From NCBI RefSeq assembly GCF_014695385.1, contig NZ_JACJOD010000007.1:1-64000 (forward strand): DNA of 64,000 nucleotides, written 5' to 3'. The notes below the pieces were generated by a model. The model was not told where the DNA came from and ran no database searches. It saw nothing but the letters and a program-made list of their open reading frames with translations. Both the position numbers and the translations under genes were made by a program. Shown here piece by piece: positions 1 through 64,000 of this stretch (position 1 is the stretch's first letter; every line of letters begins with the position of its first letter). This stretch comes from Trichocoleus sp. FACHB-46. GTDB lineage: Bacteria; Cyanobacteriota; Cyanobacteriia; FACHB-46.

Positions 1-171
1 TAGTGGTTGAACGTTGTCCCACAACAGACGAGGGGTCAACTTCTCACCACGCAAATAACGGTTGATGCGGTCATGACTAATGCCATCAAGATGGTCAGCC
101 AAGTTTGTCACTGGGTAGTTGATCGGGCTACTGATCAGGTATTGGCAGTAGTCGAGTTTAGTGAAGCTCAT
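1..171 (-). CDS. IS transposase, N-terminal part (cut by window edge)
   Basis: The minus strand is open from an ATG at 171 to the window edge, giving 57 residues that begin MSFTKLDYCQYL and include NLADHLDGISHDRINRYL and KLTPRLLWDNV. From memory this matches the N terminus of the IS701/IS4-like DDE transposases common in cyanobacteria, where this segment precedes the catalytic core. The DDE residues lie outside the window, so I cannot tell whether the element is intact. A 72-residue plus-strand frame (7-225) overlaps it and is only its shadow. A likely IS end lies about 25 bp upstream of the start codon. Family assignment is from remembered similarity. Confidence 0.72.
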   Translation of the reverse strand, partial: MSFTKLDYCQYLISSPINYPVTNLADHLDGISHDRINRYLRGEKLTPRLLWDNVQPL

Positions 172-193
172 TGCTCCAGTCTAATATTGCTCC

Positions 194-206
194 TGCGTAA
201 GTCCTG
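194..206 (-). repeat. Probable terminal inverted repeat of the IS element
   Basis: On the minus strand this reads CAGGACTTACGCA, a motif common at the ends of cyanobacterial IS elements. It lies just upstream of the transposase start, where the left end should be. The other end and the target-site duplication are outside the window or not obvious, so the exact boundary is inferred. Confidence 0.5.
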
Positions 207-414
207 GCTTTATTTCTTACGATAGAGGCTTCAAGGAAGCTCTAGAGAGATGAAGCCTAAAGTCATGCGTTCTTATTGCGAAGCAACTCTATCCTCAGGC
301 GTAATCCAAACTCTATAAAAATCCTGGAACGCTTAATTCAAAGCCTCTCCAGCCTTTTGTAGAACGTTACACTCTAAGCACATAACGAAAAGTAAAGAGG
401 TTAGAGGTCACAGT

Positions 415-1365
415 ATGCAAACAATAAAGCTCGGCCCCACGGGTCCGGTTGTACCTGCTTTAGGCATTGGTACGTGGGCTTGGGGCGATAAGCTGTTTTG
501 GAACTACGGCAGTCATTATGGCTCAACCGAAGTTGAATCTGCTTTTCGAGCCACCTTAGAAGCTGGAGTCAACTTCTTTGATACTGCGGAAGTCTACGGA
601 TTTGGTGAGTCGGAAAAGCTGCTGGGGCAGTTTATGAAGCAAGCTCAACAACCCGTACAAATCGCCACCAAATACGGTCCTGCTCCTTGGCGCTTTGGCG
701 GGCAATCTGTCACTGACGCTCTTACGGAAAGCCTGAAGCGATTGCAAGTAGACCAAATTGCCCTCTACCAAGTCCACTGGCCCTTCACCTTCCTTATGAG
801 CCAGTCAACCTTGATGAATGCTTTGGCCGATGAAGTGCAGCGAGGCAGAATTGCTGCTATCGGCGTGAGCAACTACTCGGCGGACCAAATGCGAGAAGCG
901 CACAAAATTCTAGCTGAGCGGGGTGTGCCTTTAGCAGTGAATCAAGTTCGTTACTCCCTGATCACTCGGCAGATTGAAGCCAATGGCATTCTGGACATGG
1001 CGCGGCAATTAGGAGTCACGATTTTGGCTTACAGCCCCTTGGCTCAAGGCTTACTCACTGGCAAATACACCGCAGAAAATTACCAGGAACCTACTGGAGC
1101 CCGCCAATGGGATTCTCGCTTTAGCCGCGACGGTCTCCAGAAACTTGCGCCTGTGCTCCATCTACTTCAGGATTTGGGCACCAAGTATGGTCGGACACCT
1201 GCTCAAGTTGCCCTGAATTGGTTAATTGCTCAAGGTGGAGTCATCCCGATTCCAGGTGCTAAGAACGCCAAACAAGCCCAACAGAATGCGGGGGCTTTAG
1301 GCTGGACGCTCAGCGATGAAGATGTGATGCAACTGAATAAAGTGAGTCATTCTTGGCGCAGTTAG
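415..1365 (+). CDS. Aldo/keto reductase
   Basis: A 316-residue cytosolic NAD(P)H-dependent oxidoreductase of the aldo/keto reductase superfamily (TIM barrel). The catalytic tetrad is visible: Asp56 and Tyr61 in DTAEVYG, Lys86 in ATKYGP and His121 in YQVHWP. The C-terminal cofactor region VIPIPGAKNAKQ (about residues 275-287) is typical of the family. The ATG at 415 follows an AGAGGT ribosome binding site. The substrate cannot be read from sequence. The gene appears monocistronic and converges on the unknown gene at 1469-2779. A second, different aldo/keto reductase lies at 48559-49428. Confidence 0.93.
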   Translation: MQTIKLGPTGPVVPALGIGTWAWGDKLFWNYGSHYGSTEVESAFRATLEAGVNFFDTAEVYGFGESEKLLGQFMKQAQQPVQIATKYGPAPWRFGGQSVTDALTESLKRLQVDQIALYQVHWPFTFLMSQSTLMNALADEVQRGRIAAIGVSNYSADQMREAHKILAERGVPLAVNQVRYSLITRQIEANGILDMARQLGVTILAYSPLAQGLLTGKYTAENYQEPTGARQWDSRFSRDGLQKLAPVLHLLQDLGTKYGRTPAQVALNWLIAQGGVIPIPGAKNAKQAQQNAGALGWTLSDEDVMQLNKVSHSWRS

Positions 1366-1386
1366 CAGCACAGTTAAGTGGAGGCT

Positions 1387-1428
1387 GGCGATCGCACCTC
1401 ACCAAACCTAAGGAGGAGAGCGATCGCC
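1387..1428. terminator. HIP1-based hairpin between convergent genes
   Basis: GGCGATCGC (1387-1395) and GCGATCGCC (1420-1428) are perfect complements separated by 24 bases, between two convergent genes. This could end transcription in both directions, but there is no clear T-run and HIP1 sites are frequent here anyway. Confidence 0.3.
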
Positions 1429-1468
1429 CCAATTCATTCAGAGCTTGGTATCAATTAATACTTTGGGT

Positions 1469-2779
1469 TTATTGAACGACTTGATGAATGTAAGAGAGGT
1501 CTACCACACCAAAGTTAGTGCTAAGGGCCACATTTAGGTTTTCCAAAGCTTGAATTAGCCAATGCACCCCTTCACGAGCGCAAGCTTCATAGTGATTGAA
1601 CAAAATAGAAAAGCGCTTTTCTAGATAGGGCTTCACTTTACGGCAAAGTAACACAATCTTCAGCAACAACCCGGTTGCGGCAGTAGCCCCTAAGTTGGTA
1701 ATCAGATCGACAAAAACAAAGTGGTTAGGGCGCTGAGCACTTTCTACGACTAAGAAGTTGAGTAGATAAGCGCAAGTTCTAATCAGCAGAAACTCATTCA
1801 ACCGCTGGTCATGATTATCTGGCAGGGTATTGCGCAGATGCAGGTAAAGCTGATTGTTAAATTGCCGCTTGCCGTACTCTGGATCAACCGCAGCCACAAT
1901 GTATTCATACAAGTCATCCTTAAACGTCGCATAGGATGGCGTGTACTTTGCGTTGAGCAAAAAGCGTTGGGCTAAATCTCGATAAGAAGCATCTCCATCT
2001 ACTCGCCCCGCAAACTGCTGCAAAGCCTGGTAGAGTTCGTCATCACTCAACAGCGTCGGATTCTTCACCGCTTGAAGTTGGCGGGCTTCTATCAAGGTCG
2101 GGGACAAGCGTACGGTTTGAGACTGCCGCACTCGATAGGTGACGTACTGCGACAGATCCACTTCAAATTGTCGCTGAACCTGAGTTTGAATCTGACGGAT
2201 TGTTTGCTGATGCTCGTAAGAACTGTCTTCGCTCAGCAAGCAGTGGTCATAAAGATAGGGATAGCGCCGAATCAGCGTTCCGAGAGAGCGGTTATCCTGC
2301 TGCTGCGCTTCATTAGTCTGAATAATGACTCGCGCTAAACGTCGCAGGGTGGCACAGTACTCACTTTGGCAAAACAAGACAACCAGTTCCCGCAATCGCC
2401 TGACTGATTTGCCGCGAGACACCTCAGTAATCGGGCGGGCAGAAGGAGCCTCAAACAGCGCCACCAATTCTAAAATTGGCTGCTGCAACTGCGATCGCGT
2501 CTGCCAACGGTTGATCAAAATGTGACAGCAACGATTTAAGACAAACTTAAATTCTTGCTCGGCAAACTTAGACGCAATGAGCTGATCGAGCGCAACGGTA
2601 ATTTCGCGTTCTGGATAGCCAATGCCATCAATAAACAGTGACCGAAAGCGGCCAATTAGCTGCTGAGGTGACTCGTGCTCGACGCAGAAGAGCAAGTGAT
2701 CATAAAGCTTCTGCTCCTCTGGTGTAATCTCTCGATTGTACTGACCCATCCAAGTAGTCACGTTAGTTTGCGCTCCCAC
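1469..2779 (-). CDS. Conserved cyanobacterial protein of unknown function, 436 aa
   Basis: I do not recognise this protein. It is a soluble, mostly alpha-helical protein of 436 residues with no signal peptide or transmembrane segment. The N terminus contains EITPEEQKLYDHLLFCVE. The middle (about 215-300) is rich in Gln and Leu helices. The C terminus (about 345-430) has a hydrophobic helix around LGATAATGLLLKIVLL followed by YEACAREGVHWLIQALENL. Codon use and composition resemble its neighbours, so it looks native. An internal Met (residue 11, MGQYNREI) is an alternative start. The long upstream intergenic region carries two palindromes that may regulate it. Confidence 0.8.
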   Translation of the reverse strand: MGAQTNVTTWMGQYNREITPEEQKLYDHLLFCVEHESPQQLIGRFRSLFIDGIGYPEREITVALDQLIASKFAEQEFKFVLNRCCHILINRWQTRSQLQQPILELVALFEAPSARPITEVSRGKSVRRLRELVVLFCQSEYCATLRRLARVIIQTNEAQQQDNRSLGTLIRRYPYLYDHCLLSEDSSYEHQQTIRQIQTQVQRQFEVDLSQYVTYRVRQSQTVRLSPTLIEARQLQAVKNPTLLSDDELYQALQQFAGRVDGDASYRDLAQRFLLNAKYTPSYATFKDDLYEYIVAAVDPEYGKRQFNNQLYLHLRNTLPDNHDQRLNEFLLIRTCAYLLNFLVVESAQRPNHFVFVDLITNLGATAATGLLLKIVLLCRKVKPYLEKRFSILFNHYEACAREGVHWLIQALENLNVALSTNFGVVDLSYIHQVVQ

Positions 2780-3266
2780 ACTGGGGAAAGGAGGCTAAGC
2801 GAAAATTTTGTAAGGCTTGATTTATTAGCAACAAATAAAAGATTGACGTAAATACTTAGGAGAAAACTCGGTTTACAAGAAAAGCTTGTAAACTTCAATA
2901 CTGACTCGATCCTAGTACTCTCCCATCGTACTGGGTGAGATCACTGGTCAATGTGACTGAAGTCACCAATCGTTTAAAGATTCGGTGAAGTTTTCAACCC
3001 CCTGAAGTCTACAAGTTAACTGCTTTTTTGACTAGCTTCCTGTTTGGCATGTGGAGTACAGGACAGTCAATCAAGCGCTGAAAAGCTTGTAGACACAGGA
3101 ACAGAAATTTATTCCATTGAGTAATACAACTACAGTTCAGCCCTTTCCGGAAGGATCGGCATAAATTCATCAAAAATTTTTCAGGTTGGCTTAGGGGCAC
3201 ATTATCCGTGGGTAGGAGCAGGCAACGGTATGATCACAGCTAGTTTGTTTCAATCACTGCCGTCTT
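2780..3266. promoter_or_regulatory. Divergent intergenic region with two palindromes
   Basis: These 487 bp separate the divergent unknown gene (start 2779) and murF (start 3267), so both promoters should be here. A perfect 9-bp inverted repeat GTTTACAAG/CTTGTAAAC (2871-2893, 5-base loop) lies about 90 bp upstream of the unknown gene. A second palindrome, GTGACT-GA-AGTCAC, spans 2953-2966. CTTGTAGAC-like words recur near 3006-3016 and 3084-3096. A 63-residue frame at 3009-3200 on the minus strand lacks any recognisable feature and is not called. Confidence 0.45.
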
Positions 3267-4658
3267 ATGCCTTGTCGTGCCACCTTATCCCAGCTCGTAG
3301 AGATTCTGTACGCTATACCCCTTAACCTCTCTAGCGCGGATTTAGCGCAGCAAGCAGTCGGCATTGGCACCGATACTCGTAGTCTCCAACCGGGAGAAGT
3401 GTTTGTCGCTTTGCGGGGCGAAAAGTTTGATGGGCATGGATTTGTCGGTGCCGCTCTAGACCAAGGAGCGATCGCGGCGATCGTGGATCAAGCTTATGAA
3501 GAAACTCCGCCACGGGAAAATACTGGGGCTTTTCCTCTGCTGCAAGTGACAGACACGTTGCAGGCATACCAAGCGATCGCGCGGTGGTGGCGAGATCAGT
3601 GTGGGATTCCGGTGGTGGCGGTGACAGGATCGGTGGGCAAGACCACTACGAAAGAATTAATTAGTGCGGTGTTGGCAACCAGGGGACGAGTGCTGAAAAC
3701 CCAAGCCAACTACAACAACGAAGTTGGCGTGCCAAAAACTCTACTTGAACTGGAACCAGACCATGACTATGCCGTGATTGAAATGGGCATGCGAGGTCCG
3801 GGAGAGATTGCACTGTTGGCTCAAATTGCGCGGCCTGACATTGCGGTGATTACGAATGTGGGGACGGCACATATTGGACGGTTAGGTTCTGAGGAAGCGA
3901 TCGCGCAGGCCAAGTGTGAGTTGTTGGCGGAAATGGCTCCCACAGGGACCGCAATTCTCAACCACGACAGTCCCCTGTTGTTACCTACTGCGGCAACGGT
4001 CTGGTCAGGAAAGACCATCAGTTATGGTTTAGCAGGCGGGGACTTCCAAGGACAGTTATTAGATGCCAGCACTTTAAGTGTAGAGGGGATGCAGTTTCCC
4101 TTACCTCTACCGGGACAGCACAATGCTCTCAATTATTTAGCTGCTCTGGCGGTTGCCAAAAGCTTGAATATTAGCTGGCAACCCTTGCAGGCGAGCTTGG
4201 CGGTGGAGTTACCTAGTGGTCGCGCCAAGCGCCATGAGCTACCCAATGATGTAGTGCTTTTGGACGAAACTTACAATGCTGGACTGGAGTCGATGATTGC
4301 GGCTTTGCAGTTGCTAGCCCAAACGCCGGGTCAACGTCGTATTGCGGTTCTGGGCACGATGAAGGAGTTGGGGGAGCGATCGCCGGAGTTTCACCAACAG
4401 GTGGGAGCGATGGCAGCTCAATTACGTTTAGATCATTTGTTGATTTTGGCTGATCCAGAGGAAAGTGCGGCGATGGCGGCTGGAGCGGTGGGGATTGCGA
4501 CGGAGGAGTTTGATGGGTCTGAGGCGGTGGTGGAGCGCTTAAAGCAATTGGTGCAACCGGGCGATCGCTTGTTGTTTAAGGCATCGAGGGCGGTGGCGTT
4601 GGATCGAGTGGTGGATAGTTTTTGTCAGGAATTTAGTGCGGGTAGTTTGTCGCAGTGA
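3267..4658 (+). CDS. murF: UDP-N-acetylmuramoyl-tripeptide--D-alanyl-D-alanine ligase
   Basis: MurF adds D-Ala-D-Ala to the UDP-MurNAc tripeptide using ATP, the last cytoplasmic step in making the peptidoglycan precursor. The 463 residues show the Mur ligase layout: N-terminal substrate domain with GIGTDTRSLQPGEVFVAL (about 32-49), central ATPase domain with the P-loop GSVGKTTT (121-128) and NYNNEVGVP, then ITNVGTAHIGRLGS. The C-terminal domain contains LLDETYNAGLESM and LGTMKELGE. The length is normal for MurF. It is convergent with mutL, with a repeat-rich spacer between them. Confidence 0.96.
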   Translation: MPCRATLSQLVEILYAIPLNLSSADLAQQAVGIGTDTRSLQPGEVFVALRGEKFDGHGFVGAALDQGAIAAIVDQAYEETPPRENTGAFPLLQVTDTLQAYQAIARWWRDQCGIPVVAVTGSVGKTTTKELISAVLATRGRVLKTQANYNNEVGVPKTLLELEPDHDYAVIEMGMRGPGEIALLAQIARPDIAVITNVGTAHIGRLGSEEAIAQAKCELLAEMAPTGTAILNHDSPLLLPTAATVWSGKTISYGLAGGDFQGQLLDASTLSVEGMQFPLPLPGQHNALNYLAALAVAKSLNISWQPLQASLAVELPSGRAKRHELPNDVVLLDETYNAGLESMIAALQLLAQTPGQRRIAVLGTMKELGERSPEFHQQVGAMAAQLRLDHLLILADPEESAAMAAGAVGIATEEFDGSEAVVERLKQLVQPGDRLLFKASRAVALDRVVDSFCQEFSAGSLSQ

Positions 4659-4700
4659 GCTTGGGCTTGGTGGTCTGAGTTGGGGTTTTGCAATCCGAGC

Positions 4701-4762
4701 CTTGAGGGCAAGCGCCCTCAAACTCCCGCTGAGGGACGGTTGCGTCCCCCAGACCCCCTCCA
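4701..4762 (+). repeat. Two-hairpin dispersed repeat, copy A
   Basis: This 62-bp element matches the reverse complement of 11059-11120 at 58 of 62 positions. It folds into two adjacent hairpins: TTGAGGGC/GCCCTCAA with a 4-base loop, and GGGACG/CGTCCC with a 4-base loop. Three of the four differences fall in loops and the fourth turns a G-C pair into G-U, so the fold is kept. It lies in the murF-mutL spacer. Confidence 0.8.
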
Positions 4763-4799
4763 AAGGTAACTTTGGTGTCTCTCGCGAAGAACTTTTGTC

Positions 4800-4885
4800 C
4801 TCTAATTTCTGGCTCCTGACTCCTAACTTTTCATCCCTCATCCTTCTCCTCACCCCTCTCTTCTCACTCCTCACTCTCCTAAATC
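4800..4885 (+). repeat. Degenerate pyrimidine heptamer tract
   Basis: A C+T-rich run with rough 7-base periodicity (units such as GACTCCT, CTCCTCA and CATCCTT). Similar words occur at 10911-11006, 16216-16380 and 43861-43972. It resembles the short tandem heptamer repeats known in cyanobacterial genomes. It lies immediately downstream of hairpin repeat copy A and touches the 3' end of mutL. Confidence 0.6.
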
Positions 4886-6615
4886 CCATGACTCTTCCCA
4901 ATCACCCAATGGCGACGGAAGAAGCGGGATAGGGCGGTTTCTTCTAGGGATAGGTAGATGGGGCGACCGTGGGGGCAGGTGTGGGGACGGTGGGTTTGTT
5001 GCCATTGGTCGAGGAGGGTTTGCATTTCTGGCAAGGTGAGGGGGGTGCCGTTGCGGATGGCGCTGCGGCAGGCGGTGGCAACGAGGGCGGATTCTAGATC
5101 TCCTCCAAGGCTCAGTTCCCAGAGGGCGGCGGCGCAGTCTTCGCGCTGGGCTAGGAGGTTGGGGGCGGTGCGGACTGCCCAGAGTTGTTCACCAAATGGC
5201 TCGACTTCTAGCCCTAGGCGTTGCAGTTGTTCGCGCTGGGGGGCGGAGAGGTTGTTGAGGATGACGGGGGGTTCTAGGGGAACGAGGTGCCAGCGATCGC
5301 ACAGTTGCTCATACAGGATGCGCTCATGGGCAATGTGCTGCTCTACCAACCACATGCCCGCAGGATGCTCGGCGACGATATAGGTATTGCTGACTTGGGC
5401 AACGGCTCTTAGTTCTAGAAGATTGGTGACGGTCGGGTTGGTTGAGTCATCAGTTGTAACAGTGGTTTCGGTTTCTACGGGAATGGTGCGGCTGACTTGA
5501 TACACACCATCGGCTTCGGCGACTTTCAAGAGTTGTCCCACTCTTTGGGAATGGTAGGACTCGGTGAGTTGGGCTGGACTGAAGTGCAGGGCTTGGGCGA
5601 TCGCCTGGGTGACGGCTTCTTGCCAATCGCTTAAGTGATGCAGATAGACTTCGGCTTTGGCAGGATGGCGGTTCCAGTCGATGTGGTTGGGGGGAACCTG
5701 CAAGTGGGCGAAGCAAACAGGGTAGCGATCGCGGGGGAGGGTGCGACGAAAGGCGGCCAGAATAGTTTGTTCTAGTTCGGGGGCTTTGACGATGCGGCCA
5801 TTGATGGCGACTCGCACCCAGTCGGGACGACGACGATGGCAACGGTCTGGCAAGCCTAGGACTAGTTGCAGCTTTTCTGGGTTGGAAGTGTCAGGGTTGG
5901 GGATTCCTGGGGTAGTGGCGGTTCTGGGGCTAGCGATCGCTAAAGCATGAAGATCACTGAGATGGCTGCTTCGTAGAATCTGGGCTAAAACTGGCTTGGC
6001 ATCTTCTCCAGACCAAATCGAGAACCAAGAGCGATCGCTTTGCTCAACTTGCCAGGTAACATGCGGGTGGCAAAGGGCGATCTGATGGATAGTAAGCTGA
6101 ATCGAGCGTAACTGCTGCGCAGGGGAGGGCAGTCCTTCTCGGCGAGCGGGCCAGATGCCAAACAAGTTGCTGGCAGTGACGACGGTGCCAGGGGCGATCG
6201 CGACAGGCTCGACTCGCGCTGGCTCTCCTTGGGTATTGTAGCTAACTTGCCAACCCGCTTGATTACTATGGAGCCGACTTAATACTTCCAGTTCTGCCAA
6301 CTGAGCCAAGCTGTGCAGCGCTTCACCGCGAAATCCTAGGCTTGTAATCTTCCACAAGTCCTCGCTCACTTGAATTTTGCTGGTGCTGTGGGGTGTGGCA
6401 GCTTGTTTCAAATCTGCCAAGTCCATGCCAGCGCCATTATCAGCTACTCGGACTCGCCATTGCTCTGGCCAGAGCGCGATCGCAATGCGGGTTGCCCCTG
6501 CGTCTAGGGCGTTTTCGACTAATTCCCGCACAACTGCCGCCAGAGAATCAATCACTTCTCCAGCCGCAATTAAATGGACTACCTCTAGCGGTAGGGTCTG
6601 AATTCTGGGTGCCAT
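4879..6615 (-). CDS. mutL: DNA mismatch repair protein MutL
   Basis: MutL couples mismatch recognition by MutS to downstream repair. The N-terminal GHKL ATPase shows ELVENALDAGAT (31-42), DNGAGM (59-64) and GFRGEAL (94-100). The C-terminal dimerisation domain carries EQHIAHERILYE (a variant of the endonuclease motif DQHAxxExxxxE), ACRSAIRNGT and CPHGRP, so metal-dependent nicking activity is likely. At 578 residues the length is normal, with a Pro/Thr-rich linker around 235-250 and 355-390. The ATG at 6615 gives the standard start MAPRIQTLP. It converges with murF and no mutS is nearby. Confidence 0.96.
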   Translation of the reverse strand: MAPRIQTLPLEVVHLIAAGEVIDSLAAVVRELVENALDAGATRIAIALWPEQWRVRVADNGAGMDLADLKQAATPHSTSKIQVSEDLWKITSLGFRGEALHSLAQLAELEVLSRLHSNQAGWQVSYNTQGEPARVEPVAIAPGTVVTASNLFGIWPARREGLPSPAQQLRSIQLTIHQIALCHPHVTWQVEQSDRSWFSIWSGEDAKPVLAQILRSSHLSDLHALAIASPRTATTPGIPNPDTSNPEKLQLVLGLPDRCHRRRPDWVRVAINGRIVKAPELEQTILAAFRRTLPRDRYPVCFAHLQVPPNHIDWNRHPAKAEVYLHHLSDWQEAVTQAIAQALHFSPAQLTESYHSQRVGQLLKVAEADGVYQVSRTIPVETETTVTTDDSTNPTVTNLLELRAVAQVSNTYIVAEHPAGMWLVEQHIAHERILYEQLCDRWHLVPLEPPVILNNLSAPQREQLQRLGLEVEPFGEQLWAVRTAPNLLAQREDCAAALWELSLGGDLESALVATACRSAIRNGTPLTLPEMQTLLDQWQQTHRPHTCPHGRPIYLSLEETALSRFFRRHWVIGKSHGI

Positions 6616-6809
6616 AGATCCAGTTTAGAGGACAGATCTGCTGAATCGGGGCTAGGTTTCGAGTGCGATCGCCTTGCTTTTGAAAGCATTTGGAAGGTGT
6701 GCGATCTCTCCAAAGGGAGAACTTTTTGACCTTACTACTCAGGGGGGATCGATTGCCTTTGGGCTTGCGATTACAGTTCAGATGATGTGATTCGATTAAT
6801 AAGCTCGTT

Positions 6810-7361
6810 ATGGAAAATATGCAAGATAAAGCTAGAAGTGCCGTAGATAATGCTGCCCATGCTGCGGATAACGCAACCCATAAGGTTGCAGATGCAATCG
6901 AACATGCTAAAGAAGCTTTGCCCAATGTCACTCCTACCCCTCCTGGCCTGAAGGCTCAATCTTCGGTGCATGACCTCAAGTCTCGTTTGGAGTGGGGTGA
7001 GCCTGCGCTGACAATTCTAGATGCTCGCGATCGCGAAAGCTTTAATGCTAGCCACATCACTGGAGCCATGTCCATGCCAATGGATGAGTTGGTGTCTTGG
7101 GCGCAGTCCAGCCTAGAACCCAGCCGCGACATTTATGTGTATGGTGGCAACGAGCAAGAAACGGCTCAAGCAGCCCAAACCCTCCGGGGCGCTGGTTTCT
7201 TCAATGTGGCTGAGCTAAAGGGTGGCTTGGAAGCGTGGAAAGCAGTAGATGGAGCCACTGACGGTGCTGAGGACTCTCAAAGACCTCCTGGACCCGAAGG
7301 ATACAACGTGATCTCTGCGCTCGCCAATCACACTCAAAAGCAAGAAATTGATTTTCAATAA
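6810..7361 (+). CDS. Rhodanese-like domain protein without catalytic Cys
   Basis: 183 residues. Residues 1-40 form an Ala-rich amphipathic helix (AVDNAAHAADNATHKVADAI). A rhodanese fold follows at about 53-147 with the usual LDARDRESFNASHITGA and the C-terminal LKGGLEAW. Where active rhodaneses have Cys after the fourth strand, this protein reads YVYGGNEQE (Gly112), so sulfur transfer is not expected; it is more likely a binding or regulatory module. The C-terminal 35 residues are acidic and disordered. The next gene carries a similar domain with the same loss, suggesting local duplication. Confidence 0.85.
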   Translation: MENMQDKARSAVDNAAHAADNATHKVADAIEHAKEALPNVTPTPPGLKAQSSVHDLKSRLEWGEPALTILDARDRESFNASHITGAMSMPMDELVSWAQSSLEPSRDIYVYGGNEQETAQAAQTLRGAGFFNVAELKGGLEAWKAVDGATDGAEDSQRPPGPEGYNVISALANHTQKQEIDFQ

Positions 7362-7419
7362 TTAATCATTGAACCCTTGCTGCGTCTGGTGTCTTGCTTT
7401 TAAGCGCTAGATTGATTTC

Positions 7420-7449
7420 GGGGCCACCTTGAGGTGACGCCCCATTTTT
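7420..7449 (+). terminator. Rho-independent terminator after the first rhodanese gene
   Basis: GGGGC plus CACCT pair with AGGTG plus GCCCC across a short loop, with a two-base bulge, followed by ATTTTTA. It lies about 60 bp downstream of the stop codon. Confidence 0.8.
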
Positions 7450-7583
7450 AATCTTTAGCTGATCAGTTACCGCTTTAAACGAGACACCAAATCAAGGTTC
7501 AAAAGTCAAGGTTTCTACATAAAATTTTGCAGCTCGCAAAATCAGTTGTTAGATTGCAAGCAAAGCTACTTGGCATTCTCCAC

Positions 7584-7964
7584 ATGGACGCGTTCTTTAG
7601 CCTTCTCCCTCGGCCCCCAGCGCTACGGTCCAAGTCTCGCGTTTACGACCTTAAGGCTCGCTTAGATTGGGGTGAACCCGCACTGACAATCATTGATGTA
7701 CGCGATCGCAACCAATTCAACCTCAGCCACATCACTGGTGCGATTTCCATGCCTCTGCCCGAGCTTCCTGCTCGCACCCTAAATTCCCTAGAGTTCGATC
7801 GCGATTTGTACATCTACGGCGATATTGACGAAGAAGCCGCCGAAGCTGCTGCTAAACTACGGGCCGCCGGATATCGCCAGGTATCAGAGTTACGAGGTGG
7901 CTTGCCCGCCTGGAAAGCCGTGGGCTACCCGATTGAAGCGACGCTGACCGCTTTTCAACGCTAA
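7584..7964 (+). CDS. Rhodanese-like domain protein without catalytic Cys, second copy
   Basis: 126 residues from the first ATG; a TTG at 7527 could extend it by 19 residues. The rhodanese domain covers about 20-118 with IIDVRDRNQFNLSHITGA and LRGGLPAWKAVGYP. As in the upstream gene, the catalytic Cys is missing: the loop reads YIYGDIDEE (Gly79). The two domains share long stretches, such as DWGEPALTI against EWGEPALTI, so they are probably tandem duplicates that have diverged, this copy having lost the Ala-rich N-terminal helix. A terminator separates the genes, so they are expressed independently. It converges with the exonuclease gene. Confidence 0.78.
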   Translation: MDAFFSLLPRPPALRSKSRVYDLKARLDWGEPALTIIDVRDRNQFNLSHITGAISMPLPELPARTLNSLEFDRDLYIYGDIDEEAAEAAAKLRAAGYRQVSELRGGLPAWKAVGYPIEATLTAFQR

Positions 7965-7983
7965 AAGGGTGCTTTTTATAAGC

Positions 7984-8613
7984 TTAGTGCTCAAACAAGT
8001 CTTTGTATTGCAGCAAGTCCAAAGCCACGAGGGTCGGCAGACAGTTAAAGCACTGCTGGGCTAAATCCCATCGCTCCTCTCGCTGCAACATGGTTATGAG
8101 TTTCTGGCGCACGCTCAAAAGATAGCGCACATCATTAGCGGCGTAGCGCAGTTGCTCGTCTGATAAATTGGCTGCGTTGCCCCAGTCCGAGCTTTGAGCA
8201 CTTTTATCCAGCTCTACTCGCTCCAACTCTTGCACTACATCTTTCAGGCCGTGGCGTGGAGTATACGTGCGGGCTAGTTTGCTGGCAATTTTGGTACAGA
8301 AGATGGGTGCGGTCTGAATACTCAGATTGTGCTTCAGCGTGGCGATGTCAAAACGGGCAAAGTGAAACACCTTTGTCACTGTCAGCGCTTCTAACAATTG
8401 CTGAAGATGAGGAGCCTCTGCTTGGCCGCGCTCAATCCGCACCACGGCTCCTCGGCCTTGAGGATCGCAGAGTTGTACTAAACAAAGGCGATCGCGGTGG
8501 GGTAGTAAACCCATTGTTTCTGTATCAACGGCGATCGCCTCGGCGGGTAAGTATTGCTGTAACGCTACTTCAGGTAAGTCGCGATCGTAAACCTGAAAGT
8601 CTTCAAAATCCAT
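7984..8613 (-). CDS. 3'-5' exonuclease of the RNase D family (DEDDy)
   Basis: 209 residues, a single exonuclease domain without the HRDC domains of full RNase D. The DEDDy residues are visible: Asp30 and Glu32 in DTET, Asp89 in HFARFDIATL, Tyr157 and Asp161 in YAANDVRYLL. It should remove nucleotides from RNA 3' ends with two metal ions. Short RNase D-like proteins of this size are common in cyanobacteria and their RNA targets are largely unknown. It is followed closely by the convergent rhodanese gene. Confidence 0.9.
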   Translation of the reverse strand: MDFEDFQVYDRDLPEVALQQYLPAEAIAVDTETMGLLPHRDRLCLVQLCDPQGRGAVVRIERGQAEAPHLQQLLEALTVTKVFHFARFDIATLKHNLSIQTAPIFCTKIASKLARTYTPRHGLKDVVQELERVELDKSAQSSDWGNAANLSDEQLRYAANDVRYLLSVRQKLITMLQREERWDLAQQCFNCLPTLVALDLLQYKDLFEH

Positions 8614-8635
8614 CGCTCAACCGCTCATAAACAAA

Positions 8636-8672
8636 GTGCCCGAAACCGCCACAGCAGCAGGGCACCTCTTAT
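8636..8672 (-). terminator. Possible terminator after the CAP-domain gene
   Basis: GTGCCC (8636-8641) pairs with GGGCAC (8660-8665). Read on the minus strand the stem is followed by TTTGTTT. The stem is only 6 bp, so this is a moderate call. Confidence 0.45.
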
Positions 8673-8703
8673 TGTATGGGCTACAAGAGCCTGAGACTAT
8701 CCG

Positions 8704-9273
8704 TTATCGCGAACGAATAAAGACCTGAGTGAAGTAATATTCGCCTTTGGCGTTTTTGGCCACACCGATGCCGCTGACGTTGTAGTTGCCTTCGATGTTG
8801 GTGCGGTGTCCCGTGCTTTTAATCCAGCCTTGCACTGCCTTAGTCGCAGGATCACTAAAGCCTTGGTTATAAGCAACGTTTTCAGCCGCCCCTCTGTACG
8901 CTACTGTTTTGGCGATCGCTGCGACTCGTGGCTGGAATCCATCATGGCTGAATGGCACTTTACCATTGGCCATGTTTTGGCTGTGTTTGCGAGATTGCTC
9001 CGCGATCGCTGCGTTCCAAGTTAATGCAGGTAGGCGCTTGGAAGCACGGTACTTATTGATCTGATCAAAAGCAGATTTTTCAATAGCGGTGAGTGAACTA
9101 GCTGTTGTTGGCGTTTGAGCGAATAGTTGTGTGTGTGAGTGAGCAGGCTGAGCCGTTGAGCTAAGAGATTTGGTGATGGCAGGGGCAGGATTTTGGTGAG
9201 TGAAAACTCCCACCAATCCACCCGTCATCACGACAGCACTGCAAGCAATCCCAGTCAGAAGGGGTCGCATCAT
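8704..9273 (-). CDS. Secreted CAP-domain (SCP/PR-1-like) protein
   Basis: 189 residues with an N-terminal hydrophobic signal segment (about 4-26) and a low-complexity linker to about 60. The CAP domain runs from about 64 to the end: FDQINKYRASKRLPALTWN, then SRKHSQNMA, the metal-ligand-like SHDGF, AENVAYN, WIKSTGHRTNIEG and YYFTQVFIR. Bacterial CAP proteins are exported and mostly of unknown function. The start is one of two adjacent ATGs (9273 or 9270). It is followed on the same strand by the exonuclease gene with a possible terminator between. Confidence 0.88.
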   Translation of the reverse strand: MMRPLLTGIACSAVVMTGGLVGVFTHQNPAPAITKSLSSTAQPAHSHTQLFAQTPTTASSLTAIEKSAFDQINKYRASKRLPALTWNAAIAEQSRKHSQNMANGKVPFSHDGFQPRVAAIAKTVAYRGAAENVAYNQGFSDPATKAVQGWIKSTGHRTNIEGNYNVSGIGVAKNAKGEYYFTQVFIRSR

Positions 9274-9473
9274 GAAACATGGCTCCTATTTGATCTAGAG
9301 CAAGTCAGAAATGGTAGATGAGGTGCATGCAACCCTGAGTCAGTCAAGTTTTGAGGAGAGAAAAGATTCTCAAGCTAACACCCGATCTATTCGGACTTGT
9401 AACTAGAACAATGGTTCCCTAATGGGCGATCGCTTGCGAGGGCGTAGCCCTTATCGCGCTTCTCAAAGTAATG

Positions 9474-9533
9474 GCGAAGCATTCGGTTGAGAGTCTTTGG
9501 AGTTGCCCAAAGTACTGCTACCGAATGCTTCGC
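9474..9533. repeat. Long hairpin: perfect 14-bp inverted repeat
   Basis: GCGAAGCATTCGGT (9474-9487) and ACCGAATGCTTCGC (9520-9533) are perfect reverse complements around a 32-base loop. It sits in the 287-bp spacer downstream of trpB (minus strand, stop at 9561) and upstream of the CAP gene. Words such as GCGAAGCATTCGG are common in cyanobacterial interspersed repeats, so this may be one of those rather than a specific terminator. Confidence 0.65.
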
Positions 9534-9560
9534 TCCTACGAAAGGCAAAAGGTAGAATCC

Positions 9561-10874
9561 CTAGGAATTCTGCTCGTCCAGCTTCAGGTATTTGATTACA
9601 CTCTGCACGTCCTTGTCGCCACGGCCAGAGCAGTTGATCACAATGCGGGGGCTACCTTCGAGTTGGGGGCAAAGGTAATCTAAGTAGGCGATCGCATGAG
9701 ACGTTTCCAAAGCGGGAATAATTCCTTCCAGCTTAGAAATCAATTGGAAACCTTCTAGCGCTTCTGCGTCCGTGATGCTGTAGTACTCCGCTCGACCGCT
9801 GTCTTTGAGGTAGCTGTGCTCAGGGCCAACGCCAGGGTAGTCTAAGCCCGCACTAATCGAGTGTGGCTCAACTACCTGGCCGTCTTGATCTTGCAATAGA
9901 TAGCTCATCGCCCCATGCAACACACCCACACGACCACGAGTTAACGTCGCTGCGTGCTTCTCCGTATCTACGCCTTCTCCAGCCGCTTCAATGCCGATCA
10001 TCCGAACACTCGGTTCATTCACAAATTCGTGGAACAAGCCCATCGCATTCGAGCCACCACCCACACAAGCCAGCAGGATATCAGGTAAACCACCCCACTT
10101 TTCTTGGCACTGTGCTCTAGTTTCTTGACCAATCACCGCTTGGAAGTCGCGCACAATCATGGGGTAAGGATGCGGGCCTGCAACCGAGCCGAGAATGTAG
10201 TGAGTCGTTTCCACATTCGTCACCCAGTCTCGAATCGCCTCCGAAGTCGCATCCTTCAGCGTGCCCGTCCCAGAAGCCACCGGACGCACCTCAGCGCCCA
10301 TCAATCGCATCCGGAAGACGTTCAGAGCTTGCCGCTCCATATCGTGCACACCCATATAGATGATGCACTCCAGCCCAAAGCGAGCACAGACCGTTGCCGT
10401 CGCCACGCCATGCTGTCCCGCGCCCGTTTCCGCAATAATCCGCTGCTTACCCATCCGCTTCGCCAGCAGCGCCTGAGCCAAAGAATTATTGATTTTGTGA
10501 GCGCCTGTGTGGTTTAAATCTTCGCGCTTCAGATAAATTTGAGGACTACTCCCGTCCGGGCGAGCATACCGAGTCGTCAGCCGCTCTGCAAAATACAGCG
10601 GGCTGGGACGTCCCACATAGTCCCGCATCAGCCCTTGCAACTCTTGCTGAAACTCCGGATCGTTGCAGTACTGATGAAACGCAGTCTCCAACTCACTCAA
10701 CGCTGGCATCAGCGTTTCTGGCACATACTTACCACCAAACTGACCAAACCGCCCCAGCGCATCAGGCCGCTGAGCCGAGGTAATCACTTCAGCAAGATTA
10801 TCGATCGCAGATTGATGGGTAGAAGAAAGAGGAGTACGTGTCACAGACCTGACGCAGTGAGGGGACAGGTTCAT
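9561..10874 (-). CDS. trpB: Tryptophan synthase beta chain
   Basis: TrpB condenses indole with serine to tryptophan using PLP. The 437 residues contain [19 protein letters not shown] (41-59), [20 protein letters not shown] with the PLP lysine at about 127, ETGAGQHG, the phosphate-binding GGGSNAMG and [16 protein letters not shown]. The frame stays open upstream to 11045, but the first 57 residues of that longer frame come from a heptamer repeat tract and resemble no TrpB. The ATG at 10874 is preferred. The protein still has about 35 residues before the conserved core. No other trp gene is nearby. Confidence 0.95.
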
Positions 10875-10910
10875 TATAGGAAATCCCACTAGTTCTGAAA
10901 CAGCGATCGC

Positions 10911-11006
10911 GAGAAAAGGAGGGAACAGGGAAGGATGAAAGAGGAGGGCTGAAGGATGAAAAAGGGAGGAGCCCCAAGTCAGGAGTCGGGAGTTGGGAGA
11001 GTGAAG
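10911..11006 (-). repeat. Degenerate purine heptamer tract
   Basis: A G+A-rich run with units such as GAAGGAT, GAAAGAG, CAGGAGT and CGGGAGT, directly upstream of trpB. Read on the minus strand it looks like the tract at 4800-4885. It occupies the same position relative to the two-hairpin repeat (copy B) as that tract does to copy A. Confidence 0.6.
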
Positions 11007-11058
11007 CATTACAAAGTGCCGAAAACAAAGTACCAAAACACCCACACTTAGACTCGTC

Positions 11059-11120
11059 TGGAGGGGGTCTGGGGGACGCAGCCGTTCCTCAGCGGGAGTT
11101 TGAGGGCACCTGCCCTCAAG
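11059..11120 (-). repeat. Two-hairpin dispersed repeat, copy B
   Basis: The reverse complement of this 62-bp segment differs from 4701-4762 at four positions. Both hairpins are kept: TTGAGGGC/GCCCTCAA has a changed loop, and GGGACG pairs with CGTTCC through one G-U. It lies between trpB and the FAD/SLH gene. Confidence 0.8.
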
Positions 11121-11242
11121 TCTTGGTTCAGCCCAGAACTTAAATCAAGCTGTGGCAAACCAAGCTAAACCCCTAACCCTGCTTAAAATCCATAAATCAG
11201 GCTTTTCCGCATCCCACCATTCTCAACCGCCAGATTAAAGCC

Positions 11243-13360
11243 ATGCCGACACCACAGCCAGTCCGCCAGCAAGGGGGAATCTTCGACCCCAACACCTTCA
11301 CAAGGCCAGAGAATGGGCGATCGCTGTCTTACCCAATTCTGATTGTGGGAGGCTCCACAGCCGCCTATGCTGCCACCCTCGCAGCCCTACGCAGTGGCAT
11401 TAACGTTTGTCTCGTCCAACCCCAAGCCGTAGTTGGCGGACAATTCACCGCCCAAGCCCTCCCCGCCTCCGATGATGGCGATCTCCTGCGCCAAGCTGCC
11501 ACCCCCTTTCAAGTCGAAGGCGAGCGGTTTGCCATTTCTAAAACCCAACGCAGCTTCCGCGATCGCCAACGGGAATTACAAAAGCTCAACGGTAGAAAAG
11601 TTGCCAATCCGGGCGGAGGTTGGGTCAGCCCCCTAGCTACTACCCCTGTGGTCGCCGCCACCGCGATGAACGAAGCGATCGCCCCTTACCTCGCCCAAGG
11701 CAAGCTCATCCTGATTCCTTTTTCTGAACCGATTAAAGTCGTGACCAGCGACAATCCAGGCCAGCGTCGGCGCGTGACGGGAATCGTGTTTCAAGATCGC
11801 CAGAACAATCACACCTTTACGATCAACAGCAGAGTCATCCTAGAAGCGACAGAGTTGGGAGACTTGCTAGAACTAGGCAATATTGAGTCTCGCGTCGGTC
11901 AGGAAGCCCGGAGTGAAACCGGAGAGCAAGCCTTGCCCGAACGAGCCTTGCCCCAATGTCAGCAGTCTTTTACCTTTGGCGCTGTTGTCGAACGGACGGC
12001 TCCGGGACGTGGGGTGGCGATCGGGGCTCCTCCTGGATATAACAGCAGTCCTTGGCTAAATGCCGCAGAGTTTCAAAGCGCCTTTTGGCACAAAAGCCGT
12101 GGACAGTGGGAACCCCAACCCCGTGAGTTTTTCAATCCTTTTGGCATCTTTCGCTATCGACGAATTTCCCGGGCAGCCGAAAATGAGAAAACAATTAGCC
12201 CTGGGGATGTCACGGTTCTGAACTGGGGCCAACATCAACATGGGGAAAATGGGCCTTGGTGCTGTGGCAATGACTATCGAGTTGGGGTCTTAGTCGGTGT
12301 GAGCCGAGACGAACGGCAGCGTCACATTCAACAAGCCCGCGATCGCGCCCGTGCTTACGTTCACTATTTGCAAACCAACGGAGTCCCAGACCTAAAGCCA
12401 CGCGGCGACCTCACTTGGACTCGGGATGGTATTGCCATAGAGCCTTACATTCGCGAAGCCAGACGTGGCATTGCGGCCACCACGATTCGCCATGAAGATG
12501 TCGCCAAGCCCTTTTTCCCTGGCCAGGCAAGAGCAAAAAGCTTTGAGGATAGTGTCGGCATCGGTCAGTACCACTATCTCGATCTGCACGGCAATGACGA
12601 GCCAGGGCATGCCAGCTTGCCAGGGGAAAACGTGATTGCGTTGCCTTTTACCTTGCCTCTGGGCGCTTTGATTCCGATTAACACCGATGGCTTGATCCTC
12701 TCGGCCAAAAGCATCGGCACTACCCACATTACCAACGCGGCTTATCGGATGCACCCCGTAGAATGGGCGATCGGAGAAGCAGGAGGTTATTTAGCCGCTC
12801 TAGCCGTCAATGCAGGAGTAGAAGTTCGCGATATTGCCACCAACGAAACGCTTAAACGCAAGCTGCAAGGCACCCTGACTCGCAATGGCATCCCGCTCTT
12901 TTGGTTTGATGATATTGCTCACGATGATCCCGACTTTGAAGCGATTCAGGTTCTAGCTGCTGCTGGAATTATTCGCAGTGAAAACTACACCGATCTGCAT
13001 TTTCGGCCCTCAGCCAACGTCAATCGAGCTGTGGTTGCCACCGCACTAGTCAAGCTGTTGGGCTTTGAACTGGTTTCGCCTGCCACGCCAACCTTCGTGG
13101 ATGTGTTGCCTAACTACCGCTGGGCTTACCCGATGATTGAAACATTAGTTGCGAAGCAAATTGCCGCTGGTGTGGGCGATCGCCGTTTTGCCCCAGAACG
13201 CCCGATCACTCGCGAGCAACTCTCGTTCTTAGTCAAAAAAGCACTGCCTGCTGCCTACGATCGTGCTTTTGCGAGAACTCCTGCCGACAAACAAGTGCTA
13301 CAACGGCGAGAACTATCGCGGGTTTTATATGAAGTAATGCAGGTGAAGCTCGGCATTTAG
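11243..13360 (+). CDS. FAD-dependent oxidoreductase with C-terminal SLH domains
   Basis: 705 residues. An N-terminal Rossmann segment, PILIVGGSTAAYAATLAALRS (about 30-50), followed by VVGGQFTAQAL, marks a FAD-binding oxidoreductase of the FAD_oxidored type, whose substrates are mostly unknown. The FAD domain ends near LILSAKSIGTTHITNAAYRMHP and WAIGEAGGYLAALAV (about 490-530). Residues 565-685 hold SLH repeats: YTDLHFRPSANVNRA, then FVDVLPNYRWAYPMIETL and FAPERPITREQLSFLV. SLH domains normally bind cell wall polymers, yet no N-terminal signal peptide is seen. The next gene is another SLH protein. Confidence 0.85.
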   Translation: MPTPQPVRQQGGIFDPNTFTRPENGRSLSYPILIVGGSTAAYAATLAALRSGINVCLVQPQAVVGGQFTAQALPASDDGDLLRQAATPFQVEGERFAISKTQRSFRDRQRELQKLNGRKVANPGGGWVSPLATTPVVAATAMNEAIAPYLAQGKLILIPFSEPIKVVTSDNPGQRRRVTGIVFQDRQNNHTFTINSRVILEATELGDLLELGNIESRVGQEARSETGEQALPERALPQCQQSFTFGAVVERTAPGRGVAIGAPPGYNSSPWLNAAEFQSAFWHKSRGQWEPQPREFFNPFGIFRYRRISRAAENEKTISPGDVTVLNWGQHQHGENGPWCCGNDYRVGVLVGVSRDERQRHIQQARDRARAYVHYLQTNGVPDLKPRGDLTWTRDGIAIEPYIREARRGIAATTIRHEDVAKPFFPGQARAKSFEDSVGIGQYHYLDLHGNDEPGHASLPGENVIALPFTLPLGALIPINTDGLILSAKSIGTTHITNAAYRMHPVEWAIGEAGGYLAALAVNAGVEVRDIATNETLKRKLQGTLTRNGIPLFWFDDIAHDDPDFEAIQVLAAAGIIRSENYTDLHFRPSANVNRAVVATALVKLLGFELVSPATPTFVDVLPNYRWAYPMIETLVAKQIAAGVGDRRFAPERPITREQLSFLVKKALPAAYDRAFARTPADKQVLQRRELSRVLYEVMQVKLGI

Positions 13361-13442
13361 GGGTTGCTTGAGTTATGAAATTGGGCAACAGCCAAAACGA
13401 TCGCGCTACCGTGGAGATAAAGTTCGCACGTTCAATCCTCCT

Positions 13443-13796
13443 ATGCTGCAACAAATTCTGGCTCGTCCTCTAGGATGGCTCTTGGTTTTAGGAACTTTGA
13501 CTGGAAGCGCGATCGCCGTTCATCCTGCTCAAGCTCAAACGCCTGATCTCACACCTACTGAATCTCCATCGCAACCGACGCAAGTAGATCCGACTCTAAA
13601 CGAGGGTTATCCGATTCGCCGTCAGGATGCGCCGCTGCCAATCCCTCAGGTTTACGAAACCCCAATTGAGCAATTTGAGCCACCTTTCTCCGACGTACCG
13701 CGTGAGCATTGGGCCTATGAAGCAGTGACCCGGTTGTTTTACATTGGGGGAGTGAAGGGAGAACCTACAACTCCCACGAATTCAACTCAGCAATAA
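13443..13796 (+). CDS. Small secreted protein with a partial SLH motif
   Basis: 117 residues from the ATG at 13443; a TTG at 13368 would add 25 residues but would bury the signal peptide. Residues 1-31 form a signal peptide (LGWLLVLGTLTGSAIA, cleavage likely near AQAQ). A Pro/Thr-rich stretch follows, then one SLH half-motif, FSDVPREHWAYEAVTRLFYIG, broken here as FSDVPREHWAYEA plus VTRLFYIGG. One SLH unit is too little to anchor alone in the usual three-repeat way. It may form an operon with the upstream oxidoreductase and the downstream SUI1 gene (13-bp gap). Confidence 0.75.
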   Translation: MLQQILARPLGWLLVLGTLTGSAIAVHPAQAQTPDLTPTESPSQPTQVDPTLNEGYPIRRQDAPLPIPQVYETPIEQFEPPFSDVPREHWAYEAVTRLFYIGGVKGEPTTPTNSTQQ

Positions 13797-13809
13797 GCAG
13801 TTTCTGACT

Positions 13810-14172
13810 ATGGCTTCTTCTAAGCGTAAGCCGACTGATAAGAGCGATCGCGTTGTCTACTCTGAGTTTGGTAACTCTGCCAATCCTGATGCGTTTGCGC
13901 GTGGAGTGCCCGATTTACCGCCAAATCAACAAAACTTGAAGGTGCAGGCAACCCGAAAAGGCAAGGGTGGCAAAACGGTGACTGAAATTACTGGGTTCCA
14001 AGCCAAGGCAGAAACATTGGCCGATTTGTTGAAAAAGCTGAAAGCCCAGTGCGGCGCGGGTGGCACTGTGAAAGAGAATGCGATTGAGATTCAGGGTGAC
14101 CACACACAGAAACTCGTAGAAATTTTGACCAAGTTGGGCTACAAAGCTAAGGCGAGTGGTAAGTCAGGGTAA
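13810..14172 (+). CDS. SUI1/YciH-type translation initiation factor
   Basis: 120 residues with the eIF1/SUI1 domain in the C-terminal two thirds: KVQATRKGKGGKTVTEITGF, then LADLLKKLKAQCGAGGTVKE and IEIQGDHTQKLVEILTKLGYK. This is the bacterial YciH family, small basic proteins that bind the small ribosomal subunit. In bacteria they are thought to act in start-site fidelity or stress rather than being essential. The first 35 residues are a polar extension. A strong terminator follows. Confidence 0.92.
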   Translation: MASSKRKPTDKSDRVVYSEFGNSANPDAFARGVPDLPPNQQNLKVQATRKGKGGKTVTEITGFQAKAETLADLLKKLKAQCGAGGTVKENAIEIQGDHTQKLVEILTKLGYKAKASGKSG

Positions 14173-14244
14173 CGTGAGGAGCGATCGCTTTGTAACATTA
14201 CCGACGCGAGCGGCACCGTGACATCACTTTCAGAGTCATGGATT

Positions 14245-14273
14245 AAGTGGGCTAGATGAGGCCCACTTTTTTT
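14245..14273 (+). terminator. Rho-independent terminator after the SUI1 gene
   Basis: AAGTGGGC (14245-14252) and GCCCACTT (14261-14268) form a perfect 8-bp stem with an 8-base loop, ending in a run of seven T. Confidence 0.9.
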
Positions 14274-14364
14274 GACGGAATTTGGGGCAACTTAATTGGA
14301 TTAAGAGAGATAAGCCGCCATCCATTCGTCTTTGCCTGTCACCTTGGCCTTACAGAACTTTTCC

Positions 14365-16215
14365 ATGCATAAAATCTACCGACCCCGCTCGCCGCTGACC
14401 TTCTTCACCACCTTTTTGACTGCGATCGCGATGGTGATTGCAGCGGGTTTGATGACCCCCACCACCGCACAAACGAGCCCAACTAAATTTAAGGACGTTC
14501 AAGGTCACTGGGCACAGAACTGTATTGAAAATTTGGCTGATCAGAAAATCATTAGTGGCTATCCCGATGGTAGCTTCCGCCCCAGTGCCCCCGTCACGCG
14601 TGCTGAATTTGCCGCAATGGTGGTGAAAGCGTTTCCGGGAGCCGTTAATGCTGCCCTACCGACCGCACCCATCCGATTTAGTGATGTAGCGACTAATTAT
14701 TGGGCGGCTCAATCAATTGATAAAGCATCGGGTGCGGGGTTTATGTCCGGTTATCCCGGTCGAATTTTTAGACCAGCTCAGAATATCCCTCGCGCTCAAG
14801 TTCTAGTAGCATTAGCAGGTGGCTTGGGCTACAAAGCGGCTCAACCTGTTGCCACAACCTTAAGTGCTAACTTTAATGATGCTCAAGCGATTCCTGACTA
14901 TGCCCGTAACGCGATCGCGGCAGCGACTGAAAAACAAATTGTCGTCAACTATCCCAACGTCAAGTCTCTCAATCCCAATCAAATGGCGACTCGCGCCGAT
15001 GTAGCAGCAGCCATTTGTCGCAGTCGAGCAGGCTCCGATCAACTCGCCCTAGTTCCTACCCAATACATCGCTAGTAACAAACCCCAGTCCCAGCCTCAAA
15101 GCACTAACAAAACGAGCGAAATCCGAGGCGTGTGGCTCACCAACGTCGATAGCGAGATCTTGTTTAGTCGCGATCGCCTCAAGAATGACTTGCAAGACCT
15201 GGCAAATCTCAAGTTCAACACCGTTTATCCAACGGTTTGGAACTGGGGCCATACACTCTACCCTAGCGAAGTTGCCAAAAAAGTGATTGGTACAGAGGTA
15301 GATCCAACTCCAGGCTTGCAAGGGCGAGATATGTTGGCGGAAGCCGTAGCGGAAGGCCATCGTAACAACCTCGCTGTCATTCCTTGGTTTGAATTTGGCT
15401 TCATGGCTCCTGCCGAGTCAGACCTAGTGGCACGTCATCCTGACTGGCTTACTACTCGACAAGACGGTTCCACGATTTGGGCCGAAGGCAAGCACAGTCG
15501 CGTTTGGCTCAATCCTTTTCAGCCGGAAGTGCAACAGTTCATGATCGATTTGGTCACCGAAATTGTCACCAAATACGACATTGATGGCATTCAGTTTGAT
15601 GACCACTTTGGGCTACCTGCTCAGTTTGGCTACGACCCCATCACCGTCAAGCTTTATCAGCAAGAACATCAAGGCCAGAAACCACCAAGCGATCCCAAAG
15701 ATGCCGAGTGGACTCGTTGGCGTGCTGACAAAATTACCGCTGTGTTCGCTCGCACGTTTGAGGCAATTAAGGCTCGTAAACCCAAGACAATCGTTTCCCT
15801 CTCTCCCAATCCGCAAAAGTTCTCCTATGAGGAATTTTTGGCCGATTGGGCCACGTGGGAACGCCGTGGCTTGGTAGAAGAACTGTTGTTGCAGATTTAT
15901 CGCACTGACTTAAACACCTTTATTTCAGAACTCGATCAGCCCGAAGTTCGAGCTGCGAAACAACATATTCCTGTCGCGATCGGCATTTTGGCAGGCTTGA
16001 AAGACCGTTTGATGCCAACTCCACAAATTCAAGCCCAAGTGCAAGCGGTACGCGATCGCGACTTCAAAGGTGTGTCTTTCTTCTACTACGAAACCATGTG
16101 GAACTTTGACACCAACAACGTCGCCCGCCGCAAAACGGCCTTCCAAAACCTGTTTGCCTCGAATGTGACCCGCCCCAACCTTGTGCAGGAGCAGGCGGTG
16201 AAGACGGAAGGATGA
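14365..16215 (+). CDS. Secreted GHL10 glycosyl-hydrolase-like protein with three SLH domains
   Basis: 616 residues from the ATG at 14365; a TTG at 14332 would extend it by 11. The signal peptide spans about 1-37. Three SLH repeats follow: FKDVQGHWAQNCIE, FSDVATNYWAAQSID and FNDAQAIPDYARNAI (about 40-215). Residues 250-600 are a TIM-barrel of the GHL10 (DUF187) family: IRGVWLTNVDS, LKFNTVYPTVWNWG, AVIPWFEFGFMAP, VWLNPFQPEVQQFM and the acidic DIDGIQFDDHFG. Such proteins probably cut or bind a cell-surface glycan; the substrate is unknown. It is bounded by the upstream terminator and a repeat-rich 3' spacer. Confidence 0.9.
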   Translation: MHKIYRPRSPLTFFTTFLTAIAMVIAAGLMTPTTAQTSPTKFKDVQGHWAQNCIENLADQKIISGYPDGSFRPSAPVTRAEFAAMVVKAFPGAVNAALPTAPIRFSDVATNYWAAQSIDKASGAGFMSGYPGRIFRPAQNIPRAQVLVALAGGLGYKAAQPVATTLSANFNDAQAIPDYARNAIAAATEKQIVVNYPNVKSLNPNQMATRADVAAAICRSRAGSDQLALVPTQYIASNKPQSQPQSTNKTSEIRGVWLTNVDSEILFSRDRLKNDLQDLANLKFNTVYPTVWNWGHTLYPSEVAKKVIGTEVDPTPGLQGRDMLAEAVAEGHRNNLAVIPWFEFGFMAPAESDLVARHPDWLTTRQDGSTIWAEGKHSRVWLNPFQPEVQQFMIDLVTEIVTKYDIDGIQFDDHFGLPAQFGYDPITVKLYQQEHQGQKPPSDPKDAEWTRWRADKITAVFARTFEAIKARKPKTIVSLSPNPQKFSYEEFLADWATWERRGLVEELLLQIYRTDLNTFISELDQPEVRAAKQHIPVAIGILAGLKDRLMPTPQIQAQVQAVRDRDFKGVSFFYYETMWNFDTNNVARRKTAFQNLFASNVTRPNLVQEQAVKTEG

Positions 16216-16380
16216 GAAGGGATGAGAGATGAAGAAGGAAGGGGCTAGGAGTTAGAAGTCAGTAGCACTAGAGACAGTTCCGATTCTCTATGAGAGGCGA
16301 ATCGCTTAAGAAGTTAGGGGAACTAAAACCCTTCTGCTCCTGGCTTCTGACTTCTCACTCCTCCCTATCTTCTATTTCCA
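16216..16380. repeat. Inverted pair of heptamer tracts between convergent genes
   Basis: A purine tract (16216-16262) is followed by a pyrimidine tract (about 16335-16380). AGGAGTTAGAAGTCAG (16247-16262) pairs with CTGACTTCTCACTCCT (16347-16362) at 15 of 16 positions, so a long hairpin is possible. The words match those in the tracts at 4800, 10911 and 43861. It covers the shared 3' region of the GHL10 and dienelactone hydrolase genes. Confidence 0.6.
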
Positions 16381-17162
16381 AAAATCTCCGTAAAAAACTG
16401 CTTCATATCTTCCCAAGAGCGGCGATCGGCGGTACGGTTGTAAGCCACCCCTGTAGAGACATCATTGCCTGCTTCGGCATTTGTGAAACTGTGGACGGCA
16501 CCGCCATAGCTCACCAGTTCCCAATTGACCTTACCTTGGCGCATCTCCTGCTTAAAAGACTGCACCTGCTCATCAGGTACTAGAGGGTCGTCCCCGCCAT
16601 GCAATACCAAAACTTTAGCTTTAATATTCTTGGCATCGGCTGGGTTGGGGGTGTCTAAATTACCATGAAAACTAACCACCCCTGCAATATCAGCGCCGCT
16701 ACGAGCTAGTTCCAAAACGGTGCCGCCGCCAAAGCAGTACCCGATCGCCGCAATTCGCTTGGGGTCTACCTGAGTTTGTTGGCGCAAAACATTGAGACCA
16801 GCCTGAGCGCGATCGCGTAATAACCCGCGATTGGAGCGATATTTGGTCGCTTCAGCCCCTGCTGCTTTCGGATTGCTGGGCCGAACGCCCTTGCCATAAA
16901 TATCAGGTGCAAACGCAACATAGCCCATTTTTGCTAGTTGGTTAGTGCGGCGCTTCACATAAGGCCCGATGCCTGTCCACTCATGCACTACCAGCACTCC
17001 AGGCCGCTTGCCAGTTACTGCATCGTCATAAGCCAAATATCCTTCTAGAACTGTGTTTCCTTGCTTATACTCCACAACTTTGGTGCGTAGAGCTGCTTGG
17101 GCGCTTGCTGACCAAACTAAAGCAACCACGGGAGCCAGAAGTACAGAAGTCCAAACTTTCAT
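16365..17162 (-). CDS. Secreted dienelactone hydrolase family protein
   Basis: 265 residues, alpha/beta hydrolase of the dienelactone hydrolase family. The ATG at 17162 follows AAGGAT and starts a signal peptide (VLLAPVVALVWSASAQA, 7-23). The triad is visible: nucleophile Cys143 in GYCFGGG, Asp191 or Asp192 in HGGDDPLVP and His224 in GAVHSF. EWTGIGPYVKRR and APDIYG are also typical. True dienelactone hydrolase is cytosolic, so this exported form probably acts on another ester. A terminator of the upstream ndhD lies just before it, so it has its own promoter. Confidence 0.9.
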   Translation of the reverse strand: MKVWTSVLLAPVVALVWSASAQAALRTKVVEYKQGNTVLEGYLAYDDAVTGKRPGVLVVHEWTGIGPYVKRRTNQLAKMGYVAFAPDIYGKGVRPSNPKAAGAEATKYRSNRGLLRDRAQAGLNVLRQQTQVDPKRIAAIGYCFGGGTVLELARSGADIAGVVSFHGNLDTPNPADAKNIKAKVLVLHGGDDPLVPDEQVQSFKQEMRQGKVNWELVSYGGAVHSFTNAEAGNDVSTGVAYNRTADRRSWEDMKQFFTEIFGNRR

Positions 17163-17183
17163 AGTCTCAATCCTTGCAATCAA

Positions 17184-17220
17184 CAAAAACCCCTGAAATC
17201 ATACTGCTGACTTCAGGGGT
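17184..17220 (-). terminator. Rho-independent terminator of ndhD
   Basis: ACCCCTGAA (17189-17197) and TTCAGGGGT (17212-17220) form a perfect 9-bp stem. Read on the minus strand the stem ends in TTTTTG. It lies 44 bp past the ndhD stop codon and just before the hydrolase start. Confidence 0.88.
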
Positions 17221-17264
17221 AAGGACAACAATCAATGCTGTCCGTTGAGTTAATGGGCAGAAAT

Positions 17265-18872
17265 CTACTTCAGCACACCCAGCAGTTCACTCGGCTTCGG
17301 AGTTTGTAGTTGAGGTGCGCTCAAGACGCGAGAGAACAAGCGAGAGGGAGGTTGCTCTGCGATTAGAGGTAGGGAGTTTCTGGCTTGAGAGGCGATCGCG
17401 ACGGTCTTCACATCGTAGGTTTGGGTCGCCAGCTTAGGATACAAACCAATTCCGATAATGGGCACAATCAGGCAAGCCGTGATGAACACTTCTCTAGGCT
17501 TTGCATCCCAGAATTTGACCTGAGCCATTTCCGGGCTAGCGGTACCGTAGAACACTTCCCGCAGCATTGAGAGCAAGTAGATGGGAGTCACAATCAAGCC
17601 CACTGCCGAAAGCAACACCACTACGACTTTGAAAGGGTCGCTGTAAGCTTCACTGCTAGTAAAGCCGAGGAATACGCTCAATTCACTGACAAAACCGCTC
17701 ATGCCTGGTAGCGCCAGTGAGGCCATCGAACCCATGGTAAACAAAGCAAACACAATCGGCATTTGCTTCGCCATCCCACCCATCTTGTCCATCATCAGGG
17801 TGTGAGTCCGTTCGTAAGCCACCCCAGATAGGAAGAATAGAGCCGCTGCAATTAAACCGTGGGAAATCATTTGCAGCATCGCCCCGCTCAATCCAACCTC
17901 TGTAAAGGAGGCAATCCCAATCAGCACGAAGCCCATGTGGGAGATAGAAGAGTAGGCCATGCGGCGTTTTAAGTTGGTCTGAGCAAACGCTGTCAAGCCC
18001 GCATAAATGATGTTGACTACACCGAGCAGAGCTAACACAGGCGCAAAGTAAACGTGAGCGTTTGGCAGCATTTCCACGTTCATCCGGATTAGGGCATAGC
18101 CGCCCATCTTCAGCATCACACCCGCCAGCAACATGGACACAGGCGCGGGCGCTTCACTGTGAGCATCCGGTAGCCAAGTGTGTAGGGGGAAGATGGGGAG
18201 CTTGACCCCGTAGGCAACTAGAAAGGCTGCGTAGACAATCAACTCGAAAGTTAGAGAGTAGTCCTTAAGGGCCAGCTCTCGCATATCGAAGGTGACGTTG
18301 TCGCCATAGAAGGCCATTGCAAAAGCAGCAACGAGAATAAACAGCGAGCCAACCGCCGTGTAGAGAATGAATTTGGTTGCTGCATAGAGGCGTTTTTGAC
18401 CGCCCCAGACCGAAATCAGCAAATAGATGGGTACCAGCTCTAGTTCCCACATGAGGAAAAACATCAGCAGATCTTGAGCTGCGAATACTCCGATCTGGGC
18501 GCTGTACATGGCCAGCATCAAGAAGTAGAACAGGCGCGGCTTGTGGGTGATAGGCCAAGCTGCCATGATGCCGAGGGTCGTGACCAAAGCCGTTAGAAGC
18601 ACCAGAGGCATCGATAAACCATCAACGCCGACTGACCAGTTAAGACCTATCTGGGAAATCCAGGTATAGCTTTCAACGAGTTGTAGCTCGGGGTTTTGTA
18701 AATCGTAGTGCTGCCAGAAGGTGAAGAGAGTTAGGACTAGATCTACTAAACCCACCCCTAGGGCGTACCAGCGGACAACTTTGTTGTCTTTACCAGGCAA
18801 GAAGGGGATGGGCAGGGATGCCACAAGAGGCAGCAAAATGATGGTGGTGAGCCAAGGAAAATGGGTACTCAT
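17265..18872 (-). CDS. ndhD: NAD(P)H-quinone oxidoreductase subunit 4 (NdhD)
   Basis: A 535-residue integral thylakoid membrane protein with about 14 transmembrane helices, one of the antiporter-like proton-pumping subunits of NDH-1. The conserved helix with [15 protein letters not shown] carries the key Glu143. [25 protein letters not shown] and [17 protein letters not shown] are diagnostic. It looks like the NdhD1/D2 type of the respiratory and cyclic complex rather than the CO2-uptake types D3/D4, but I cannot prove this without alignment. ndhF, its frequent partner, is not adjacent. It ends at a strong terminator. Confidence 0.95.
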
Positions 18873-19638
18873 GTCAAGACCTAATAATTCGGTCGTTTCG
18901 TTACGAAGGGCATTCAGGGTGCTGAATCAATCCGTCTCGATTGGATTAGGAGGTCTACCGATTGAAGGGAGGTCAGACCAGATGGTGCTAGGCGCTCTCG
19001 AAATCGATGATTGAATAATTGGGATAGCAGCTTAACCAGTAGCCCAAGCTAGAGGGAATTTGCTTCTCCCGCCGCTCCTGTATAAGGTTTCCTTGACAGA
19101 CTGAGTCAACACGATCAGGACAAATAAGAATATATACTCAACTGAGGATATATACCTAAATACATACTATTGCATTTTGTTAATAAATGTAAACTGCACT
19201 GTTTAAATTTATGGTGAAGATTGCTCTCGGTAGTTGAGCGCCTTGTGATGTTGTCATGTTGTCAAGGGCTTAGAGAAGTTTTCCCAAATTTATAGTTCTT
19301 GTTACAGCTTCATCTTTCTTTTTGAATTTACGTAAATCAGGAGATTGAGCTTTCGCTGACCCGGTTTAACGCTGGGATTATTTTGAAATCTTTCATTCCA
19401 GGTTTTTGGGGGTGGAAAGACCGCTGAAGCACGGTTTAGGAATCGCTCAGCCTTTATAACCACTCGTAACCAAGAATCGCTCAGCCTTTATAACCACTCG
19501 TAACCAAGAATTGAGCAGGCTCACCTTTTGCAACCTAAAGTTGAGCCTAAGAGTAACTACTCTCAGACTCTGGCCGTGAGATCGGGTCTTCCCCAGCCTT
19601 GTTTACTTTCAAGAACTTGTAGCTTCGAAAAGTTGATT
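18873..19638. promoter_or_regulatory. Long upstream region of ndhD with AT-rich core
   Basis: 766 bp without a credible gene, between ndhD and the TPR gene (both minus strand). About 19125-19215 is strongly AT-rich, with ATATATAC twice (near 19131 and 19150) and a run into TTGTTAATAAATGTAAAC. An AGGT motif precedes the ndhD ATG. The distal part holds the 34-bp tandem duplication listed separately. I cannot place a transcription start. Confidence 0.35.
19441..19508. repeat. Perfect 34-bp tandem duplication
   Basis: Two identical 34-base units, 19441-19474 and 19475-19508, each starting AATCGCTCAGCCTTTATAAC, followed by a few bases of a third start. Downstream of the TPR gene stop, non-coding. 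Only two copies and no spacer, so it is not a CRISPR array. Confidence 0.9.
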
Positions 19639-20790
19639 TTAGTCCTTAAAACTGCGTAAGGCGGATTCGGCTTTTTCCTCGCCTGCTTTGTCGCCTTGAC
19701 GCTTGAATAAGTCGCGGGCTTTTTTGAAGGTGTCTTCGGCTTCGTCTAGGCGATCGCGGCCTCTAAGAGCCACAGCTAGGTTGTAAACGGTTCTGGCATC
19801 ATCGGGGCTAGCTTCCAAGGCTTCGCGATAAGCTACGATCGCCCGCAGGAAATTTTGATCCTCCAAATACAGATCACCAATCGCAGCATGGGCCTCCGTC
19901 AAACTAGGCTTGATCGCAACCGCGCGTTGATAAGCTTGCAAAGATCCAGGGCGATCGCCTTGGTCTTGCAAAATTTTGCCAATCTGTAAGTGAATATCAG
20001 CATTGCGGGGTTCCATTTGGGCGGCTCGTTCGAGAGCGGTAATGCCACCACGGGTATCGCCCTGGTTCAGGAAAGCGACGCCCAAGTTAATTTGGGTGCT
20101 GGCGCGATTGGGGGCTAGTTGAGCCGCCTTCTGTAAAGTCGCGATCGCTTCCCGATAACGCTTTTGCTGGAGTAATAGTGATCCAAGCGCTTCATAGGGT
20201 TTGGCGCTTTTGGGGTTGATGGTAATGACTTTTTGATAAGCGTCGATCGCCCCGTCGTTATTACCTTGGCGAGCTAAGACAATCCCCAATCCTAGGTAGG
20301 CTTCTATATTTTTGCCATCCAACTGAGTCGCTCGTTGATAGGCGGCAGCAGCTCCCGGATTATCTCCAGAGTTGGCCAGACTATAGCCAAGGGCGTACTG
20401 AAAATCGGCATTTTTCTGATCCAACGCTACGGCTTGACGGTAGGCAGCAGCAGCAGCGGGGAAATTGCCTTGTCGAGCTTGCAGGTAACCAATTCCAGAG
20501 AAAATCTTGGCATTCTTACCATCCAAATTGGCAGCTCGCTCATAGAGTGCTAAGGCACCAGGGAAGTTGCCAGAATCAACCAACTTCCGTCCTTCCTTTA
20601 GCAGTCGGCTTAGTTCTTCGCTATTGGACCCGCTGGCTTGAGCAATTAAGCCGCTCGCGATCGCTGATTGATGGCGGTTGGTTGCTGGGGTCTGTTTTGC
20701 CTCAGAGGCTTGAGTTACGGGTGCAGCTAGACCTAAGCCTACTAAGCACAGCGCACTAAGGGCCAAAAGAGATTGTCTATACACAGCCAA
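19639..20790 (-). CDS. Secreted TPR-repeat protein
   Basis: 383 residues. A signal peptide (LLALSALCLVGLGLAAPVTQA, split here as LLALSALCLVGLG and LAAPVTQASEA) is followed by a linker. From about 55 to 375 come eight or nine TPR units of 34 residues, such as PGALALYERAANLDGKNA, AAAAYRQAVALDQKNADF and GAIDAYQKVITINPKSA. TPR solenoids bind other proteins, so it is probably a periplasmic or lumenal scaffold. The repeats are very regular, with strong similarity between neighbours. The partner is not evident from context. Confidence 0.9.
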   Translation of the reverse strand: MAVYRQSLLALSALCLVGLGLAAPVTQASEAKQTPATNRHQSAIASGLIAQASGSNSEELSRLLKEGRKLVDSGNFPGALALYERAANLDGKNAKIFSGIGYLQARQGNFPAAAAAYRQAVALDQKNADFQYALGYSLANSGDNPGAAAAYQRATQLDGKNIEAYLGLGIVLARQGNNDGAIDAYQKVITINPKSAKPYEALGSLLLQQKRYREAIATLQKAAQLAPNRASTQINLGVAFLNQGDTRGGITALERAAQMEPRNADIHLQIGKILQDQGDRPGSLQAYQRAVAIKPSLTEAHAAIGDLYLEDQNFLRAIVAYREALEASPDDARTVYNLAVALRGRDRLDEAEDTFKKARDLFKRQGDKAGEEKAESALRSFKD

Positions 20791-21114
20791 TTTTCCTAGA
20801 CGACGTTTGCAATGATTAACGGCTACAGTGACCCTGAGAAAGGATCAGGAAGGAGACTGCTGCCACCAACAACAAGTTCCATTTGCAGTGAAGTTCGATC
20901 GCTGCCGTTCGTTGAAACCAAGCTGATAACATCTGGGCTCTAAACTCTGGGCTCTAAACTTGAGATACGTTGAGAGCCCTATCAATTGAGAAGCCCAGTT
21001 GAGAAACGGCCCAGTTGGGCAGCTCCCAACCCCTGGCTGAGGCTGTCAGGTGTAGCTTTACTAGATTGAGGTGAGGCAGTTAACTGTTTAAGTATTGTTG
21101 CGTGAGGACAACCG
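20791..21114. promoter_or_regulatory. Divergent spacer with short direct repeats
   Basis: 324 bp between the divergent TPR and YbjQ genes. It holds a perfect 14-bp tandem duplication (TCTGGGCTCTAAAC, 20932-20945 and 20946-20959) and a direct repeat of GAGAA..CCCAGTT (about 20987-21016). The last copy contains the palindrome GCCCA-GT-TGGGC (21009-21020). No promoter could be fixed. Confidence 0.4.
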
Positions 21115-21441
21115 ATGATTTTATCAACAACTGATGTCATTCAAGGAGCCACTGTCGAAGCTTATTTAGGCATCGTGACGGCTGAGGTAGTCTACGGCAG
21201 TAATGCGTTGCGAGATTTTTTTGCGGGAATTCGAGACATTATTGGCGGGCGGACAGCCAGCTACGAGCGCGTTTTTGAGCAAGGGCAACGAGATGCACTC
21301 GCAGAGCTAGAGAAGCGAGCAGAGCGTTTAGGAGCGAATGCGGTCATTGGCATTGAGATCGATACTGGAACGATCAGCCTGGATCAGTCTGGAGTGTTAT
21401 TGCTCATTACTGCGACTGGAACTGCAATTCGACTGCGCTAA
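21115..21441 (+). CDS. YbjQ/UPF0145 family protein
   Basis: 108 residues, the length usual for the YbjQ (DUF74, UPF0145) family of small homo-oligomeric proteins sometimes annotated as heavy-metal-binding. Diagnostic segments are YLGIVTAEVVYGSN, FFAGIRDIIGGRTASYE and LGANAVIGIEID. The function is unknown in all bacteria I know of. The ATG at 21115 follows a GTGAGGACAACC sequence. The gene stands alone. Confidence 0.92.
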   Translation: MILSTTDVIQGATVEAYLGIVTAEVVYGSNALRDFFAGIRDIIGGRTASYERVFEQGQRDALAELEKRAERLGANAVIGIEIDTGTISLDQSGVLLLITATGTAIRLR

Positions 21442-22054
21442 GACTAAAGCCAACCTACTTCTAAAGGGTTATATGCCACTCAGTAAACCATGCTTTTTAT
21501 GGCAAAGCCGCCCATTTTCTATGCCCAAAGGAGTAGGTATTTTACAAGTAGCTGAGTTGCCGAGCCTTTACTAACTTAATCAAGTAGAAGCGTAGGTTTT
21601 AATATCTGTGAAGAGCGACTCAGACATAATAGTTATTCATGTAAGCAGGAATACCTTCTAGACTGAATTGGTTAAGAGTGTTACAAAGTTCCAGACTTTA
21701 ACAAGTCAAGCAATATTATGTAAATTCAGTCAATGTATTTTTAACGGCGATCGCCTGAAACCCTTTCATGAGAGGAGCAGATTCAAGTTGGCTTAGTTTT
21801 CATGATAAGAACTGAGTTAGAACTTCTCAAGTGTTTGGGATGAGCAACTTGACAAAAACTTAACTAATTCATGCCTCTTAGTTTAGAAAAAAACAAATTT
21901 TAATTTCTGTGTCTGAGAGTATGAAAGAAGCTAAATCTTATTCCCGCCGGTAGATGTAGTCACTGTAGAGTCAGCTTAAAGTAGAGCTCAAATGTAGAAA
22001 TTGCTAAAGCAAATTCTTTAAGAACCTATACAGTGGGAGGGGGTAGATTAGGCT
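21442..22054. other. 613-bp AT-rich spacer, no gene recognised
   Basis: I find no tRNA, no repeat and no convincing frame here. The 78-residue frame at 21338-21574 overlaps the end of the YbjQ gene in another frame and is not called. The last 30 bases contain GGGAGGGGG, the ribosome binding site of the next gene, whose promoter should be in this spacer. Confidence 0.5.
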
Positions 22055-22708
22055 ATGGCATATACAAATCGGCCAGCAGATAATGTAGTTGAAAGAACAG
22101 CTTACGGTCCAGTTACTGAATATCATGATCGGGTCCGTTGGGGTCCCATTTTGGCAGGTTTGCTCACAGCTTTGGCAACCCAATTAGTATTAAGCGCTTT
22201 GGGTGCTGCGATCGGACTATCTAGCATTGCGGGGTCCGGTGCTCCCCGATCCGATGCTGGAGATGTTGGTACTGCTGTTGGCATCTGGAGCATTATTAGT
22301 TTATTTATTTCTCTGTTTATTGGTGGTTGGATTACGAGCCGTACTTGTGGTCCGATGAACCGCAGTACTGCCCTGCTAAATGGCGCTATCCTATGGGCAA
22401 CTACCTTGGCTATTAGTTCTTGGTTGTTGGCAAGTGGTGTATCTGGTACTTTTGGTTTGTTAGTGAATAGTGCTGCCGATGCTGCCTCTGCTGCAGCCCA
22501 ACCAGGTGGTATCGATATTCCCAGCCCAGGTGCTATCCCTAGCCCTCCTAATATCTCAGCTCAAGGCACCCGTGATTTGGCTGGCAATGCCGCGAAAGCA
22601 GGTTGGTCCTTCACCTTTGGTTCTCTACTCGGCTTAGTAGCTTCTATGGTTGGCGCTTCTGTGGGAGCCCGCAGCCCCCGCACCAATGGCAATCATCAGC
22701 ACAGCTAA
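22055..22708 (+). CDS. Multi-pass membrane protein of unknown function
   Basis: 217 residues with four predicted transmembrane helices: WGPILAGLLTALATQLVLS (about 30-55), GIWSIISLFISLFIGGWI (76-95), ALLNGAILWATTLAIS (105-125) and FTFGSLLGLVASMVGASVG (188-207). A Pro/Ser-rich loop (about 145-180) separates the last two. The small-residue-rich helices and the RVRWGPILAG start recall a conserved family of bacterial general-stress membrane proteins, but I cannot name it. A strong GGGAGGGGG ribosome binding site and a downstream terminator make it a single-gene unit. Confidence 0.85.
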   Translation: MAYTNRPADNVVERTAYGPVTEYHDRVRWGPILAGLLTALATQLVLSALGAAIGLSSIAGSGAPRSDAGDVGTAVGIWSIISLFISLFIGGWITSRTCGPMNRSTALLNGAILWATTLAISSWLLASGVSGTFGLLVNSAADAASAAAQPGGIDIPSPGAIPSPPNISAQGTRDLAGNAAKAGWSFTFGSLLGLVASMVGASVGARSPRTNGNHQHS

Positions 22709-22783
22709 AGATAGCTAAAGATTGAGAGCTAGAAATAGCAGAAATTCTCTTACATCCTGACGCAAAGTTAAATCCATACCCTG

Positions 22784-22820
22784 TAGCACGTTCTCAAGCT
22801 TGAGGAGGTGCTATTTTTTT
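22784..22820 (+). terminator. Rho-independent terminator
   Basis: TAGCAC (22784-22789) pairs with GTGCTA (22808-22813), with the inner palindrome CTCAAGCTTGAG extending the stem, followed by seven T. It ends the membrane protein gene. Confidence 0.85.
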
Positions 22821-22893
22821 GCGATCGCCTCTCCCCTAACAATGGGAAAATGACATACGGTAGAATCGTCAAGCCTTAGTATTGAGTTTTAGA

Positions 22894-23577
22894 ATGTCTC
22901 CCTGGTGGAAGTTGCCCATTGTGTCTATGACTAGTGCTAGTAAATATTTGACGACTGGTGAACTGTCCTCACAGGTAGGAGCACCCAAGCAGCGTCGGTC
23001 ATGGCGACAACAGACTTTCGCTGTGCTGCTGGTGTTAATGGTCGCGATCGCTGGTTTCTGGTCGGTCGGAGCTTCTCCTGCACTCGCAGGCATAGACGAC
23101 GATCGCTTTGATGGCAATATTTTTGCGCTCTACGCGGGTAATGGCGCGTTGGTCCCGCCTAGAACCACCTTGGCAGATTCAATCCAACGTCATAAACCTG
23201 CGCTGCTGGTGTTTTTTGTCGATGACAGCAAGGATTGCAAGCAGTTTTCCCCGGTTGTCTCTCAGCTCCAAGGCTTTTATGGCAAGGTTGTAGACTTCAT
23301 TCCCATCAACGTGGATGCCATTCCAATCAAATCTAGCTACAGCCCAACTGAACCCGGTTACTACTATGCTGGCGTCGTGCCCCAAACTGTAGTGATCAAC
23401 CAAGAGGGTAAAGTGGCGTTGAATGCCAAGGGTAAAGTCCCCTTTGAAGCGGTGGATGATACCTTCCGAGAGGTATTTAACCTCTTGCCCCGTTCTGAAT
23501 CTGTACCTCTAAGACGGCGCATGTTTAATGAGTTCAGCTCTGAGCTAACTGAACAAGCGGCTCCGAAGTCTAAGTAA
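22894..23577 (+). CDS. Membrane-anchored thioredoxin-fold protein lacking CxxC
   Basis: 227 residues. Residues 41-64 form a transmembrane or uncleaved signal segment (FAVLLVLMVAIAGFWSV). The thioredoxin fold follows at about 88-205, with LLVFFVDDSKDCKQF in place of the usual WCxxC motif, then VDFIPINVDAIP and the cis-Pro turn VVPQTVVINQEG. Only one Cys (Cys115) is at the active site, so disulfide exchange of the normal type is not expected. Cyanobacteria and plastids have similar thylakoid thioredoxin-like proteins. The start may be at 22894 or at Met12 (22927). A terminator follows. Confidence 0.82.
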   Translation: MSPWWKLPIVSMTSASKYLTTGELSSQVGAPKQRRSWRQQTFAVLLVLMVAIAGFWSVGASPALAGIDDDRFDGNIFALYAGNGALVPPRTTLADSIQRHKPALLVFFVDDSKDCKQFSPVVSQLQGFYGKVVDFIPINVDAIPIKSSYSPTEPGYYYAGVVPQTVVINQEGKVALNAKGKVPFEAVDDTFREVFNLLPRSESVPLRRRMFNEFSSELTEQAAPKSK

Positions 23578-23618
23578 GCAACGGATCACAAGTTCTTAAT
23601 ATCTCGATAACAGTGAGG

Positions 23619-23652
23619 GTAGGGGTACAGACTATTGTGCCCCTACTTTTTT
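23619..23652 (+). terminator. Rho-independent terminator of the thioredoxin-like gene
   Basis: GTAGGGG (23619-23625) and CCCCTAC (23640-23646) form a perfect 7-bp stem followed by six T. It lies between convergent genes. Confidence 0.88.
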
Positions 23653-23680
23653 GGGTGGATGTACTAAGAGTTAAATGAGA

Positions 23681-24736
23681 CTAAACCTGGCACAAGACGA
23701 GACCAAACCACTGCTTAGCATCCGTCCAAGCTTGAATGGGGTTTAAGCCTTTAGCTTGGAGGTCTTGCTGCATGGATGCCAGATTGAACTTGCGCGAGAT
23801 TTCGGTGTGAATTGTTTCGCCCGCAGCAAACTCAAGCGCCAAGTTGAGCGATCGCAGATGAACCGTTTGCGATCGTAAGCTCTTTAAGTAAATCTCAATC
23901 TGATGCAGCGACTCATTGTAGAAAGCGACATGCTGGAATTGAGACACGTCAAAGTCGCCTTGGAAACGCCAATTCAAATGGTGCAGCATGTTGAGATTAA
24001 ATTCTGCTGTCACCCCTCGGCTGTCATCATAGGCAGCTTCCAGAATATCGGGTGATTTTTGCAAGTCAAACCCCAGCAGGAAATATTCACCCGGTTTCAA
24101 GGCTGCTTTTACCTGAGCAAAGAAAACCTCACATGCAACAGGAGTGAGATTCCCCAGAGAACTGCCGAGGAAACAAATCATCCGGGTAGGGAGTTGCGCT
24201 GGCTCTAGTTTGGCAAGGGCTAACTCATAGGTGCTAACTAAGCCATGGACTTGCAAGGTTGGGTAATCCACGAGCAAATCCCGCGCACTACTTTCCAGGA
24301 TGCCAGCACTGACATCAATCGGCATGTAGTGCAGAGGCTGCTCTAGGGAAGCATAAGCATCTAGCAAAATCCGAGTTTTGACAGCACTACCACTGCCAAG
24401 TTCGACCAGCTCACAAGGACCCGTAATTTGGGCGATCGCGGCTGCATACTGTTGCAGAATGGCTGTCTCGGTCCGAGTTAAGTAGTACTCTGGCAACCCA
24501 CAGATTTGCTCAAATAGCTGAGAGCCGCGATCGTCGTAGAAATAATGCGGGGGCAATGACTTGGGCGCTTGGCCTAAACCATCAACCACATCCTTACCCG
24601 CTGTAAGCTCCGTGGCTAAAGGATTACTAGGGCTAATCAGATGTTCAATCTGCAAGCGCTTTTCCAGGGGCTGAACAACGCCTTGGTCCGGGGGGTGAGA
24701 CACAAGATTGCTGCCCACTGCTTTAAAAATCGACAT
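23681..24736 (-). CDS. egtD: L-histidine N-alpha-methyltransferase (ergothioneine synthesis)
   Basis: EgtD trimethylates histidine with three SAM molecules to give hercynine, the first step to ergothioneine. The 351 residues show the family signatures PPHYFYDDRGSQLFEQI with LPEYYLTRTE, the SAM loop VELGSGSAVKTRILLDA, PIDVSAGIL and CFLGSSLGNLTP. The C-terminal half has FNLNMLHHLNWRF and GETIHTEISRKF. The length is about 30 residues above the usual 320 because of an N-terminal extension. The ATG at 24736 has a GGAGG site. It is third in the egtC-egtB-egtD operon, after a 217-bp gap. Confidence 0.94.
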   Translation of the reverse strand: MSIFKAVGSNLVSHPPDQGVVQPLEKRLQIEHLISPSNPLATELTAGKDVVDGLGQAPKSLPPHYFYDDRGSQLFEQICGLPEYYLTRTETAILQQYAAAIAQITGPCELVELGSGSAVKTRILLDAYASLEQPLHYMPIDVSAGILESSARDLLVDYPTLQVHGLVSTYELALAKLEPAQLPTRMICFLGSSLGNLTPVACEVFFAQVKAALKPGEYFLLGFDLQKSPDILEAAYDDSRGVTAEFNLNMLHHLNWRFQGDFDVSQFQHVAFYNESLHQIEIYLKSLRSQTVHLRSLNLALEFAAGETIHTEISRKFNLASMQQDLQAKGLNPIQAWTDAKQWFGLVLCQV

Positions 24737-24857
24737 CCTACCTCCGTAAGTGTGATGGAAGCGAGATTGTTACTACTCGCAGCAAGTTAGCGCATCCATG
24801 TAAAACCGTTAGATTGACGCTGCGAAGCTTCTTAAATAGAGAACCACACAGCGAATC

Positions 24858-24894
24858 TTAGCCAAATCGAACTCAGGTGAGATTTTTTGGCTAA
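24858..24894. promoter_or_regulatory. Stem-loop between egtB and egtD
   Basis: TTAGCCAAA (24858-24866) and TTTGGCTAA (24886-24894) are perfect complements around a 19-base loop. It lies in the 217-bp gap of an otherwise tight operon. It may be an attenuator or RNA processing site; no proper T-run follows on the minus strand. Confidence 0.4.
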
Positions 24895-24953
24895 TCGCTT
24901 GTATTTTCTCATTAAGGTTGCTGAGCAAAACTCAAGAAATCCTTAGCATCTGG

Positions 24954-26270
24954 CTAAGCGGCAGGAGGCTCCGCATCCCGCACACAGCGAAAGCCAGCCA
25001 AAATTTGCCGAGTTCCAGGCTCATACCAGTTACGAAAAGCACAGCGCAACCCCCAAGGTCGTGTCACCCAACTGCCACCCCGCAACACGCGATGCTGCCC
25101 ATCAAAATACACTTGTGAGTAGCCACGATAGGGATAGAACTCAAACCCGTCGTAGCCATCAAACCAGGAAGCTGTCCACTCCCAAACGTTGCCTAGCATG
25201 TCGTAGCAACCGTAGAAGCTTTGCCCCTTTGGATAAGCATCAACCAGTGTCGTTTGCCCCTCCAAATGGTCGTGGTTGCAGCGTCCAATCCCAGATTCAG
25301 CGCTAGGAAAGACTTCGCCCCAAGGGTAGGTTTGGCGTTGCTGTTTCTGTGGATGCCAACTTGCAGCTTTTTCCCACTCGGCTTCTGTAGGTAGGCGCTT
25401 CTGCACAAAGCGAGCATAGGCTTCGGCTTCATAGCAACTAACGCCACAGACAGGATGAGCTGCCCAGGCTGGATCATTTGGCCAATAGAGCGGTTGAGTA
25501 ATACCATTTGCTTGTCGCCATTGCCAACCCGATTCTGACCACCAATGGGGGTTTTGGTAGCCCCCAGCCGCGATAAATTTGCGGTACTGGCCATTGGTAA
25601 CAGGGTAGCGATCGATCCAGTAGGTAGCGAGATCAACCGAATGTACCGGGCGCTCGTTGTCGATCGCGTCTAGAGAATCATTGCCTTGCTGAAATGCCCC
25701 GGCGGGAATGCAGACCATTTCCTCAAAATCGCTAGAGTCGGAGTGCTGCTGGGGTTGGTCTAGCCTACTTGAAGGCTTTAACTCAGCCGTCCACCGCTGC
25801 AATTGCAGCAAAAAACTAATGGTTTCGCAATGCTGACTTTCGTGCTGCAATAGCCAGTGCCAGAGGCGTTCTTGCGAGTCAAGTGGTGCAACTTTCAGAT
25901 ATTGCAGCACCTGGGTTGTCACGGTATCGAGATACGTGTAAGTATCAGCCAGGTTAGGCAAGTTGCAGCGCTCTGCTTTAGGCAAGCCATCGGCGGCAAA
26001 CAAGCGGCGGTATTGGGGCAGCAGAGGAGCTTGACCCGCACAGTGTTCAAGAATCCATAGCCCCTCGGTAAAAGCAATATGGCCTAAGTGCCAACCGATG
26101 GGACTAAATTCAGGATGAATTTGTTGGCAAAATGTGGTGGAGTCAACTGCTTGAAACAGGGCCAGAGTACCTGCGCGGCAGTCTTGCAACGCTTGCTGAA
26201 TCTGCTGCCGACGCAACTCTAGATCGCGGAGCTGTGGGTCAGATGGGGCGAATCTGGATGTCGAGGTCAT
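24954..26270 (-). CDS. egtB: Hercynine sulfoxide synthase EgtB
   Basis: EgtB is a non-heme iron enzyme that joins hercynine to a thiol with O2. The 438 residues have an N-terminal DinB-like domain and a C-terminal FGE-sulfatase domain. Iron ligands are visible: His64 in WHLGHIAFTEGLW, and His143 and His147 in LQHESQHCET. The C-terminal domain shows IPAGAFQQG, YPVTNGQYRKFI, LPTEAEWEKAA, GNVWEWTASWFDGY and LRGGSWVTRPWGLRCAFRN. The adjacent egtC suggests gamma-glutamylcysteine as thiol donor. Its start lies 32 bp inside the end of egtC, so translation is probably coupled. Confidence 0.94.
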   Translation of the reverse strand: MTSTSRFAPSDPQLRDLELRRQQIQQALQDCRAGTLALFQAVDSTTFCQQIHPEFSPIGWHLGHIAFTEGLWILEHCAGQAPLLPQYRRLFAADGLPKAERCNLPNLADTYTYLDTVTTQVLQYLKVAPLDSQERLWHWLLQHESQHCETISFLLQLQRWTAELKPSSRLDQPQQHSDSSDFEEMVCIPAGAFQQGNDSLDAIDNERPVHSVDLATYWIDRYPVTNGQYRKFIAAGGYQNPHWWSESGWQWRQANGITQPLYWPNDPAWAAHPVCGVSCYEAEAYARFVQKRLPTEAEWEKAASWHPQKQQRQTYPWGEVFPSAESGIGRCNHDHLEGQTTLVDAYPKGQSFYGCYDMLGNVWEWTASWFDGYDGFEFYPYRGYSQVYFDGQHRVLRGGSWVTRPWGLRCAFRNWYEPGTRQILAGFRCVRDAEPPAA

Positions 26271-27027
26271 CTTCTACAGTCAGAATGCTACTTTCTGGGC
26301 AGGTGGTCCAATCTCCAGCGAACAAAGGCTCAGAAGCCACAATTACGGCATCCGGAAGCGTAGGGTCGTCGCGGAGCCAGTGGAGAGAGGGGTTGGGGCT
26401 GTGACTGGCAAAGCGAGAAGCAATCAACCGTTTGCCGTTGCTAATCAAGATATTGGCCGAAAACTCTAACTGTTGGCTCTCTGCTAGCTCAGAGAGAGTG
26501 GTCAGAGTTTGGTGCAGCGCCTCTTCCAGAGGTTTTTCTGGAGCTTGGTACCAGTAGTGTAGCAACAGCGCAAAGATGTGCTCGGAGTCGGTTGTACCTT
26601 GAATCACCTGATGAGAAGTATCATCGAGGCGATCGCAAATGGCTTTACGCAATGTCTGCCGGAAGTTTTTGATGAAGCCATTATGCATGAACAAGATGCG
26701 ATCTTGCTGAAAAGGCTGACAATTGCTCACATCAACGCCTAACCCTGGAGTCGCGCTACGAACGTTAGCTAAGACGCAACCTGATTCGATGTAGCGGCTA
26801 AGGCTAGAGAGGTTGGGATCGTTCCAGATAGGCAGGATGTTTTTGTAAGTGAAGGGAGGTGTCTCTTGCTGCGAGTGGTACCAACCAACGCCAAACCCAT
26901 CGGCATTTAGTAGGCCCGCTGTCATTTCACGGGGTTGGTAGCTTTGGACAATGAGTGAGTGCTCAGGCTTGTCGAGCAGGCGATCAAGCGAAATGGATGG
27001 CCCTAAGTAGCCCATTAAACGGCACAT
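26239..27027 (-). CDS. egtC: Gamma-glutamyl-hercynylcysteine sulfoxide hydrolase EgtC
   Basis: A 262-residue class II glutamine amidotransferase-like enzyme that removes glutamate from gamma-glutamyl-hercynylcysteine sulfoxide. The protein starts MCRLMGYLG, so Cys2 becomes the N-terminal nucleophile after Met removal. Other signatures are LNADGFGVGWY, NVRSATPG, PFQQDRILFMHNGFI and GTTDSEHIFALLL. First gene of the operon; its 3' end overlaps egtB. Related amidotransferases share this fold, but the neighbours egtB and egtD make the assignment firm. Confidence 0.93.
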   Translation of the reverse strand: MCRLMGYLGPSISLDRLLDKPEHSLIVQSYQPREMTAGLLNADGFGVGWYHSQQETPPFTYKNILPIWNDPNLSSLSRYIESGCVLANVRSATPGLGVDVSNCQPFQQDRILFMHNGFIKNFRQTLRKAICDRLDDTSHQVIQGTTDSEHIFALLLHYWYQAPEKPLEEALHQTLTTLSELAESQQLEFSANILISNGKRLIASRFASHSPNPSLHWLRDDPTLPDAVIVASEPLFAGDWTTCPESSILTVEDDLDIQIRPI

Positions 27028-27259
27028 CTAAAAGATTGACTCCTGCGAAAGTAAAAGATTGTAAAGTGTCACAGTCTTTATTGAGTCTAATGAGGATTCC
27101 TGAAAACAGCCGTAGCGGGTTTCTCGTTAGCTAGGGAAATAGGGCCAGAGCGATTTCAGCAGTCTTTTTAGTCAACTGCTCTGCGGAGAAGGGCTGAAGT
27201 TGAGTGTTTCTACCAATACGCCCCACGTTCAACGCCCCCTATCCAAGGAAATTCTTGCT

Positions 27260-27712
27260 ATGAAAAGCCCGATGGCTCTCGGTGTCACTCTTTTAGTCCT
27301 GGCTTTGCCAACTGCCATTAGTTCCAATGCGATCGCTAACAAGTCAACGCCTACCCAACCCCAGCAGACTCAAGCAGCGATCGTTTGGGAGCGTTCTGGA
27401 GGCATTGCAGGTATCTGTCAGCGTCTAACTTTGCGCTCCAGTGCTGCCTATGTTTTGGAAGACTGCCGCAAGCAAACGGTTGTGAGCCGAGGTAACTTGC
27501 CGGAGAGCGATCGCGTGCAGCTCAAAAAATTGTTGTTAAAGCAATATGGTCAGTTTCAGTGGCAAAGCTCGAATCAAGGTGCGGATATGTTTAGCGATCG
27601 CTACACCTTAAATGGCCGAGGTTCGCAAAAACCTACTTTGTCAGAACAAGCAGCTTTGAACAAATATTTGACGCAATTAGCGGGTCAGTTGGCCTCGCAA
27701 GCACAAAGCTAG
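27260..27712 (+). CDS. Small secreted protein with an SGGIAG (emfourin-like) domain
   Basis: 150 residues from the ATG at 27260, which has an AAGGAAA site; a TTG at 27200 would add 20. The signal peptide is about 1-27. The rest (40-145) has a beta-rich pattern with WERSGGIAGICQRLTL, two cysteines (53 and 69), then an amphipathic helix PESDRVQLKKLLLK and FSDRYTLNGRG. The same order of elements occurs in the C-terminal domain of the protein at 40685-42172. This recalls emfourin-type metalloprotease inhibitors, but no profile was run. It is divergent from egtC. Confidence 0.8.
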   Translation: MKSPMALGVTLLVLALPTAISSNAIANKSTPTQPQQTQAAIVWERSGGIAGICQRLTLRSSAAYVLEDCRKQTVVSRGNLPESDRVQLKKLLLKQYGQFQWQSSNQGADMFSDRYTLNGRGSQKPTLSEQAALNKYLTQLAGQLASQAQS

Positions 27713-27836
27713 ACCTTAGTTAGGTCTGTAAATATTGTCTGGAAATATTACTGACGAAGTAGCATCCGCTAAGTTGCCTAATTACACCTGTGGGGAATCC
27801 TAGGCCTAAGGACTTTCTGGTGAGACTAGGGTGCAT

Positions 27837-28799
27837 ATGGCAAATCCGGAACACCTTGCTTTGCTGGAGCGAGGAGTAACTGGTTGGAATCAGTGGTGGA
27901 CGACCCAAGCTACAAGTAGTCCACGTTTAGCGGGTGCCTCTATAGACACGATCAACCTCAGAAATGCCAACCTAAGTCAGGCAAATTTGAGTGGCATCAA
28001 CTTAGAAGCAGCCGACCTTTGCTTAGCCAACTTTGAGACGGCAAATCTCCATCGAGCCAAGCTGATGGGAGCTAGCCTTTACACAGCCAACCTGTACCAA
28101 GCGAAGCTGAGAGAAGCTAACTTAAGCAAGGCTGACTTACGAGAGGTAAACCTCCGACACGCTGACCTCTGTATGGCAAACTTGACCGAAGCAAATCTCA
28201 GTCAAGCAGATTTGGAAGGTGCAACCCTCTACACAACCACGCTCTGTAAAGCCAATTTGCGGGAAGCCAATCTTTACAAGGCAGACTTACGGGAAGCAGA
28301 CTTAAGTGTGGCAAAGCTGCGGGAAGCCAATCTTAGTCGCGCTAATCTGGGCATGGCCAACCTTTGCATGGCTGACTTTATCGGCGCTACTCTTCACGAA
28401 GCTAACCTGACAATGGCCAATCTGAGTATGGCTAACTTCTGCATGGCCAACTTGATGGGCACCACTCTTTACAAAGCGATGCTGATTGGGGCCAACTGTA
28501 TTGGCACTAACCTCTACAAAGCCAACTTGAGCCGCGCTAATCTGAGCAAGGCCGATTTGCGTGAGGCTACTTTAAGCCAAGCTAACTTGAGCCAAGCTGA
28601 TCTGAGCAACGCTAACTTGTGTATGACTAATCTACGCGGTGCCAACCTTCAAGGAGCTTGTCTAGCAGGTGCGAATCTCAACTGTGCCACCCTGGAAGGA
28701 ACCAATTTAGCAGGCGCAAATCTCAATCAAGCCACGCTAGAAGGGGCTTGCCTCCGAGGAGCGATCATGCCTGACGGATTTAGCCTCACTTCAGTTTAG
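27837..28799 (+). CDS. Pentapeptide-repeat protein
   Basis: 320 residues from the ATG at 27837 (a GTG at 27831 is possible). After about 40 residues containing LLERGVTGWNQWW, the rest is a nearly unbroken run of A(N/D)LxX pentapeptides, such as ANLSQANLSG and ADLREADLSV, forming a right-handed beta-helix. A short C-terminal cap ends at IMPDGFSLTS. Pentapeptide proteins are abundant in cyanobacteria and their role is mostly unknown; some mimic DNA. No signal peptide. Another one lies at 29873-30787. Confidence 0.93.
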   Translation: MANPEHLALLERGVTGWNQWWTTQATSSPRLAGASIDTINLRNANLSQANLSGINLEAADLCLANFETANLHRAKLMGASLYTANLYQAKLREANLSKADLREVNLRHADLCMANLTEANLSQADLEGATLYTTTLCKANLREANLYKADLREADLSVAKLREANLSRANLGMANLCMADFIGATLHEANLTMANLSMANFCMANLMGTTLYKAMLIGANCIGTNLYKANLSRANLSKADLREATLSQANLSQADLSNANLCMTNLRGANLQGACLAGANLNCATLEGTNLAGANLNQATLEGACLRGAIMPDGFSLTSV

Positions 28800-28860
28800 C
28801 GATCGCCCCATTTGATCAACCCTTGCATACCACCGGGTTTTGGGTGCTTAGGGTGGCGCT

Positions 28861-29550
28861 CTAGGATTGGCCCGTTACCGTCGGTTGTTGGCTCAGACCT
28901 TTAGCCTCGGTTGCGGCAGAACTGCTCAGAGGTGGTCGAAAAGCAAGGTAAAGCGCTGGCCCTAACAAGGGTAGAGAGGCAGCCCAGAAAATGCGAGCAT
29001 CTTGCAATCCTCGCCGGGCCATGTCATCCCTCAACACTGTCGGAAAGAGCAGACACAGCAAGCAAAAATCCAAACTCATGACGTGGATAAAGCGGTTCGT
29101 TTGCCATTGCGCTACGAAATCACTCCAATCACCTGCGATCGCCCCATAGCCGACTAAAGCGATCGTGCCTAACGCCAGAACTACCCCTGTCCAACGGGAG
29201 TCGAGCAGCTTCAACAAAGATGTTTTAGGCCCACTGAAGTCCGAGTTAGGGTGGCGGAGCGCTAAGTAAGGCAACAAGGCAAACGCTCCCAGGCCAAAGG
29301 AGCCCGCTACAAAAGGCCAAGCAGGAATTTTTTGGGTTCTGCCATCTATCAACAACAAGGCACTGTAGATCATCGGCCAAATGCCCATGATGTTAAACAA
29401 AGCAATAATCAGGGGATTAATCCCCTCCCAATCGCCTGTAGATAGCTTTTGAATCAGAGTGAGAGTATCTGGTTGGTTAGGGGGAGCTAGCAGAAAGGCA
29501 TACGCGATCGCCCCAACCCAAAGCAGCCAAAGTCCAAGTTTTCTACCCAT
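28861..29550 (-). CDS. Multi-pass membrane protein, conserved, unknown function
   Basis: 229 residues with about six transmembrane helices: LGLWLLWVGAIAYAFLLAP (5-23), NPLIIALFNIMGIWPMIY (44-62), FVAGSFGLGAFALLPYLAL (80-98), WTGVVLALGTIALVGYGAI (120-138), HVMSLDFCLLCLLFPTVL (156-173) and IFWAASLPLLGPALYLAF (188-205). The C terminus is a polar tail. Related proteins occur in cyanobacteria and, as far as I recall, plastids, without known function. It lies between the two pentapeptide genes on the opposite strand. Confidence 0.82.
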   Translation of the reverse strand: MGRKLGLWLLWVGAIAYAFLLAPPNQPDTLTLIQKLSTGDWEGINPLIIALFNIMGIWPMIYSALLLIDGRTQKIPAWPFVAGSFGLGAFALLPYLALRHPNSDFSGPKTSLLKLLDSRWTGVVLALGTIALVGYGAIAGDWSDFVAQWQTNRFIHVMSLDFCLLCLLFPTVLRDDMARRGLQDARIFWAASLPLLGPALYLAFRPPLSSSAATEAKGLSQQPTVTGQS

Positions 29551-29872
29551 GCTCGCCTAAAAATCTAATAACGTTAAACCCTTTGGTTCAGGTCATTCCA
29601 GCCTGAAGCATCTTTAATAATTACGCATTATTAAGTTAATCAATTTTAAGGGTAGCCCTGAGATGCTGCCTCTATTCCTAGTATGGAAAAGCAAGATAAA
29701 AGGATAGTGTTTCTAAAGTTTTCAAAGCCGTTAAACAACGTAACAGCTCGTGCGTCAAGAACCGAAAAGCGCTTGGGCAAGTTAAGAACACAAGCCCAAG
29801 CTTCAATTTGGGTCAGCCCCATAGATCGACGTTGCCCACCCCTAAGCTAGCCGCAACTAAAGGCATCAAGAC
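29551..29872. promoter_or_regulatory. Divergent spacer, nothing specific seen
   Basis: 322 bp between the membrane protein and the second pentapeptide gene. It should hold two divergent promoters. The region around 29610-29650 is AT-rich (AATAATTACGCATTATTAAG), but I cannot call a promoter with confidence. No repeats or small genes. Confidence 0.3.
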
Positions 29873-30787
29873 ATGGACGTTAGTTACTTGCTCAAATGCT
29901 ACGAAATGGGAAGCCGAGACTTCGCTGGCGTTGACCTCAGAGGAGCTGACCTAAGTGGAGCAACCTTGATTGACATCAACCTAGAAGGTGCCAATCTAAC
30001 CGGGGCCAACTTAAGTCGCGCCTTTTTAACCAAAGCAAATCTCAATGGTGTCTTTCTTAATTGGGCCAATTTAAGCTTTGCCAAACTGAGTGAAAGTTGT
30101 TTAGTCGATTCCGACTTAACAAAGGCGAATTTGAACGGAGCTTTCCTCGTCAAAGCCGATTTAGCAAAAGCCAAACTCAGCGCGGCTAATCTGAGCAATG
30201 CCAATCTGCGGAACGCCAACTTACAACGAGCTAATCTCTGCGGCACCACCCTACAAAGTGTGAATCTACGGAATGCTCACCTTAAAGGAGCCAACCTCAA
30301 TTGGGCCAATCTCAAAGGAGCGAGATTGAGTGGGGCTATGCTGCAAGGGGCTTTCCTCAACGGGGTGAACTTGGCAGGAGCTTTCCTCAACGGCGTTGAT
30401 CTCAGGGGCGTAGACCTCAGTGGGGTGAACCTGAGTGAGGCCAAGTTGAGTGGAGCTGATTTGCAGGAGGCCAATTTGTCCACCGCAAATTTTACTGAAG
30501 CCAAGCTTCGGGGCGTTAATTTAATCGGAGCCGACTTGAGTGGAGCGAATCTCAACCGAGCCTACCTCGGTCGGGCCGAATTAGATTGGAGCAATCTGAG
30601 CCGAGCAGATCTAAGCCAAGCTGATTTGAGCGATGCCAGCGTTCTAGGCGTCAAGATTGAAGGGGCAGAATTTAGTGGTGTCACCCTGCCCGAAATGACG
30701 CGCCGTTACCTCTGCTTGGTGGCAAGTGGGCATACCGCTTGGAGTCAAAAACAAACTCAAGAAACTTTGAACTGTGAGGAAAGTTAG
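29873..30787 (+). CDS. Pentapeptide-repeat protein, second
   Basis: 304 residues, starting MDVSYLLKCYEMGSRDFAG, then about 48 pentapeptide units in a row such as ADLSGATLID, ANLSNANLRN and VDLSGVNLSE up to about 265. The tail VTLPEMTRRYLCLVASGHT follows. It shares the architecture of 27837-28799 but is not a close copy; the units and the caps differ. Its last four bases overlap the end of the convergent tamB gene. Long antisense frames within it come from the repeat codons and are not genes. Confidence 0.93.
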   Translation: MDVSYLLKCYEMGSRDFAGVDLRGADLSGATLIDINLEGANLTGANLSRAFLTKANLNGVFLNWANLSFAKLSESCLVDSDLTKANLNGAFLVKADLAKAKLSAANLSNANLRNANLQRANLCGTTLQSVNLRNAHLKGANLNWANLKGARLSGAMLQGAFLNGVNLAGAFLNGVDLRGVDLSGVNLSEAKLSGADLQEANLSTANFTEAKLRGVNLIGADLSGANLNRAYLGRAELDWSNLSRADLSQADLSDASVLGVKIEGAEFSGVTLPEMTRRYLCLVASGHTAWSQKQTQETLNCEES

Positions 30788-33700
30788 AAACGAGTTTCAT
30801 ACTCCAGCACAGCTCGGCTGTCTCCCGAAAGGTCTGTCGAACCGCGTAACAGAAATTCCTCATTCAGGCGATAGCGCAAACCAAACTGAGTTGGCTGATC
30901 TGCTGTTAGCACCCGCAGCACAGAGGCAGAAACGTTTTGCGTGATGTCAACACTCGCCTCCGCTGCCAAGCCCAGGGTTGAGGAACGCGATTCTTCAGAA
31001 GTAACAATTGTGGGGAATAGACGAAATTCGCTCAGGCCTAAAGCATTACCGATCGCCCCTTGAATGTTGGTCAGTAAGGCTGAACCTGCCAAGTTAGCTA
31101 GCCCCAGAGTGCTATCGCCGCGTCCGAGTGTATTGATGAAGCCACCCCCCAATAGCCCAACGATTTCATTGCGGCTCCGGGAGGGACTACTCTTCAGTTC
31201 TAAGTTGTCGAACAGTTGACTTGCAGGCCCCGTCGCTGTAGCTTCGATGCGCACTGTTTGCAGGGCCCCCAAACTCGTAGCTGGCACATCTTCTACTTCC
31301 GAGGGAGACAAGGTAGAAACTGTGCGGCTGCGGGTGACTTCGGGCACAGAGGTAATCAACTGGATATCTAAAATTGGGTCTAAGCCCCGTTCGGGAGTAA
31401 ATACTGCCGTTTGAGGATAACCCCGCGCCAAGGTGAAGCGAGTGGTGAATAGATTGACTTGGCCTGTACGGAGGCGAATGGTGCCATTAGGCCGCAGGTT
31501 GTCTAAGGTGCCATTGAGGGTAATATCGCCGACAGCAAGGAAGTTTAAAATCGGTTGACGGACAATTTGCAGGCCATCCCCTAGCGTGAGTCGCAAATCG
31601 TTGAATCGAGGCGTAGTAGCCGTAGCACCGGATTGGCTATCGCTGGTGCTGGCATTCGTCGCCGTTGCAGGAGCGCTACTAGTGTCAGGCAGTTGAACTT
31701 GGCCATTCGCAAGTTTGATTTCACCGCCAATTCTTGGTTCTAGAGCGGTGCCAGTCACCATTACTTGTCCTTCTACGCCGCCCCGGTATAGCCCTTTGAG
31801 GTTGAGCGAAATTTTGTCGAGGTTAACCGTCAGGGGAGTGGCAGCATCTGGGTTGCCTGGGCGGAAGCTGGTAAAGATCGGCAGAATGCCTTGAGCGTTG
31901 ACTTGTCCCTGGCTAAATTGGCCTTGGATACCTTCTACGAGGATGCGATCGCGATCAAAGCGAATGGTGCCATTGACATTGGTCAAGCGTTCGGGCAGGG
32001 CTTGAGCCTCAAAAGTGGCATCTTGGAAAGTAGCGATACCATTGGCGATCGGCTGCTCTAAAGTCCCTCGGACTTGAAGGTTGACTTGGCCTTGACCATC
32101 CACCCAAGCGGCCTGAGGCGTGAGCACATTTAAGAGCGCCAAACCCTCATTTTTAACATCCACATCTAAACTAATTTCGTTGCTGGTGGGGGGCGCACTG
32201 AAAGGAAGTGCCGCCGGAAAACTGCCAGCCACGGTTAACGGTTCTGGGCCATTGACAATTACAGTACTGCCAAAGTTCAGGCGAGCATTGTTGTAGTTAA
32301 AACTGCCTCTAGCGGTTTGCACTGCCGTATCGTTCAGCGTGCCATCGACTAAGCTGAGTTCTCCCACGGCTTGCGGATTGACCAAGCTGCCGGCCAATGT
32401 GGCTGTAGCATTCAACTTACCGCTGATATCAACGGGTAAAGTGACAAAGCGATCGAGCGTTTCTAAGGATAAGTTCTCGATTTGCAATTGGCCTGACTGA
32501 GTTTTGCCGCCGATTTGCCCGGAGAACGCAACTAAGGTATCGGCGGATTGGAAGCGCAATGGTAACAAAGTCAGAACGCCGTTCTCAAAGCTGCCGTTCA
32601 GCACGACTTGGTCAGCGGTGTACTCGTCCCACTGCCAGTCTTGCCCTTGAATATCAAAATTGAGCGATATTCCAGTTTCTGGCGAGCCCGCGAAACGAAT
32701 GCCACCCGTGAAGTTGCCTTCAAGATCTGCTAAATCAGGCAGAGGAGATGCAGCCTCACGGCGAGCTACTTGCTGACTCAATAATGTCTCGATTTCGGAG
32801 AAACGGCGGAGTTGGGTTTGTAGAGGTGTTTCCGGTACGCCCACGGCCACGGTTTGCACATCGGCTGCCCTAGCATAGGTTGGTGCTCCTAAACCACGGG
32901 TGATGTCTTGCAGCTCAAACCATTGCAGCGTCGCCAATATATCTTGCAGCGACCCCTGCGCAACATCTACCTGCCCCTTAAATTGCGGCCCTGCTGCCGT
33001 TTGCAGGAAGTTACCTGCTAAGAGGTACTGGCTCTGGCCGATGCGGAGTTCGCCACCTGTCAAGGCAGCGATGCCATTGGCGTAGCGGAAGCGGCCCCGG
33101 AACTCATCGCCCGCAATGGTGCCGATCGCGGGTCGGGCGATCGCGACTTCACCTACCACGGAGGATTGCTTCAAGTTCACATCGAAGTTGCCGCTGAGCA
33201 GTCCAGCCACATTCCCTAAACCGAACTGGGCTCCGGGAGCCAGATTCAACGCGGCCAGTGGGAAGCTCTGGACATTCACCAACAATTGATCGCCTTGGGC
33301 CTTACCCTGAGCGATCGCCTCATCTCGCTGGATTAAGAAAGCTCTGGGTTGATTGTTAGGGTCGAGGGCCAAGTCAATGCGATCGCGATCGCCTGCCACC
33401 GCCAGATTTAACCCCTGTCCAGTGACTACCTTGAGGTTGCCTGCCAGAACGGGTTCAAAAGGAACGCCATTCAGGGCAAATTGATTCAGCCGCAAATTGC
33501 CTGCGACGTTGGGAGCCGTGGGCGTGCCCGTTAAGCGACCCGTAAAATCGGCTCGGCCTGCCAGTTGAAAAGTGCTAGGCACCGCAAAGGGGAGAGCGTT
33601 GAGGGCGTAGTCACGGGCTTGCACATTTAAGTTGAGGTTGGTAACTTCTGGCGCATTCTTGCCTTCGGTCCGCACGGCGACGATGCCATTGGCACTCAAG

Positions 33701-35679
33701 TTAGGAGCGGTCGCTTCTTGCACCAGTAAGTTTTGTCCTGTCCAACGCACCGAGGCAGTCAGGGGTTGCTGCACGATCGCCAACCCTTCCGAGAGCCGCA
33801 CCCGACCCGCTGCTTGAATTGCACTGAGGTCAAAGGCTTCAGTCGTACCTGCCAACTGTAAAGCACCACTCAACTGTCCGCGTAAGTCCGGTGAAAGGCG
33901 TTTCAGTTGAATTTGGGATAAATCTGCCAACGCTTGCCAGCGGCCTTGGTTCAAACTGATGTTGTTCAGGGCAACAGTGCCCCCCACCACATTCAGGAAA
34001 GCTTTACCTGCTGCTTGAACCGCATTCGTCTGTGGATTATCAGTGGTGCCTGCCAAGGCAATTTCGCCACTGAGTTGGCCGCGAAACTGGGCGGGGACTT
34101 GCTCAAACCGACTGAGTTGAATTTGCTGCGCCTTGACCAGGGCTTGCCAGCGACCTTCGGCTAACCGGGCTCTGGCGCTGACGATGCCACCTGCGGCATT
34201 GGGGGCCTGCGCCTGTACCACAGTTTGCAAATTGCCACCCAAAGGCCCATAAATTTGGGCTCTACCACTGACTAAGCCAATGCTGGTGGGCAATTCAGTG
34301 CCGTAGGTTTGAGCGATCGCGTCTCCTGGCAAGTTTTGGCCCGCGAAATCTAAAACGAGACCGCCTGCCTCGCCAAATTTGATGCCACCGCTACCTGTGA
34401 CCGTACCGCCCACCTCTGGGGTTGCCTTAATTTGATCGAAAATAACTTTAGACTCTGCTGTGACCAGGGCAAAGTTAGTGCTGATGCGGCTGAAATCAAC
34501 TTTATCGATCCGAGCGGTTTTGGTGGTGACAACGGTGCCTGCCAGGACAGGCTTGGCGATCGGCCCCCGCAGTAAAAAGGCTCCCCGTACTTCTCCTGCG
34601 GTGGCAAAGGGTAACTCTTCAACCTTGAGGGTGTCGAGCAAATTAGCCACACTGACTGGGGCTAAGCGTCCCCGCAAATCGTAGTTGGACTGGGTGTTGA
34701 GCACTCCTGCCACTTGGATCGGCAATTTGCCATAAAACGTGCTGATGTTTTCCAGCCCAATTAGCTGCCCTTGGAAGCGCACAAAGCCTTTGGCCTGTCG
34801 GAAAGGTTGTGGGACTTGCCTCACTTGCGCCGTAACAGTTTTTAGTTCCGCTCGCCCCTCTAGCTTCACAGGTTCATCCGGGTGAGACCGCACAGCCAGC
34901 GTGCCATCCACGCGCCCCCCCTGAAAATCAAGGGGCAGGTCAATAATCCGACTTACATCCGACGCTAGGAGATCTTGGGCTCGAATTTGTAAGTTTGTCT
35001 GCTGGCTTTTTAGTTGGGATTCGCCCTTCAGCCGCAGATTGCCTCCGCGCAAAGGTTTGCCACTGACCTCAAAGGCAATTCGTTGGTTTTGGTCAAAAAA
35101 GTTGGCCGCACCATTGACTTGATTAAACGCGATCGCCACTCGTTTGCTCCGAGGATCAGGATAGGGAATCAGAACAATGCCCGCATCGCGAAAGCGAATC
35201 ACATCTAGGTCCGTTTTGATCAGCCCCGCCTGTTCTTGAGCTTTAACTCGCGTGGAAATCCATTCACCGCTCTTGGCTTGCTCTACATAAATGGTGGACT
35301 TGACTAAAGTAATGCTGGGCTTCAGCGTCCGAGTGAACAATAGCTGCAACGGATTAAACTCGACCTCTACCGCAGCCACAGCAAGGCGATCGGGATCGGT
35401 GGGTGTCGCAGGCACCGCAGAAGCCCCAAAGCGAATGCTATTGAGATCAAATCGCTCCACCTCTCCTAGCTCTACCGGGCGGCTTAAAGTTTGACTGAGG
35501 TTCTTCTCAATCAGTGGGGCGAGGTCGTTACGCACAAAATTCCAGGCCCACCAAGCACCGCCAGTGATGCTAGCAAGCAAAACAACTCCAACAACAGCGC
35601 TGGTACGGCTCAACAGGAGCAGCCACAGGCGTCGGCTAGGAGGGGTGGGTTCGTTACCCGGAGGAGAAGACTGGGTCAT
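30784..35679 (-). CDS. TamB-like translocation and assembly module protein
   Basis: 1631 residues. One N-terminal membrane anchor (VVGVVLLASITGGAWWAW, about 30-47) is followed by a very long beta-rich region of AsmA/TamB type. The C-terminal TamB (DUF490) domain is clear: LRLRTGQVNLFTTRF is near 1400, then PELDIQL-like LDPILDIQLITSVPEV and a final YRLNEEFLLRGSTDLSG ending in Phe. TamB proteins bridge inner and outer membrane and help lipid transport or outer-membrane assembly. The closest relatives would be the cyanobacterial and plastid Tic236 family. No Omp85 gene is adjacent. Confidence 0.92.
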   Translation of the reverse strand: MTQSSPPGNEPTPPSRRLWLLLLSRTSAVVGVVLLASITGGAWWAWNFVRNDLAPLIEKNLSQTLSRPVELGEVERFDLNSIRFGASAVPATPTDPDRLAVAAVEVEFNPLQLLFTRTLKPSITLVKSTIYVEQAKSGEWISTRVKAQEQAGLIKTDLDVIRFRDAGIVLIPYPDPRSKRVAIAFNQVNGAANFFDQNQRIAFEVSGKPLRGGNLRLKGESQLKSQQTNLQIRAQDLLASDVSRIIDLPLDFQGGRVDGTLAVRSHPDEPVKLEGRAELKTVTAQVRQVPQPFRQAKGFVRFQGQLIGLENISTFYGKLPIQVAGVLNTQSNYDLRGRLAPVSVANLLDTLKVEELPFATAGEVRGAFLLRGPIAKPVLAGTVVTTKTARIDKVDFSRISTNFALVTAESKVIFDQIKATPEVGGTVTGSGGIKFGEAGGLVLDFAGQNLPGDAIAQTYGTELPTSIGLVSGRAQIYGPLGGNLQTVVQAQAPNAAGGIVSARARLAEGRWQALVKAQQIQLSRFEQVPAQFRGQLSGEIALAGTTDNPQTNAVQAAGKAFLNVVGGTVALNNISLNQGRWQALADLSQIQLKRLSPDLRGQLSGALQLAGTTEAFDLSAIQAAGRVRLSEGLAIVQQPLTASVRWTGQNLLVQEATAPNLSANGIVAVRTEGKNAPEVTNLNLNVQARDYALNALPFAVPSTFQLAGRADFTGRLTGTPTAPNVAGNLRLNQFALNGVPFEPVLAGNLKVVTGQGLNLAVAGDRDRIDLALDPNNQPRAFLIQRDEAIAQGKAQGDQLLVNVQSFPLAALNLAPGAQFGLGNVAGLLSGNFDVNLKQSSVVGEVAIARPAIGTIAGDEFRGRFRYANGIAALTGGELRIGQSQYLLAGNFLQTAAGPQFKGQVDVAQGSLQDILATLQWFELQDITRGLGAPTYARAADVQTVAVGVPETPLQTQLRRFSEIETLLSQQVARREAASPLPDLADLEGNFTGGIRFAGSPETGISLNFDIQGQDWQWDEYTADQVVLNGSFENGVLTLLPLRFQSADTLVAFSGQIGGKTQSGQLQIENLSLETLDRFVTLPVDISGKLNATATLAGSLVNPQAVGELSLVDGTLNDTAVQTARGSFNYNNARLNFGSTVIVNGPEPLTVAGSFPAALPFSAPPTSNEISLDVDVKNEGLALLNVLTPQAAWVDGQGQVNLQVRGTLEQPIANGIATFQDATFEAQALPERLTNVNGTIRFDRDRILVEGIQGQFSQGQVNAQGILPIFTSFRPGNPDAATPLTVNLDKISLNLKGLYRGGVEGQVMVTGTALEPRIGGEIKLANGQVQLPDTSSAPATATNASTSDSQSGATATTPRFNDLRLTLGDGLQIVRQPILNFLAVGDITLNGTLDNLRPNGTIRLRTGQVNLFTTRFTLARGYPQTAVFTPERGLDPILDIQLITSVPEVTRSRTVSTLSPSEVEDVPATSLGALQTVRIEATATGPASQLFDNLELKSSPSRSRNEIVGLLGGGFINTLGRGDSTLGLANLAGSALLTNIQGAIGNALGLSEFRLFPTIVTSEESRSSTLGLAAEASVDITQNVSASVLRVLTADQPTQFGLRYRLNEEFLLRGSTDLSGDSRAVLEYETRF

Positions 35680-35990
35680 CGCATCTGCAACAATAGCAAG
35701 CTGGGGAACGCCAATAAGAATCTATCCCACGATGCTCAAATTCCCAAGCTGAAACCATCGTTGGGTTACAAAAACCAATACATTCTTCTGAAAGTATTTT
35801 GGGATGGTGGTTCAGTCGGTTTCAGTAGCCTCGGGTGAATCAATAGCATTCCACCCAGAGCTTGACTCCGATTTGGAGTTGCAAGTTTCAGGTAGCGATG
35901 GATCGAAGTTGAGAATGAGCTTAGCGCATGCACTCGTCGCGATCGCCTCTAAGATAGGAAAGAACTGTGGTCACAAGATGCCTAAAACCC
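35680..35990. promoter_or_regulatory. Divergent spacer between tamB and the DUF3110 gene
   Basis: 311 bp. A 70-residue frame (35804-36016, MVVQSVSVASGESIAF) runs into the DUF3110 gene in another frame, has no recognised feature and is not called. Promoters of both flanking genes should be here; none could be fixed. Confidence 0.3.
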
Positions 35991-36371
35991 ATGCGTGTGT
36001 TCGTTCTACTTTTTAATGCCCGAACTGAAAACGAAGGAATTCACACGATTCAAATTCAAGACCCGGAGCGGGGAGAACGCAATGTGGTGCTGATGTTTGA
36101 GTCGGAAGATGATGCCACTCGGTTTGGTTTGTTGTTGGAAGCTCAGGACTTCCCAACCCCATCGGTGGAAGTATTTGAACTAGAAGAAATTGAAGAATTT
36201 TGCCAAGGTGCTGACTACGACTGCAACTTGGTTCCAGAAGACACCCTGGCAATGCCTCCAGAATCCAATGTAGAAGAAACCGATTGGCGCGAAGAAGGGG
36301 CGGAACCCGAAGCAGAAGCTCCAGACTCGGAGATCGACCGCATTCGTCGTCGTTTGGAAGGACTTCTATAA
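35991..36371 (+). CDS. DUF3110 domain protein
   Basis: 126 residues from the ATG at 35991, which gives the usual start MRVFVLLFNART. An upstream in-frame start at 35967 adds eight residues unlike the family. The DUF3110 domain (about 1-85) is specific to cyanobacteria and plants: GIHTIQI, NVVLMFESEDDATRFGLLLEAQDFP and VEVFELEEIEEFC. The C-terminal third is acidic and disordered, ending in EIDRIRRRLEGLL. The gene sits 5 bp upstream of murQ, so they form an operon. Function unknown. Confidence 0.92.
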   Translation: MRVFVLLFNARTENEGIHTIQIQDPERGERNVVLMFESEDDATRFGLLLEAQDFPTPSVEVFELEEIEEFCQGADYDCNLVPEDTLAMPPESNVEETDWREEGAEPEAEAPDSEIDRIRRRLEGLL

Positions 36372-36376
36372 GTAAC

Positions 36377-37348
36377 ATGCCTCAAGACCCTCACCCTGCT
36401 AGCCCTGTCAATGGCGAACAGCTCCCCCAGCATTTTCCTGATGAGCGCGGCTACTTGCTGACGGAGCAAGTGAACCCCAACAGTCAGAATCTCGATCAAC
36501 TCAGTGCTCTAGAGTTGGTTGAGTTATTTAACCGGGAAGACGCCCAAACCATTGCCGCGATCGCAGCAGCTCGGCAAGAACTAGCTCAGGCGATCGAACG
36601 GACGGCTGTGTCACTGCGACAAGGGGGACGGCTGTTTTACATCGGTGCAGGCACCAGTGGTCGCTTGGGAGTCTTGGATGCCGCCGAATGTCCTCCCACT
36701 TTTTGTACGCCACCTGAATTAGTCCAAGGCATTATTGCTGGGGGCGCGGGCGCATTGGTGCGGAGTTCCGAGGACTTGGAAGACCGCGCTGAAGATGGGG
36801 CAGAGGCGATCGCCCATCGTCACATCACAGAACTAGATGTGGTGGTGGGCATTACGGCTGGGGGCACCACTCCCTATGTTCACGGAGCGTTGCAAGCCGC
36901 ACGGCAACGGGGAGCTACGACGATTTTTATCGCCTGCGTGCCAGCGGAGCAGGTTCCCGTCAAAGCAGACATTGATATTCGCTTGATTGTGGGGCCAGAA
37001 GTACTCGCAGGCTCTACCCGCCTCAAGTCTGGTACTGTCACCAAGCTAGCCCTCAATATCCTGTCTACTGGAGCGATGGTGCAACTGGGCAAGGTGTACG
37101 GCAACCGCATGATCGATGTTTCCGTCACCAACAAAAAGTTGCACGATCGCGCCCTGCGAATTTTGCAAGATTTAACCGATCTCAACCGCGAAGAAGCAGG
37201 TTGGCTGCTGGAGCGCAGCGGTCGCTCGGTGAAGCTAGCGCTGTTGATGCATTGGACAGGCTTATCACGAGAAGAGGGTGATCGCTTGCTAGCAGAACAC
37301 CAAGGCAACTTGCGACAAGCGGTACTGAGCTATCAGCAAACAAATTAA
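36377..37348 (+). CDS. murQ: N-acetylmuramic acid 6-phosphate etherase
   Basis: MurQ cleaves the lactyl ether of MurNAc-6-phosphate, giving GlcNAc-6-phosphate and lactate, in cell wall recycling. 323 residues: LLTEQVNPNSQNLDQLS (27-43), the SIS domain with FYIGAGTSGRLGVLDAAECP (87-106, catalytic Glu104), GGAGALVRSSEDLEDRAEDG, GITAGGTTPYVHGAL and GSTRLKSGTVTKLALNILST-like residues (split: GSTRLKSGT, KLALNILSTG). The longer frame from 36284 overlaps DUF3110 and starts with unlike residues; the ATG at 36377 is right. No MurNAc kinase gene is nearby. Confidence 0.95.
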   Translation: MPQDPHPASPVNGEQLPQHFPDERGYLLTEQVNPNSQNLDQLSALELVELFNREDAQTIAAIAAARQELAQAIERTAVSLRQGGRLFYIGAGTSGRLGVLDAAECPPTFCTPPELVQGIIAGGAGALVRSSEDLEDRAEDGAEAIAHRHITELDVVVGITAGGTTPYVHGALQAARQRGATTIFIACVPAEQVPVKADIDIRLIVGPEVLAGSTRLKSGTVTKLALNILSTGAMVQLGKVYGNRMIDVSVTNKKLHDRALRILQDLTDLNREEAGWLLERSGRSVKLALLMHWTGLSREEGDRLLAEHQGNLRQAVLSYQQTN

Positions 37349-37390
37349 TTTCAAGTAGGACTCAAATTCTTAGTTGTAAACAATAAGTAA

Positions 37391-37420
37391 AAATTACCTC
37401 TAACCCAAAAGTTAGAGGTA
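37391..37420 (-). terminator. Rho-independent terminator of the small coiled-coil gene
   Basis: TACCTCTAAC (37395-37404) and GTTAGAGGTA (37411-37420) form a perfect 10-bp stem with a 6-base loop. On the minus strand it is followed by ATTTTTA. TTAGAGG recurs at about 37433 and 37453. Confidence 0.8.
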
Positions 37421-37449
37421 TTAAGCTACGTATTAGAGGTGTAAAAATT

Positions 37450-37698
37450 TTAGAGGCCAGAACCCCTTGCTTGAGCCCGCATAGTATCTTGCTGTAGCTT
37501 AAGAGCTGCACTAGTTGCAGTACTAGGCATTTTATCTTTCAGTTCTCGAACCTCTCTCTTCAGTTCTGCCAGTTCTTCCTCATACTTACCTAATCTCTCC
37601 TGTACTATCCCTTCAACTAGATTTACAAGGCGAGCTGCAATCTGCTCCTCTGAAGGAATCTGCTGTTCGTTCTCGTTCATTGTTTTCTTCGTTGACAT
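37450..37698 (-). CDS. Small coiled-coil protein
   Basis: 82 residues from an ATG at 37698 (alternatives at 37716 and 37680). I do not recognise it. The core is a heptad-patterned helix, IVQERLGKYEEELAELK then REVRELKDKM (about 30-60), preceded by EEQIAARLVNLVEG. The C terminus is Ala/Gln-rich. Codon pattern, the coiled-coil character and a good terminator right after the stop make a real gene likely. It is probably a small DNA- or protein-binding accessory factor, but nothing shows this directly. Confidence 0.6.
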   Translation of the reverse strand: MSTKKTMNENEQQIPSEEQIAARLVNLVEGIVQERLGKYEEELAELKREVRELKDKMPSTATSAALKLQQDTMRAQARGSGL

Positions 37699-38079
37699 TT
37701 GTCCCAATATAACCATCTCAAAGCAGTTCGGGACGGTTCTATGTTATTCATTGCAAATATTCTGAGAAATCTTCGAACTTTGCTTCTTGGTCCGATTGTT
37801 TGTAAGGAGAAGTGAGAAAACAGAATTAAACTTAGTGGGCTACTTTTTAGCTTCCAAACTAGCTTTGAAGATATTTTTAAGTGATTATTTCGTAACGCTT
37901 GAAAGCCTTGATCCAATTGAGTTGCAGCTTTTGTGGTAACGTCGTATCTATACGTGGCTGCTTCGTTGACTAAAGTTTTTTGACAGCCGAGATGTAGCAT
38001 CTCGATCCTTTTCAGCAGGAGCAGCACATCAGCTAGTGCCTGACTTTGTCGGGTTCTATTTCAGGAGCCAACAATAACC
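37699..38079. promoter_or_regulatory. Divergent spacer upstream of the site-2 protease gene
   Basis: 381 bp, AT-rich in the middle. A 116-residue minus frame (37677-38027) covers it, but it overlaps the small gene in another frame, is rich in rare patterns and matches nothing known to me; not called. A CAGGAG ribosome binding site precedes the protease ATG. Confidence 0.35.
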
Positions 38080-39606
38080 ATGATTACTGCTGCGTCAGAA
38101 GCCTCTGCCATCACTTTAATGGTCCTAGTTACCCTAGGAATTTTGGGCTGGGGATTTTACCGAGCTAAATCTTTTGGCAAGCTAGGGATTCTGGCTTGGC
38201 TACAGTCCGTGGTATTGATGCTACCTTGGCTGCTGTTTTTCGGGCTATTCGCCGCTGGCATCTATCTCAACTTAGTCGGCATTCTGTTCCTAGTAGTTGG
38301 GTCCACTGCTCTCTATGTTTTCTTAGGCAATCAATTGCGATCGGCTAGTCAAGACACCGTGTTGCAAGAACGAGCAACTGCCATGCTGAAGGCACGGCAA
38401 GCAGTGAATGCTGAACCCGCCAACCAGAAAGCTGAGGGTGAACTTGGGTCATCCGGAACTGAATCAACTGCTTCTGTTGGGGAAGGCGAAGGCATACCCA
38501 TTCCTGCCACAGATTTGCAGGCCATTCAAGGCATTTTTGGGATTGATACCTTCTTCGCTACTGAAACCATTCCTTACCAAGATGGAGCCATTTTTAAGGG
38601 CAACCTGCGAGGAGATGTAGAGGCTGCCTATAGCCGTCTGGCGGGTAGCTTGGAAGAGCGATTGGGCGATCGCTATCGCTTGTTTTTGGTAGAAAACCAA
38701 GATGGCAGGCCAGTCGTGATTGTGCTGCCGAGTCGCAACGACCCCAAGCCCACCACGCTGCCACAGAAGCTCTTGGCTTTGTCACTGGCGATCGCGACGG
38801 TGGCAACTTGCTTAGAAACAGGCGGCATTCTCTTAGGTTTCGATTTCTTCAGTGCTCCAGAACGGTTCCGAGAAGTTTTACCGATTGGGGGCGGAATTTT
38901 GGCCGTGTTGGCAGCTCACGAAATCGGTCATCGAGTTCTGGCCCGCCGTCATCAAGTGCGCCTTAGCCCACCTTTCTTCTTCCCGACCTCTCAACTGGGT
39001 TCGTTCGGAGCTTTGACTCGCTTCGAGTCGATTGTGCCCAACCGCACCGTGCTCTTTGATGTGGCGTTTGCGGGACCAGCCGCAGGAGGCTTAATTTCCT
39101 TACTGATGCTGGTAATGGGGCTAGTCTTGTCTCATCCCGGCAGTTTGTTCCAGGTGCCAGCGGACTTCTTCAAAGGTTCGATTCTGGTCGGCACCTTGGC
39201 GAAAGTGGTGTTGGGGTCTGCTTTGCAAAACTCGCTGGTCGATGTGCATCCCCTGACTGTGATTGGTTGGTTGGGCTTAGTGGTGAGCGCGTTGAACCTC
39301 ATGCCTGCTGGCCAATTGGATGGTGGGCGGATCGTGCAAGCCATTTATGGCCGCAAAACGGCTGGCAGAACCACGGTAGCGACTTTAATTCTTTTGGCGA
39401 TCGCGGCTTTTGCTAATGCCTTGGCCTTGTATTGGGCGATCATCATTCTGTTTTTACAGCGAGATTTAGAGCGGCCTAGTCTTAATGAACTCTCCGAACC
39501 CAACGATGCCCGCGCTGGCTTAGGATTGCTGGCTCTGTTCTTAATGATTGCCACCCTCCTGCCCCTTACCCCTAGCTTGGCAGGCCGCTTAGGAATTGGT
39601 GGCTAA
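38080..39606 (+). CDS. Site-2 protease (M50 metalloprotease), EGY-like
   Basis: 508-residue intramembrane zinc metalloprotease. Zinc ligands are in HEIGH (280-284) and Asp414 in NLMPAGQLDGGR. The motif GNLR (174-177, in FKGNLRGDVEAAY) marks the EGY/S2P subfamily of cyanobacteria and plastids. About eight transmembrane helices: two at the N terminus (14-80), the rest after 230. Residues 95-225 form a soluble domain. Plant EGY proteins act in chloroplast development; cyanobacterial relatives cut membrane-bound regulators. Substrate unknown. The gene is followed 116 bp later by the PIN protein. Confidence 0.92.
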   Translation: MITAASEASAITLMVLVTLGILGWGFYRAKSFGKLGILAWLQSVVLMLPWLLFFGLFAAGIYLNLVGILFLVVGSTALYVFLGNQLRSASQDTVLQERATAMLKARQAVNAEPANQKAEGELGSSGTESTASVGEGEGIPIPATDLQAIQGIFGIDTFFATETIPYQDGAIFKGNLRGDVEAAYSRLAGSLEERLGDRYRLFLVENQDGRPVVIVLPSRNDPKPTTLPQKLLALSLAIATVATCLETGGILLGFDFFSAPERFREVLPIGGGILAVLAAHEIGHRVLARRHQVRLSPPFFFPTSQLGSFGALTRFESIVPNRTVLFDVAFAGPAAGGLISLLMLVMGLVLSHPGSLFQVPADFFKGSILVGTLAKVVLGSALQNSLVDVHPLTVIGWLGLVVSALNLMPAGQLDGGRIVQAIYGRKTAGRTTVATLILLAIAAFANALALYWAIIILFLQRDLERPSLNELSEPNDARAGLGLLALFLMIATLLPLTPSLAGRLGIGG

Positions 39607-39722
39607 CTTCACCAGAAAGTCTGCTATTTTAGCGGCCATCATCCATAATTTGAATAGGGTGCTCCTCAATTCATTCTTTCATCTACATTACTCAGCATTA
39701 CAAGGTGTGACACCGAATCGCT

Positions 39723-40529
39723 ATGGCTGCACCAGCTCCGATTTTAGTGGTTTTGGATTTAAGCGCTCTGGAAGTAGGAAAAACTAGAGAGTGGCAGGAA
39801 TTCTCTCGTGTAGGCGAGTGCTTTATTCCCCAGGTTGTTTTTGACGAAATCCGTTATCTCCATGACCGAGCGCCAGAGGCGAGCTTGGAGCAGACGGCTA
39901 GAGAGTTCATGCGCTTCTACCCTGATAGTGGCTGGCATATGACGGCCATCAGTGCGCCCCATGCTTCTCTCAAACCTGCGAGCGGAGAATCTTTTAGCAA
40001 AAAAGCTAGGCTATCCTTAGCTGTAGCCCAAGCCGCTTATGGGTTAGCACGCAACCATCCCGGTTCGTTGGTGGTTTTAGTGACGACCGATCAGTCTTTG
40101 TTGCAGCGGGTCCAAGGAGTAGAAGCACCTAATCTCTGTGGCATTACTGCGGCTGCTCTGCGTCAGTGGTGTCGCACCGAACGGCAACCCTTAGCTGTAA
40201 CCCAGCAGTTGCGCCAAATGGAAACTGCCCCTGTGGTGGGTGCAGGCAAAGTCGGTACTGTATCTAGCAAAACTGCTGCGACTGCTAACGCTTCCAGACC
40301 TCGCTCCACAGTAGTCAGGACAACGCCGACGCCATCTCTATCGCATCGACGTTCTTCTAATGCTCCAGGCGCGATCGCCCAAGTGTTTTCTACCCTGTTG
40401 ATGTTAGGAGCGTTGGTTCTCGCAGGTTCAACTGCTTGGTATCTCATCCAACCTGCAGGCTTTAATCAGTTTTTGCAGAAAGCAGGGTTGCCCACTCTGC
40501 CCAATCAAATCACTCCTCCTAAGCAATAG
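39723..40529 (+). CDS. PIN-domain protein with C-terminal membrane anchor
   Basis: 268 residues. The first 150 look like a PIN nuclease: VVLDLSAL (Asp12), VVFDEIRYL (Glu42), LSLAVAQAAYGLA and LVTTDQSLLQRV (Asp123). The acidic residues of the metal site are present. A Ser/Thr/Pro-rich linker (about 165-215) leads to one transmembrane helix (222-242) close to the C terminus. So the nuclease-like domain should face the cytoplasm from a membrane. PIN toxins are usually about 130 residues and come with an antitoxin; none is seen here, so this is probably not a toxin-antitoxin pair. Confidence 0.8.
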   Translation: MAAPAPILVVLDLSALEVGKTREWQEFSRVGECFIPQVVFDEIRYLHDRAPEASLEQTAREFMRFYPDSGWHMTAISAPHASLKPASGESFSKKARLSLAVAQAAYGLARNHPGSLVVLVTTDQSLLQRVQGVEAPNLCGITAAALRQWCRTERQPLAVTQQLRQMETAPVVGAGKVGTVSSKTAATANASRPRSTVVRTTPTPSLSHRRSSNAPGAIAQVFSTLLMLGALVLAGSTAWYLIQPAGFNQFLQKAGLPTLPNQITPPKQ

Positions 40530-40684
40530 GAACCCTAACGGAACTCATCTGTAAGCGATCGCCGTCTGAAGTTTTGTCAGGCTGGCATAAATTGTTGTAG
40601 CAGCGTCTTAAAATTGCCGAGTCAATCATGCTCATTGGCGCTGCATCATCAGCTTGAGTTTAGTGAGTTCTTGTGAGGTTTTCT

Positions 40685-42172
40685 ATGCGACCCCCGACCC
40701 AATATCGTTCTGCAACCATTGCTGCCTCATCAATATCGCCTCGCTTCGTAGTTGTGTTGTTGACAGGAATTTTGTCGGTTGGTTCTAGTTTGGGTTGGCT
40801 GAGTGCCGCGATCGCGGCCACCACGACTCATGCTTCTCCCTTGGCTCCACAGGCAGTGCTTGGTCAGCCAGAACAGGCAACTTTACTGGCCCAGCAAGGT
40901 CGTCGGGGGCGAGGTAGAAGTACTGGCTCTTCAACCAGCAATTCATTTCCAGCTTCTGTAGAGAACTTGGTTCGACAAGATTTAGCTCGCCGCATCAATG
41001 TTCCACCTGGTAGGTTGCGAGTCACTTTAGCCGAGCCAAAAGTCTGGAATAACGGCTGCTTAGAGTTAGCTGCTACCAATGAAATTTGTACTCAAGCCCA
41101 AGTTCCAGGATGGCGAGTGGTACTCTCCGCTGGACAGCAGGCTTGGGTTTACCACACTGACCAAACTGGCCAAAGCTTACGTCTAGCAGTCGATGCTTCC
41201 AAGGCCGATTTACCCCAGGCGATCGCGGCTAGCGTGACTCAAGCAGCGGCTCAGCAATTGGGAATTGCAGCGACTCAAGTCCAGATTGCCAAGTTTGCCA
41301 AGCAAACCTGGAGTAATGGTTGCTTAGGTTTGGCGACCTCTGGTGAGTTTTGCACTCAAGCCGAAACTCCGGGTTGGCAAGTTACAGTCGCAGGGCGATC
41401 GCAGCAGTTGGTTTATCGCACCAATGAATCTGGCTCAGTGATCAAGTTAGACACGGCAGCCAGCGGGCTTTACCCAGCGGGCTTACCCAAAAACGTTTCT
41501 AGAACTGTCTTACAGGCTGCGGCTCAGCAATTTCGGGTACCTACTACCCAGTTGCAAATTGTGCAATCAGAAAAAACCACTTGGCCTGATGCTTGCTTAG
41601 GCTTAGCTGAACCGGGGGTGTTTTGTGCTGCTGTTATCGTTCCCGGTTGGCTCGTCACTGTAGAAAGTGGGGGGCAGCGCTTAGCCTATCGCACCAATGA
41701 TTCTGGTTCCTTGGTGAAGTTCGATCGCCAAGCCAGTAATGTGAGTGGCGCGACAGGCTTGAAGCCAAACTTGATTGGTGGCAGTGAATTGATTCCGCCC
41801 CTAACCACAGGAGTTATCTTTCGAGTAGTCACCAGTGGCGGCATTGCAGGACAAACTTCCGCGATCGCTTTGCAAGCAAATGGTCAGCTGATTCAAGGTC
41901 AATTACAACCCAATGGTGTTGTTACTCCTGTGAAAGTGGTGCAAGTATCTCCGGCTGAGGTGCAACGCTTTCGGCAATTACTCGAACAGCAAAACTTTGC
42001 TCAATTCAATCGCCATAGCTACCCTGCTCCTCAGGGAGCCGCCGACTATTTCACCGTGACGCTGTCTGGGCCTACTGTAACGGCTCGTTATGCGGATATG
42101 GTGCAAAATCAGTTACCAGCAGAGTTACAAAACGTGGTACAAGCTTGGAGCCGTATTGCTGCCAACTTGTAA
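40685..42172 (+). CDS. Secreted protein with three Cys-paired repeats and a C-terminal SGGIAG domain
   Basis: 495 residues from the ATG at 40685, preceded by GAGG (a GTG at 40673 is possible). Signal peptide about 20-46. Three homologous repeats of about 76 residues (93-168, 181-255, 270-346) share W-x2-(G/A)CL-x6-8-(I/F)C and PGW-x-V; each has two cysteines (125/135, 213/223, 304/314), probably a disulfide. The C-terminal domain (376-491) has VTSGGIAG, VSPAEVQRFRQLL and DYFTVTLSG, matching 27260-27712. I do not recognise the repeat family. The last 48 bp overlap the end of the convergent phosphatase-like gene. Confidence 0.82.
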   Translation: MRPPTQYRSATIAASSISPRFVVVLLTGILSVGSSLGWLSAAIAATTTHASPLAPQAVLGQPEQATLLAQQGRRGRGRSTGSSTSNSFPASVENLVRQDLARRINVPPGRLRVTLAEPKVWNNGCLELAATNEICTQAQVPGWRVVLSAGQQAWVYHTDQTGQSLRLAVDASKADLPQAIAASVTQAAAQQLGIAATQVQIAKFAKQTWSNGCLGLATSGEFCTQAETPGWQVTVAGRSQQLVYRTNESGSVIKLDTAASGLYPAGLPKNVSRTVLQAAAQQFRVPTTQLQIVQSEKTTWPDACLGLAEPGVFCAAVIVPGWLVTVESGGQRLAYRTNDSGSLVKFDRQASNVSGATGLKPNLIGGSELIPPLTTGVIFRVVTSGGIAGQTSAIALQANGQLIQGQLQPNGVVTPVKVVQVSPAEVQRFRQLLEQQNFAQFNRHSYPAPQGAADYFTVTLSGPTVTARYADMVQNQLPAELQNVVQAWSRIAANL

Positions 42173-43069
42173 CAACTCCACGATTTTGGGTGTAATGCCT
42201 GTAATGTCTTGCACAGACTGAAACGCGATCGCTTGAGGGCCAATCACAATCAGCGGCACCAGATTGGAGGTGTGATGCGGATGGGATAAGTCCTCGATAT
42301 TGCCGTGGTCACTGCTAATCACCAGGTTCACTCCAGTTTGGAGATGCGCCACGACACTCTCAACAAACGCATCTACTAACCGCAAAACCTGAACGATTTG
42401 GACTTTGTCCTGACTATGACCTGCGTAATCGGGGAGATAACACTCAAATAGCGTGAGATGGTGCTGGCTCCCAATTGTGGCCAGTCTTTGCCCTGCGGCA
42501 GCGGGTGTCAGGGGTGGAACATTGCCGCCCCGCTGATTCACATACTCGCCCGTAATATCCCAGGAAATCGCAGCTTGGCGATCGCCTCCTCCCCCCATGC
42601 GAAAAGGCACCCCAGCGGTCAGGGCCAGAAGCGTGCCCACCGAATAACGCCGTCGCCGTTGCGCGATCGCCTCAAAGTAGGCGGGAGAATAGAGATTGGC
42701 ATGGGTAACAGAGCCGCCCAAGCTCAGCACCTGCTTGAACATGCCGTGGGCTTCAATCAAAGTTCGCAAAGAGCCATTGGCAAAAGCACTGAGATGACGT
42801 CCCATAAAAGCAGGAGCATTACAGCCTGTAAATAACGACGTTTGGCCCGTCGCACTCTGGGGTAGCCCTGGCACTCCGAGGATGGCATCGATCGGTTGCA
42901 ATAATAGTCCCGCCTGGCAAGTTGCTCGTCTAGCCAGTAGTGGCCCCCCTAGAAGCTGAGTGAGAAATGGCATGGCCGCGATCGCCGCTAAAGGGTTAGT
43001 TGCTTGCGCTTCTCCTAATCCCACCCCATCTAAGAATAGGAAAATAAATCGCGCTGCTGAGTCATCCAT
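42125..43069 (-). CDS. Alkaline-phosphatase-superfamily metalloenzyme
   Basis: 314 residues from the ATG at 43069; the longer frame to 43174 runs into the upstream permease and is not used. The fold is that of alkaline phosphatase, phosphopentomutase and cofactor-independent phosphoglycerate mutase: metal site IFLFLDGVGLGE (Asp14), likely nucleophile loop SATGQTSLFTG, DYAGHSQD and the C-terminal metal site ISSDHGNIEDLSHPHHT. It is shorter than iPGM and lacks a clear transferase domain. Substrate unknown. Last gene of an ABC exporter operon, 5 bp after a permease gene, so a role with the exported molecule is possible. Confidence 0.85.
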   Translation of the reverse strand: MDDSAARFIFLFLDGVGLGEAQATNPLAAIAAMPFLTQLLGGPLLARRATCQAGLLLQPIDAILGVPGLPQSATGQTSLFTGCNAPAFMGRHLSAFANGSLRTLIEAHGMFKQVLSLGGSVTHANLYSPAYFEAIAQRRRRYSVGTLLALTAGVPFRMGGGGDRQAAISWDITGEYVNQRGGNVPPLTPAAAGQRLATIGSQHHLTLFECYLPDYAGHSQDKVQIVQVLRLVDAFVESVVAHLQTGVNLVISSDHGNIEDLSHPHHTSNLVPLIVIGPQAIAFQSVQDITGITPKIVELLQVGSNTAPSLYHVL

Positions 43070-43074
43070 GCTGC

Positions 43075-43890
43075 TCAACTGGACGCACTCGTATAGAAGC
43101 GCAAAGCAAACTGCCAAAACATCCGAGAGACTAAGAACAAAGCTAAGGCTAACAAGCCTGCTCCCAGCAACCAAACGAGTTCTACTCGGCCTAGTAGGGC
43201 TTCGGAAGGAATGGTGGTCAGAAACGCCACAGGCACGATAAAGGTAAAGAAAAATCGGTAAGCGACGGGATAAGCCACCATTGGATAACGGCCCGCTTCT
43301 AATAAACCGCGCAAAACTTCGGTGACGTTATAGATTTTAACGAACCAGATACTCGTGGCTCCCAACATAAACCACAAGCTGTAGAGGCTGATAAACCCGA
43401 AGCACAATGGCACCGCACCAAGGAAATAAGCAGGAGCTTCAATTCCCAACCGCCGCCCCGCATAGCCAATCACCAAGCAACCAAATAAGATATCCGGTAA
43501 GCCCCAAGGAGAAATAGTACGGGTTGAGAGCCAAAACTGACTGTTAATCGGTTTCAACAGGACGAAATCCAGCGTACCCTGCTGCACATGCTGCACAATG
43601 TGGTTTAAGTTGGGGCCGAGAAAGGTACTGGAAAAGCCCTGAAGCACGGTGAACACGCCCAACACCACCAAGGCTTCGTCCCAAGACCAACCTTCAAAGG
43701 TGTAGTCTGTACGGTAAAACAAAAACAGCCCAAACAAACTACCAATCAAGTTGCCCAAACTCGTAAAAGCCGACAGCACAAAGTTGAGCCGATACTCCAT
43801 CTCCGCCGCGATCGCCGTTCCCCAAAACAACCGCAACACCCGCCCATAACGCTGTATCCCTTTCTCCTTGATCCTCTCTTCTTTTTTCAT
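43075..43890 (-). CDS. ABC-2 type permease (DUF990-like), second subunit
   Basis: 271 residues with six transmembrane helices: AFTSLGNLIGSLFGLFLFY (40-58), EALVVLGVFTVLQGFSSTFL (70-90), then helices around 115-135, ACFLGAVPLCFGFISLYSLW-like (150-170), FFFTFIVPVAFLTTIP (210-226) and VWLLGAGLLALALFLVS (238-254). FNHIVQHVQQGTLDFVLLKP (with LNHIVQHVQ) is typical of the ABC-2 membrane domain. The first 12 residues (MKKEERIKEKGI) are encoded by a heptamer tract that also supplies the GGAGG site, so the native start may have been altered. Pairs with the upstream permease. Confidence 0.88.
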   Translation of the reverse strand: MKKEERIKEKGIQRYGRVLRLFWGTAIAAEMEYRLNFVLSAFTSLGNLIGSLFGLFLFYRTDYTFEGWSWDEALVVLGVFTVLQGFSSTFLGPNLNHIVQHVQQGTLDFVLLKPINSQFWLSTRTISPWGLPDILFGCLVIGYAGRRLGIEAPAYFLGAVPLCFGFISLYSLWFMLGATSIWFVKIYNVTEVLRGLLEAGRYPMVAYPVAYRFFFTFIVPVAFLTTIPSEALLGRVELVWLLGAGLLALALFLVSRMFWQFALRFYTSASS

Positions 43891-43972
43891 CCTTCCTCCC
43901 TCATCCTTCGTCCTTCCTTCTAACTCCTCACCCCTCTCTCCTCACTCCTCACCCTTTTCCTCCCTCCTTAAG
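43861..43972. repeat. Heptamer pyrimidine tract inside the ABC operon
   Basis: A C+T-rich run with units such as CATCCTT, CCTCCCT, ACTCCTC and ACCCCTC fills the 77-bp gap between the two permease genes and reaches into the start of the second. It shares words with the tracts at 4800, 10911 and 16216. Confidence 0.6.
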
Positions 43973-44756
43973 CCCCCATTCCCGAATACTGCTTCAGCCC
44001 TTGTCTCCAGAGCCAACGATTTAACCCCAAAAACAGTAAACCCCAGCCTGCCATGACTAAACATCCTTGGCCGAAATTCACTGGCAGTCCGACGAGTAAG
44101 CTGGCAGGAAAGTGGACCATGTAAGGAAACGGCGTCCACAGAACCACGTTGCGAACTGCGGGCGGAAACATCTCTAACGGTGCTACCAAACCGGATAAAA
44201 AGAGATAAAGCAAAAACCAGAACTGCTCGATCGCACTGGCTCGTTCGATCCAAAAGGCGAATAAAGCAAAGGTATGCTGAATCAGAAAACGCAAAGCAAA
44301 GGCGATCGCAGTCGCTAAGCTAAACAACAAAATATTGCTTACGGGTGGAATCCAGGCCGCTTGCGGATAGAGCAGGAAAAATAAAATAATTAGCCCACCG
44401 ACAAAGGGCAAACGCGCCAATCTTTCGGATACGTGAGCAGTGACATGATGCCAAACCGGATCAAGCGGCTGCAAGAGTCGGGGTGACAGCTTGCCCTCCA
44501 CCACTTCTTTCTCAAACTCCCAAATCACCCAAACGACCGTGATCTGCCGCACGATAAACACGGCCAAAAAATAGCGCACAAAATCGATAGGAGACAAGCT
44601 CAACTGTCCGCCTTGAGCTGCTTGAATCCAAACTCCCATCAATATCAGGGGCAAGGAACCCGACAAAGCCCACAACAGCAGCTCCGCTCGGTACTCCAAC
44701 ATATAAGCGTAGTAAACCGAGAGCAAAGCTTGAGTAATTTTCCAGGCTCTCCTCAT
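43968..44756 (-). CDS. ABC-2 type permease (DUF990-like), first subunit
   Basis: 262 residues, six transmembrane helices, for example LLLWALSGSLPLILMGVWI (27-45), FLAVFIVRQITVVWVIW (67-84), FVGGLIILFFLLYPQA (118-133) and FLLYLFLSGLVAPLEMFP (180-197). FEKEVVEGKLSPRLLQPLDP matches the conserved loop seen in the other permease. Its start overlaps the stop of the ATPase gene by four bases (ATGA), a sign of translational coupling. Together the two form the heterodimeric membrane part of an ABC exporter. Confidence 0.9.
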   Translation of the reverse strand: MRRAWKITQALLSVYYAYMLEYRAELLLWALSGSLPLILMGVWIQAAQGGQLSLSPIDFVRYFLAVFIVRQITVVWVIWEFEKEVVEGKLSPRLLQPLDPVWHHVTAHVSERLARLPFVGGLIILFFLLYPQAAWIPPVSNILLFSLATAIAFALRFLIQHTFALFAFWIERASAIEQFWFLLYLFLSGLVAPLEMFPPAVRNVVLWTPFPYMVHFPASLLVGLPVNFGQGCLVMAGWGLLFLGLNRWLWRQGLKQYSGMGA

Positions 44757-45772
44757 ACCGCCACTCCTGCCCGGAACAACTGACCGATCACTTCTTCGAT
44801 CGGAGGGTCTGTCACCGCTAGATCGACCACCTCTAGTTCCGCGAGAATCCGAGCCACTGTACGGGTTAAAGATTCTTGAGGTACGACAAATCGCACCATG
44901 CGGCCATCCACCGCTTCGATGTCCCCGTAACTCAACAACTCCGCTTTGGACTTGGGTTGAGCCAATTCCACTTTGACTTCACGGCAAGGGGCAAAGCGTT
45001 CCGACAGCCCTTCTAAGCTACCGTCGTAAATCAACTGTCCCTGATGAATCACCAGCACCCGCTTACACAGCGCTGTGATGTCTGCCATGTAGTGACTGGT
45101 CAGCAGCACAGTGGCTCCATAGCGCTGATTATATTCCCGCAAAAAGTCCCGTACACTCACCTGAGCGTTGACATCCAAGCCTAAAGTGGGTTCGTCTAGA
45201 AACAAAACTTGAGGATGGTGGAGCAAAGCTGCTAGAAGTTCGGCTTTCATCCGTTCACCAAGAGACAGCTTCCGGACAGGTTGGGTTAGCTTGGCTTGCA
45301 GAGACAACATCTCGGCTAATTCGCCAATCCGATACTGGAGTTCTTTGTCCGAAATGCCATAAACCGCAGCATTGATCCGCAGAGAATCCAGCGCTGGCAA
45401 GTCCCAGATCAATTGTTGCTTTTGACCCATGACTAGCGTGATGTTTTGCAGAAAGCTGGCCTCACGCCGAAACGGTACCTGCCCCGCCACCCGAACTTGT
45501 CCCGATGAAGGGTGAATCAGCCCGGTGAGCATTTTGAGTGTAGTGGTTTTGCCTGCACCATTAGCTCCCAAAAAACCAACCACTTCACCCGCTTCTATCT
45601 GAAACGAAACTTGCTGTACTGCTTGCACCAAGCGGTAGTTACGCCGCACGAAGTGAAGCAATGTCCCCTTCAGACCTGGCTCTTTGACCGCTACAGGATA
45701 GACCTTGCTCAGGTCTTCAGCCACGATGATAGACATACCCGATTCAATACCCGAAGGAACGCCCTTTCCCAT
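44753..45772 (-). CDS. ABC transporter ATP-binding protein (NatA-like)
   Basis: 339 residues. Walker A GANGAGKT (69-76), Q-loop region LVMGQKQQLIW, signature KLSLGERMKAE, Walker B VLFLDEPTLGLD and the switch LLTSHYMAD are all intact. This subfamily pairs with DUF990 permeases and is thought to export a lipid, polymer or drug-like molecule. The ATG at 45772 has an AAGG site; Met13 (45736) is the alternative. First gene of the operon ATPase-permease-permease-phosphatase-like enzyme. Cargo not predictable. Confidence 0.94.
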   Translation of the reverse strand: MGKGVPSGIESGMSIIVAEDLSKVYPVAVKEPGLKGTLLHFVRRNYRLVQAVQQVSFQIEAGEVVGFLGANGAGKTTTLKMLTGLIHPSSGQVRVAGQVPFRREASFLQNITLVMGQKQQLIWDLPALDSLRINAAVYGISDKELQYRIGELAEMLSLQAKLTQPVRKLSLGERMKAELLAALLHHPQVLFLDEPTLGLDVNAQVSVRDFLREYNQRYGATVLLTSHYMADITALCKRVLVIHQGQLIYDGSLEGLSERFAPCREVKVELAQPKSKAELLSYGDIEAVDGRMVRFVVPQESLTRTVARILAELEVVDLAVTDPPIEEVIGQLFRAGVAV

Positions 45773-45813
45773 TGTGCCTTGGACACGGAAGTGCGATCGC
45801 CCTACCTCTGCTC

Positions 45814-45849
45814 TAACTTCTGGCCTAACCTCTGGCTTAACCTCTAGCA
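45814..45849. repeat. Three tandem 12-bp repeats
   Basis: TAACTTCTGGCC, TAACCTCTGGCT and TAACCTCTAGCA follow one another without a gap, in the divergent spacer between the ABC operon (start 45772) and the next gene (45928). They could be binding sites for a regulator or just slippage. Confidence 0.5.
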
Positions 45850-45927
45850 GCTACCTTCTGATTTTTCTTTCTGGCTAGGGAACTCTATAAGCATCCTCAT
45901 TCGCCATTTCTCAATCTACCTAGCACC

Positions 45928-46515
45928 ATGTTGCAACTCATTCGCCCAACGGCAGTCTCACTGATTTTGGCTTTAGGGTTTGCTGCTCCTAGCTTTGCGA
46001 ATCCATCGCCAACCAAGCAATTTGGGTATCCGCTGGCAAAACCTAGCAGGGAACCGAGCTTAGCTTGCTACATGAAGACTGATTCGGGGCGGTTGATTAA
46101 CTTAGACGTGTTTTGTGTGACGGGAGGGCAAGAACCAGAGTTGGGCACTGGCGATATTCAAGCCACGTTGCGCTGGGAAACGGTGGATGACTTAGACTTG
46201 GCCGTTACTGACCCCAGTGGTCAGACCGTGTTCTACAAAAATCCTCGTATTCGTTCCGGGGGACAGCAGGATGTAGACGCCAATGCTGACTGCATCAAGC
46301 CTGTCGCCAAACCCGTTGAAAATATTTTTTGGCCCACAGGTGGGTCGTCAGCAGGTAAGTACACAGTCGAGGCGCGGTTATATCGGCGCTGTGCGGCTTC
46401 GGGTCCAGTTCCCTTTACCTTAACCGTGCTAGTCCAAGGAGAGACCAAAGAGTTGACTGGCTCTGTCGATGACACGAAGGCCGCTGTGCGGTTCCCATTT
46501 ACGGTGGTGCGCTAG
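45928..46515 (+). CDS. Secreted DUF2135-like (YfaP-type) protein
   Basis: 195 residues with a signal peptide (SLILALGFAAPSFA, about 11-24). The mature part contains ATLRWETVDDLDLAVTDPSG, DVDANADC, VENIFWPTGGSSAGKYTVEA and VPFTLTVLVQGETKE. This order of motifs recalls the DUF2135/YfaP beta-sandwich domain. Four cysteines may pair. Function unknown; an envelope or extracellular role follows from the signal peptide. The gene is divergent from the ABC operon and 22 bp from the convergent GGDEF/EAL gene. Confidence 0.8.
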   Translation: MLQLIRPTAVSLILALGFAAPSFANPSPTKQFGYPLAKPSREPSLACYMKTDSGRLINLDVFCVTGGQEPELGTGDIQATLRWETVDDLDLAVTDPSGQTVFYKNPRIRSGGQQDVDANADCIKPVAKPVENIFWPTGGSSAGKYTVEARLYRRCAASGPVPFTLTVLVQGETKELTGSVDDTKAAVRFPFTVVR

Positions 46516-46537
46516 GAAAACACGATCGCCAAATATC

Positions 46538-48409
46538 TCAACTAGATTTGCGGGTGAAGCGGTAGCAATGAGCTTGAATAAAGGCCGTTGCTGCCTCACC
46601 ACTCATAGGCTTAGCAAACAAGTAACCTTGTCCTGCTTCACACTTTAAGGCTTTGAGTTGAGCTAACTGCTTCGCTGTTTCCACACCCTCGGCAATTACA
46701 TCCATTCCTAGGTTCCAGGCTAGGGTAACAATGGTGCGAATGATGGCTAACTTCTCGGCATCTGTATCTACACTCGTTACAAAGGAGCGATCGATCTTCA
46801 AGGTGTCGATGGGAAAGTGATGCAGATAAGCTAACGAGGAATAACCTGTCCCGAAATCGTCAATTGATAACCGAATTCCTAGGGCTTGCAGTTGTAAAAA
46901 GAGGGCTGTGGTCGCCTCAGGATTCTGCATGAGCACGCTCTCGGTAATTTCTAATTTCAAGTTGCGAGGGCTCAAACCCGTTGCCGTCAGAATTTGACGA
47001 ATTCGTTCTACTAGATCGGGTTGGGCAATTTGCTTCCCAGAGAGATTCACGCTCATTGTCCAAGTTGCTGTCGTGGGAAATTGCAGCTGCCAAGACCGCA
47101 TCTGCTGGCAAGCGGCTTCCAGTACCCACCATCCGATGGGCACAATTAAGTTCGTTTCTTCAGCAACCGGAATAAATTCCGCTGGGGAAATGAGGCCTCT
47201 TGTAGCATGCTGCCAACGGACTAAAGCTTCAAATCCAATCACTTTGCTGTTTCGCAGCGAAACAATTGGTTGGTAATGCACTAAAAATTCTTGCCGCTGA
47301 ATCGCTCGTCGCAGGTCATTTTCGAGTTGCAGCAGTGTGACAGCATGATCGTGCATGGCCAAAGTAAAGACTTCGTACCGAGCTTTGCCTAAAGCTTTGG
47401 CACGATACATGGCTGTGTCTGCATCCCGCAGCAGGTTATCTGGCTTTTCGTAATCAATCGTGCTGAGGGCGATGCCAATACTAATGGTGGTAAACACCTC
47501 ATGGCCATTGAGCATAAAGGGCCTCTTGACGGCTTCTTGAATCTGCCTTGCTACGCAGGTCGCATCCTTGATGTCTTGAATGTGCTCTAGTAGAATCGCA
47601 AACTCATCTCCAGCCAGATGAGCTAGCGTGTCGCCTATATGTAAGCAAGCTTGCAATCGTTGGGCGACTTCAACCAGCAACTGGTCGCCGAATAAATGTC
47701 CCAGACTGTCATTCACCACTTTGAAGCGGTCTAGGTCGAGAAAAAGAACGGCAAAGCAACCATCAGATTGGCGGCTGACTTTGGCGGCTGCTTGGTGCAG
47801 GCGATCGCTAAAGAAAGCGCGATTCGGTAAGCCAGTCAAGCTATCAAAAAAAGCACTTTGTAGCAGTTGCTTCTCAACCTGCGTGCGTTCTGTAATATCC
47901 TGCACGAAAGAAATGGCCCCAAGCACCTGCCCTTGTGCGTCTAGTAGCGGCGCATTGAACCACTCACAAATAATTGTTCTGCCATCTTGTGTCACATTCT
48001 CGTTGATACTGCGAGTGCCCCCGCGTTGGTTGATCAGGTCATGCCAAACTTGATTGGCATAAGCCTTGATGTGGCTAGGGACGATTAAAGCTGCTTGCCG
48101 ACCGATCGCTTCCTGGGGGCTGTAACCAAAGACTTGAGCTGCACTGGGATTCCAGTGGGTGATCTCACCATGTACATTCCAGGCGATCGCGGCGAGGGGC
48201 GCTTGCTGAAACGGTTGCCACTCGTCTGGATGCCACTCGTCTGGAATGGTTGGGGTTTGAGGTGATGGGTTAGTTGGAACACGGGCGATCGCCGTAGCTA
48301 CCCTAGCGCTCAGCCAACGTGCGCTAGCAGCCAAGAAAGTCAACCCAGTCGCAAGAGCAACTAAGCGCCCACCAGACGAACTGAGCAGGGTCTCAGGGAA
48401 ATAAAGCAT
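46538..48409 (-). CDS. PAS-GGDEF-EAL protein (cyclic di-GMP metabolism)
   Basis: 623 residues. A short N-terminal hydrophobic helix (about 17-30) is followed by a PAS domain (70-175) ending in FVQDITERTQVEKQLL. The GGDEF domain (185-350) has the motif as AGDEF (266-270); the first Gly is replaced by Ala, which may or may not abolish cyclase activity. The EAL domain (365-615) has FEALVRWQH (Glu394), NLSGKQIAQPDL, ITESVLMQN, IDDFGTGYSSLAYL and AEGVET, so phosphodiesterase activity is likely. A 15-bp in-frame tandem duplication (48216-48245) repeats PDEWH/PDEWQ before the PAS domain. Confidence 0.93.
   Translation of the reverse strand: MLYFPETLLSSSGGRLVALATGLTFLAASARWLSARVATAIARVPTNPSPQTPTIPDEWHPDEWQPFQQAPLAAIAWNVHGEITHWNPSAAQVFGYSPQEAIGRQAALIVPSHIKAYANQVWHDLINQRGGTRSINENVTQDGRTIICEWFNAPLLDAQGQVLGAISFVQDITERTQVEKQLLQSAFFDSLTGLPNRAFFSDRLHQAAAKVSRQSDGCFAVLFLDLDRFKVVNDSLGHLFGDQLLVEVAQRLQACLHIGDTLAHLAGDEFAILLEHIQDIKDATCVARQIQEAVKRPFMLNGHEVFTTISIGIALSTIDYEKPDNLLRDADTAMYRAKALGKARYEVFTLAMHDHAVTLLQLENDLRRAIQRQEFLVHYQPIVSLRNSKVIGFEALVRWQHATRGLISPAEFIPVAEETNLIVPIGWWVLEAACQQMRSWQLQFPTTATWTMSVNLSGKQIAQPDLVERIRQILTATGLSPRNLKLEITESVLMQNPEATTALFLQLQALGIRLSIDDFGTGYSSLAYLHHFPIDTLKIDRSFVTSVDTDAEKLAIIRTIVTLAWNLGMDVIAEGVETAKQLAQLKALKCEAGQGYLFAKPMSGEAATAFIQAHCYRFTRKSS
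48216..48245. repeat. In-frame 15-bp tandem duplication
   Basis: TGCCACTCGTCTGGA occurs twice in a row (48216-48230, 48231-48245) inside the GGDEF/EAL gene, adding five codons. Confidence 0.9.
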
Positions 48410-48558
48410 GAATCCAGACGCTAAGCAACTTTAGGAGGTCAGCTCCGCAGCTTTAGTACCATCGTTTCACCGCTGCTAGGCTGACAACAACAGCGTTTGC
48501 TGCGAAATATGGCCGTATTCTGGCTGAAATCAGAGGCTTAGCTGGATAAGAGGCTTAA

Positions 48559-49428
48559 CTAAGCTGTGGCGCGATCGATCGCCGTGATGTCTGCTGCTGA
48601 CAGTTGCACCTCGATCGCTTGTACAGAGTTTTCGATACTAGAAGGCTTGCTTGCGCCAGGAATGGGAACCACACAGGGAGACTTAGCACGTAACCAAGCC
48701 AACACAATGCAGTAAACAGAAGAGTTGTAGGACTGAGCGAGTTGGGCGATCGCCGGAATATCTTGCAATTTCCCAAATCGCCGACTACCGCCTAAAGGAC
48801 TCCAGGGGATAAAGGTGAGCTGCTCTTGCTCGCAGTACTCCAAAACCCCATCTGTCTCTGGTTGGCGATACCAGGGGTTGTACTGGTTCTGCACCGAGAC
48901 TACATCTACTACCTGGCGGGCTTGTTTGATTTGCTCGACCGAGAAGTTGGAAACCCCTACGAAACGGATCAAACCTTGCTCCACCGCTTCTTTGACAGGC
49001 GTGAGCGATGCTTCAATTGTGTAGTTGGGGTCAGGAGCGTGGTACTGCCAAAGGTCAATTGGTTGCTCACCCCCTAACGCCTCAAAACTGACTCGGATCG
49101 TCTCTCGCAGGTGCTCTGGGTTGCCATTGCGAGTCCAAGACCCATTGGGGCGCATCAAGCCGCCCTTTGTCGCAACTTTGACGTGACTTTTCTCGCCGTC
49201 ATACTGCTGGAGCGCTTTGTGAATCAACCGTTCATTATGATGCTTATCGGATTCGTCTTTGCAATAAGAGTCTGCCGTATCGATCAGGGTTACTCCCAGA
49301 TCCAAGGCACGATGAATGGTGGCAATGGCTTGCGTTTCGGTGGGGCGATCGCTTAAGGACATCGGCATGCCACCCAAACCGATCGCACTAATCGTGATAC
49401 CTGTATTGCCCAGCCGTTTGGTTTCCAC
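48559..49428 (-). CDS. Aldo/keto reductase
   Basis: 289 residues, aldo/keto reductase family. The tetrad is visible: Asp and Tyr in LIDTADSYCKDES, Lys in VKVATKGGLM and His in DLWQYHAPDPN. VGVSNFSVEQI, SVQNQYNPW and VVPIPGASKPSSIENSVQA are typical. The metal- or cofactor-specific residues do not reveal the substrate. It is a different branch from the reductase at 415-1365. Monocistronic, minus strand. Confidence 0.93.
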   Translation of the reverse strand: METKRLGNTGITISAIGLGGMPMSLSDRPTETQAIATIHRALDLGVTLIDTADSYCKDESDKHHNERLIHKALQQYDGEKSHVKVATKGGLMRPNGSWTRNGNPEHLRETIRVSFEALGGEQPIDLWQYHAPDPNYTIEASLTPVKEAVEQGLIRFVGVSNFSVEQIKQARQVVDVVSVQNQYNPWYRQPETDGVLEYCEQEQLTFIPWSPLGGSRRFGKLQDIPAIAQLAQSYNSSVYCIVLAWLRAKSPCVVPIPGASKPSSIENSVQAIEVQLSAADITAIDRATA

Positions 49429-49595
49429 GCTTCGCTCCTACTATCTACTCCAGCTTTGGCTATCCTGATGGACTACCCTGAAACACTCTGGTTCACAGCA
49501 GCGCCTTCCCAACAAAGCCACCTCTCAGCCTAAATAAATTTCCGTGAAGCTGGCTCTGTCTAACGAAGGGAAGACAGGCGGTGATCCGCCCAAAA

Positions 49596-49877
49596 CTAAG
49601 TTGGGTAAATTACCGTCTCTAGGGGCTCGGTTTCAGTTGCTTCAAAGCCTTGTTCTTGTAGAGACTGCCAGCCCCCCTGCCACATCGCACGATTTTTGAG
49701 TTGTTTGGCATTGAGCCAAAAGCGAACATTGGGGTCACAGGCCGCTACCATTTCCGCAAAGACCCATTGACCTTCATTTTTACGATTCACGACTTGAAAA
49801 TGTCGCCATCCCATCTGGGTTTGTCGGGCTGTCCACTTGGAGCCAACTAGATAAGGAAACTTTTGCTTTTTGGACAT
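49596..49877 (-). CDS. TIGR02450-type Trp-rich small protein
   Basis: 93 residues from the ATG at 49877 (MSKKQKFPYL); a start at 49910 would add 11 residues. Eight Trp are spread over the chain: GSKWTARQTQMGWRHFQVV, GQWVFAEMVAACD and KNRAMWQGGWQSL. This matches the conserved Trp-rich family found in cyanobacteria and marine bacteria, function unknown. Soluble, no signal peptide. Confidence 0.88.
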   Translation of the reverse strand: MSKKQKFPYLVGSKWTARQTQMGWRHFQVVNRKNEGQWVFAEMVAACDPNVRFWLNAKQLKNRAMWQGGWQSLQEQGFEATETEPLETVIYPT

Positions 49878-49988
49878 AACCGACTTCAAAGCACTGATAT
49901 TGCAACTCATCCTCTAAACTCAGTGTGACACCTTGTGAACCTAGAAGCAGAAGGTGCCGTATAGCAATCAAGCGCTAAACCTGACAAC

Positions 49989-50846
49989 TCAGACCTTTCG
50001 AGCAATATGGAAGGCGGAAAGATAGGAAGTTGGCAGGCTACCATCGCAGGTTTCTTCTAGCACTGCTTGTAGATCTGTAAATAAAGCCTCCCGCTGCTGT
50101 AGCTCCAAGGCAATGTACGGGGATAAGGTACTCAAAAGCATTAGGTAGTTATCAATGCTGTAGGTACCTTCGCAGATTAACTGCTCGGACAGTAAGTGCT
50201 GAAATTGCCCTGAGCCAACCACCAGTTGAGCAATTTGGTTCAAGTTCTGCGCATGGAAGGCATGGTCTTCATAGCCTGCTAGAGACGGAGCATGAATTTG
50301 ATAAACCGCCTCTAATGCTTGAGAAATTTCGTAGCTGGGCTGAGGAGGTGTGTTCCACAACAAAATCAGAAACCCGCGATCGCACAGCGCAGCAGCAGCC
50401 TTGGCATGTCTAATCTCAGGATCAATCCAGTGGAAAGAAGTCGCGGCCAGAACCGCATGGAACTCCTGGGCCTCTAATGGCCATTCTTCAAAGGAGGTAT
50501 TGTGGACCTCAACGTTTGGGTAGGCTGCACAGTGTTGCTGAGTTAACTGACAAGCAGCTTGGCTTGGCTCCAGACAAACTATTGAGTAGCCTAGCTGAGC
50601 GAATGGCCTAGTTGCGATGCCAGGACCACACCCCAATTCCAAAATCTTGGCATCAGCGGGAAGTTGCGCCAACTCTACGGCTCGCCGAATTAGAGCCTGG
50701 GGATACCGTGGCCTGGCTTGGTCGTAAGCCTGGGCGACTCCGCCATACCAACTTTTTCTTTGGGTAAGATCGTTGCGATACCAATCTTGGTGAGGCCAAG
50801 GTTGCGAGTTTTCTAGATCTTGCATGGTTTTTGAACTGGGCGGCAT
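49989..50846 (-). CDS. Class I SAM-dependent methyltransferase
   Basis: 285 residues. The SAM-binding motif I is ILELGCGPGIATRPFA, followed by IVCLEPS (motif II) and HAVLAATSFHWIDPEIRHAKAA-type residues (motif III region, FHWIDPE). The first 30 residues contain WYRNDLTQRKSWYGGVA. The closest general type is the UbiE/Methyltransf_11 group; substrate unknown. An ATG at 50825 (Met8) is an alternative start. Divergent from ndhN. Confidence 0.9.
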   Translation of the reverse strand: MPPSSKTMQDLENSQPWPHQDWYRNDLTQRKSWYGGVAQAYDQARPRYPQALIRRAVELAQLPADAKILELGCGPGIATRPFAQLGYSIVCLEPSQAACQLTQQHCAAYPNVEVHNTSFEEWPLEAQEFHAVLAATSFHWIDPEIRHAKAAAALCDRGFLILLWNTPPQPSYEISQALEAVYQIHAPSLAGYEDHAFHAQNLNQIAQLVVGSGQFQHLLSEQLICEGTYSIDNYLMLLSTLSPYIALELQQREALFTDLQAVLEETCDGSLPTSYLSAFHIARKV

Positions 50847-50987
50847 AAGTACCTAGCTACAGGATAAAATGAACAGGCAGGTGAGAGATTTAAGCAGTTT
50901 CTCTACCAAAGTAAGGGCGCGATCGCAGCCACACATGTGGTGGAGTGAGTCACAATAGGACTTTGAGCGGGGTAAAGCATAAAACTT

Positions 50988-51443
50988 ATGGCACTTATCG
51001 CAAATGGCGGCAAACTAATTCGCGATTTAGAAAAGTCAGGCTCTTTAGGGTTCTATGTGCCCTTGGAAGGTGGTTTTGAAGGCCGCTATCAGCGACGTTT
51101 ACGGGCTGCTGGCTATGTGACGGTGCATATGAGTGCGAAAGGGCTAGGCGACCTGGGAAGTTACTTGACTGGAGTTCATGGTATTCGTCCCCCTCACCTG
51201 GGCAAAAAAGATATTCGAGTTTACTTTGCGCCGCCGGTTATCAACTATCACCTAGAAAACCTGCCCACTCATGCCAAAGGTTTAGTGCTGTGGTTGATTG
51301 AAGGTCATATTCTGTCACGCCAAGAAGTAGAATTTCTGACCCTGCTGCCAACTCTGGAACCGCGAGTCAAGATAGTCGTAGAGCGCGGCGGCGATCGCGT
51401 CTGTCGCTGGCAGCCTTTGCAAGAAACATTGATTCCGGCTTAA
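50988..51443 (+). CDS. ndhN: NAD(P)H-quinone oxidoreductase subunit N
   Basis: 151 residues, the hydrophilic NdhN subunit of the cyanobacterial and plastid NDH-1 complex, found only in oxygenic phototrophs. Diagnostic segments are GGKLIRDLEKSGSLGFYVP, EGRYQRRLRAAGY, LGDLGSYLTGVHGIRPPHL and VERGGDRVCRWQPL. It sits on the stromal/cytoplasmic side of the complex. Single gene with a strong terminator. Confidence 0.96.
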   Translation: MALIANGGKLIRDLEKSGSLGFYVPLEGGFEGRYQRRLRAAGYVTVHMSAKGLGDLGSYLTGVHGIRPPHLGKKDIRVYFAPPVINYHLENLPTHAKGLVLWLIEGHILSRQEVEFLTLLPTLEPRVKIVVERGGDRVCRWQPLQETLIPA

Positions 51444-51501
51444 GCTGGCTCGGGGTTCAACTCCAGTACCAGTTCACCTGCCTGTTTTTAACAATCAATT
51501 T

Positions 51502-51541
51502 TTAGCAATTAGTTTTTAGCCACTGACTAATTGCTAATTTT
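51502..51541 (+). terminator. Rho-independent terminator of ndhN
   Basis: TTAGCAATTAGT (51502-51513) and ACTAATTGCTAA (51526-51537) form a perfect 12-bp stem with a 12-base loop, followed by TTTT. AT-rich stem, so moderate strength. Confidence 0.78.
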
Positions 51542-51618
51542 CGCATCTTTACTCGTGACGCTGTGAGGTTTCATCCTCTAGACTGGACGAAAAACACGGA
51601 TGCATTGAGGTTTACGTC

Positions 51619-52221
51619 GTGAAAGATCGGGACTATACGCTCATCGTGGATAAAAGTGGCAGTATGTCCACTCCAGATCAGAGAGGTGGCCGCAGTCGTT
51701 GGATGGAAGTACAGGAGTCTACTTTGGCGCTGGCCCGCAAGTGTGAGCAGTTTGACCCGGATGGCATCACGGTTTATCTGTTCTCAGGACGCTTCAAGCG
51801 CTATGACGATGTGACTTCAGCCAAAGTAGAACAGCTCTTTCAAGAGAACGACCCCGCCGGAACCACCAACTTGGCGGCAGTGCTACAAGATGCCACCAAT
51901 TATTACTTTCAGCGCAAAGCCGCTGGGAAAACAAAGCCCGCTGGCGAAACCATTTTGGTGATCACAGATGGGGAACCGGACGATCGCCGTGCGGTTATGG
52001 AGGTGATCGTTGATGCCTCCCGCAAAATGGAGCGAGATGAAGAATTAGCCATTTCGTTCATTCAAATTGGTGCTGATCCCCAAGCCACCAAATTTCTTCA
52101 AGCTTTAGACGAGCAACTCGCAGGGGTGGGCGCGAAGTTTGATATTTGTGATGCGATCACCTTTGCCGATATTGAGGAGATGAGTTTGAGCGAAGTGTTG
52201 CTCAATGCCATTAATGACTAG
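51619..52221 (+). CDS. VWA-domain protein with intact MIDAS
   Basis: 200 residues from a GTG start at 51619. The whole protein is one von Willebrand A domain of the bacterial TerF/TerY-like type: MIDAS DKSGSMS (Asp11, Ser13, Ser15), Thr in PAGTTNLAAVL and Asp in LVITDGEPDD. Such domains bind a partner through a metal ion. No signal peptide or membrane helix, so it acts in the cytosol. The next gene starts 2 bp after the stop, so the two form an operon and may act together. Confidence 0.9.
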   Translation: MKDRDYTLIVDKSGSMSTPDQRGGRSRWMEVQESTLALARKCEQFDPDGITVYLFSGRFKRYDDVTSAKVEQLFQENDPAGTTNLAAVLQDATNYYFQRKAAGKTKPAGETILVITDGEPDDRRAVMEVIVDASRKMERDEELAISFIQIGADPQATKFLQALDEQLAGVGAKFDICDAITFADIEEMSLSEVLLNAIND

Positions 52222-52223
52222 AA

Positions 52224-52646
52224 GTGCAAAACGATATGGACTCGATCGAACGGTTACTCGCACAAGTCAAAGCTCAATACAGCGAAACACCTGCACCGCC
52301 AGCCGCACCATCCCCGTTACCACCTAGCTCTCCTCCAGCAAAGCCAACTTCTGGGCGGCAGCCAGACCCGCTCGATAGCTTGTTGGCGGAGATCAAAGGC
52401 CAGTACGAGGTGCAGGACGCGATCGCACAGGAAGCTCGACAACAGCAATTAGTGGCGGAGCAACAGCGTCAAGCCCAAGCGCAACAAGCCCGTCGAACTG
52501 CTTTGGCTCGCACTGCCCAAGATTGGTTAAAGAATTTAGATCCGTTGTCTACGGAAGGGCTTTGGTTTAACCAATTTGCTGAGCAATACCCTTCTAAGCT
52601 GGAAGCCGCAATCGATTATTTAGCCGCTTTAGAAGCAGATCAGTAG
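52224..52646 (+). CDS. Small Pro/Gln-rich protein paired with the VWA gene
   Basis: 140 residues from a GTG at 52224, with an ATG at 52236 as alternative. I do not recognise it. A short motif occurs twice: DSIERLLAQVKAQYSE (about 6-21) and DPLDSLLAEIKGQYEV (48-63), with a Pro-rich linker between. A Gln/Ala coiled coil follows (66-95), then a folded C-terminal part, TAQDWLKNLDPLSTEGLWFNQ with YPSKLEAAIDYLAAL. The duplicated motif may be a binding peptide for a repeated partner such as the VWA domain. Inference only. Confidence 0.8.
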   Translation: MQNDMDSIERLLAQVKAQYSETPAPPAAPSPLPPSSPPAKPTSGRQPDPLDSLLAEIKGQYEVQDAIAQEARQQQLVAEQQRQAQAQQARRTALARTAQDWLKNLDPLSTEGLWFNQFAEQYPSKLEAAIDYLAALEADQ

Positions 52647-52654
52647 TTTGTTAA

Positions 52655-52774
52655 CAAACGGTAATCACACCGCATCTGCCTTTGAGGATGCTGGATGGCG
52701 ATCGCCAGGCCAACAACTACCAGATTTGGCGTGAGTTGGCGGCGAAGTATCTCTTAAAGCAGCAGATGTGGTGA
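52655..52774 (+). pseudogene. Possible relic of a small gene
   Basis: An open stretch without a proper start and ribosome binding site encodes MLDGDRQANNYQIWRELAAK from an ATG at 52688, ending in QQMW and a stop at 52772-52774. The text looks protein-like, but it is only 28 residues long (39 if read from the preceding stop). It lies in the 245-bp spacer before ldpA. It may be a degraded gene end or chance. Confidence 0.25.
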
Positions 52775-52891
52775 ATGAGCAAGAGTCAGGCAATTCCTCA
52801 CTCGATTGCAAACAGCCCCCAACCTAGCGGCAGGGGATCAAATTTTGTCTAGAGCCTCGTCATTTCTCAGCGAGAGCATTAGCATGAAGGT

Positions 52892-54073
52892 GTGACTAAT
52901 TTTGACCATCCCTTACGTTCTCTAAGGGAGGGACGCTGGTTTAAATTAATTTGCGGAGCCAGTTTCCAACATCTCCCTGCCGTCCGAAACTTAACTTTAG
53001 CCTACGCGTTGGCTGGTGCTGATTGTATTGATGTTGCCGCAGACCCAGCGGTAATCGCGATCGCCCAAGCAGCTTTAGACACAGCGGACGACATTGCGCT
53101 CGCCTCTCAGCATCCCTCTTTAGCTTGGCAGGGCCGCCCGTGGCTGATGGTGAGCCTAAATGACGGTGAAGATCCCCATTTCCGCAAAGCAGAATTTAAC
53201 CCAACTTTATGTCCTTCTGACTGTCCTCGGCCTTGCGAAACGATTTGCCCCGCGCAAGCAATTGTCTTTGAGCAACCACAGCAAAACCAACCGGAGCAAT
53301 TTTCTGGAGTTATAGATGCCCGTTGCTATGGTTGCGGACGGTGTTTACCCATTTGTCCGATTCAGCAAATTACGACTCGCTCCCATGTGTTTACTCCGGA
53401 AGCGATCGCCCCTTTAGTACTGCAAGCGGGCGTAGATGCTCTAGAGATTCACACCCAAGTAGGGCGGCTAGCTGATTTCCAGCGACTTTGGCAGGCGATC
53501 GCTCCTTGGGCGGGACAACTCAAATTACTAGCGATTAGTTGTCCGGATGGCGATGGCCTAATTGACTACCTCTGGTCAATTTATCAAACGGTTTCGCCGC
53601 TAGCCTGTGCTTTAGTTTGGCAAACAGATGGTCGGCCCATGAGTGGTGATATTGGAGACGGTGCGACCCGTGCCGCCGTCAAGTTAGGCCAAAAAGTGTT
53701 GGCAGCCAACTTGCCAGGATTTGTGCAGTTAGCAGGAGGAACTAACCGTCATACCGTCGAGAAGCTAAACAGCTTAGGGCTTCTAGCTTCCCCAAGCCTA
53801 CAGAAATACATTGCTGGAGTGGCCTATGGTAGTTACGCACGAGTGTTGTTGTCTCCAATTTTGGAGCAGCTAGAAAGTTTGTCCCTGCCTATCTCTGGAC
53901 CATCTTCTGAAGCGATCGCCTTAGCCGAAGCACCACTGCAACCAATTCAATCAGTGCAATCCCTGCCCCTGGAAAGCCAACCGCACCTACTTTGGCCCGC
54001 AGTTGATTTAGCGCACTCCTTGGTGAGCCAAATCAAGACACCGTCCGCTCTCAATCAAACTTTGCTTTCCTAA
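52892..54073 (+). CDS. ldpA: Iron-sulfur protein LdpA (light-dependent period)
   Basis: 393 residues from a GTG at 52892, giving the usual LREGRWFKLICGASFQHLP near the start. Two 4Fe-4S motifs are visible: Cys107, 111, 115, 119 (LCPSDCPRPCETICP) and Cys145, 148, 151, 155 (CYGCGRCLPICP). LdpA senses the redox state of the plastoquinone pool and passes light information to the circadian clock in cyanobacteria. The C-terminal half is a TIM-barrel-like domain with VKLGQKVLAANLPGFVQLAG. 33 bp upstream of the Ycf45/R3H gene. Confidence 0.95.
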   Translation: MTNFDHPLRSLREGRWFKLICGASFQHLPAVRNLTLAYALAGADCIDVAADPAVIAIAQAALDTADDIALASQHPSLAWQGRPWLMVSLNDGEDPHFRKAEFNPTLCPSDCPRPCETICPAQAIVFEQPQQNQPEQFSGVIDARCYGCGRCLPICPIQQITTRSHVFTPEAIAPLVLQAGVDALEIHTQVGRLADFQRLWQAIAPWAGQLKLLAISCPDGDGLIDYLWSIYQTVSPLACALVWQTDGRPMSGDIGDGATRAAVKLGQKVLAANLPGFVQLAGGTNRHTVEKLNSLGLLASPSLQKYIAGVAYGSYARVLLSPILEQLESLSLPISGPSSEAIALAEAPLQPIQSVQSLPLESQPHLLWPAVDLAHSLVSQIKTPSALNQTLLS

Positions 54074-54106
54074 GCGCCTGCTGTTAATTCAACTTTTTTA
54101 ATCACT

Positions 54107-56074
54107 ATGGTGAGTCTGAACGAGACAAATTCTTTTGACAATCAGGAAAGTTTGCCGGGTCCAGTAGACCCGCTTTTAGCTGCATCGAGCCAACAGAAAC
54201 AGCAGCCCGCATCAGATCTAGATATGACAGCAGACATGGCAGCGATCGAGCCTGAAAACGTCACGATGAACAACATGCAAATTACAGACGATCTCAGTAA
54301 ATTGCTAGATATATTGCCAAGTGAGATCCGCCAGCGCTTAGAGCAGCATCCCGACCAAGAGAGCTTGGTTGAGGTGGTGATGGATATAGGCCGCCGTCCA
54401 GAAGCACGTTTTCCAGGCAAAGCAGAGTACTTGTCAGAAACACCCGTCTCGCAAACTGACCTCCAGTACTCGATTGAGCGGGTAGGAAACTTTGGTGGAG
54501 ACAATCGTGCGGGGATTGAACGAACCCTGCACCGAATTAGCGCCATCCGCAATCGGCGAGGCGAAGTCATTGGCCTGACCTGCCGAGTCGGGCGAGCCAT
54601 CTTCGGCACCATCGGCATGATTCGAGATTTGGTAGAAAGTGGCCGTTCCATTTTGATGTTGGGGCGACCCGGAGTTGGCAAAACCACTGCACTCCGCGAA
54701 ATTGCAAGGGTTTTGGCAGATGAACTAGAAAAACGAGTGGTCATCATTGACACCTCGAATGAAATTGCAGGTGATGGAGATGTGCCTCACCCCGCGATCG
54801 GACGAGCACGGCGGATGCAAGTAGCTCGACCCGAACTGCAACACCAAGTGATGATTGAGGCAGTGGAAAACCACATGCCAGAAGTCATTGTGATTGATGA
54901 AATTGGTACGGAATTGGAAGCTCTAGCGGCCCGCACGATCGCGGAACGGGGTGTGCAACTGGTGGGCACCGCTCACGGCAACCGGATTGAAAACTTGATT
55001 AAAAACCCCACATTGTCTGATCTGGTAGGTGGTATCCAGTCAGTCACATTGGGCGACGAGGAAGCCAGACGGCGGGGCAGCCAGAAAAGTGTTCTAGAGC
55101 GCAAAGCGCCACCGACCTTCGACATCGCAGTAGAGATGTTGGAGCGGCAAAAGTGGGTGGTGCATGAGCACGTCGCCGAGACGGTGGACAGTTTGCTGCG
55201 GGGTCGCCAGCCCAACCCCCAAACCAGAACGGTAAACGAAGCGGGCGCAGTAGTGATTACCCACGAATTGCCTAATGCGATCGCAGAAAGCCCACTGCCC
55301 CCCAATCGCTTTGCTGCGGCTGCGAAAGGGGCCGTGGGCTGGCGAGCTTCAGGACAAATGACGCCGCTGCCAAGTCCTAGTTTTGGCGAAAAGAGTTTCT
55401 CGGCTAGACGCTCAGCTTTGACCAACCGATTAGACAGTTCTCCAGCGGCCCAGGAGTTTGAGCAACTACTCGATGCTTCTTGGCCTCAAGGTAGCCTTGG
55501 TATTAGTAGCAGCAGTTCAGATTTTGTTAGTGAGATCTCCGCTCGCACCACAGGCCCTAATGGTGAAGATCTGCCCTTGCACGTCTATCCCTATGGCATC
55601 AGTCGGCATCAACTCGACCAAGTAATTCAAACTCTGAATCTACCTGTCGTGCTGACAAAAGATATTGACAGCGCCGATGCCGTTTTAGCGTTGCGATCGC
55701 ATGTCAAAAACCATGCCAAGCTGAGAAGTATGGCCAAGAGCCGCCATGTGCCGATCCATACAATCAAAGCCAACACGGTGCCGCAGATTGTTCGCTCTCT
55801 CCGTCGCCTATTGGATATGGATGATCCGGCGGTGCCTGAAGCCTCTGATCTGAGTCTGTTTTACCGTGATGGTGATGAAGACGAAATCGAGGCGCTAGAG
55901 GAAGCCAGACTTGCAGTTGAGCAAATCGTGATTCCTAAAGGCCAGCCAGTCGAGTTGTTGCCGCGATCGTCCAAAGTGCGGAAGATGCAACATGAGTTGG
56001 CAGAACACTATCATCTCAAGTCTTCTAGCTTTGGAGAGGAACCGAATCGGCGCTTGCGGATCTATCCCGCATAA
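54107..56074 (+). CDS. Ycf45-type AAA ATPase with C-terminal R3H domain
   Basis: 655 residues. The ATPase core has the P-loop GRPGVGKTT (186-194), [13 protein letters not shown] and Walker [11 protein letters not shown] (260-269). This region resembles the plastid-encoded Ycf45 and SpoIIIAA-type ATPases. Residues 595-655 hold an R3H single-strand nucleic-acid-binding domain with Arg625 and His629 in [13 protein letters not shown]. The middle (about 370-490) is disordered. Function unproven; an RNA- or DNA-related ATPase is inferred from domains. Probably cotranscribed with ldpA, as in other cyanobacteria to my memory. Confidence 0.92.
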
Positions 56075-56085
56075 AACCGGTGCAG

Positions 56086-56571
56086 TTAGTAGGCAGAAAT
56101 AGGTAACAACCGTTCTACATTGATGTAAAACACCACGCTGCCATCGGGAACTGGAATCAGCTTTTCGATCGCTGGGGATAAATGGCCCTGACGGTAACCC
56201 ATTGGCAGCGTTGCTAGTTTGCTCAGGTCAGCCTCCAAAATGGTGGGCATTTCGGGAGTGGGAATGCCTAAAAGCTCACCACTCTCTAGCAGACAGATAA
56301 CTAAGAATTGTGAGGGTGCGATCGCTTGCTGGCTCAGGAACAGGGTAGCGCTATCAATTAAGGTGACAATGCCCTGATTGTGCATGACCAAACTTTGGCC
56401 TGTTTCTAGCGCTCCGTAAGCCGTAAAGTTGTTCAAGACAGACTGAACCTGGCGCATGGGAATGGCATATTGCTCACTGCCAAATCGCAAGGCTATCAGT
56501 TTTTCGGTTAAGTTAGGAGCCTGGCTGGGAACCTGCTTCTGGAACCTGCGGTGATAAGGAGTAGGTGGCAT
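56086..56571 (-). CDS. CheW-like protein, last gene of the chemotaxis operon
   Basis: 161 residues. The CheW domain (about 20-155) has LIALRFGSEQYAIPMRQV and QGIVTLIDSATLFL, but the family is strongly diverged. Most CheW proteins dock CheA to receptors; this second copy, downstream of CheA, may tune the array or bind a different receptor. It begins 15 bp after the CheA stop. The 3' end lies 11 bp from the convergent R3H gene. Confidence 0.85.
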   Translation of the reverse strand: MPPTPYHRRFQKQVPSQAPNLTEKLIALRFGSEQYAIPMRQVQSVLNNFTAYGALETGQSLVMHNQGIVTLIDSATLFLSQQAIAPSQFLVICLLESGELLGIPTPEMPTILEADLSKLATLPMGYRQGHLSPAIEKLIPVPDGSVVFYINVERLLPISAY

Positions 56572-56586
56572 AGCAATATCAAGACT

Positions 56587-59520
56587 TCAAAGGGCTATCC
56601 GGCTAGCGGCTAAAAGTTGGGCGAGCACTTCTAGAACCTGGGCTTCGTTGTAGGGTTTAGTGAAGTAGTGAGCCGCGCCTAACTCCTGTGCCAACTTTCT
56701 ATGTTTGGCTCCGCTGCGAGAAGTCAACATCGCGACGGGAATGTGAGCAAATTGAGAATTGAATTTGAGCGATCGCAATAACTCAAACCCATCCATCCGA
56801 GGCATCTCAATATCAGCAATAATGCAATCGCATTGCAGCCCTTGTTGGAGTTGCTCGATCGCATCTTGGCCATCTTTGGCTTGCGCTACTCGATACCGCG
56901 CCCGCGTTAGGGCCAAAGCCAGGAGTTGTCGGATCGTGTAGGAGTCATCTACCACCAAAATTTGAGGTTGGGTCGCGGGCACCGGGGCTAGAATCTGTGG
57001 GCCTTTGTCGCTCATAGCGATCGCTTGGCTGGTTTGGTAGCTGAACTGTTCAACCAGGTCATCGATGTCTAAGATGACAGCTACTTGTCCATTTCCTAAG
57101 ATGGTGCTGCCCACCACGCCTTTAGGTTTTGAAAGCGGCGCGGGAATTGGTTTGACTACAATTTCTTGCTGCCCCATCAGTCTTTCTACCGCGATCGCTA
57201 CTACGCCCTCTCCAGCACTCAGGACCAAGATAGGAATCAAGTCCTGGGTTAGTGGATCAGGAGATGGTAAATCTGAGTCAGCCGGATGGTAGTGCAATAG
57301 ATCTTGCAACCGCACCAACCGGATAAATTCACCACGCCAACGAATCATGGGCTGGTTCCCAGCCATTTGTACCTGATCGCCCTGAATGTGCAGAATCTCC
57401 TCAATCGCATCTAAGGGCACCGCCACTGTGTTGTGATCAATCCGCACCATTAAGGCTTCGGCGATCGAAAGCATGAGTGGCAATTTCAAGATAAAGCTAG
57501 TTCCTTGCCCTGGGCGAGAATCAACTTTCACAGTGCCCCGGGCTTGCCGCAGGTTAGAGCGCACAATATCCAGTCCCACCCCTCGCCCAGAAAGATTTGT
57601 GACATCCTTGGTAGTGCTAAACCCTGGCCAAAATAGAAAGTCATACAGCTCGGCGAGGGACAAATCTTGAACTTGTTCGGCAGGCACAAGACCTCTGGCA
57701 ACAATTTGTTGACGAATGGCTTCCGGATCAATGCCTTTGCCATCATCCGTAACGGTAACAATAGTTTGACCGCCTTGTTGAAAAGCAGAAATTTCAATTT
57801 GACCACTAGGTGGCTTCCCAGCATTCACGCGAGCTTCAGGCAGTTCAATGCCGTGGTCAAGGGCGTTCCGTAATAACTGAACTAATGGCTCTCGCAACGC
57901 ATCTAATAAGCTTTCATCAATTTTGGTGTCTCGGCCCACTAGCAGTAAGTTCACTTCTTTGTGATGGGTCAAGCACAGCTCTCGCAGGGCACGGGGTAAG
58001 TGATCGACCGCTCGGCTGAAGGGGACTACCCGTAACTGCATCACGCGCGATTGCAGTTGTTCGGTAATGCGGCGGAGTTGCTCGGTACTTTGCTCAAAGG
58101 TAAAAACCAGAGCATCCAGTTTGTCAGCCGTTTGAGCCACCGTATGGGTAGTCTCAAGCACAGACTGAGCTCTGGAATGAAACTCAGTGTATTGGTCTAG
58201 CTCTAGAGCATCGAATGTCGATGGAGCAGAGCGGCGTGAGTTAGGGGGGCTAGTTGCCAAACCAGACGGCGCGATCGCAGTTTGCCAGTCAGCCACACTC
58301 AAGCGATCATATTCTTCTCTAAGTTGGCCACCAAACTGATGTAGCTCTGCCATGCCTCGCCGAATGTGCTTGATTTCTGAGCGTAACTGTCCTCCTTGGA
58401 CTTCCAAATTGGTGCGGTTAATCACCAGTTCTCCCACCAAATTCACCAGTTCGGTCAAGCGGTCCACTTCAATGCGAATCGTCAGACGTTGCCAGCTATT
58501 GAATGAAGTAGAGTCTGTACTAGGACTGGGTATGGGGGTAGCTGCCTCAGCAAAAACTGGAGTCTCTGGCCCAATGTGGTCCAGGATAGGCACGGTTGGC
58601 TGATCTAAGCGACTTTCCGCCAAGGGAGTTGGCAGTTGAGCTGAGAACTGTGGTTGCTGGGACTGGCTAGGTTCAGCTTCGAACCGCTCGTGTAACAAAT
58701 TATCGGGTTCGGAACGATGAGAGGGAACGGCGATCGCGGTTGCCTGCGGTAAAACCGTAATCGGTTGTCCATTTAAGATTTGCTGACGAGCAGTCTGGAG
58801 ATTTTGCGCGATCGCCCAGCCTTGCTGCTGGAATTGCTCAAAGGATAACTCTGGTGAACTGAGCAGCGCCTCCAACGTGTCGGCAACACGACCAAACTCA
58901 GGCAGTTGCAGCATACCTGCCACACCAGAGAGTTGGTAATAAATCTTAGACAGCACCTCCACCGCTGATGGGATCGTTTCAGGTCTAGCTTGAGATAACT
59001 CAGCTTCCAACTGATTCAGCACCGTCAAAATTTCGTGTTCAAAGATCGCCTTTATCACTTCATAGTTAGCAGGGGCATGTAGCGGCAAAAGAGCTGGATC
59101 TGGCACCTTGGGATAGCGTGCTTCAAGCTGAGCTTTGATTTGAGCGATCGCCTGCAATTCAGCTAGAAATTCTGCTTTACCCTGAAAGTTGCTGTTGGTG
59201 ATGGTTTTGAGACAATCTACCCCCTGTAGCAAAGCTGTGATCGTCGGAGAGTCTAGTTGAGCCAGATCAACGCGATCGCGCAGAATAGCAAAACAATCTT
59301 CCAGGCCGTGCGCTGCTGTGGAGAGACCCTCAAAACCAAACATTAAGGCTGAACCCTTAATAGAATGGGCGGCTCGGAATAGCTCCTTCACGGCTTCTGA
59401 ACGACGATGGGCTTGAGGATTGCACTCGATCGCTAACAAATTTGTTTCTAGAATCTGGAGAAATTCTTGGGCTTCTGCTATGAAACAACCGATCAACCTG
59501 TCTAAATCCTTTGCATTCAT
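56587..59520 (-). CDS. CheA-type hybrid histidine kinase with receiver domain
   Basis: 977 residues. Hpt domain with AAHSIKGSALMFGF (phospho-His52), a second Hpt-like region without the His (about 150-250), dimerisation domain with LVNLVGELVINRTNLE (about 355-375), HATPase with LLRNALDHGIELPE, DDGKGID and LSGRGVGLDIV, CheW domain (about 680-820) and a C-terminal receiver starting at 854 with VVDDS (Asp858/859), Asp903 in IIADIEMPRMDG and Lys955. This is the layout of the cyanobacterial Pil/Pix/Hmp CheA proteins that control type IV pili. The MCP lies just upstream. Confidence 0.95.
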   Translation of the reverse strand: MNAKDLDRLIGCFIAEAQEFLQILETNLLAIECNPQAHRRSEAVKELFRAAHSIKGSALMFGFEGLSTAAHGLEDCFAILRDRVDLAQLDSPTITALLQGVDCLKTITNSNFQGKAEFLAELQAIAQIKAQLEARYPKVPDPALLPLHAPANYEVIKAIFEHEILTVLNQLEAELSQARPETIPSAVEVLSKIYYQLSGVAGMLQLPEFGRVADTLEALLSSPELSFEQFQQQGWAIAQNLQTARQQILNGQPITVLPQATAIAVPSHRSEPDNLLHERFEAEPSQSQQPQFSAQLPTPLAESRLDQPTVPILDHIGPETPVFAEAATPIPSPSTDSTSFNSWQRLTIRIEVDRLTELVNLVGELVINRTNLEVQGGQLRSEIKHIRRGMAELHQFGGQLREEYDRLSVADWQTAIAPSGLATSPPNSRRSAPSTFDALELDQYTEFHSRAQSVLETTHTVAQTADKLDALVFTFEQSTEQLRRITEQLQSRVMQLRVVPFSRAVDHLPRALRELCLTHHKEVNLLLVGRDTKIDESLLDALREPLVQLLRNALDHGIELPEARVNAGKPPSGQIEISAFQQGGQTIVTVTDDGKGIDPEAIRQQIVARGLVPAEQVQDLSLAELYDFLFWPGFSTTKDVTNLSGRGVGLDIVRSNLRQARGTVKVDSRPGQGTSFILKLPLMLSIAEALMVRIDHNTVAVPLDAIEEILHIQGDQVQMAGNQPMIRWRGEFIRLVRLQDLLHYHPADSDLPSPDPLTQDLIPILVLSAGEGVVAIAVERLMGQQEIVVKPIPAPLSKPKGVVGSTILGNGQVAVILDIDDLVEQFSYQTSQAIAMSDKGPQILAPVPATQPQILVVDDSYTIRQLLALALTRARYRVAQAKDGQDAIEQLQQGLQCDCIIADIEMPRMDGFELLRSLKFNSQFAHIPVAMLTSRSGAKHRKLAQELGAAHYFTKPYNEAQVLEVLAQLLAASRIAL

Positions 59521-59583
59521 CGCCTAATCCCAATGGCTGACATACGAGGCACAACTAGGGCAAACGTGGGTACTCCCTGAGCA

Positions 59584-62370
59584 TTACTGCGATCGGAAAT
59601 TAGCGACCGAGCTTTGCAGTTTGTTGACGACAACGGCTAATCCATCCAAGGCCACCGTGACGTTCTCTGCTTTTTCGGCAGTATTAGTAGAGATCTCACT
59701 CACCTCCTGAATAGTGCCAGAGATATCTTCAGCCGAAGTTATCTGCCGCTGAGCCGCCTTGGTAATGTTCTGCACCAAGCCATTAATTTCTCGACTAACG
59801 TCAATAATGGCGTTCAGATTAGTTTTGGCTTCGGAGGCTAATAGGGTTCCGTCTACTACCTGCTGCGTTCCTGCTTCCATCGCTGCCATAACTCGGCTGA
59901 TTTCGTCTTGGATGGTGCTGACAATGTCAGAAATTTCCTCAGTGGCTGAAGCGGAACGTTCTGCGAGCTTGCGAACTTCTTCGGCTACGACCGCAAAGCC
60001 TTTGCCTTGCTCTCCTGCTCGCGCTGCCTCAATCGTGGCATTGAGGGCTAGGAGGTTGGTCTGGGAAGCAATCTGAGAAATAGAGGTAACAATCTTGCCG
60101 ATTTGCTGCGAACCTTCTCCCAAGCGTTTCATCATTTTGGAGGTCTCAGAAATCGTGAGGCGGAGGTCATTAATGCCATCGACTGTGCGATCGACCGCTT
60201 CACCACCGATTTCTGCAGTTTGAGCAGCTTGTTTAGCCACATGCTCGGCTCGATTTGCCGCTTCAGCAACATCTTGGATAGAGTTCAGCAGTCGCTCAAT
60301 TTGCCGCAGGGTACTTTCAATTTGAGAAGCTTGGGTCCGGGCTTGCTGGGCTAACTCATTCGTGTTGTTGATCGAGTCTGTAGTCGATTGATTCACCTGA
60401 ATAGCCGCAGATTGAATATTCAGGACAACCTTGCGCAGCGAGCTGATCAGGTAGTTAAAGGAATCGGCCAGTGCTCCTAAAGAGTCATTGGTGACTTGAG
60501 CCTTGACGGTTAAATCCCCCTTCGCAGCGCCTTTAATCTCATTCAGCAGATTGACAACTTGTTGGGTGATCGCATCTGCTTCGAATTTACGCTCTTCAGC
60601 CTGTTTTTCCAGACGTTCCTCAGCCTGCTTGCGCTCAGTCACATCAAAGCGAATGCCGATATATTTGACGATTTTGCCGTCAGTATCAAAGATCGGTGCA
60701 ATCGTGGAGTCAACCCAGTAGAACGCTCCATCTTTGCGCTTATTTTTAATTTCACCTTTCCAGACTCGACCACTGGAAATCAGGCTCCACATTTCAGTAA
60801 AAAAGGGTTTGGCATGATGGCTAGAATTGACAATCCGGTGATTCTGACCTAGTAGTTCTTCGCGACTATAGCCGGAGATCTCACAGAACTTGTCATTGAT
60901 AAAGGTAATGTTTCCTTTGCGATCGGTTTCGCTCACAATGGCGGCTTCGTCTAAAACATTTTGCCGATTTTTAATTTCTTGAACTAGACTTACCTGGGCT
61001 AATGCCAAGGTTTGCAGGCGTTCTTCTGCTTGTTTGCGTTCTGTGACGTCAAAGCGTACTCCAATGTAGCCAGAGATATTACCTTTGCTATCAAACAGGG
61101 GCATAAGAGTGGAATCCACCCAATAGAAGGAGCCATCCTTGCGCTTATTTTTAATTTCGCCGCGCCATGTTTTGCCATTGGCAATAGTCGCCCAAAGCGC
61201 TGTAAAGAATTCTTTGGAATGCGTTCCAGAATTGACAATCCGATGATTTTGGCCTGACAGTTCTTCGCGGCTGTAACCAGAGATCTCAGAAAATTTTTGA
61301 TTGGTGTAGGTAATGAGTCCTTGTCGATCGGTCACTGACACGATCGCGGAGGCATCTAAGGCTTTTTGTTGATTGCGTAATTCTGTAATTAATGTTTCTA
61401 GCCGAGCGCCCATTGAGTTGACTTGATCGCCTAGCTCTTGCAGAAAGCTGGGGGCTTGAACATTAGAGATGCGAGCATCTAGCTTGCCTGCCGCCAAGTT
61501 CTGTACTATCTGAGCGATCGCATGGACCTGTCGTTGCCATTGAGTTTGTTCTTTTTGCTGGCGCTGTGCTTGCTCTTGATTCTGCTGCACCAAGCCTTGG
61601 ATTCGCTCTGCTAAGTGATTGACCCCAGCTCCTAGCGTGACAATTTCCTGGTTGCCTGCTGCGGGTACACGGGCGCTCAAATCTCCTTGGCTGATTTTTG
61701 TGGCGACAGCGGCGGCTGTCAATAAAGGGTGAATCGTTTGCCGAGATAGGCTTGTGGCGATCGCGCCCGCGACTGCTGCGATCAGTCCTGTTGCCACCGA
61801 TAATGTGATTAAACAGGATGGCTGCCCTGCGGTTGCATCAGGTTGGGTGGTGAAATAAGTAGTTGCTCCGATGGCTAGCATTCCCAGCAACAATATAGGC
61901 ACAATGCTGAGGCTTAGAACGGTAATCATGACTTTTCGGCCAAACGGCGGTGGGCCTAAAGGCTGCTCTGGCGAGTGACCGAACATCACAGGTTGAGAGG
62001 CAGTTGGCGCTGCACCGTAGTTGAGGTTGAGTAATCCTAGCTCGCGGGCCAAAATCAAGCGTTGTTCATCTGCCAGCATTTCATCTCGGAGTCGGCTGGA
62101 GTTGATTTCTGAATCTGGAGCAGCGTGAGATTCTGTCACTTCAGCAGCAGGCTCGAAAACAGTCCGAGGCGGAGCCATAGGAATAGCACTATAGGATGTA
62201 GCATGCTCAGAGGCATATATTGCCCTCTGGTAAGCGCGGGCGAGCCAGTAGTGAAGATTGGCATCTTGCGGATTGTCTGCTTGTACTTGCTCTAGCAATG
62301 CGATCGCTTCTTGATAATGACCCGACTGAAGAGCACGAACACCAGCTTCTAAACTTGGATGAACAGACAT
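59584..62370 (-). CDS. Methyl-accepting chemotaxis protein with TPR and two PAS domains
   Basis: 928 residues from the ATG at 62370 (AGAGG site); a start at 62439 lies inside a tandem repeat. N-terminal TPR-like helix pair ([20 protein letters not shown], about 7-26) in the cytoplasm, two transmembrane helices (146-172, 185-206), HAMP domains (about 208-260 and 281-332), twin PAS domains (334-452 and 467-587), a third HAMP-like segment, then the signalling tip [20 protein letters not shown]. The PAS domains share [10 protein letters not shown] and FYWVDST and are recent duplicates. There is no GAF chromophore domain, so light sensing of the PixJ type is not expected. Confidence 0.94.
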
Positions 62371-62410
62371 GAGGGCAGCCTCTAGAGGAAATAAATAACC
62401 AGTAGACAGT

Positions 62411-62440
62411 AAACAGGCAGTCAACAAACAGGCAGTCAAT
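62411..62440. repeat. 15-bp tandem duplication upstream of the MCP gene
   Basis: AAACAGGCAGTCAAC and AAACAGGCAGTCAAT (62411-62425, 62426-62440) are adjacent and differ at one base. They lie between the CheW gene and the preferred MCP start and keep the frame open, which explains the false longer start at 62439. Confidence 0.85.
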
Positions 62441-62450
62441 AAGCAAATGC

Positions 62451-62948
62451 TTACCAGTGCTGGGATTGAGCGATCGCTTCTGCATCTAAGATCATTAAGA
62501 AGCGGCCCTCGTAGTCATATAGCCCTTTGAGTACTGGAGCTAGCTCTGGGCTCACGTCCATAGCAGAAACAATTTGATCTGGATGGAGCGAGACAACTCC
62601 CTCAACCTGAGACACCGCTACGCCTACATGTAACGGCAGCAACTGCATATTTTGCGGATCAGGAATTTCTAGAACCAGAATTCGGCCCTGAGCTCGCTGC
62701 AATTCCACTACTCCGATGTTGCTCAAACCACCAAAATCTGCAACCACTAAAATTTCCCCTTGCAGGTTAGTTAAACCCAAAACAAAAGAGGCAGTATTAG
62801 GAACTGAAGCTAGTAATTGATCTTTTAAGAAGAGAACTTCACAGACTTTAGTCAGCTCGATCGCGAAATAGCTGTCTTTTTGACGAAACAAAAGAAACTG
62901 CTGAACGGTAGCAGGCGCAGCAATAGCAGGCACAGGAAGAACAGTCAT
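62451..62948 (-). CDS. CheW-like coupling protein
   Basis: 165 residues, one CheW domain: [57 protein letters not shown] and [16 protein letters not shown]. The standard CheW that joins the MCP to CheA; it precedes the MCP gene as pixI/pilI precede pixJ/pilJ. The promoter-distal spacer to the MCP contains a 15-bp tandem repeat. Confidence 0.92.
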
Positions 62949-63048
62949 TGCAAATAGCTACTCTGAAGGATATTAAAACAATTAACCAAGCTTCAAAAAT
63001 ACAGAAGTTTCTATAGTGTCCGAGCAAAGATTTACCAAAGCTCGGAAT

Positions 63049-63411
63049 TCACAAAAAGCGTTGCACAATGTTAAGCAATTGCCCTGAATCAAAAGGCTTA
63101 GTCACATAAGCATCTGCACCAATCTCCATACCCCAGATCTTGTCAATGTCAGTATTTTTTTGAGTACATATAATGATCGGGAGCTTCTTGGTTTTGTCGT
63201 CTTCGCGCAATTCACGAATTACTTCAAAACCATTAATTCGCGGCATAATCACATCTAAGATTACGAGGTCAGGTAGCTCTTGCTCTTGTAGTTTTTTAAT
63301 GGCTTCTTCACCATCGTGAGCCTGTACTACGTCAATGCCAGAACTCCGCAAAACACTAGAAATTCTCTCTAGTTCGCTATGTAGGTCATCAACCACTAAT
63401 ACTTTGCTCAT
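63049..63411 (-). CDS. CheY-like response regulator (PilH/PixH type)
   Basis: 120 residues from the ATG at 63411, which has a GGTGGA site; a longer frame to 63459 adds 16 residues unlike the family. Single receiver domain: Asp8 and Asp9 in VVDDLHSELE, phosphoacceptor Asp53 in VILDVIMPRING, Thr83 and Lys105 in VTKPFDSGQLL. No output domain, so it acts by protein binding, probably on type IV pilus machinery. Position between the first receiver and CheW matches pilH/pixH. Confidence 0.93.
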   Translation of the reverse strand: MSKVLVVDDLHSELERISSVLRSSGIDVVQAHDGEEAIKKLQEQELPDLVILDVIMPRINGFEVIRELREDDKTKKLPIIICTQKNTDIDKIWGMEIGADAYVTKPFDSGQLLNIVQRFL

Positions 63412-63543
63412 TCTTCCACCTGTAATACTTCTGCACTGACTCAACTCAATTAGATTCAATCATTTCAAAGCTAGTAAAATCTATCATTCACTGATAATTT
63501 CCAAACACAAGTAGCTCCGTTCCTAGGGTGCTGCTACTAAAAT

Positions 63544-64000
63544 TTAATTTTTAAGTGAATTAACTTCAATCAGCCTTTCAATAGTTTGGAGTAACTGACA
63601 GGCATTAAAAGGTTTAGTTAAGTATTCAGTTGCACCTGCTAGCCTACCTTGAACTTTGTCAAAGAGGCTATCCTTGGCCGTTATCATAATGATAGGTAGC
63701 TGATGGAATTGAGGTAAATTCCGAATCGTGCGACAGAGTTCTAAACCATCGATTTCTGGCATCAAAACATCTAGTAGCAAAATGGAAATTTGCTCATGAT
63801 AAATTGCTGCCAACGCATCAACCGCATTACTCAGCGCCAGAACTCGATATTTAGGTGATAAAGCTGTCTGGATTAAGTCTCGAATTACAGCACTATCATC
63901 TACTACTAGAACAGTATGTATCGAATCTGGAGAAGAGGATGGCATAAGTTCTGCATAACCATCACGATTGATGGGGCGATCGCTGTCAGTGGAATAGTAT
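63544..64000 (-). CDS. Response regulator, receiver domain (probably continues past the window edge)
   Basis: The first in-window ATG (63945) gives 133 residues: Asp16 and Asp17 in LVVDDSAVIRD, Asp59 in ILLLDVLMPEIDG, Thr89 and Lys111 in YLTKPFNACQLL. However, the frame is open without a stop from that ATG to 64000, and no good ribosome binding site precedes the ATG. In pixG, pilG and hmpA this first gene encodes an N-terminal PATAN domain before the receiver. So the gene is probably longer and cut by the window. It is the first gene of the operon. Confidence 0.75.
   Translation of the reverse strand, partial: YYSTDSDRPINRDGYAELMPSSSPDSIHTVLVVDDSAVIRDLIQTALSPKYRVLALSNAVDALAAIYHEQISILLLDVLMPEIDGLELCRTIRNLPQFHQLPIIMITAKDSLFDKVQGRLAGATEYLTKPFNACQLLQTIERLIEVNSLKN

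Follow-up and report, generated by a model that had tools for sequence, protein, structure and literature searches.

Can an FAD-dependent oxidoreductase that carries SLH repeats at its C-terminus and shows no visible signal peptide be a surface protein? The question is raised by a gene in the window analysed here, a 64,000-nucleotide stretch of a Trichocoleus sp. FACHB-46 contig (NZ_JACJOD010000007.1), for which a preliminary description had left two options, namely that the protein leaves the cell by an unusual route or that its SLH repeats serve another purpose. Our analysis favours the latter, because no signal was seen in any of 62 frames, residues of the sugar pockets are lost, repeats are eroded in one genus, and a related tail sits on signal-less haloarchaeal flavoenzymes. 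We consider it likely that the protein is a cytosolic PF12831 oxidoreductase, as predicted from these features, and that its SLH-like C-terminal module serves the enzyme as an accessory domain instead of anchoring it to the wall.

The gene (11243..13360, + strand, as for all its parts below) is an ATG-to-stop open frame of 705 aa. Its first 28 residues (11243..11326) form a short, polar N-terminus that, from the sequence and the comparison with homologues, lacks a twin arginine. The FAD_oxidored catalytic domain follows at residues ~30-540 (11330..12862), opening with the FAD-binding segment YPILIVGGSTAA from residue ~30 and containing the segments GGSTAA, PYIREARRG and THITNAAYRMHPVEWAIGEA, all of which lie in columns conserved across 48 sequences. 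We take GGSTAA to be the FAD fingerprint, and FAD binding as well as oxidoreductase activity are predicted; by family and motifs, the protein is classed as an FAD-dependent oxidoreductase. The first SLH-like repeat (residues ~554-611; 12902..13075) includes the DPDFEAIQ helix and has Pro563 at SLH-Trp13 and Ser579 at SLH-Gly29, with Arg595 retained. Repeat 2 (residues ~612-668; 13076..13246; best PF00395 stretch 618-660) retains Trp627, Gly643 and Arg657, and the remnant of repeat 3 (residues ~669-705; 13247..13357) consists of a second half only, with QRRELSRVLYEV (Arg688). The SLH count is thereby refined: two repeats are recognisable (~555-611 and 612-668), and a third is represented by its second half (~669-705).

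The fusion of an FAD oxidoreductase to SLH repeats without a visible export signal thus stands as first described: the open reading frame was confirmed and both Pfam domains exceed their cut-offs. PF12831 matches residues 32-535 at 247.4 bits (cut-off 27), spanning model positions 2-411 of 416, and PF00395 matches in two stretches at 46.8 bits (cut-off 20.8), which removes the concern that the SLH-like hits might fail the profile threshold. A chance SLH match is ruled out by the Pfam scores, by the match of the family profile to Sap of Bacillus anthracis (4.6e-10) and by the 48 of 48 homologues that match as well. An AlphaFold model of the SLH module built on four sequences was of low confidence (mean pLDDT 51.6); the first 15 Foldseek matches of this low-confidence model were SpaA and Sap SLH structures at E values of 0.006 to 0.11, none reaching 0.001 or below, with TM scores to the query of 0.47-0.56 and an rmsd of ~8 A. 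The full-length model (mean pLDDT 45.9) was unusable for domain packing, and its Foldseek matches, flavocytochrome c3 and succinate dehydrogenase with query TM scores of 0.14-0.18, would indicate the FAD fold, nothing more.

Searching other genomes for the same FAD-SLH fusion, as had been proposed, recovered a conserved cyanobacterial family of 62 distinct full-length frames (48 at first and 14 more thereafter, both sets counted after removal of identical rows), which rules out a single-assembly artefact. Both Pfam families match all 48 members of the first set (A3; SLH at E up to 0.01). The full-length protein occurs in 3/3 genomes of the family to which our strain belongs. Within the order of genome G217, 55 of 63 genomes match at E up to 1e-30, of which, as judged by reading the rows, 48 have the full-length type, fragmented in some cases, and seven a shorter form only; the family of genome G064 has one positive among 20 genomes. 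Sampling the class with the family profile at E up to 1e-60 gave 70/388 genomes, one of which (G453) carries the short form, and in the phylum sample 45/386 genomes match at E up to 1e-20, with five rows covering both domains in full. Carriers include Synechococcales cyanobacterium M55_K2018_004, Leptolyngbya sp. SIO4C1 and Leptolyngbyaceae cyanobacterium MO_188.B28. No relative was confirmed on the viral contigs searched. The plasmid search returned 44 records, every one below 60% identity; the only listed match that extends into the SLH part (H4, query 55-662) overruns the annotated gene end.

Outside cyanobacteria, the nearest FAD relatives that were recovered are tail-less. Six FAD-only PF12831 relatives in Paenibacillus ginsengarvi (35-38% identity) are encoded by frames of 529-564 codons, and their matches end where the cyanobacterial tail sets in, at query residues 554-566; the five that were viewed have no signal by eye and a C-terminal G-[IA]-E-L-x-W. 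Two other Paenibacillus PF12831 proteins (L191, L193) extend beyond the FAD domain with a tail, which is shared by haloarchaeal homologues, namely seven FAD-dependent oxidoreductases (L200-L206) whose annotated starts leave next to nothing ahead of the Rossmann fold. When the 62 cyanobacterial rows over residues 554-705 were compared, as a profile, with one of these seven haloarchaeal and two Paenibacillus tails, the two matched over 123 columns with a score of 47.6, a probability of 93.3% and a pair E value of 2.7e-7, as against 13.6 for the reversed tail, 17.8 for the best of 100 column shuffles and 7.5 for a different tail of four other PF12831 proteins. Without the first helix, the score was 34.0 and the probability 70.2%. 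Ordinary SLH arrays of our strain's own genome scored 26.3 against the haloarchaeal/Paenibacillus tail (E 0.0021), compared with 18.5 for the best shuffle and 14.1 in reverse. The alignment of the full-length profiles runs on uninterrupted from the Rossmann fold to repeat 1, covering query residues 30-596 at a probability of 99.5%. Pfam SLH is found in none of the seven haloarchaeal proteins at E up to 1 and in neither L191 nor L193 at E up to 10, and a four-row profile (A2) gave no significant match to single Paenibacillus proteins. On these comparisons, the tail looks like an SLH-like accessory domain common to several PF12831 groups. It may have been present ancestrally, with loss in the FAD-only relatives, or have been acquired repeatedly; given the haloarchaeal and Paenibacillus tails, a fusion in an ancestral cyanobacterium as the sole origin is unsupported. 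Judged from sequence, the FAD_oxidored family acquires differing tails. Among the Paenibacillus PF12831 proteins we also observed two (L189, L198) whose N-terminus carries a membrane segment and whose long post-FAD tail has a similar-looking layout, of which L189 was not significantly matched by the four-row profile, and two (L192, L199) that have C-terminal HEAT repeats instead.

Does the cyanobacterial tail have what an SLH domain needs to hold a wall polymer? According to the P. alvei SpaA study (PMC6081394), the pocket of repeat n is built from SLH-Gly29 of repeat n, SLH-Trp13 of repeat n+1 and SLH-Arg43 of repeat n+2. In repeat 1 of the cyanobacterial family, Trp13 is missing from 62/62 frames (Pro in 44, an aromatic residue in none) and so is Gly29 (Ser in 51/62, Gly in none). 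Repeat 3 is without its first half in 61/62, and the core arginines of repeats 2 and 3 accordingly lie 30-36 residues apart (ends counted) in 61/62 frames and 76 apart in L182, which has an insert, whereas this spacing is 65-70 residues in 14/14 arrays of the strain's own genome. Because repeat 1 has lost Trp13 and Gly29 and repeat 3 is halved, pockets 1 and 3 fail in all 62 frames and pocket 2 in 61, the insert-bearing L182 lying outside the pocket-2 scoring. By comparison, 14 of 14 multi-repeat SLH arrays of the same genome retain at least one pocket when Tyr or Phe is accepted at Trp13 (six single-repeat SLH frames being left unscored); in one of them (L096), repeat 1 likewise lacks Trp13 and Gly29, yet pocket 2 is intact. 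Of the features of a wall-anchoring SLH trimer, the family thus shows neither three full repeats nor, by the rule of the SpaA study (PMC6081394), a single complete pocket, nor an export signal (0/62, by hydropathy only and with a thin margin at the top). On the other hand, Arg43 is retained in 48/48 sequences in repeats 1 and 3 and in 47/48 in repeat 2, which also keeps Trp13 (46/48) and Gly29 (48/48). This would seem more than a plain scaffold needs and speaks against a non-anchor reading. Besides, SLH domains of Negativicutes are described as attaching to the wall while lacking the usual motifs (PMC10628300), so that some wall ligand would be conceivable even where the pocket rule fails.

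A pocket might also serve inside the cell, where the SLH fold could bind a soluble ligand, be it a sugar, a nucleotide-sugar or the enzyme's own substrate. Such a role would fit with the sugar binding known for some SLH domains (PMC6081394) and with gene surroundings: both FAD-only relatives whose surroundings were viewed have sugar genes close by, and three of the seven haloarchaeal loci adjoin genes for an ABC transporter permease, a GH32 protein or an alpha-glucosidase domain, from which a sugar or polyol might be guessed as the substrate of the enzyme. However, the pocket halves of repeats 1 and 3 are missing, and no shared sugar operon surrounds the cyanobacterial genes at the 12 loci compared, so we regard binding of an intracellular ligand as unlikely. 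A dedicated partner gene was not found at these loci either, since no neighbour was common to more than four of the 12, and those four belong to one genus (g159). Across genera, a GHL10-type cluster recurs at three loci (the window, L145 and L140) and three further clusters at two loci each.

Some neighbours within the window deserve mention in their own right. The product of the small downstream gene at 13443-13796 has a signal-like start and one SLH-like segment of the first-half type (FSDVPREHWAYEAVTRLFYIGGVKG), which looks like the half absent from repeat 3; Pfam SLH does not match this product. A pairing of this gene with the FAD-SLH gene is unsupported, because among the 12 loci it recurs in the same genus only. 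Between this small gene and the next SLH-related one lies a gene for a SUI1-type translation initiation factor (PF01253; 13810-14172), which is followed by that of an ordinary SLH-GHL10 protein with a signal-like start, whose array satisfies two pockets (14332-16215); a paralogue of the latter (L085:911-2959) has an ambiguous start (TTG). Farther upstream, the neighbouring and similar frames at 6810-7361 (SVHDLKSRLEWGEPALTILD) and 7527-7964 (RVYDLKARLDWGEPALTIID), which are presumably rhodanese-like, appear to be tandem duplicates.

The lost pocket residues and the halved third repeat could alternatively mark the tail as a fusion remnant that has no present role, and one genus has gone further along this path. 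While L179-L183 score above the Pfam cut-off for SLH, L184 scores 16.5 bits, below it, and L185-L188 have no SLH match; FAD_oxidored still reaches 235-250 bits in L184-L188. The agreement of these five with the consensus of the other 57 frames is 0.94 in the REARRG region and 0.61 in the FAD core, 0.36 at residues 539-553, 0.57 in the first half of repeat 1, and 0.24, 0.21 and 0.16 in the core helix of repeat 1, repeat 2 and the last part, respectively. In this genus, repeats 2 and 3 are thus eroded beyond recognition and the enzyme motifs retained. Against a mere remnant, both parts of the protein are under purifying selection, with a median pairwise dN/dS of 0.088 over 168 pairs in the FAD part and of 0.121 over 167 pairs in the SLH part, these medians being descriptive because the pairs were picked for a total dS of 0.15-1.2, overlap and are non-independent. 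Mean identity among 10 sequences is 0.69 over residues 543-606 and 0.63 in the FAD part, though 0.54 in repeat 2 and 0.60 in the last part. The onset of repeat 1 follows the pattern [FL][DN]D..x.D.D[FY]..[IV]Q in 62/62 frames, L184-L188 included, and the tail persists in short homologues that have lost catalytic motifs and, by profile, in haloarchaea. A functionless remnant therefore strikes us as quite improbable.

As for export, an in-frame stop lies 22 codons upstream of the ATG at 11243, and from this stop to the FAD domain the 705-aa protein has no hydrophobic segment of at least 1.6 by hydropathy. Over the corresponding stretch, which spans at most 42 codons in 27 of the 48 frames, none of the 48 has an 11-residue window that reaches a mean hydropathy of 1.6 (highest 1.55, median 0.67), and the 14 added frames peak at 1.59, likewise below 1.60. 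By contrast, 19 other SLH frames of the same genome reach at least 1.60 in the stretch of up to 90 codons that leads to the first repeat, window hydropathy being a crude stand-in for a signal predictor; the top test values of 1.59 and 1.58 nearly touch the lowest control of 1.60. Visual inspection shows a signal or membrane segment in 17 of the 19, the other two, L085 and L089, being ambiguous; L089 (C22:308000-313500), 756 codons long, encodes two SLH arrays in succession and has no clear signal at its start. Two arginines precede the FAD domain in just 3/48 frames and, among the 14 added, in L182, whose first start codon lies downstream of them. The check for a Tat motif or a longer start in relatives, which the preliminary description had called for, thus speaks against both (0/62 frames reach the hydropathy of the SLH controls): given the nearby in-frame stops and the hydropathy of the 62 homologues, it is unlikely that an upstream start or a Tat signal was overlooked. 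Non-classical export, by hitch-hiking through Tat with a partner or in vesicles, with the SLH repeats still holding the wall, could draw on FAD proteins being typical Tat cargo and on a repeat 2 that has all three pocket residues in most sequences, as well as on the Arg43 of repeats 1 and 3, invariant in 48/48, but it appears very improbable to us, as no pocket conforms to the published rule, one genus has let repeats 2 and 3 erode, no common partner emerged from the neighbourhoods, and arginine pairs are so rare.

The export puzzle is therefore most likely answered by the protein staying unexported, and its location is probably cytosolic. As an accessory module of an enzyme acting in the cytosol, the tail would be held on the catalytic domain by the repeat-1 helix (DxDFxxIQ), which follows that domain without a linker and most likely packs on it or contacts another subunit; the tail might then serve stability, subunit contact or partner binding. 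The middle repeat of the cyanobacterial proteins would have diverged so little from the SLH consensus that Pfam still recognises it.

The same frame also occurs in a reduced form. Set A4 (L147, L149-L156) comprises nine frames of 494-533 codons from several genera, which retain the N-terminal Rossmann segment and the SLH-derived end; both Pfam families match 9/9 at E up to 0.1, the first member having an SLH score of 18.4, below the Pfam cut-off. Since the REARRG and THITNAAYRMH segments were not found in the A4 alignment, these short homologues are likely pseudoenzymes. They form a single group with support of 100/100 in a tree that has no outgroup and long branches, and may have arisen within the full-length family. 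Three genomes (G414, G451, G463) have both forms.

An SLH match is usually taken to mean a surface protein. The FAD-SLH family is a counter-example with a signature of its own, in which the export signal is absent, pocket residues are lost and a different part of the fold is conserved. The new element is the presence of an SLH-like domain in a setting predicted to be cytosolic, clear in cyanobacteria and, by profile, in haloarchaea. Haloarchaea have no peptidoglycan wall, so that a related tail there suggests an older or wider intracellular use of the SLH fold; it would also account for an unannotated C-terminal domain in some FAD-dependent oxidoreductases. Tentatively, and with somewhat less than even confidence, we propose that the SLH fold also is an intracellular accessory domain of a broad FAD_oxidored group in bacteria and haloarchaea, mostly beyond Pfam detection, to which the cyanobacterial family is the visible link, and that this Rossmann-plus-SLH frame has given rise to a pseudoenzyme.

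Set against known systems, the protein resembles the SLH trimer of Sap (B. anthracis) by family profile, and both this and that of SpaA (P. alvei) by Foldseek matches of a low-confidence module model, none at E 0.001 or below, but differs from them in having no signal peptide, no Trp13 or Gly29 in repeat 1 and only half of repeat 3. The SLH-GHL10 proteins and SLH-porins of cyanobacteria carry SLH repeats in the same genome, but have a signal or membrane segment in 17/19 cases and at least one pocket in 14/14. PF12831 members of the FAD-only kind, such as the six of P. ginsengarvi, have the same catalytic domain and, unlike the 705-aa protein, no tail, whereas the A4 short homologues share the Rossmann segment and the SLH-derived end and differ by the missing REARRG and THITNAAYRMH segments. 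The haloarchaeal L200-L206 and Paenibacillus L191 and L193, though distant in sequence and without a Pfam SLH match, likewise combine PF12831 with a profile-matching tail and no visible signal.
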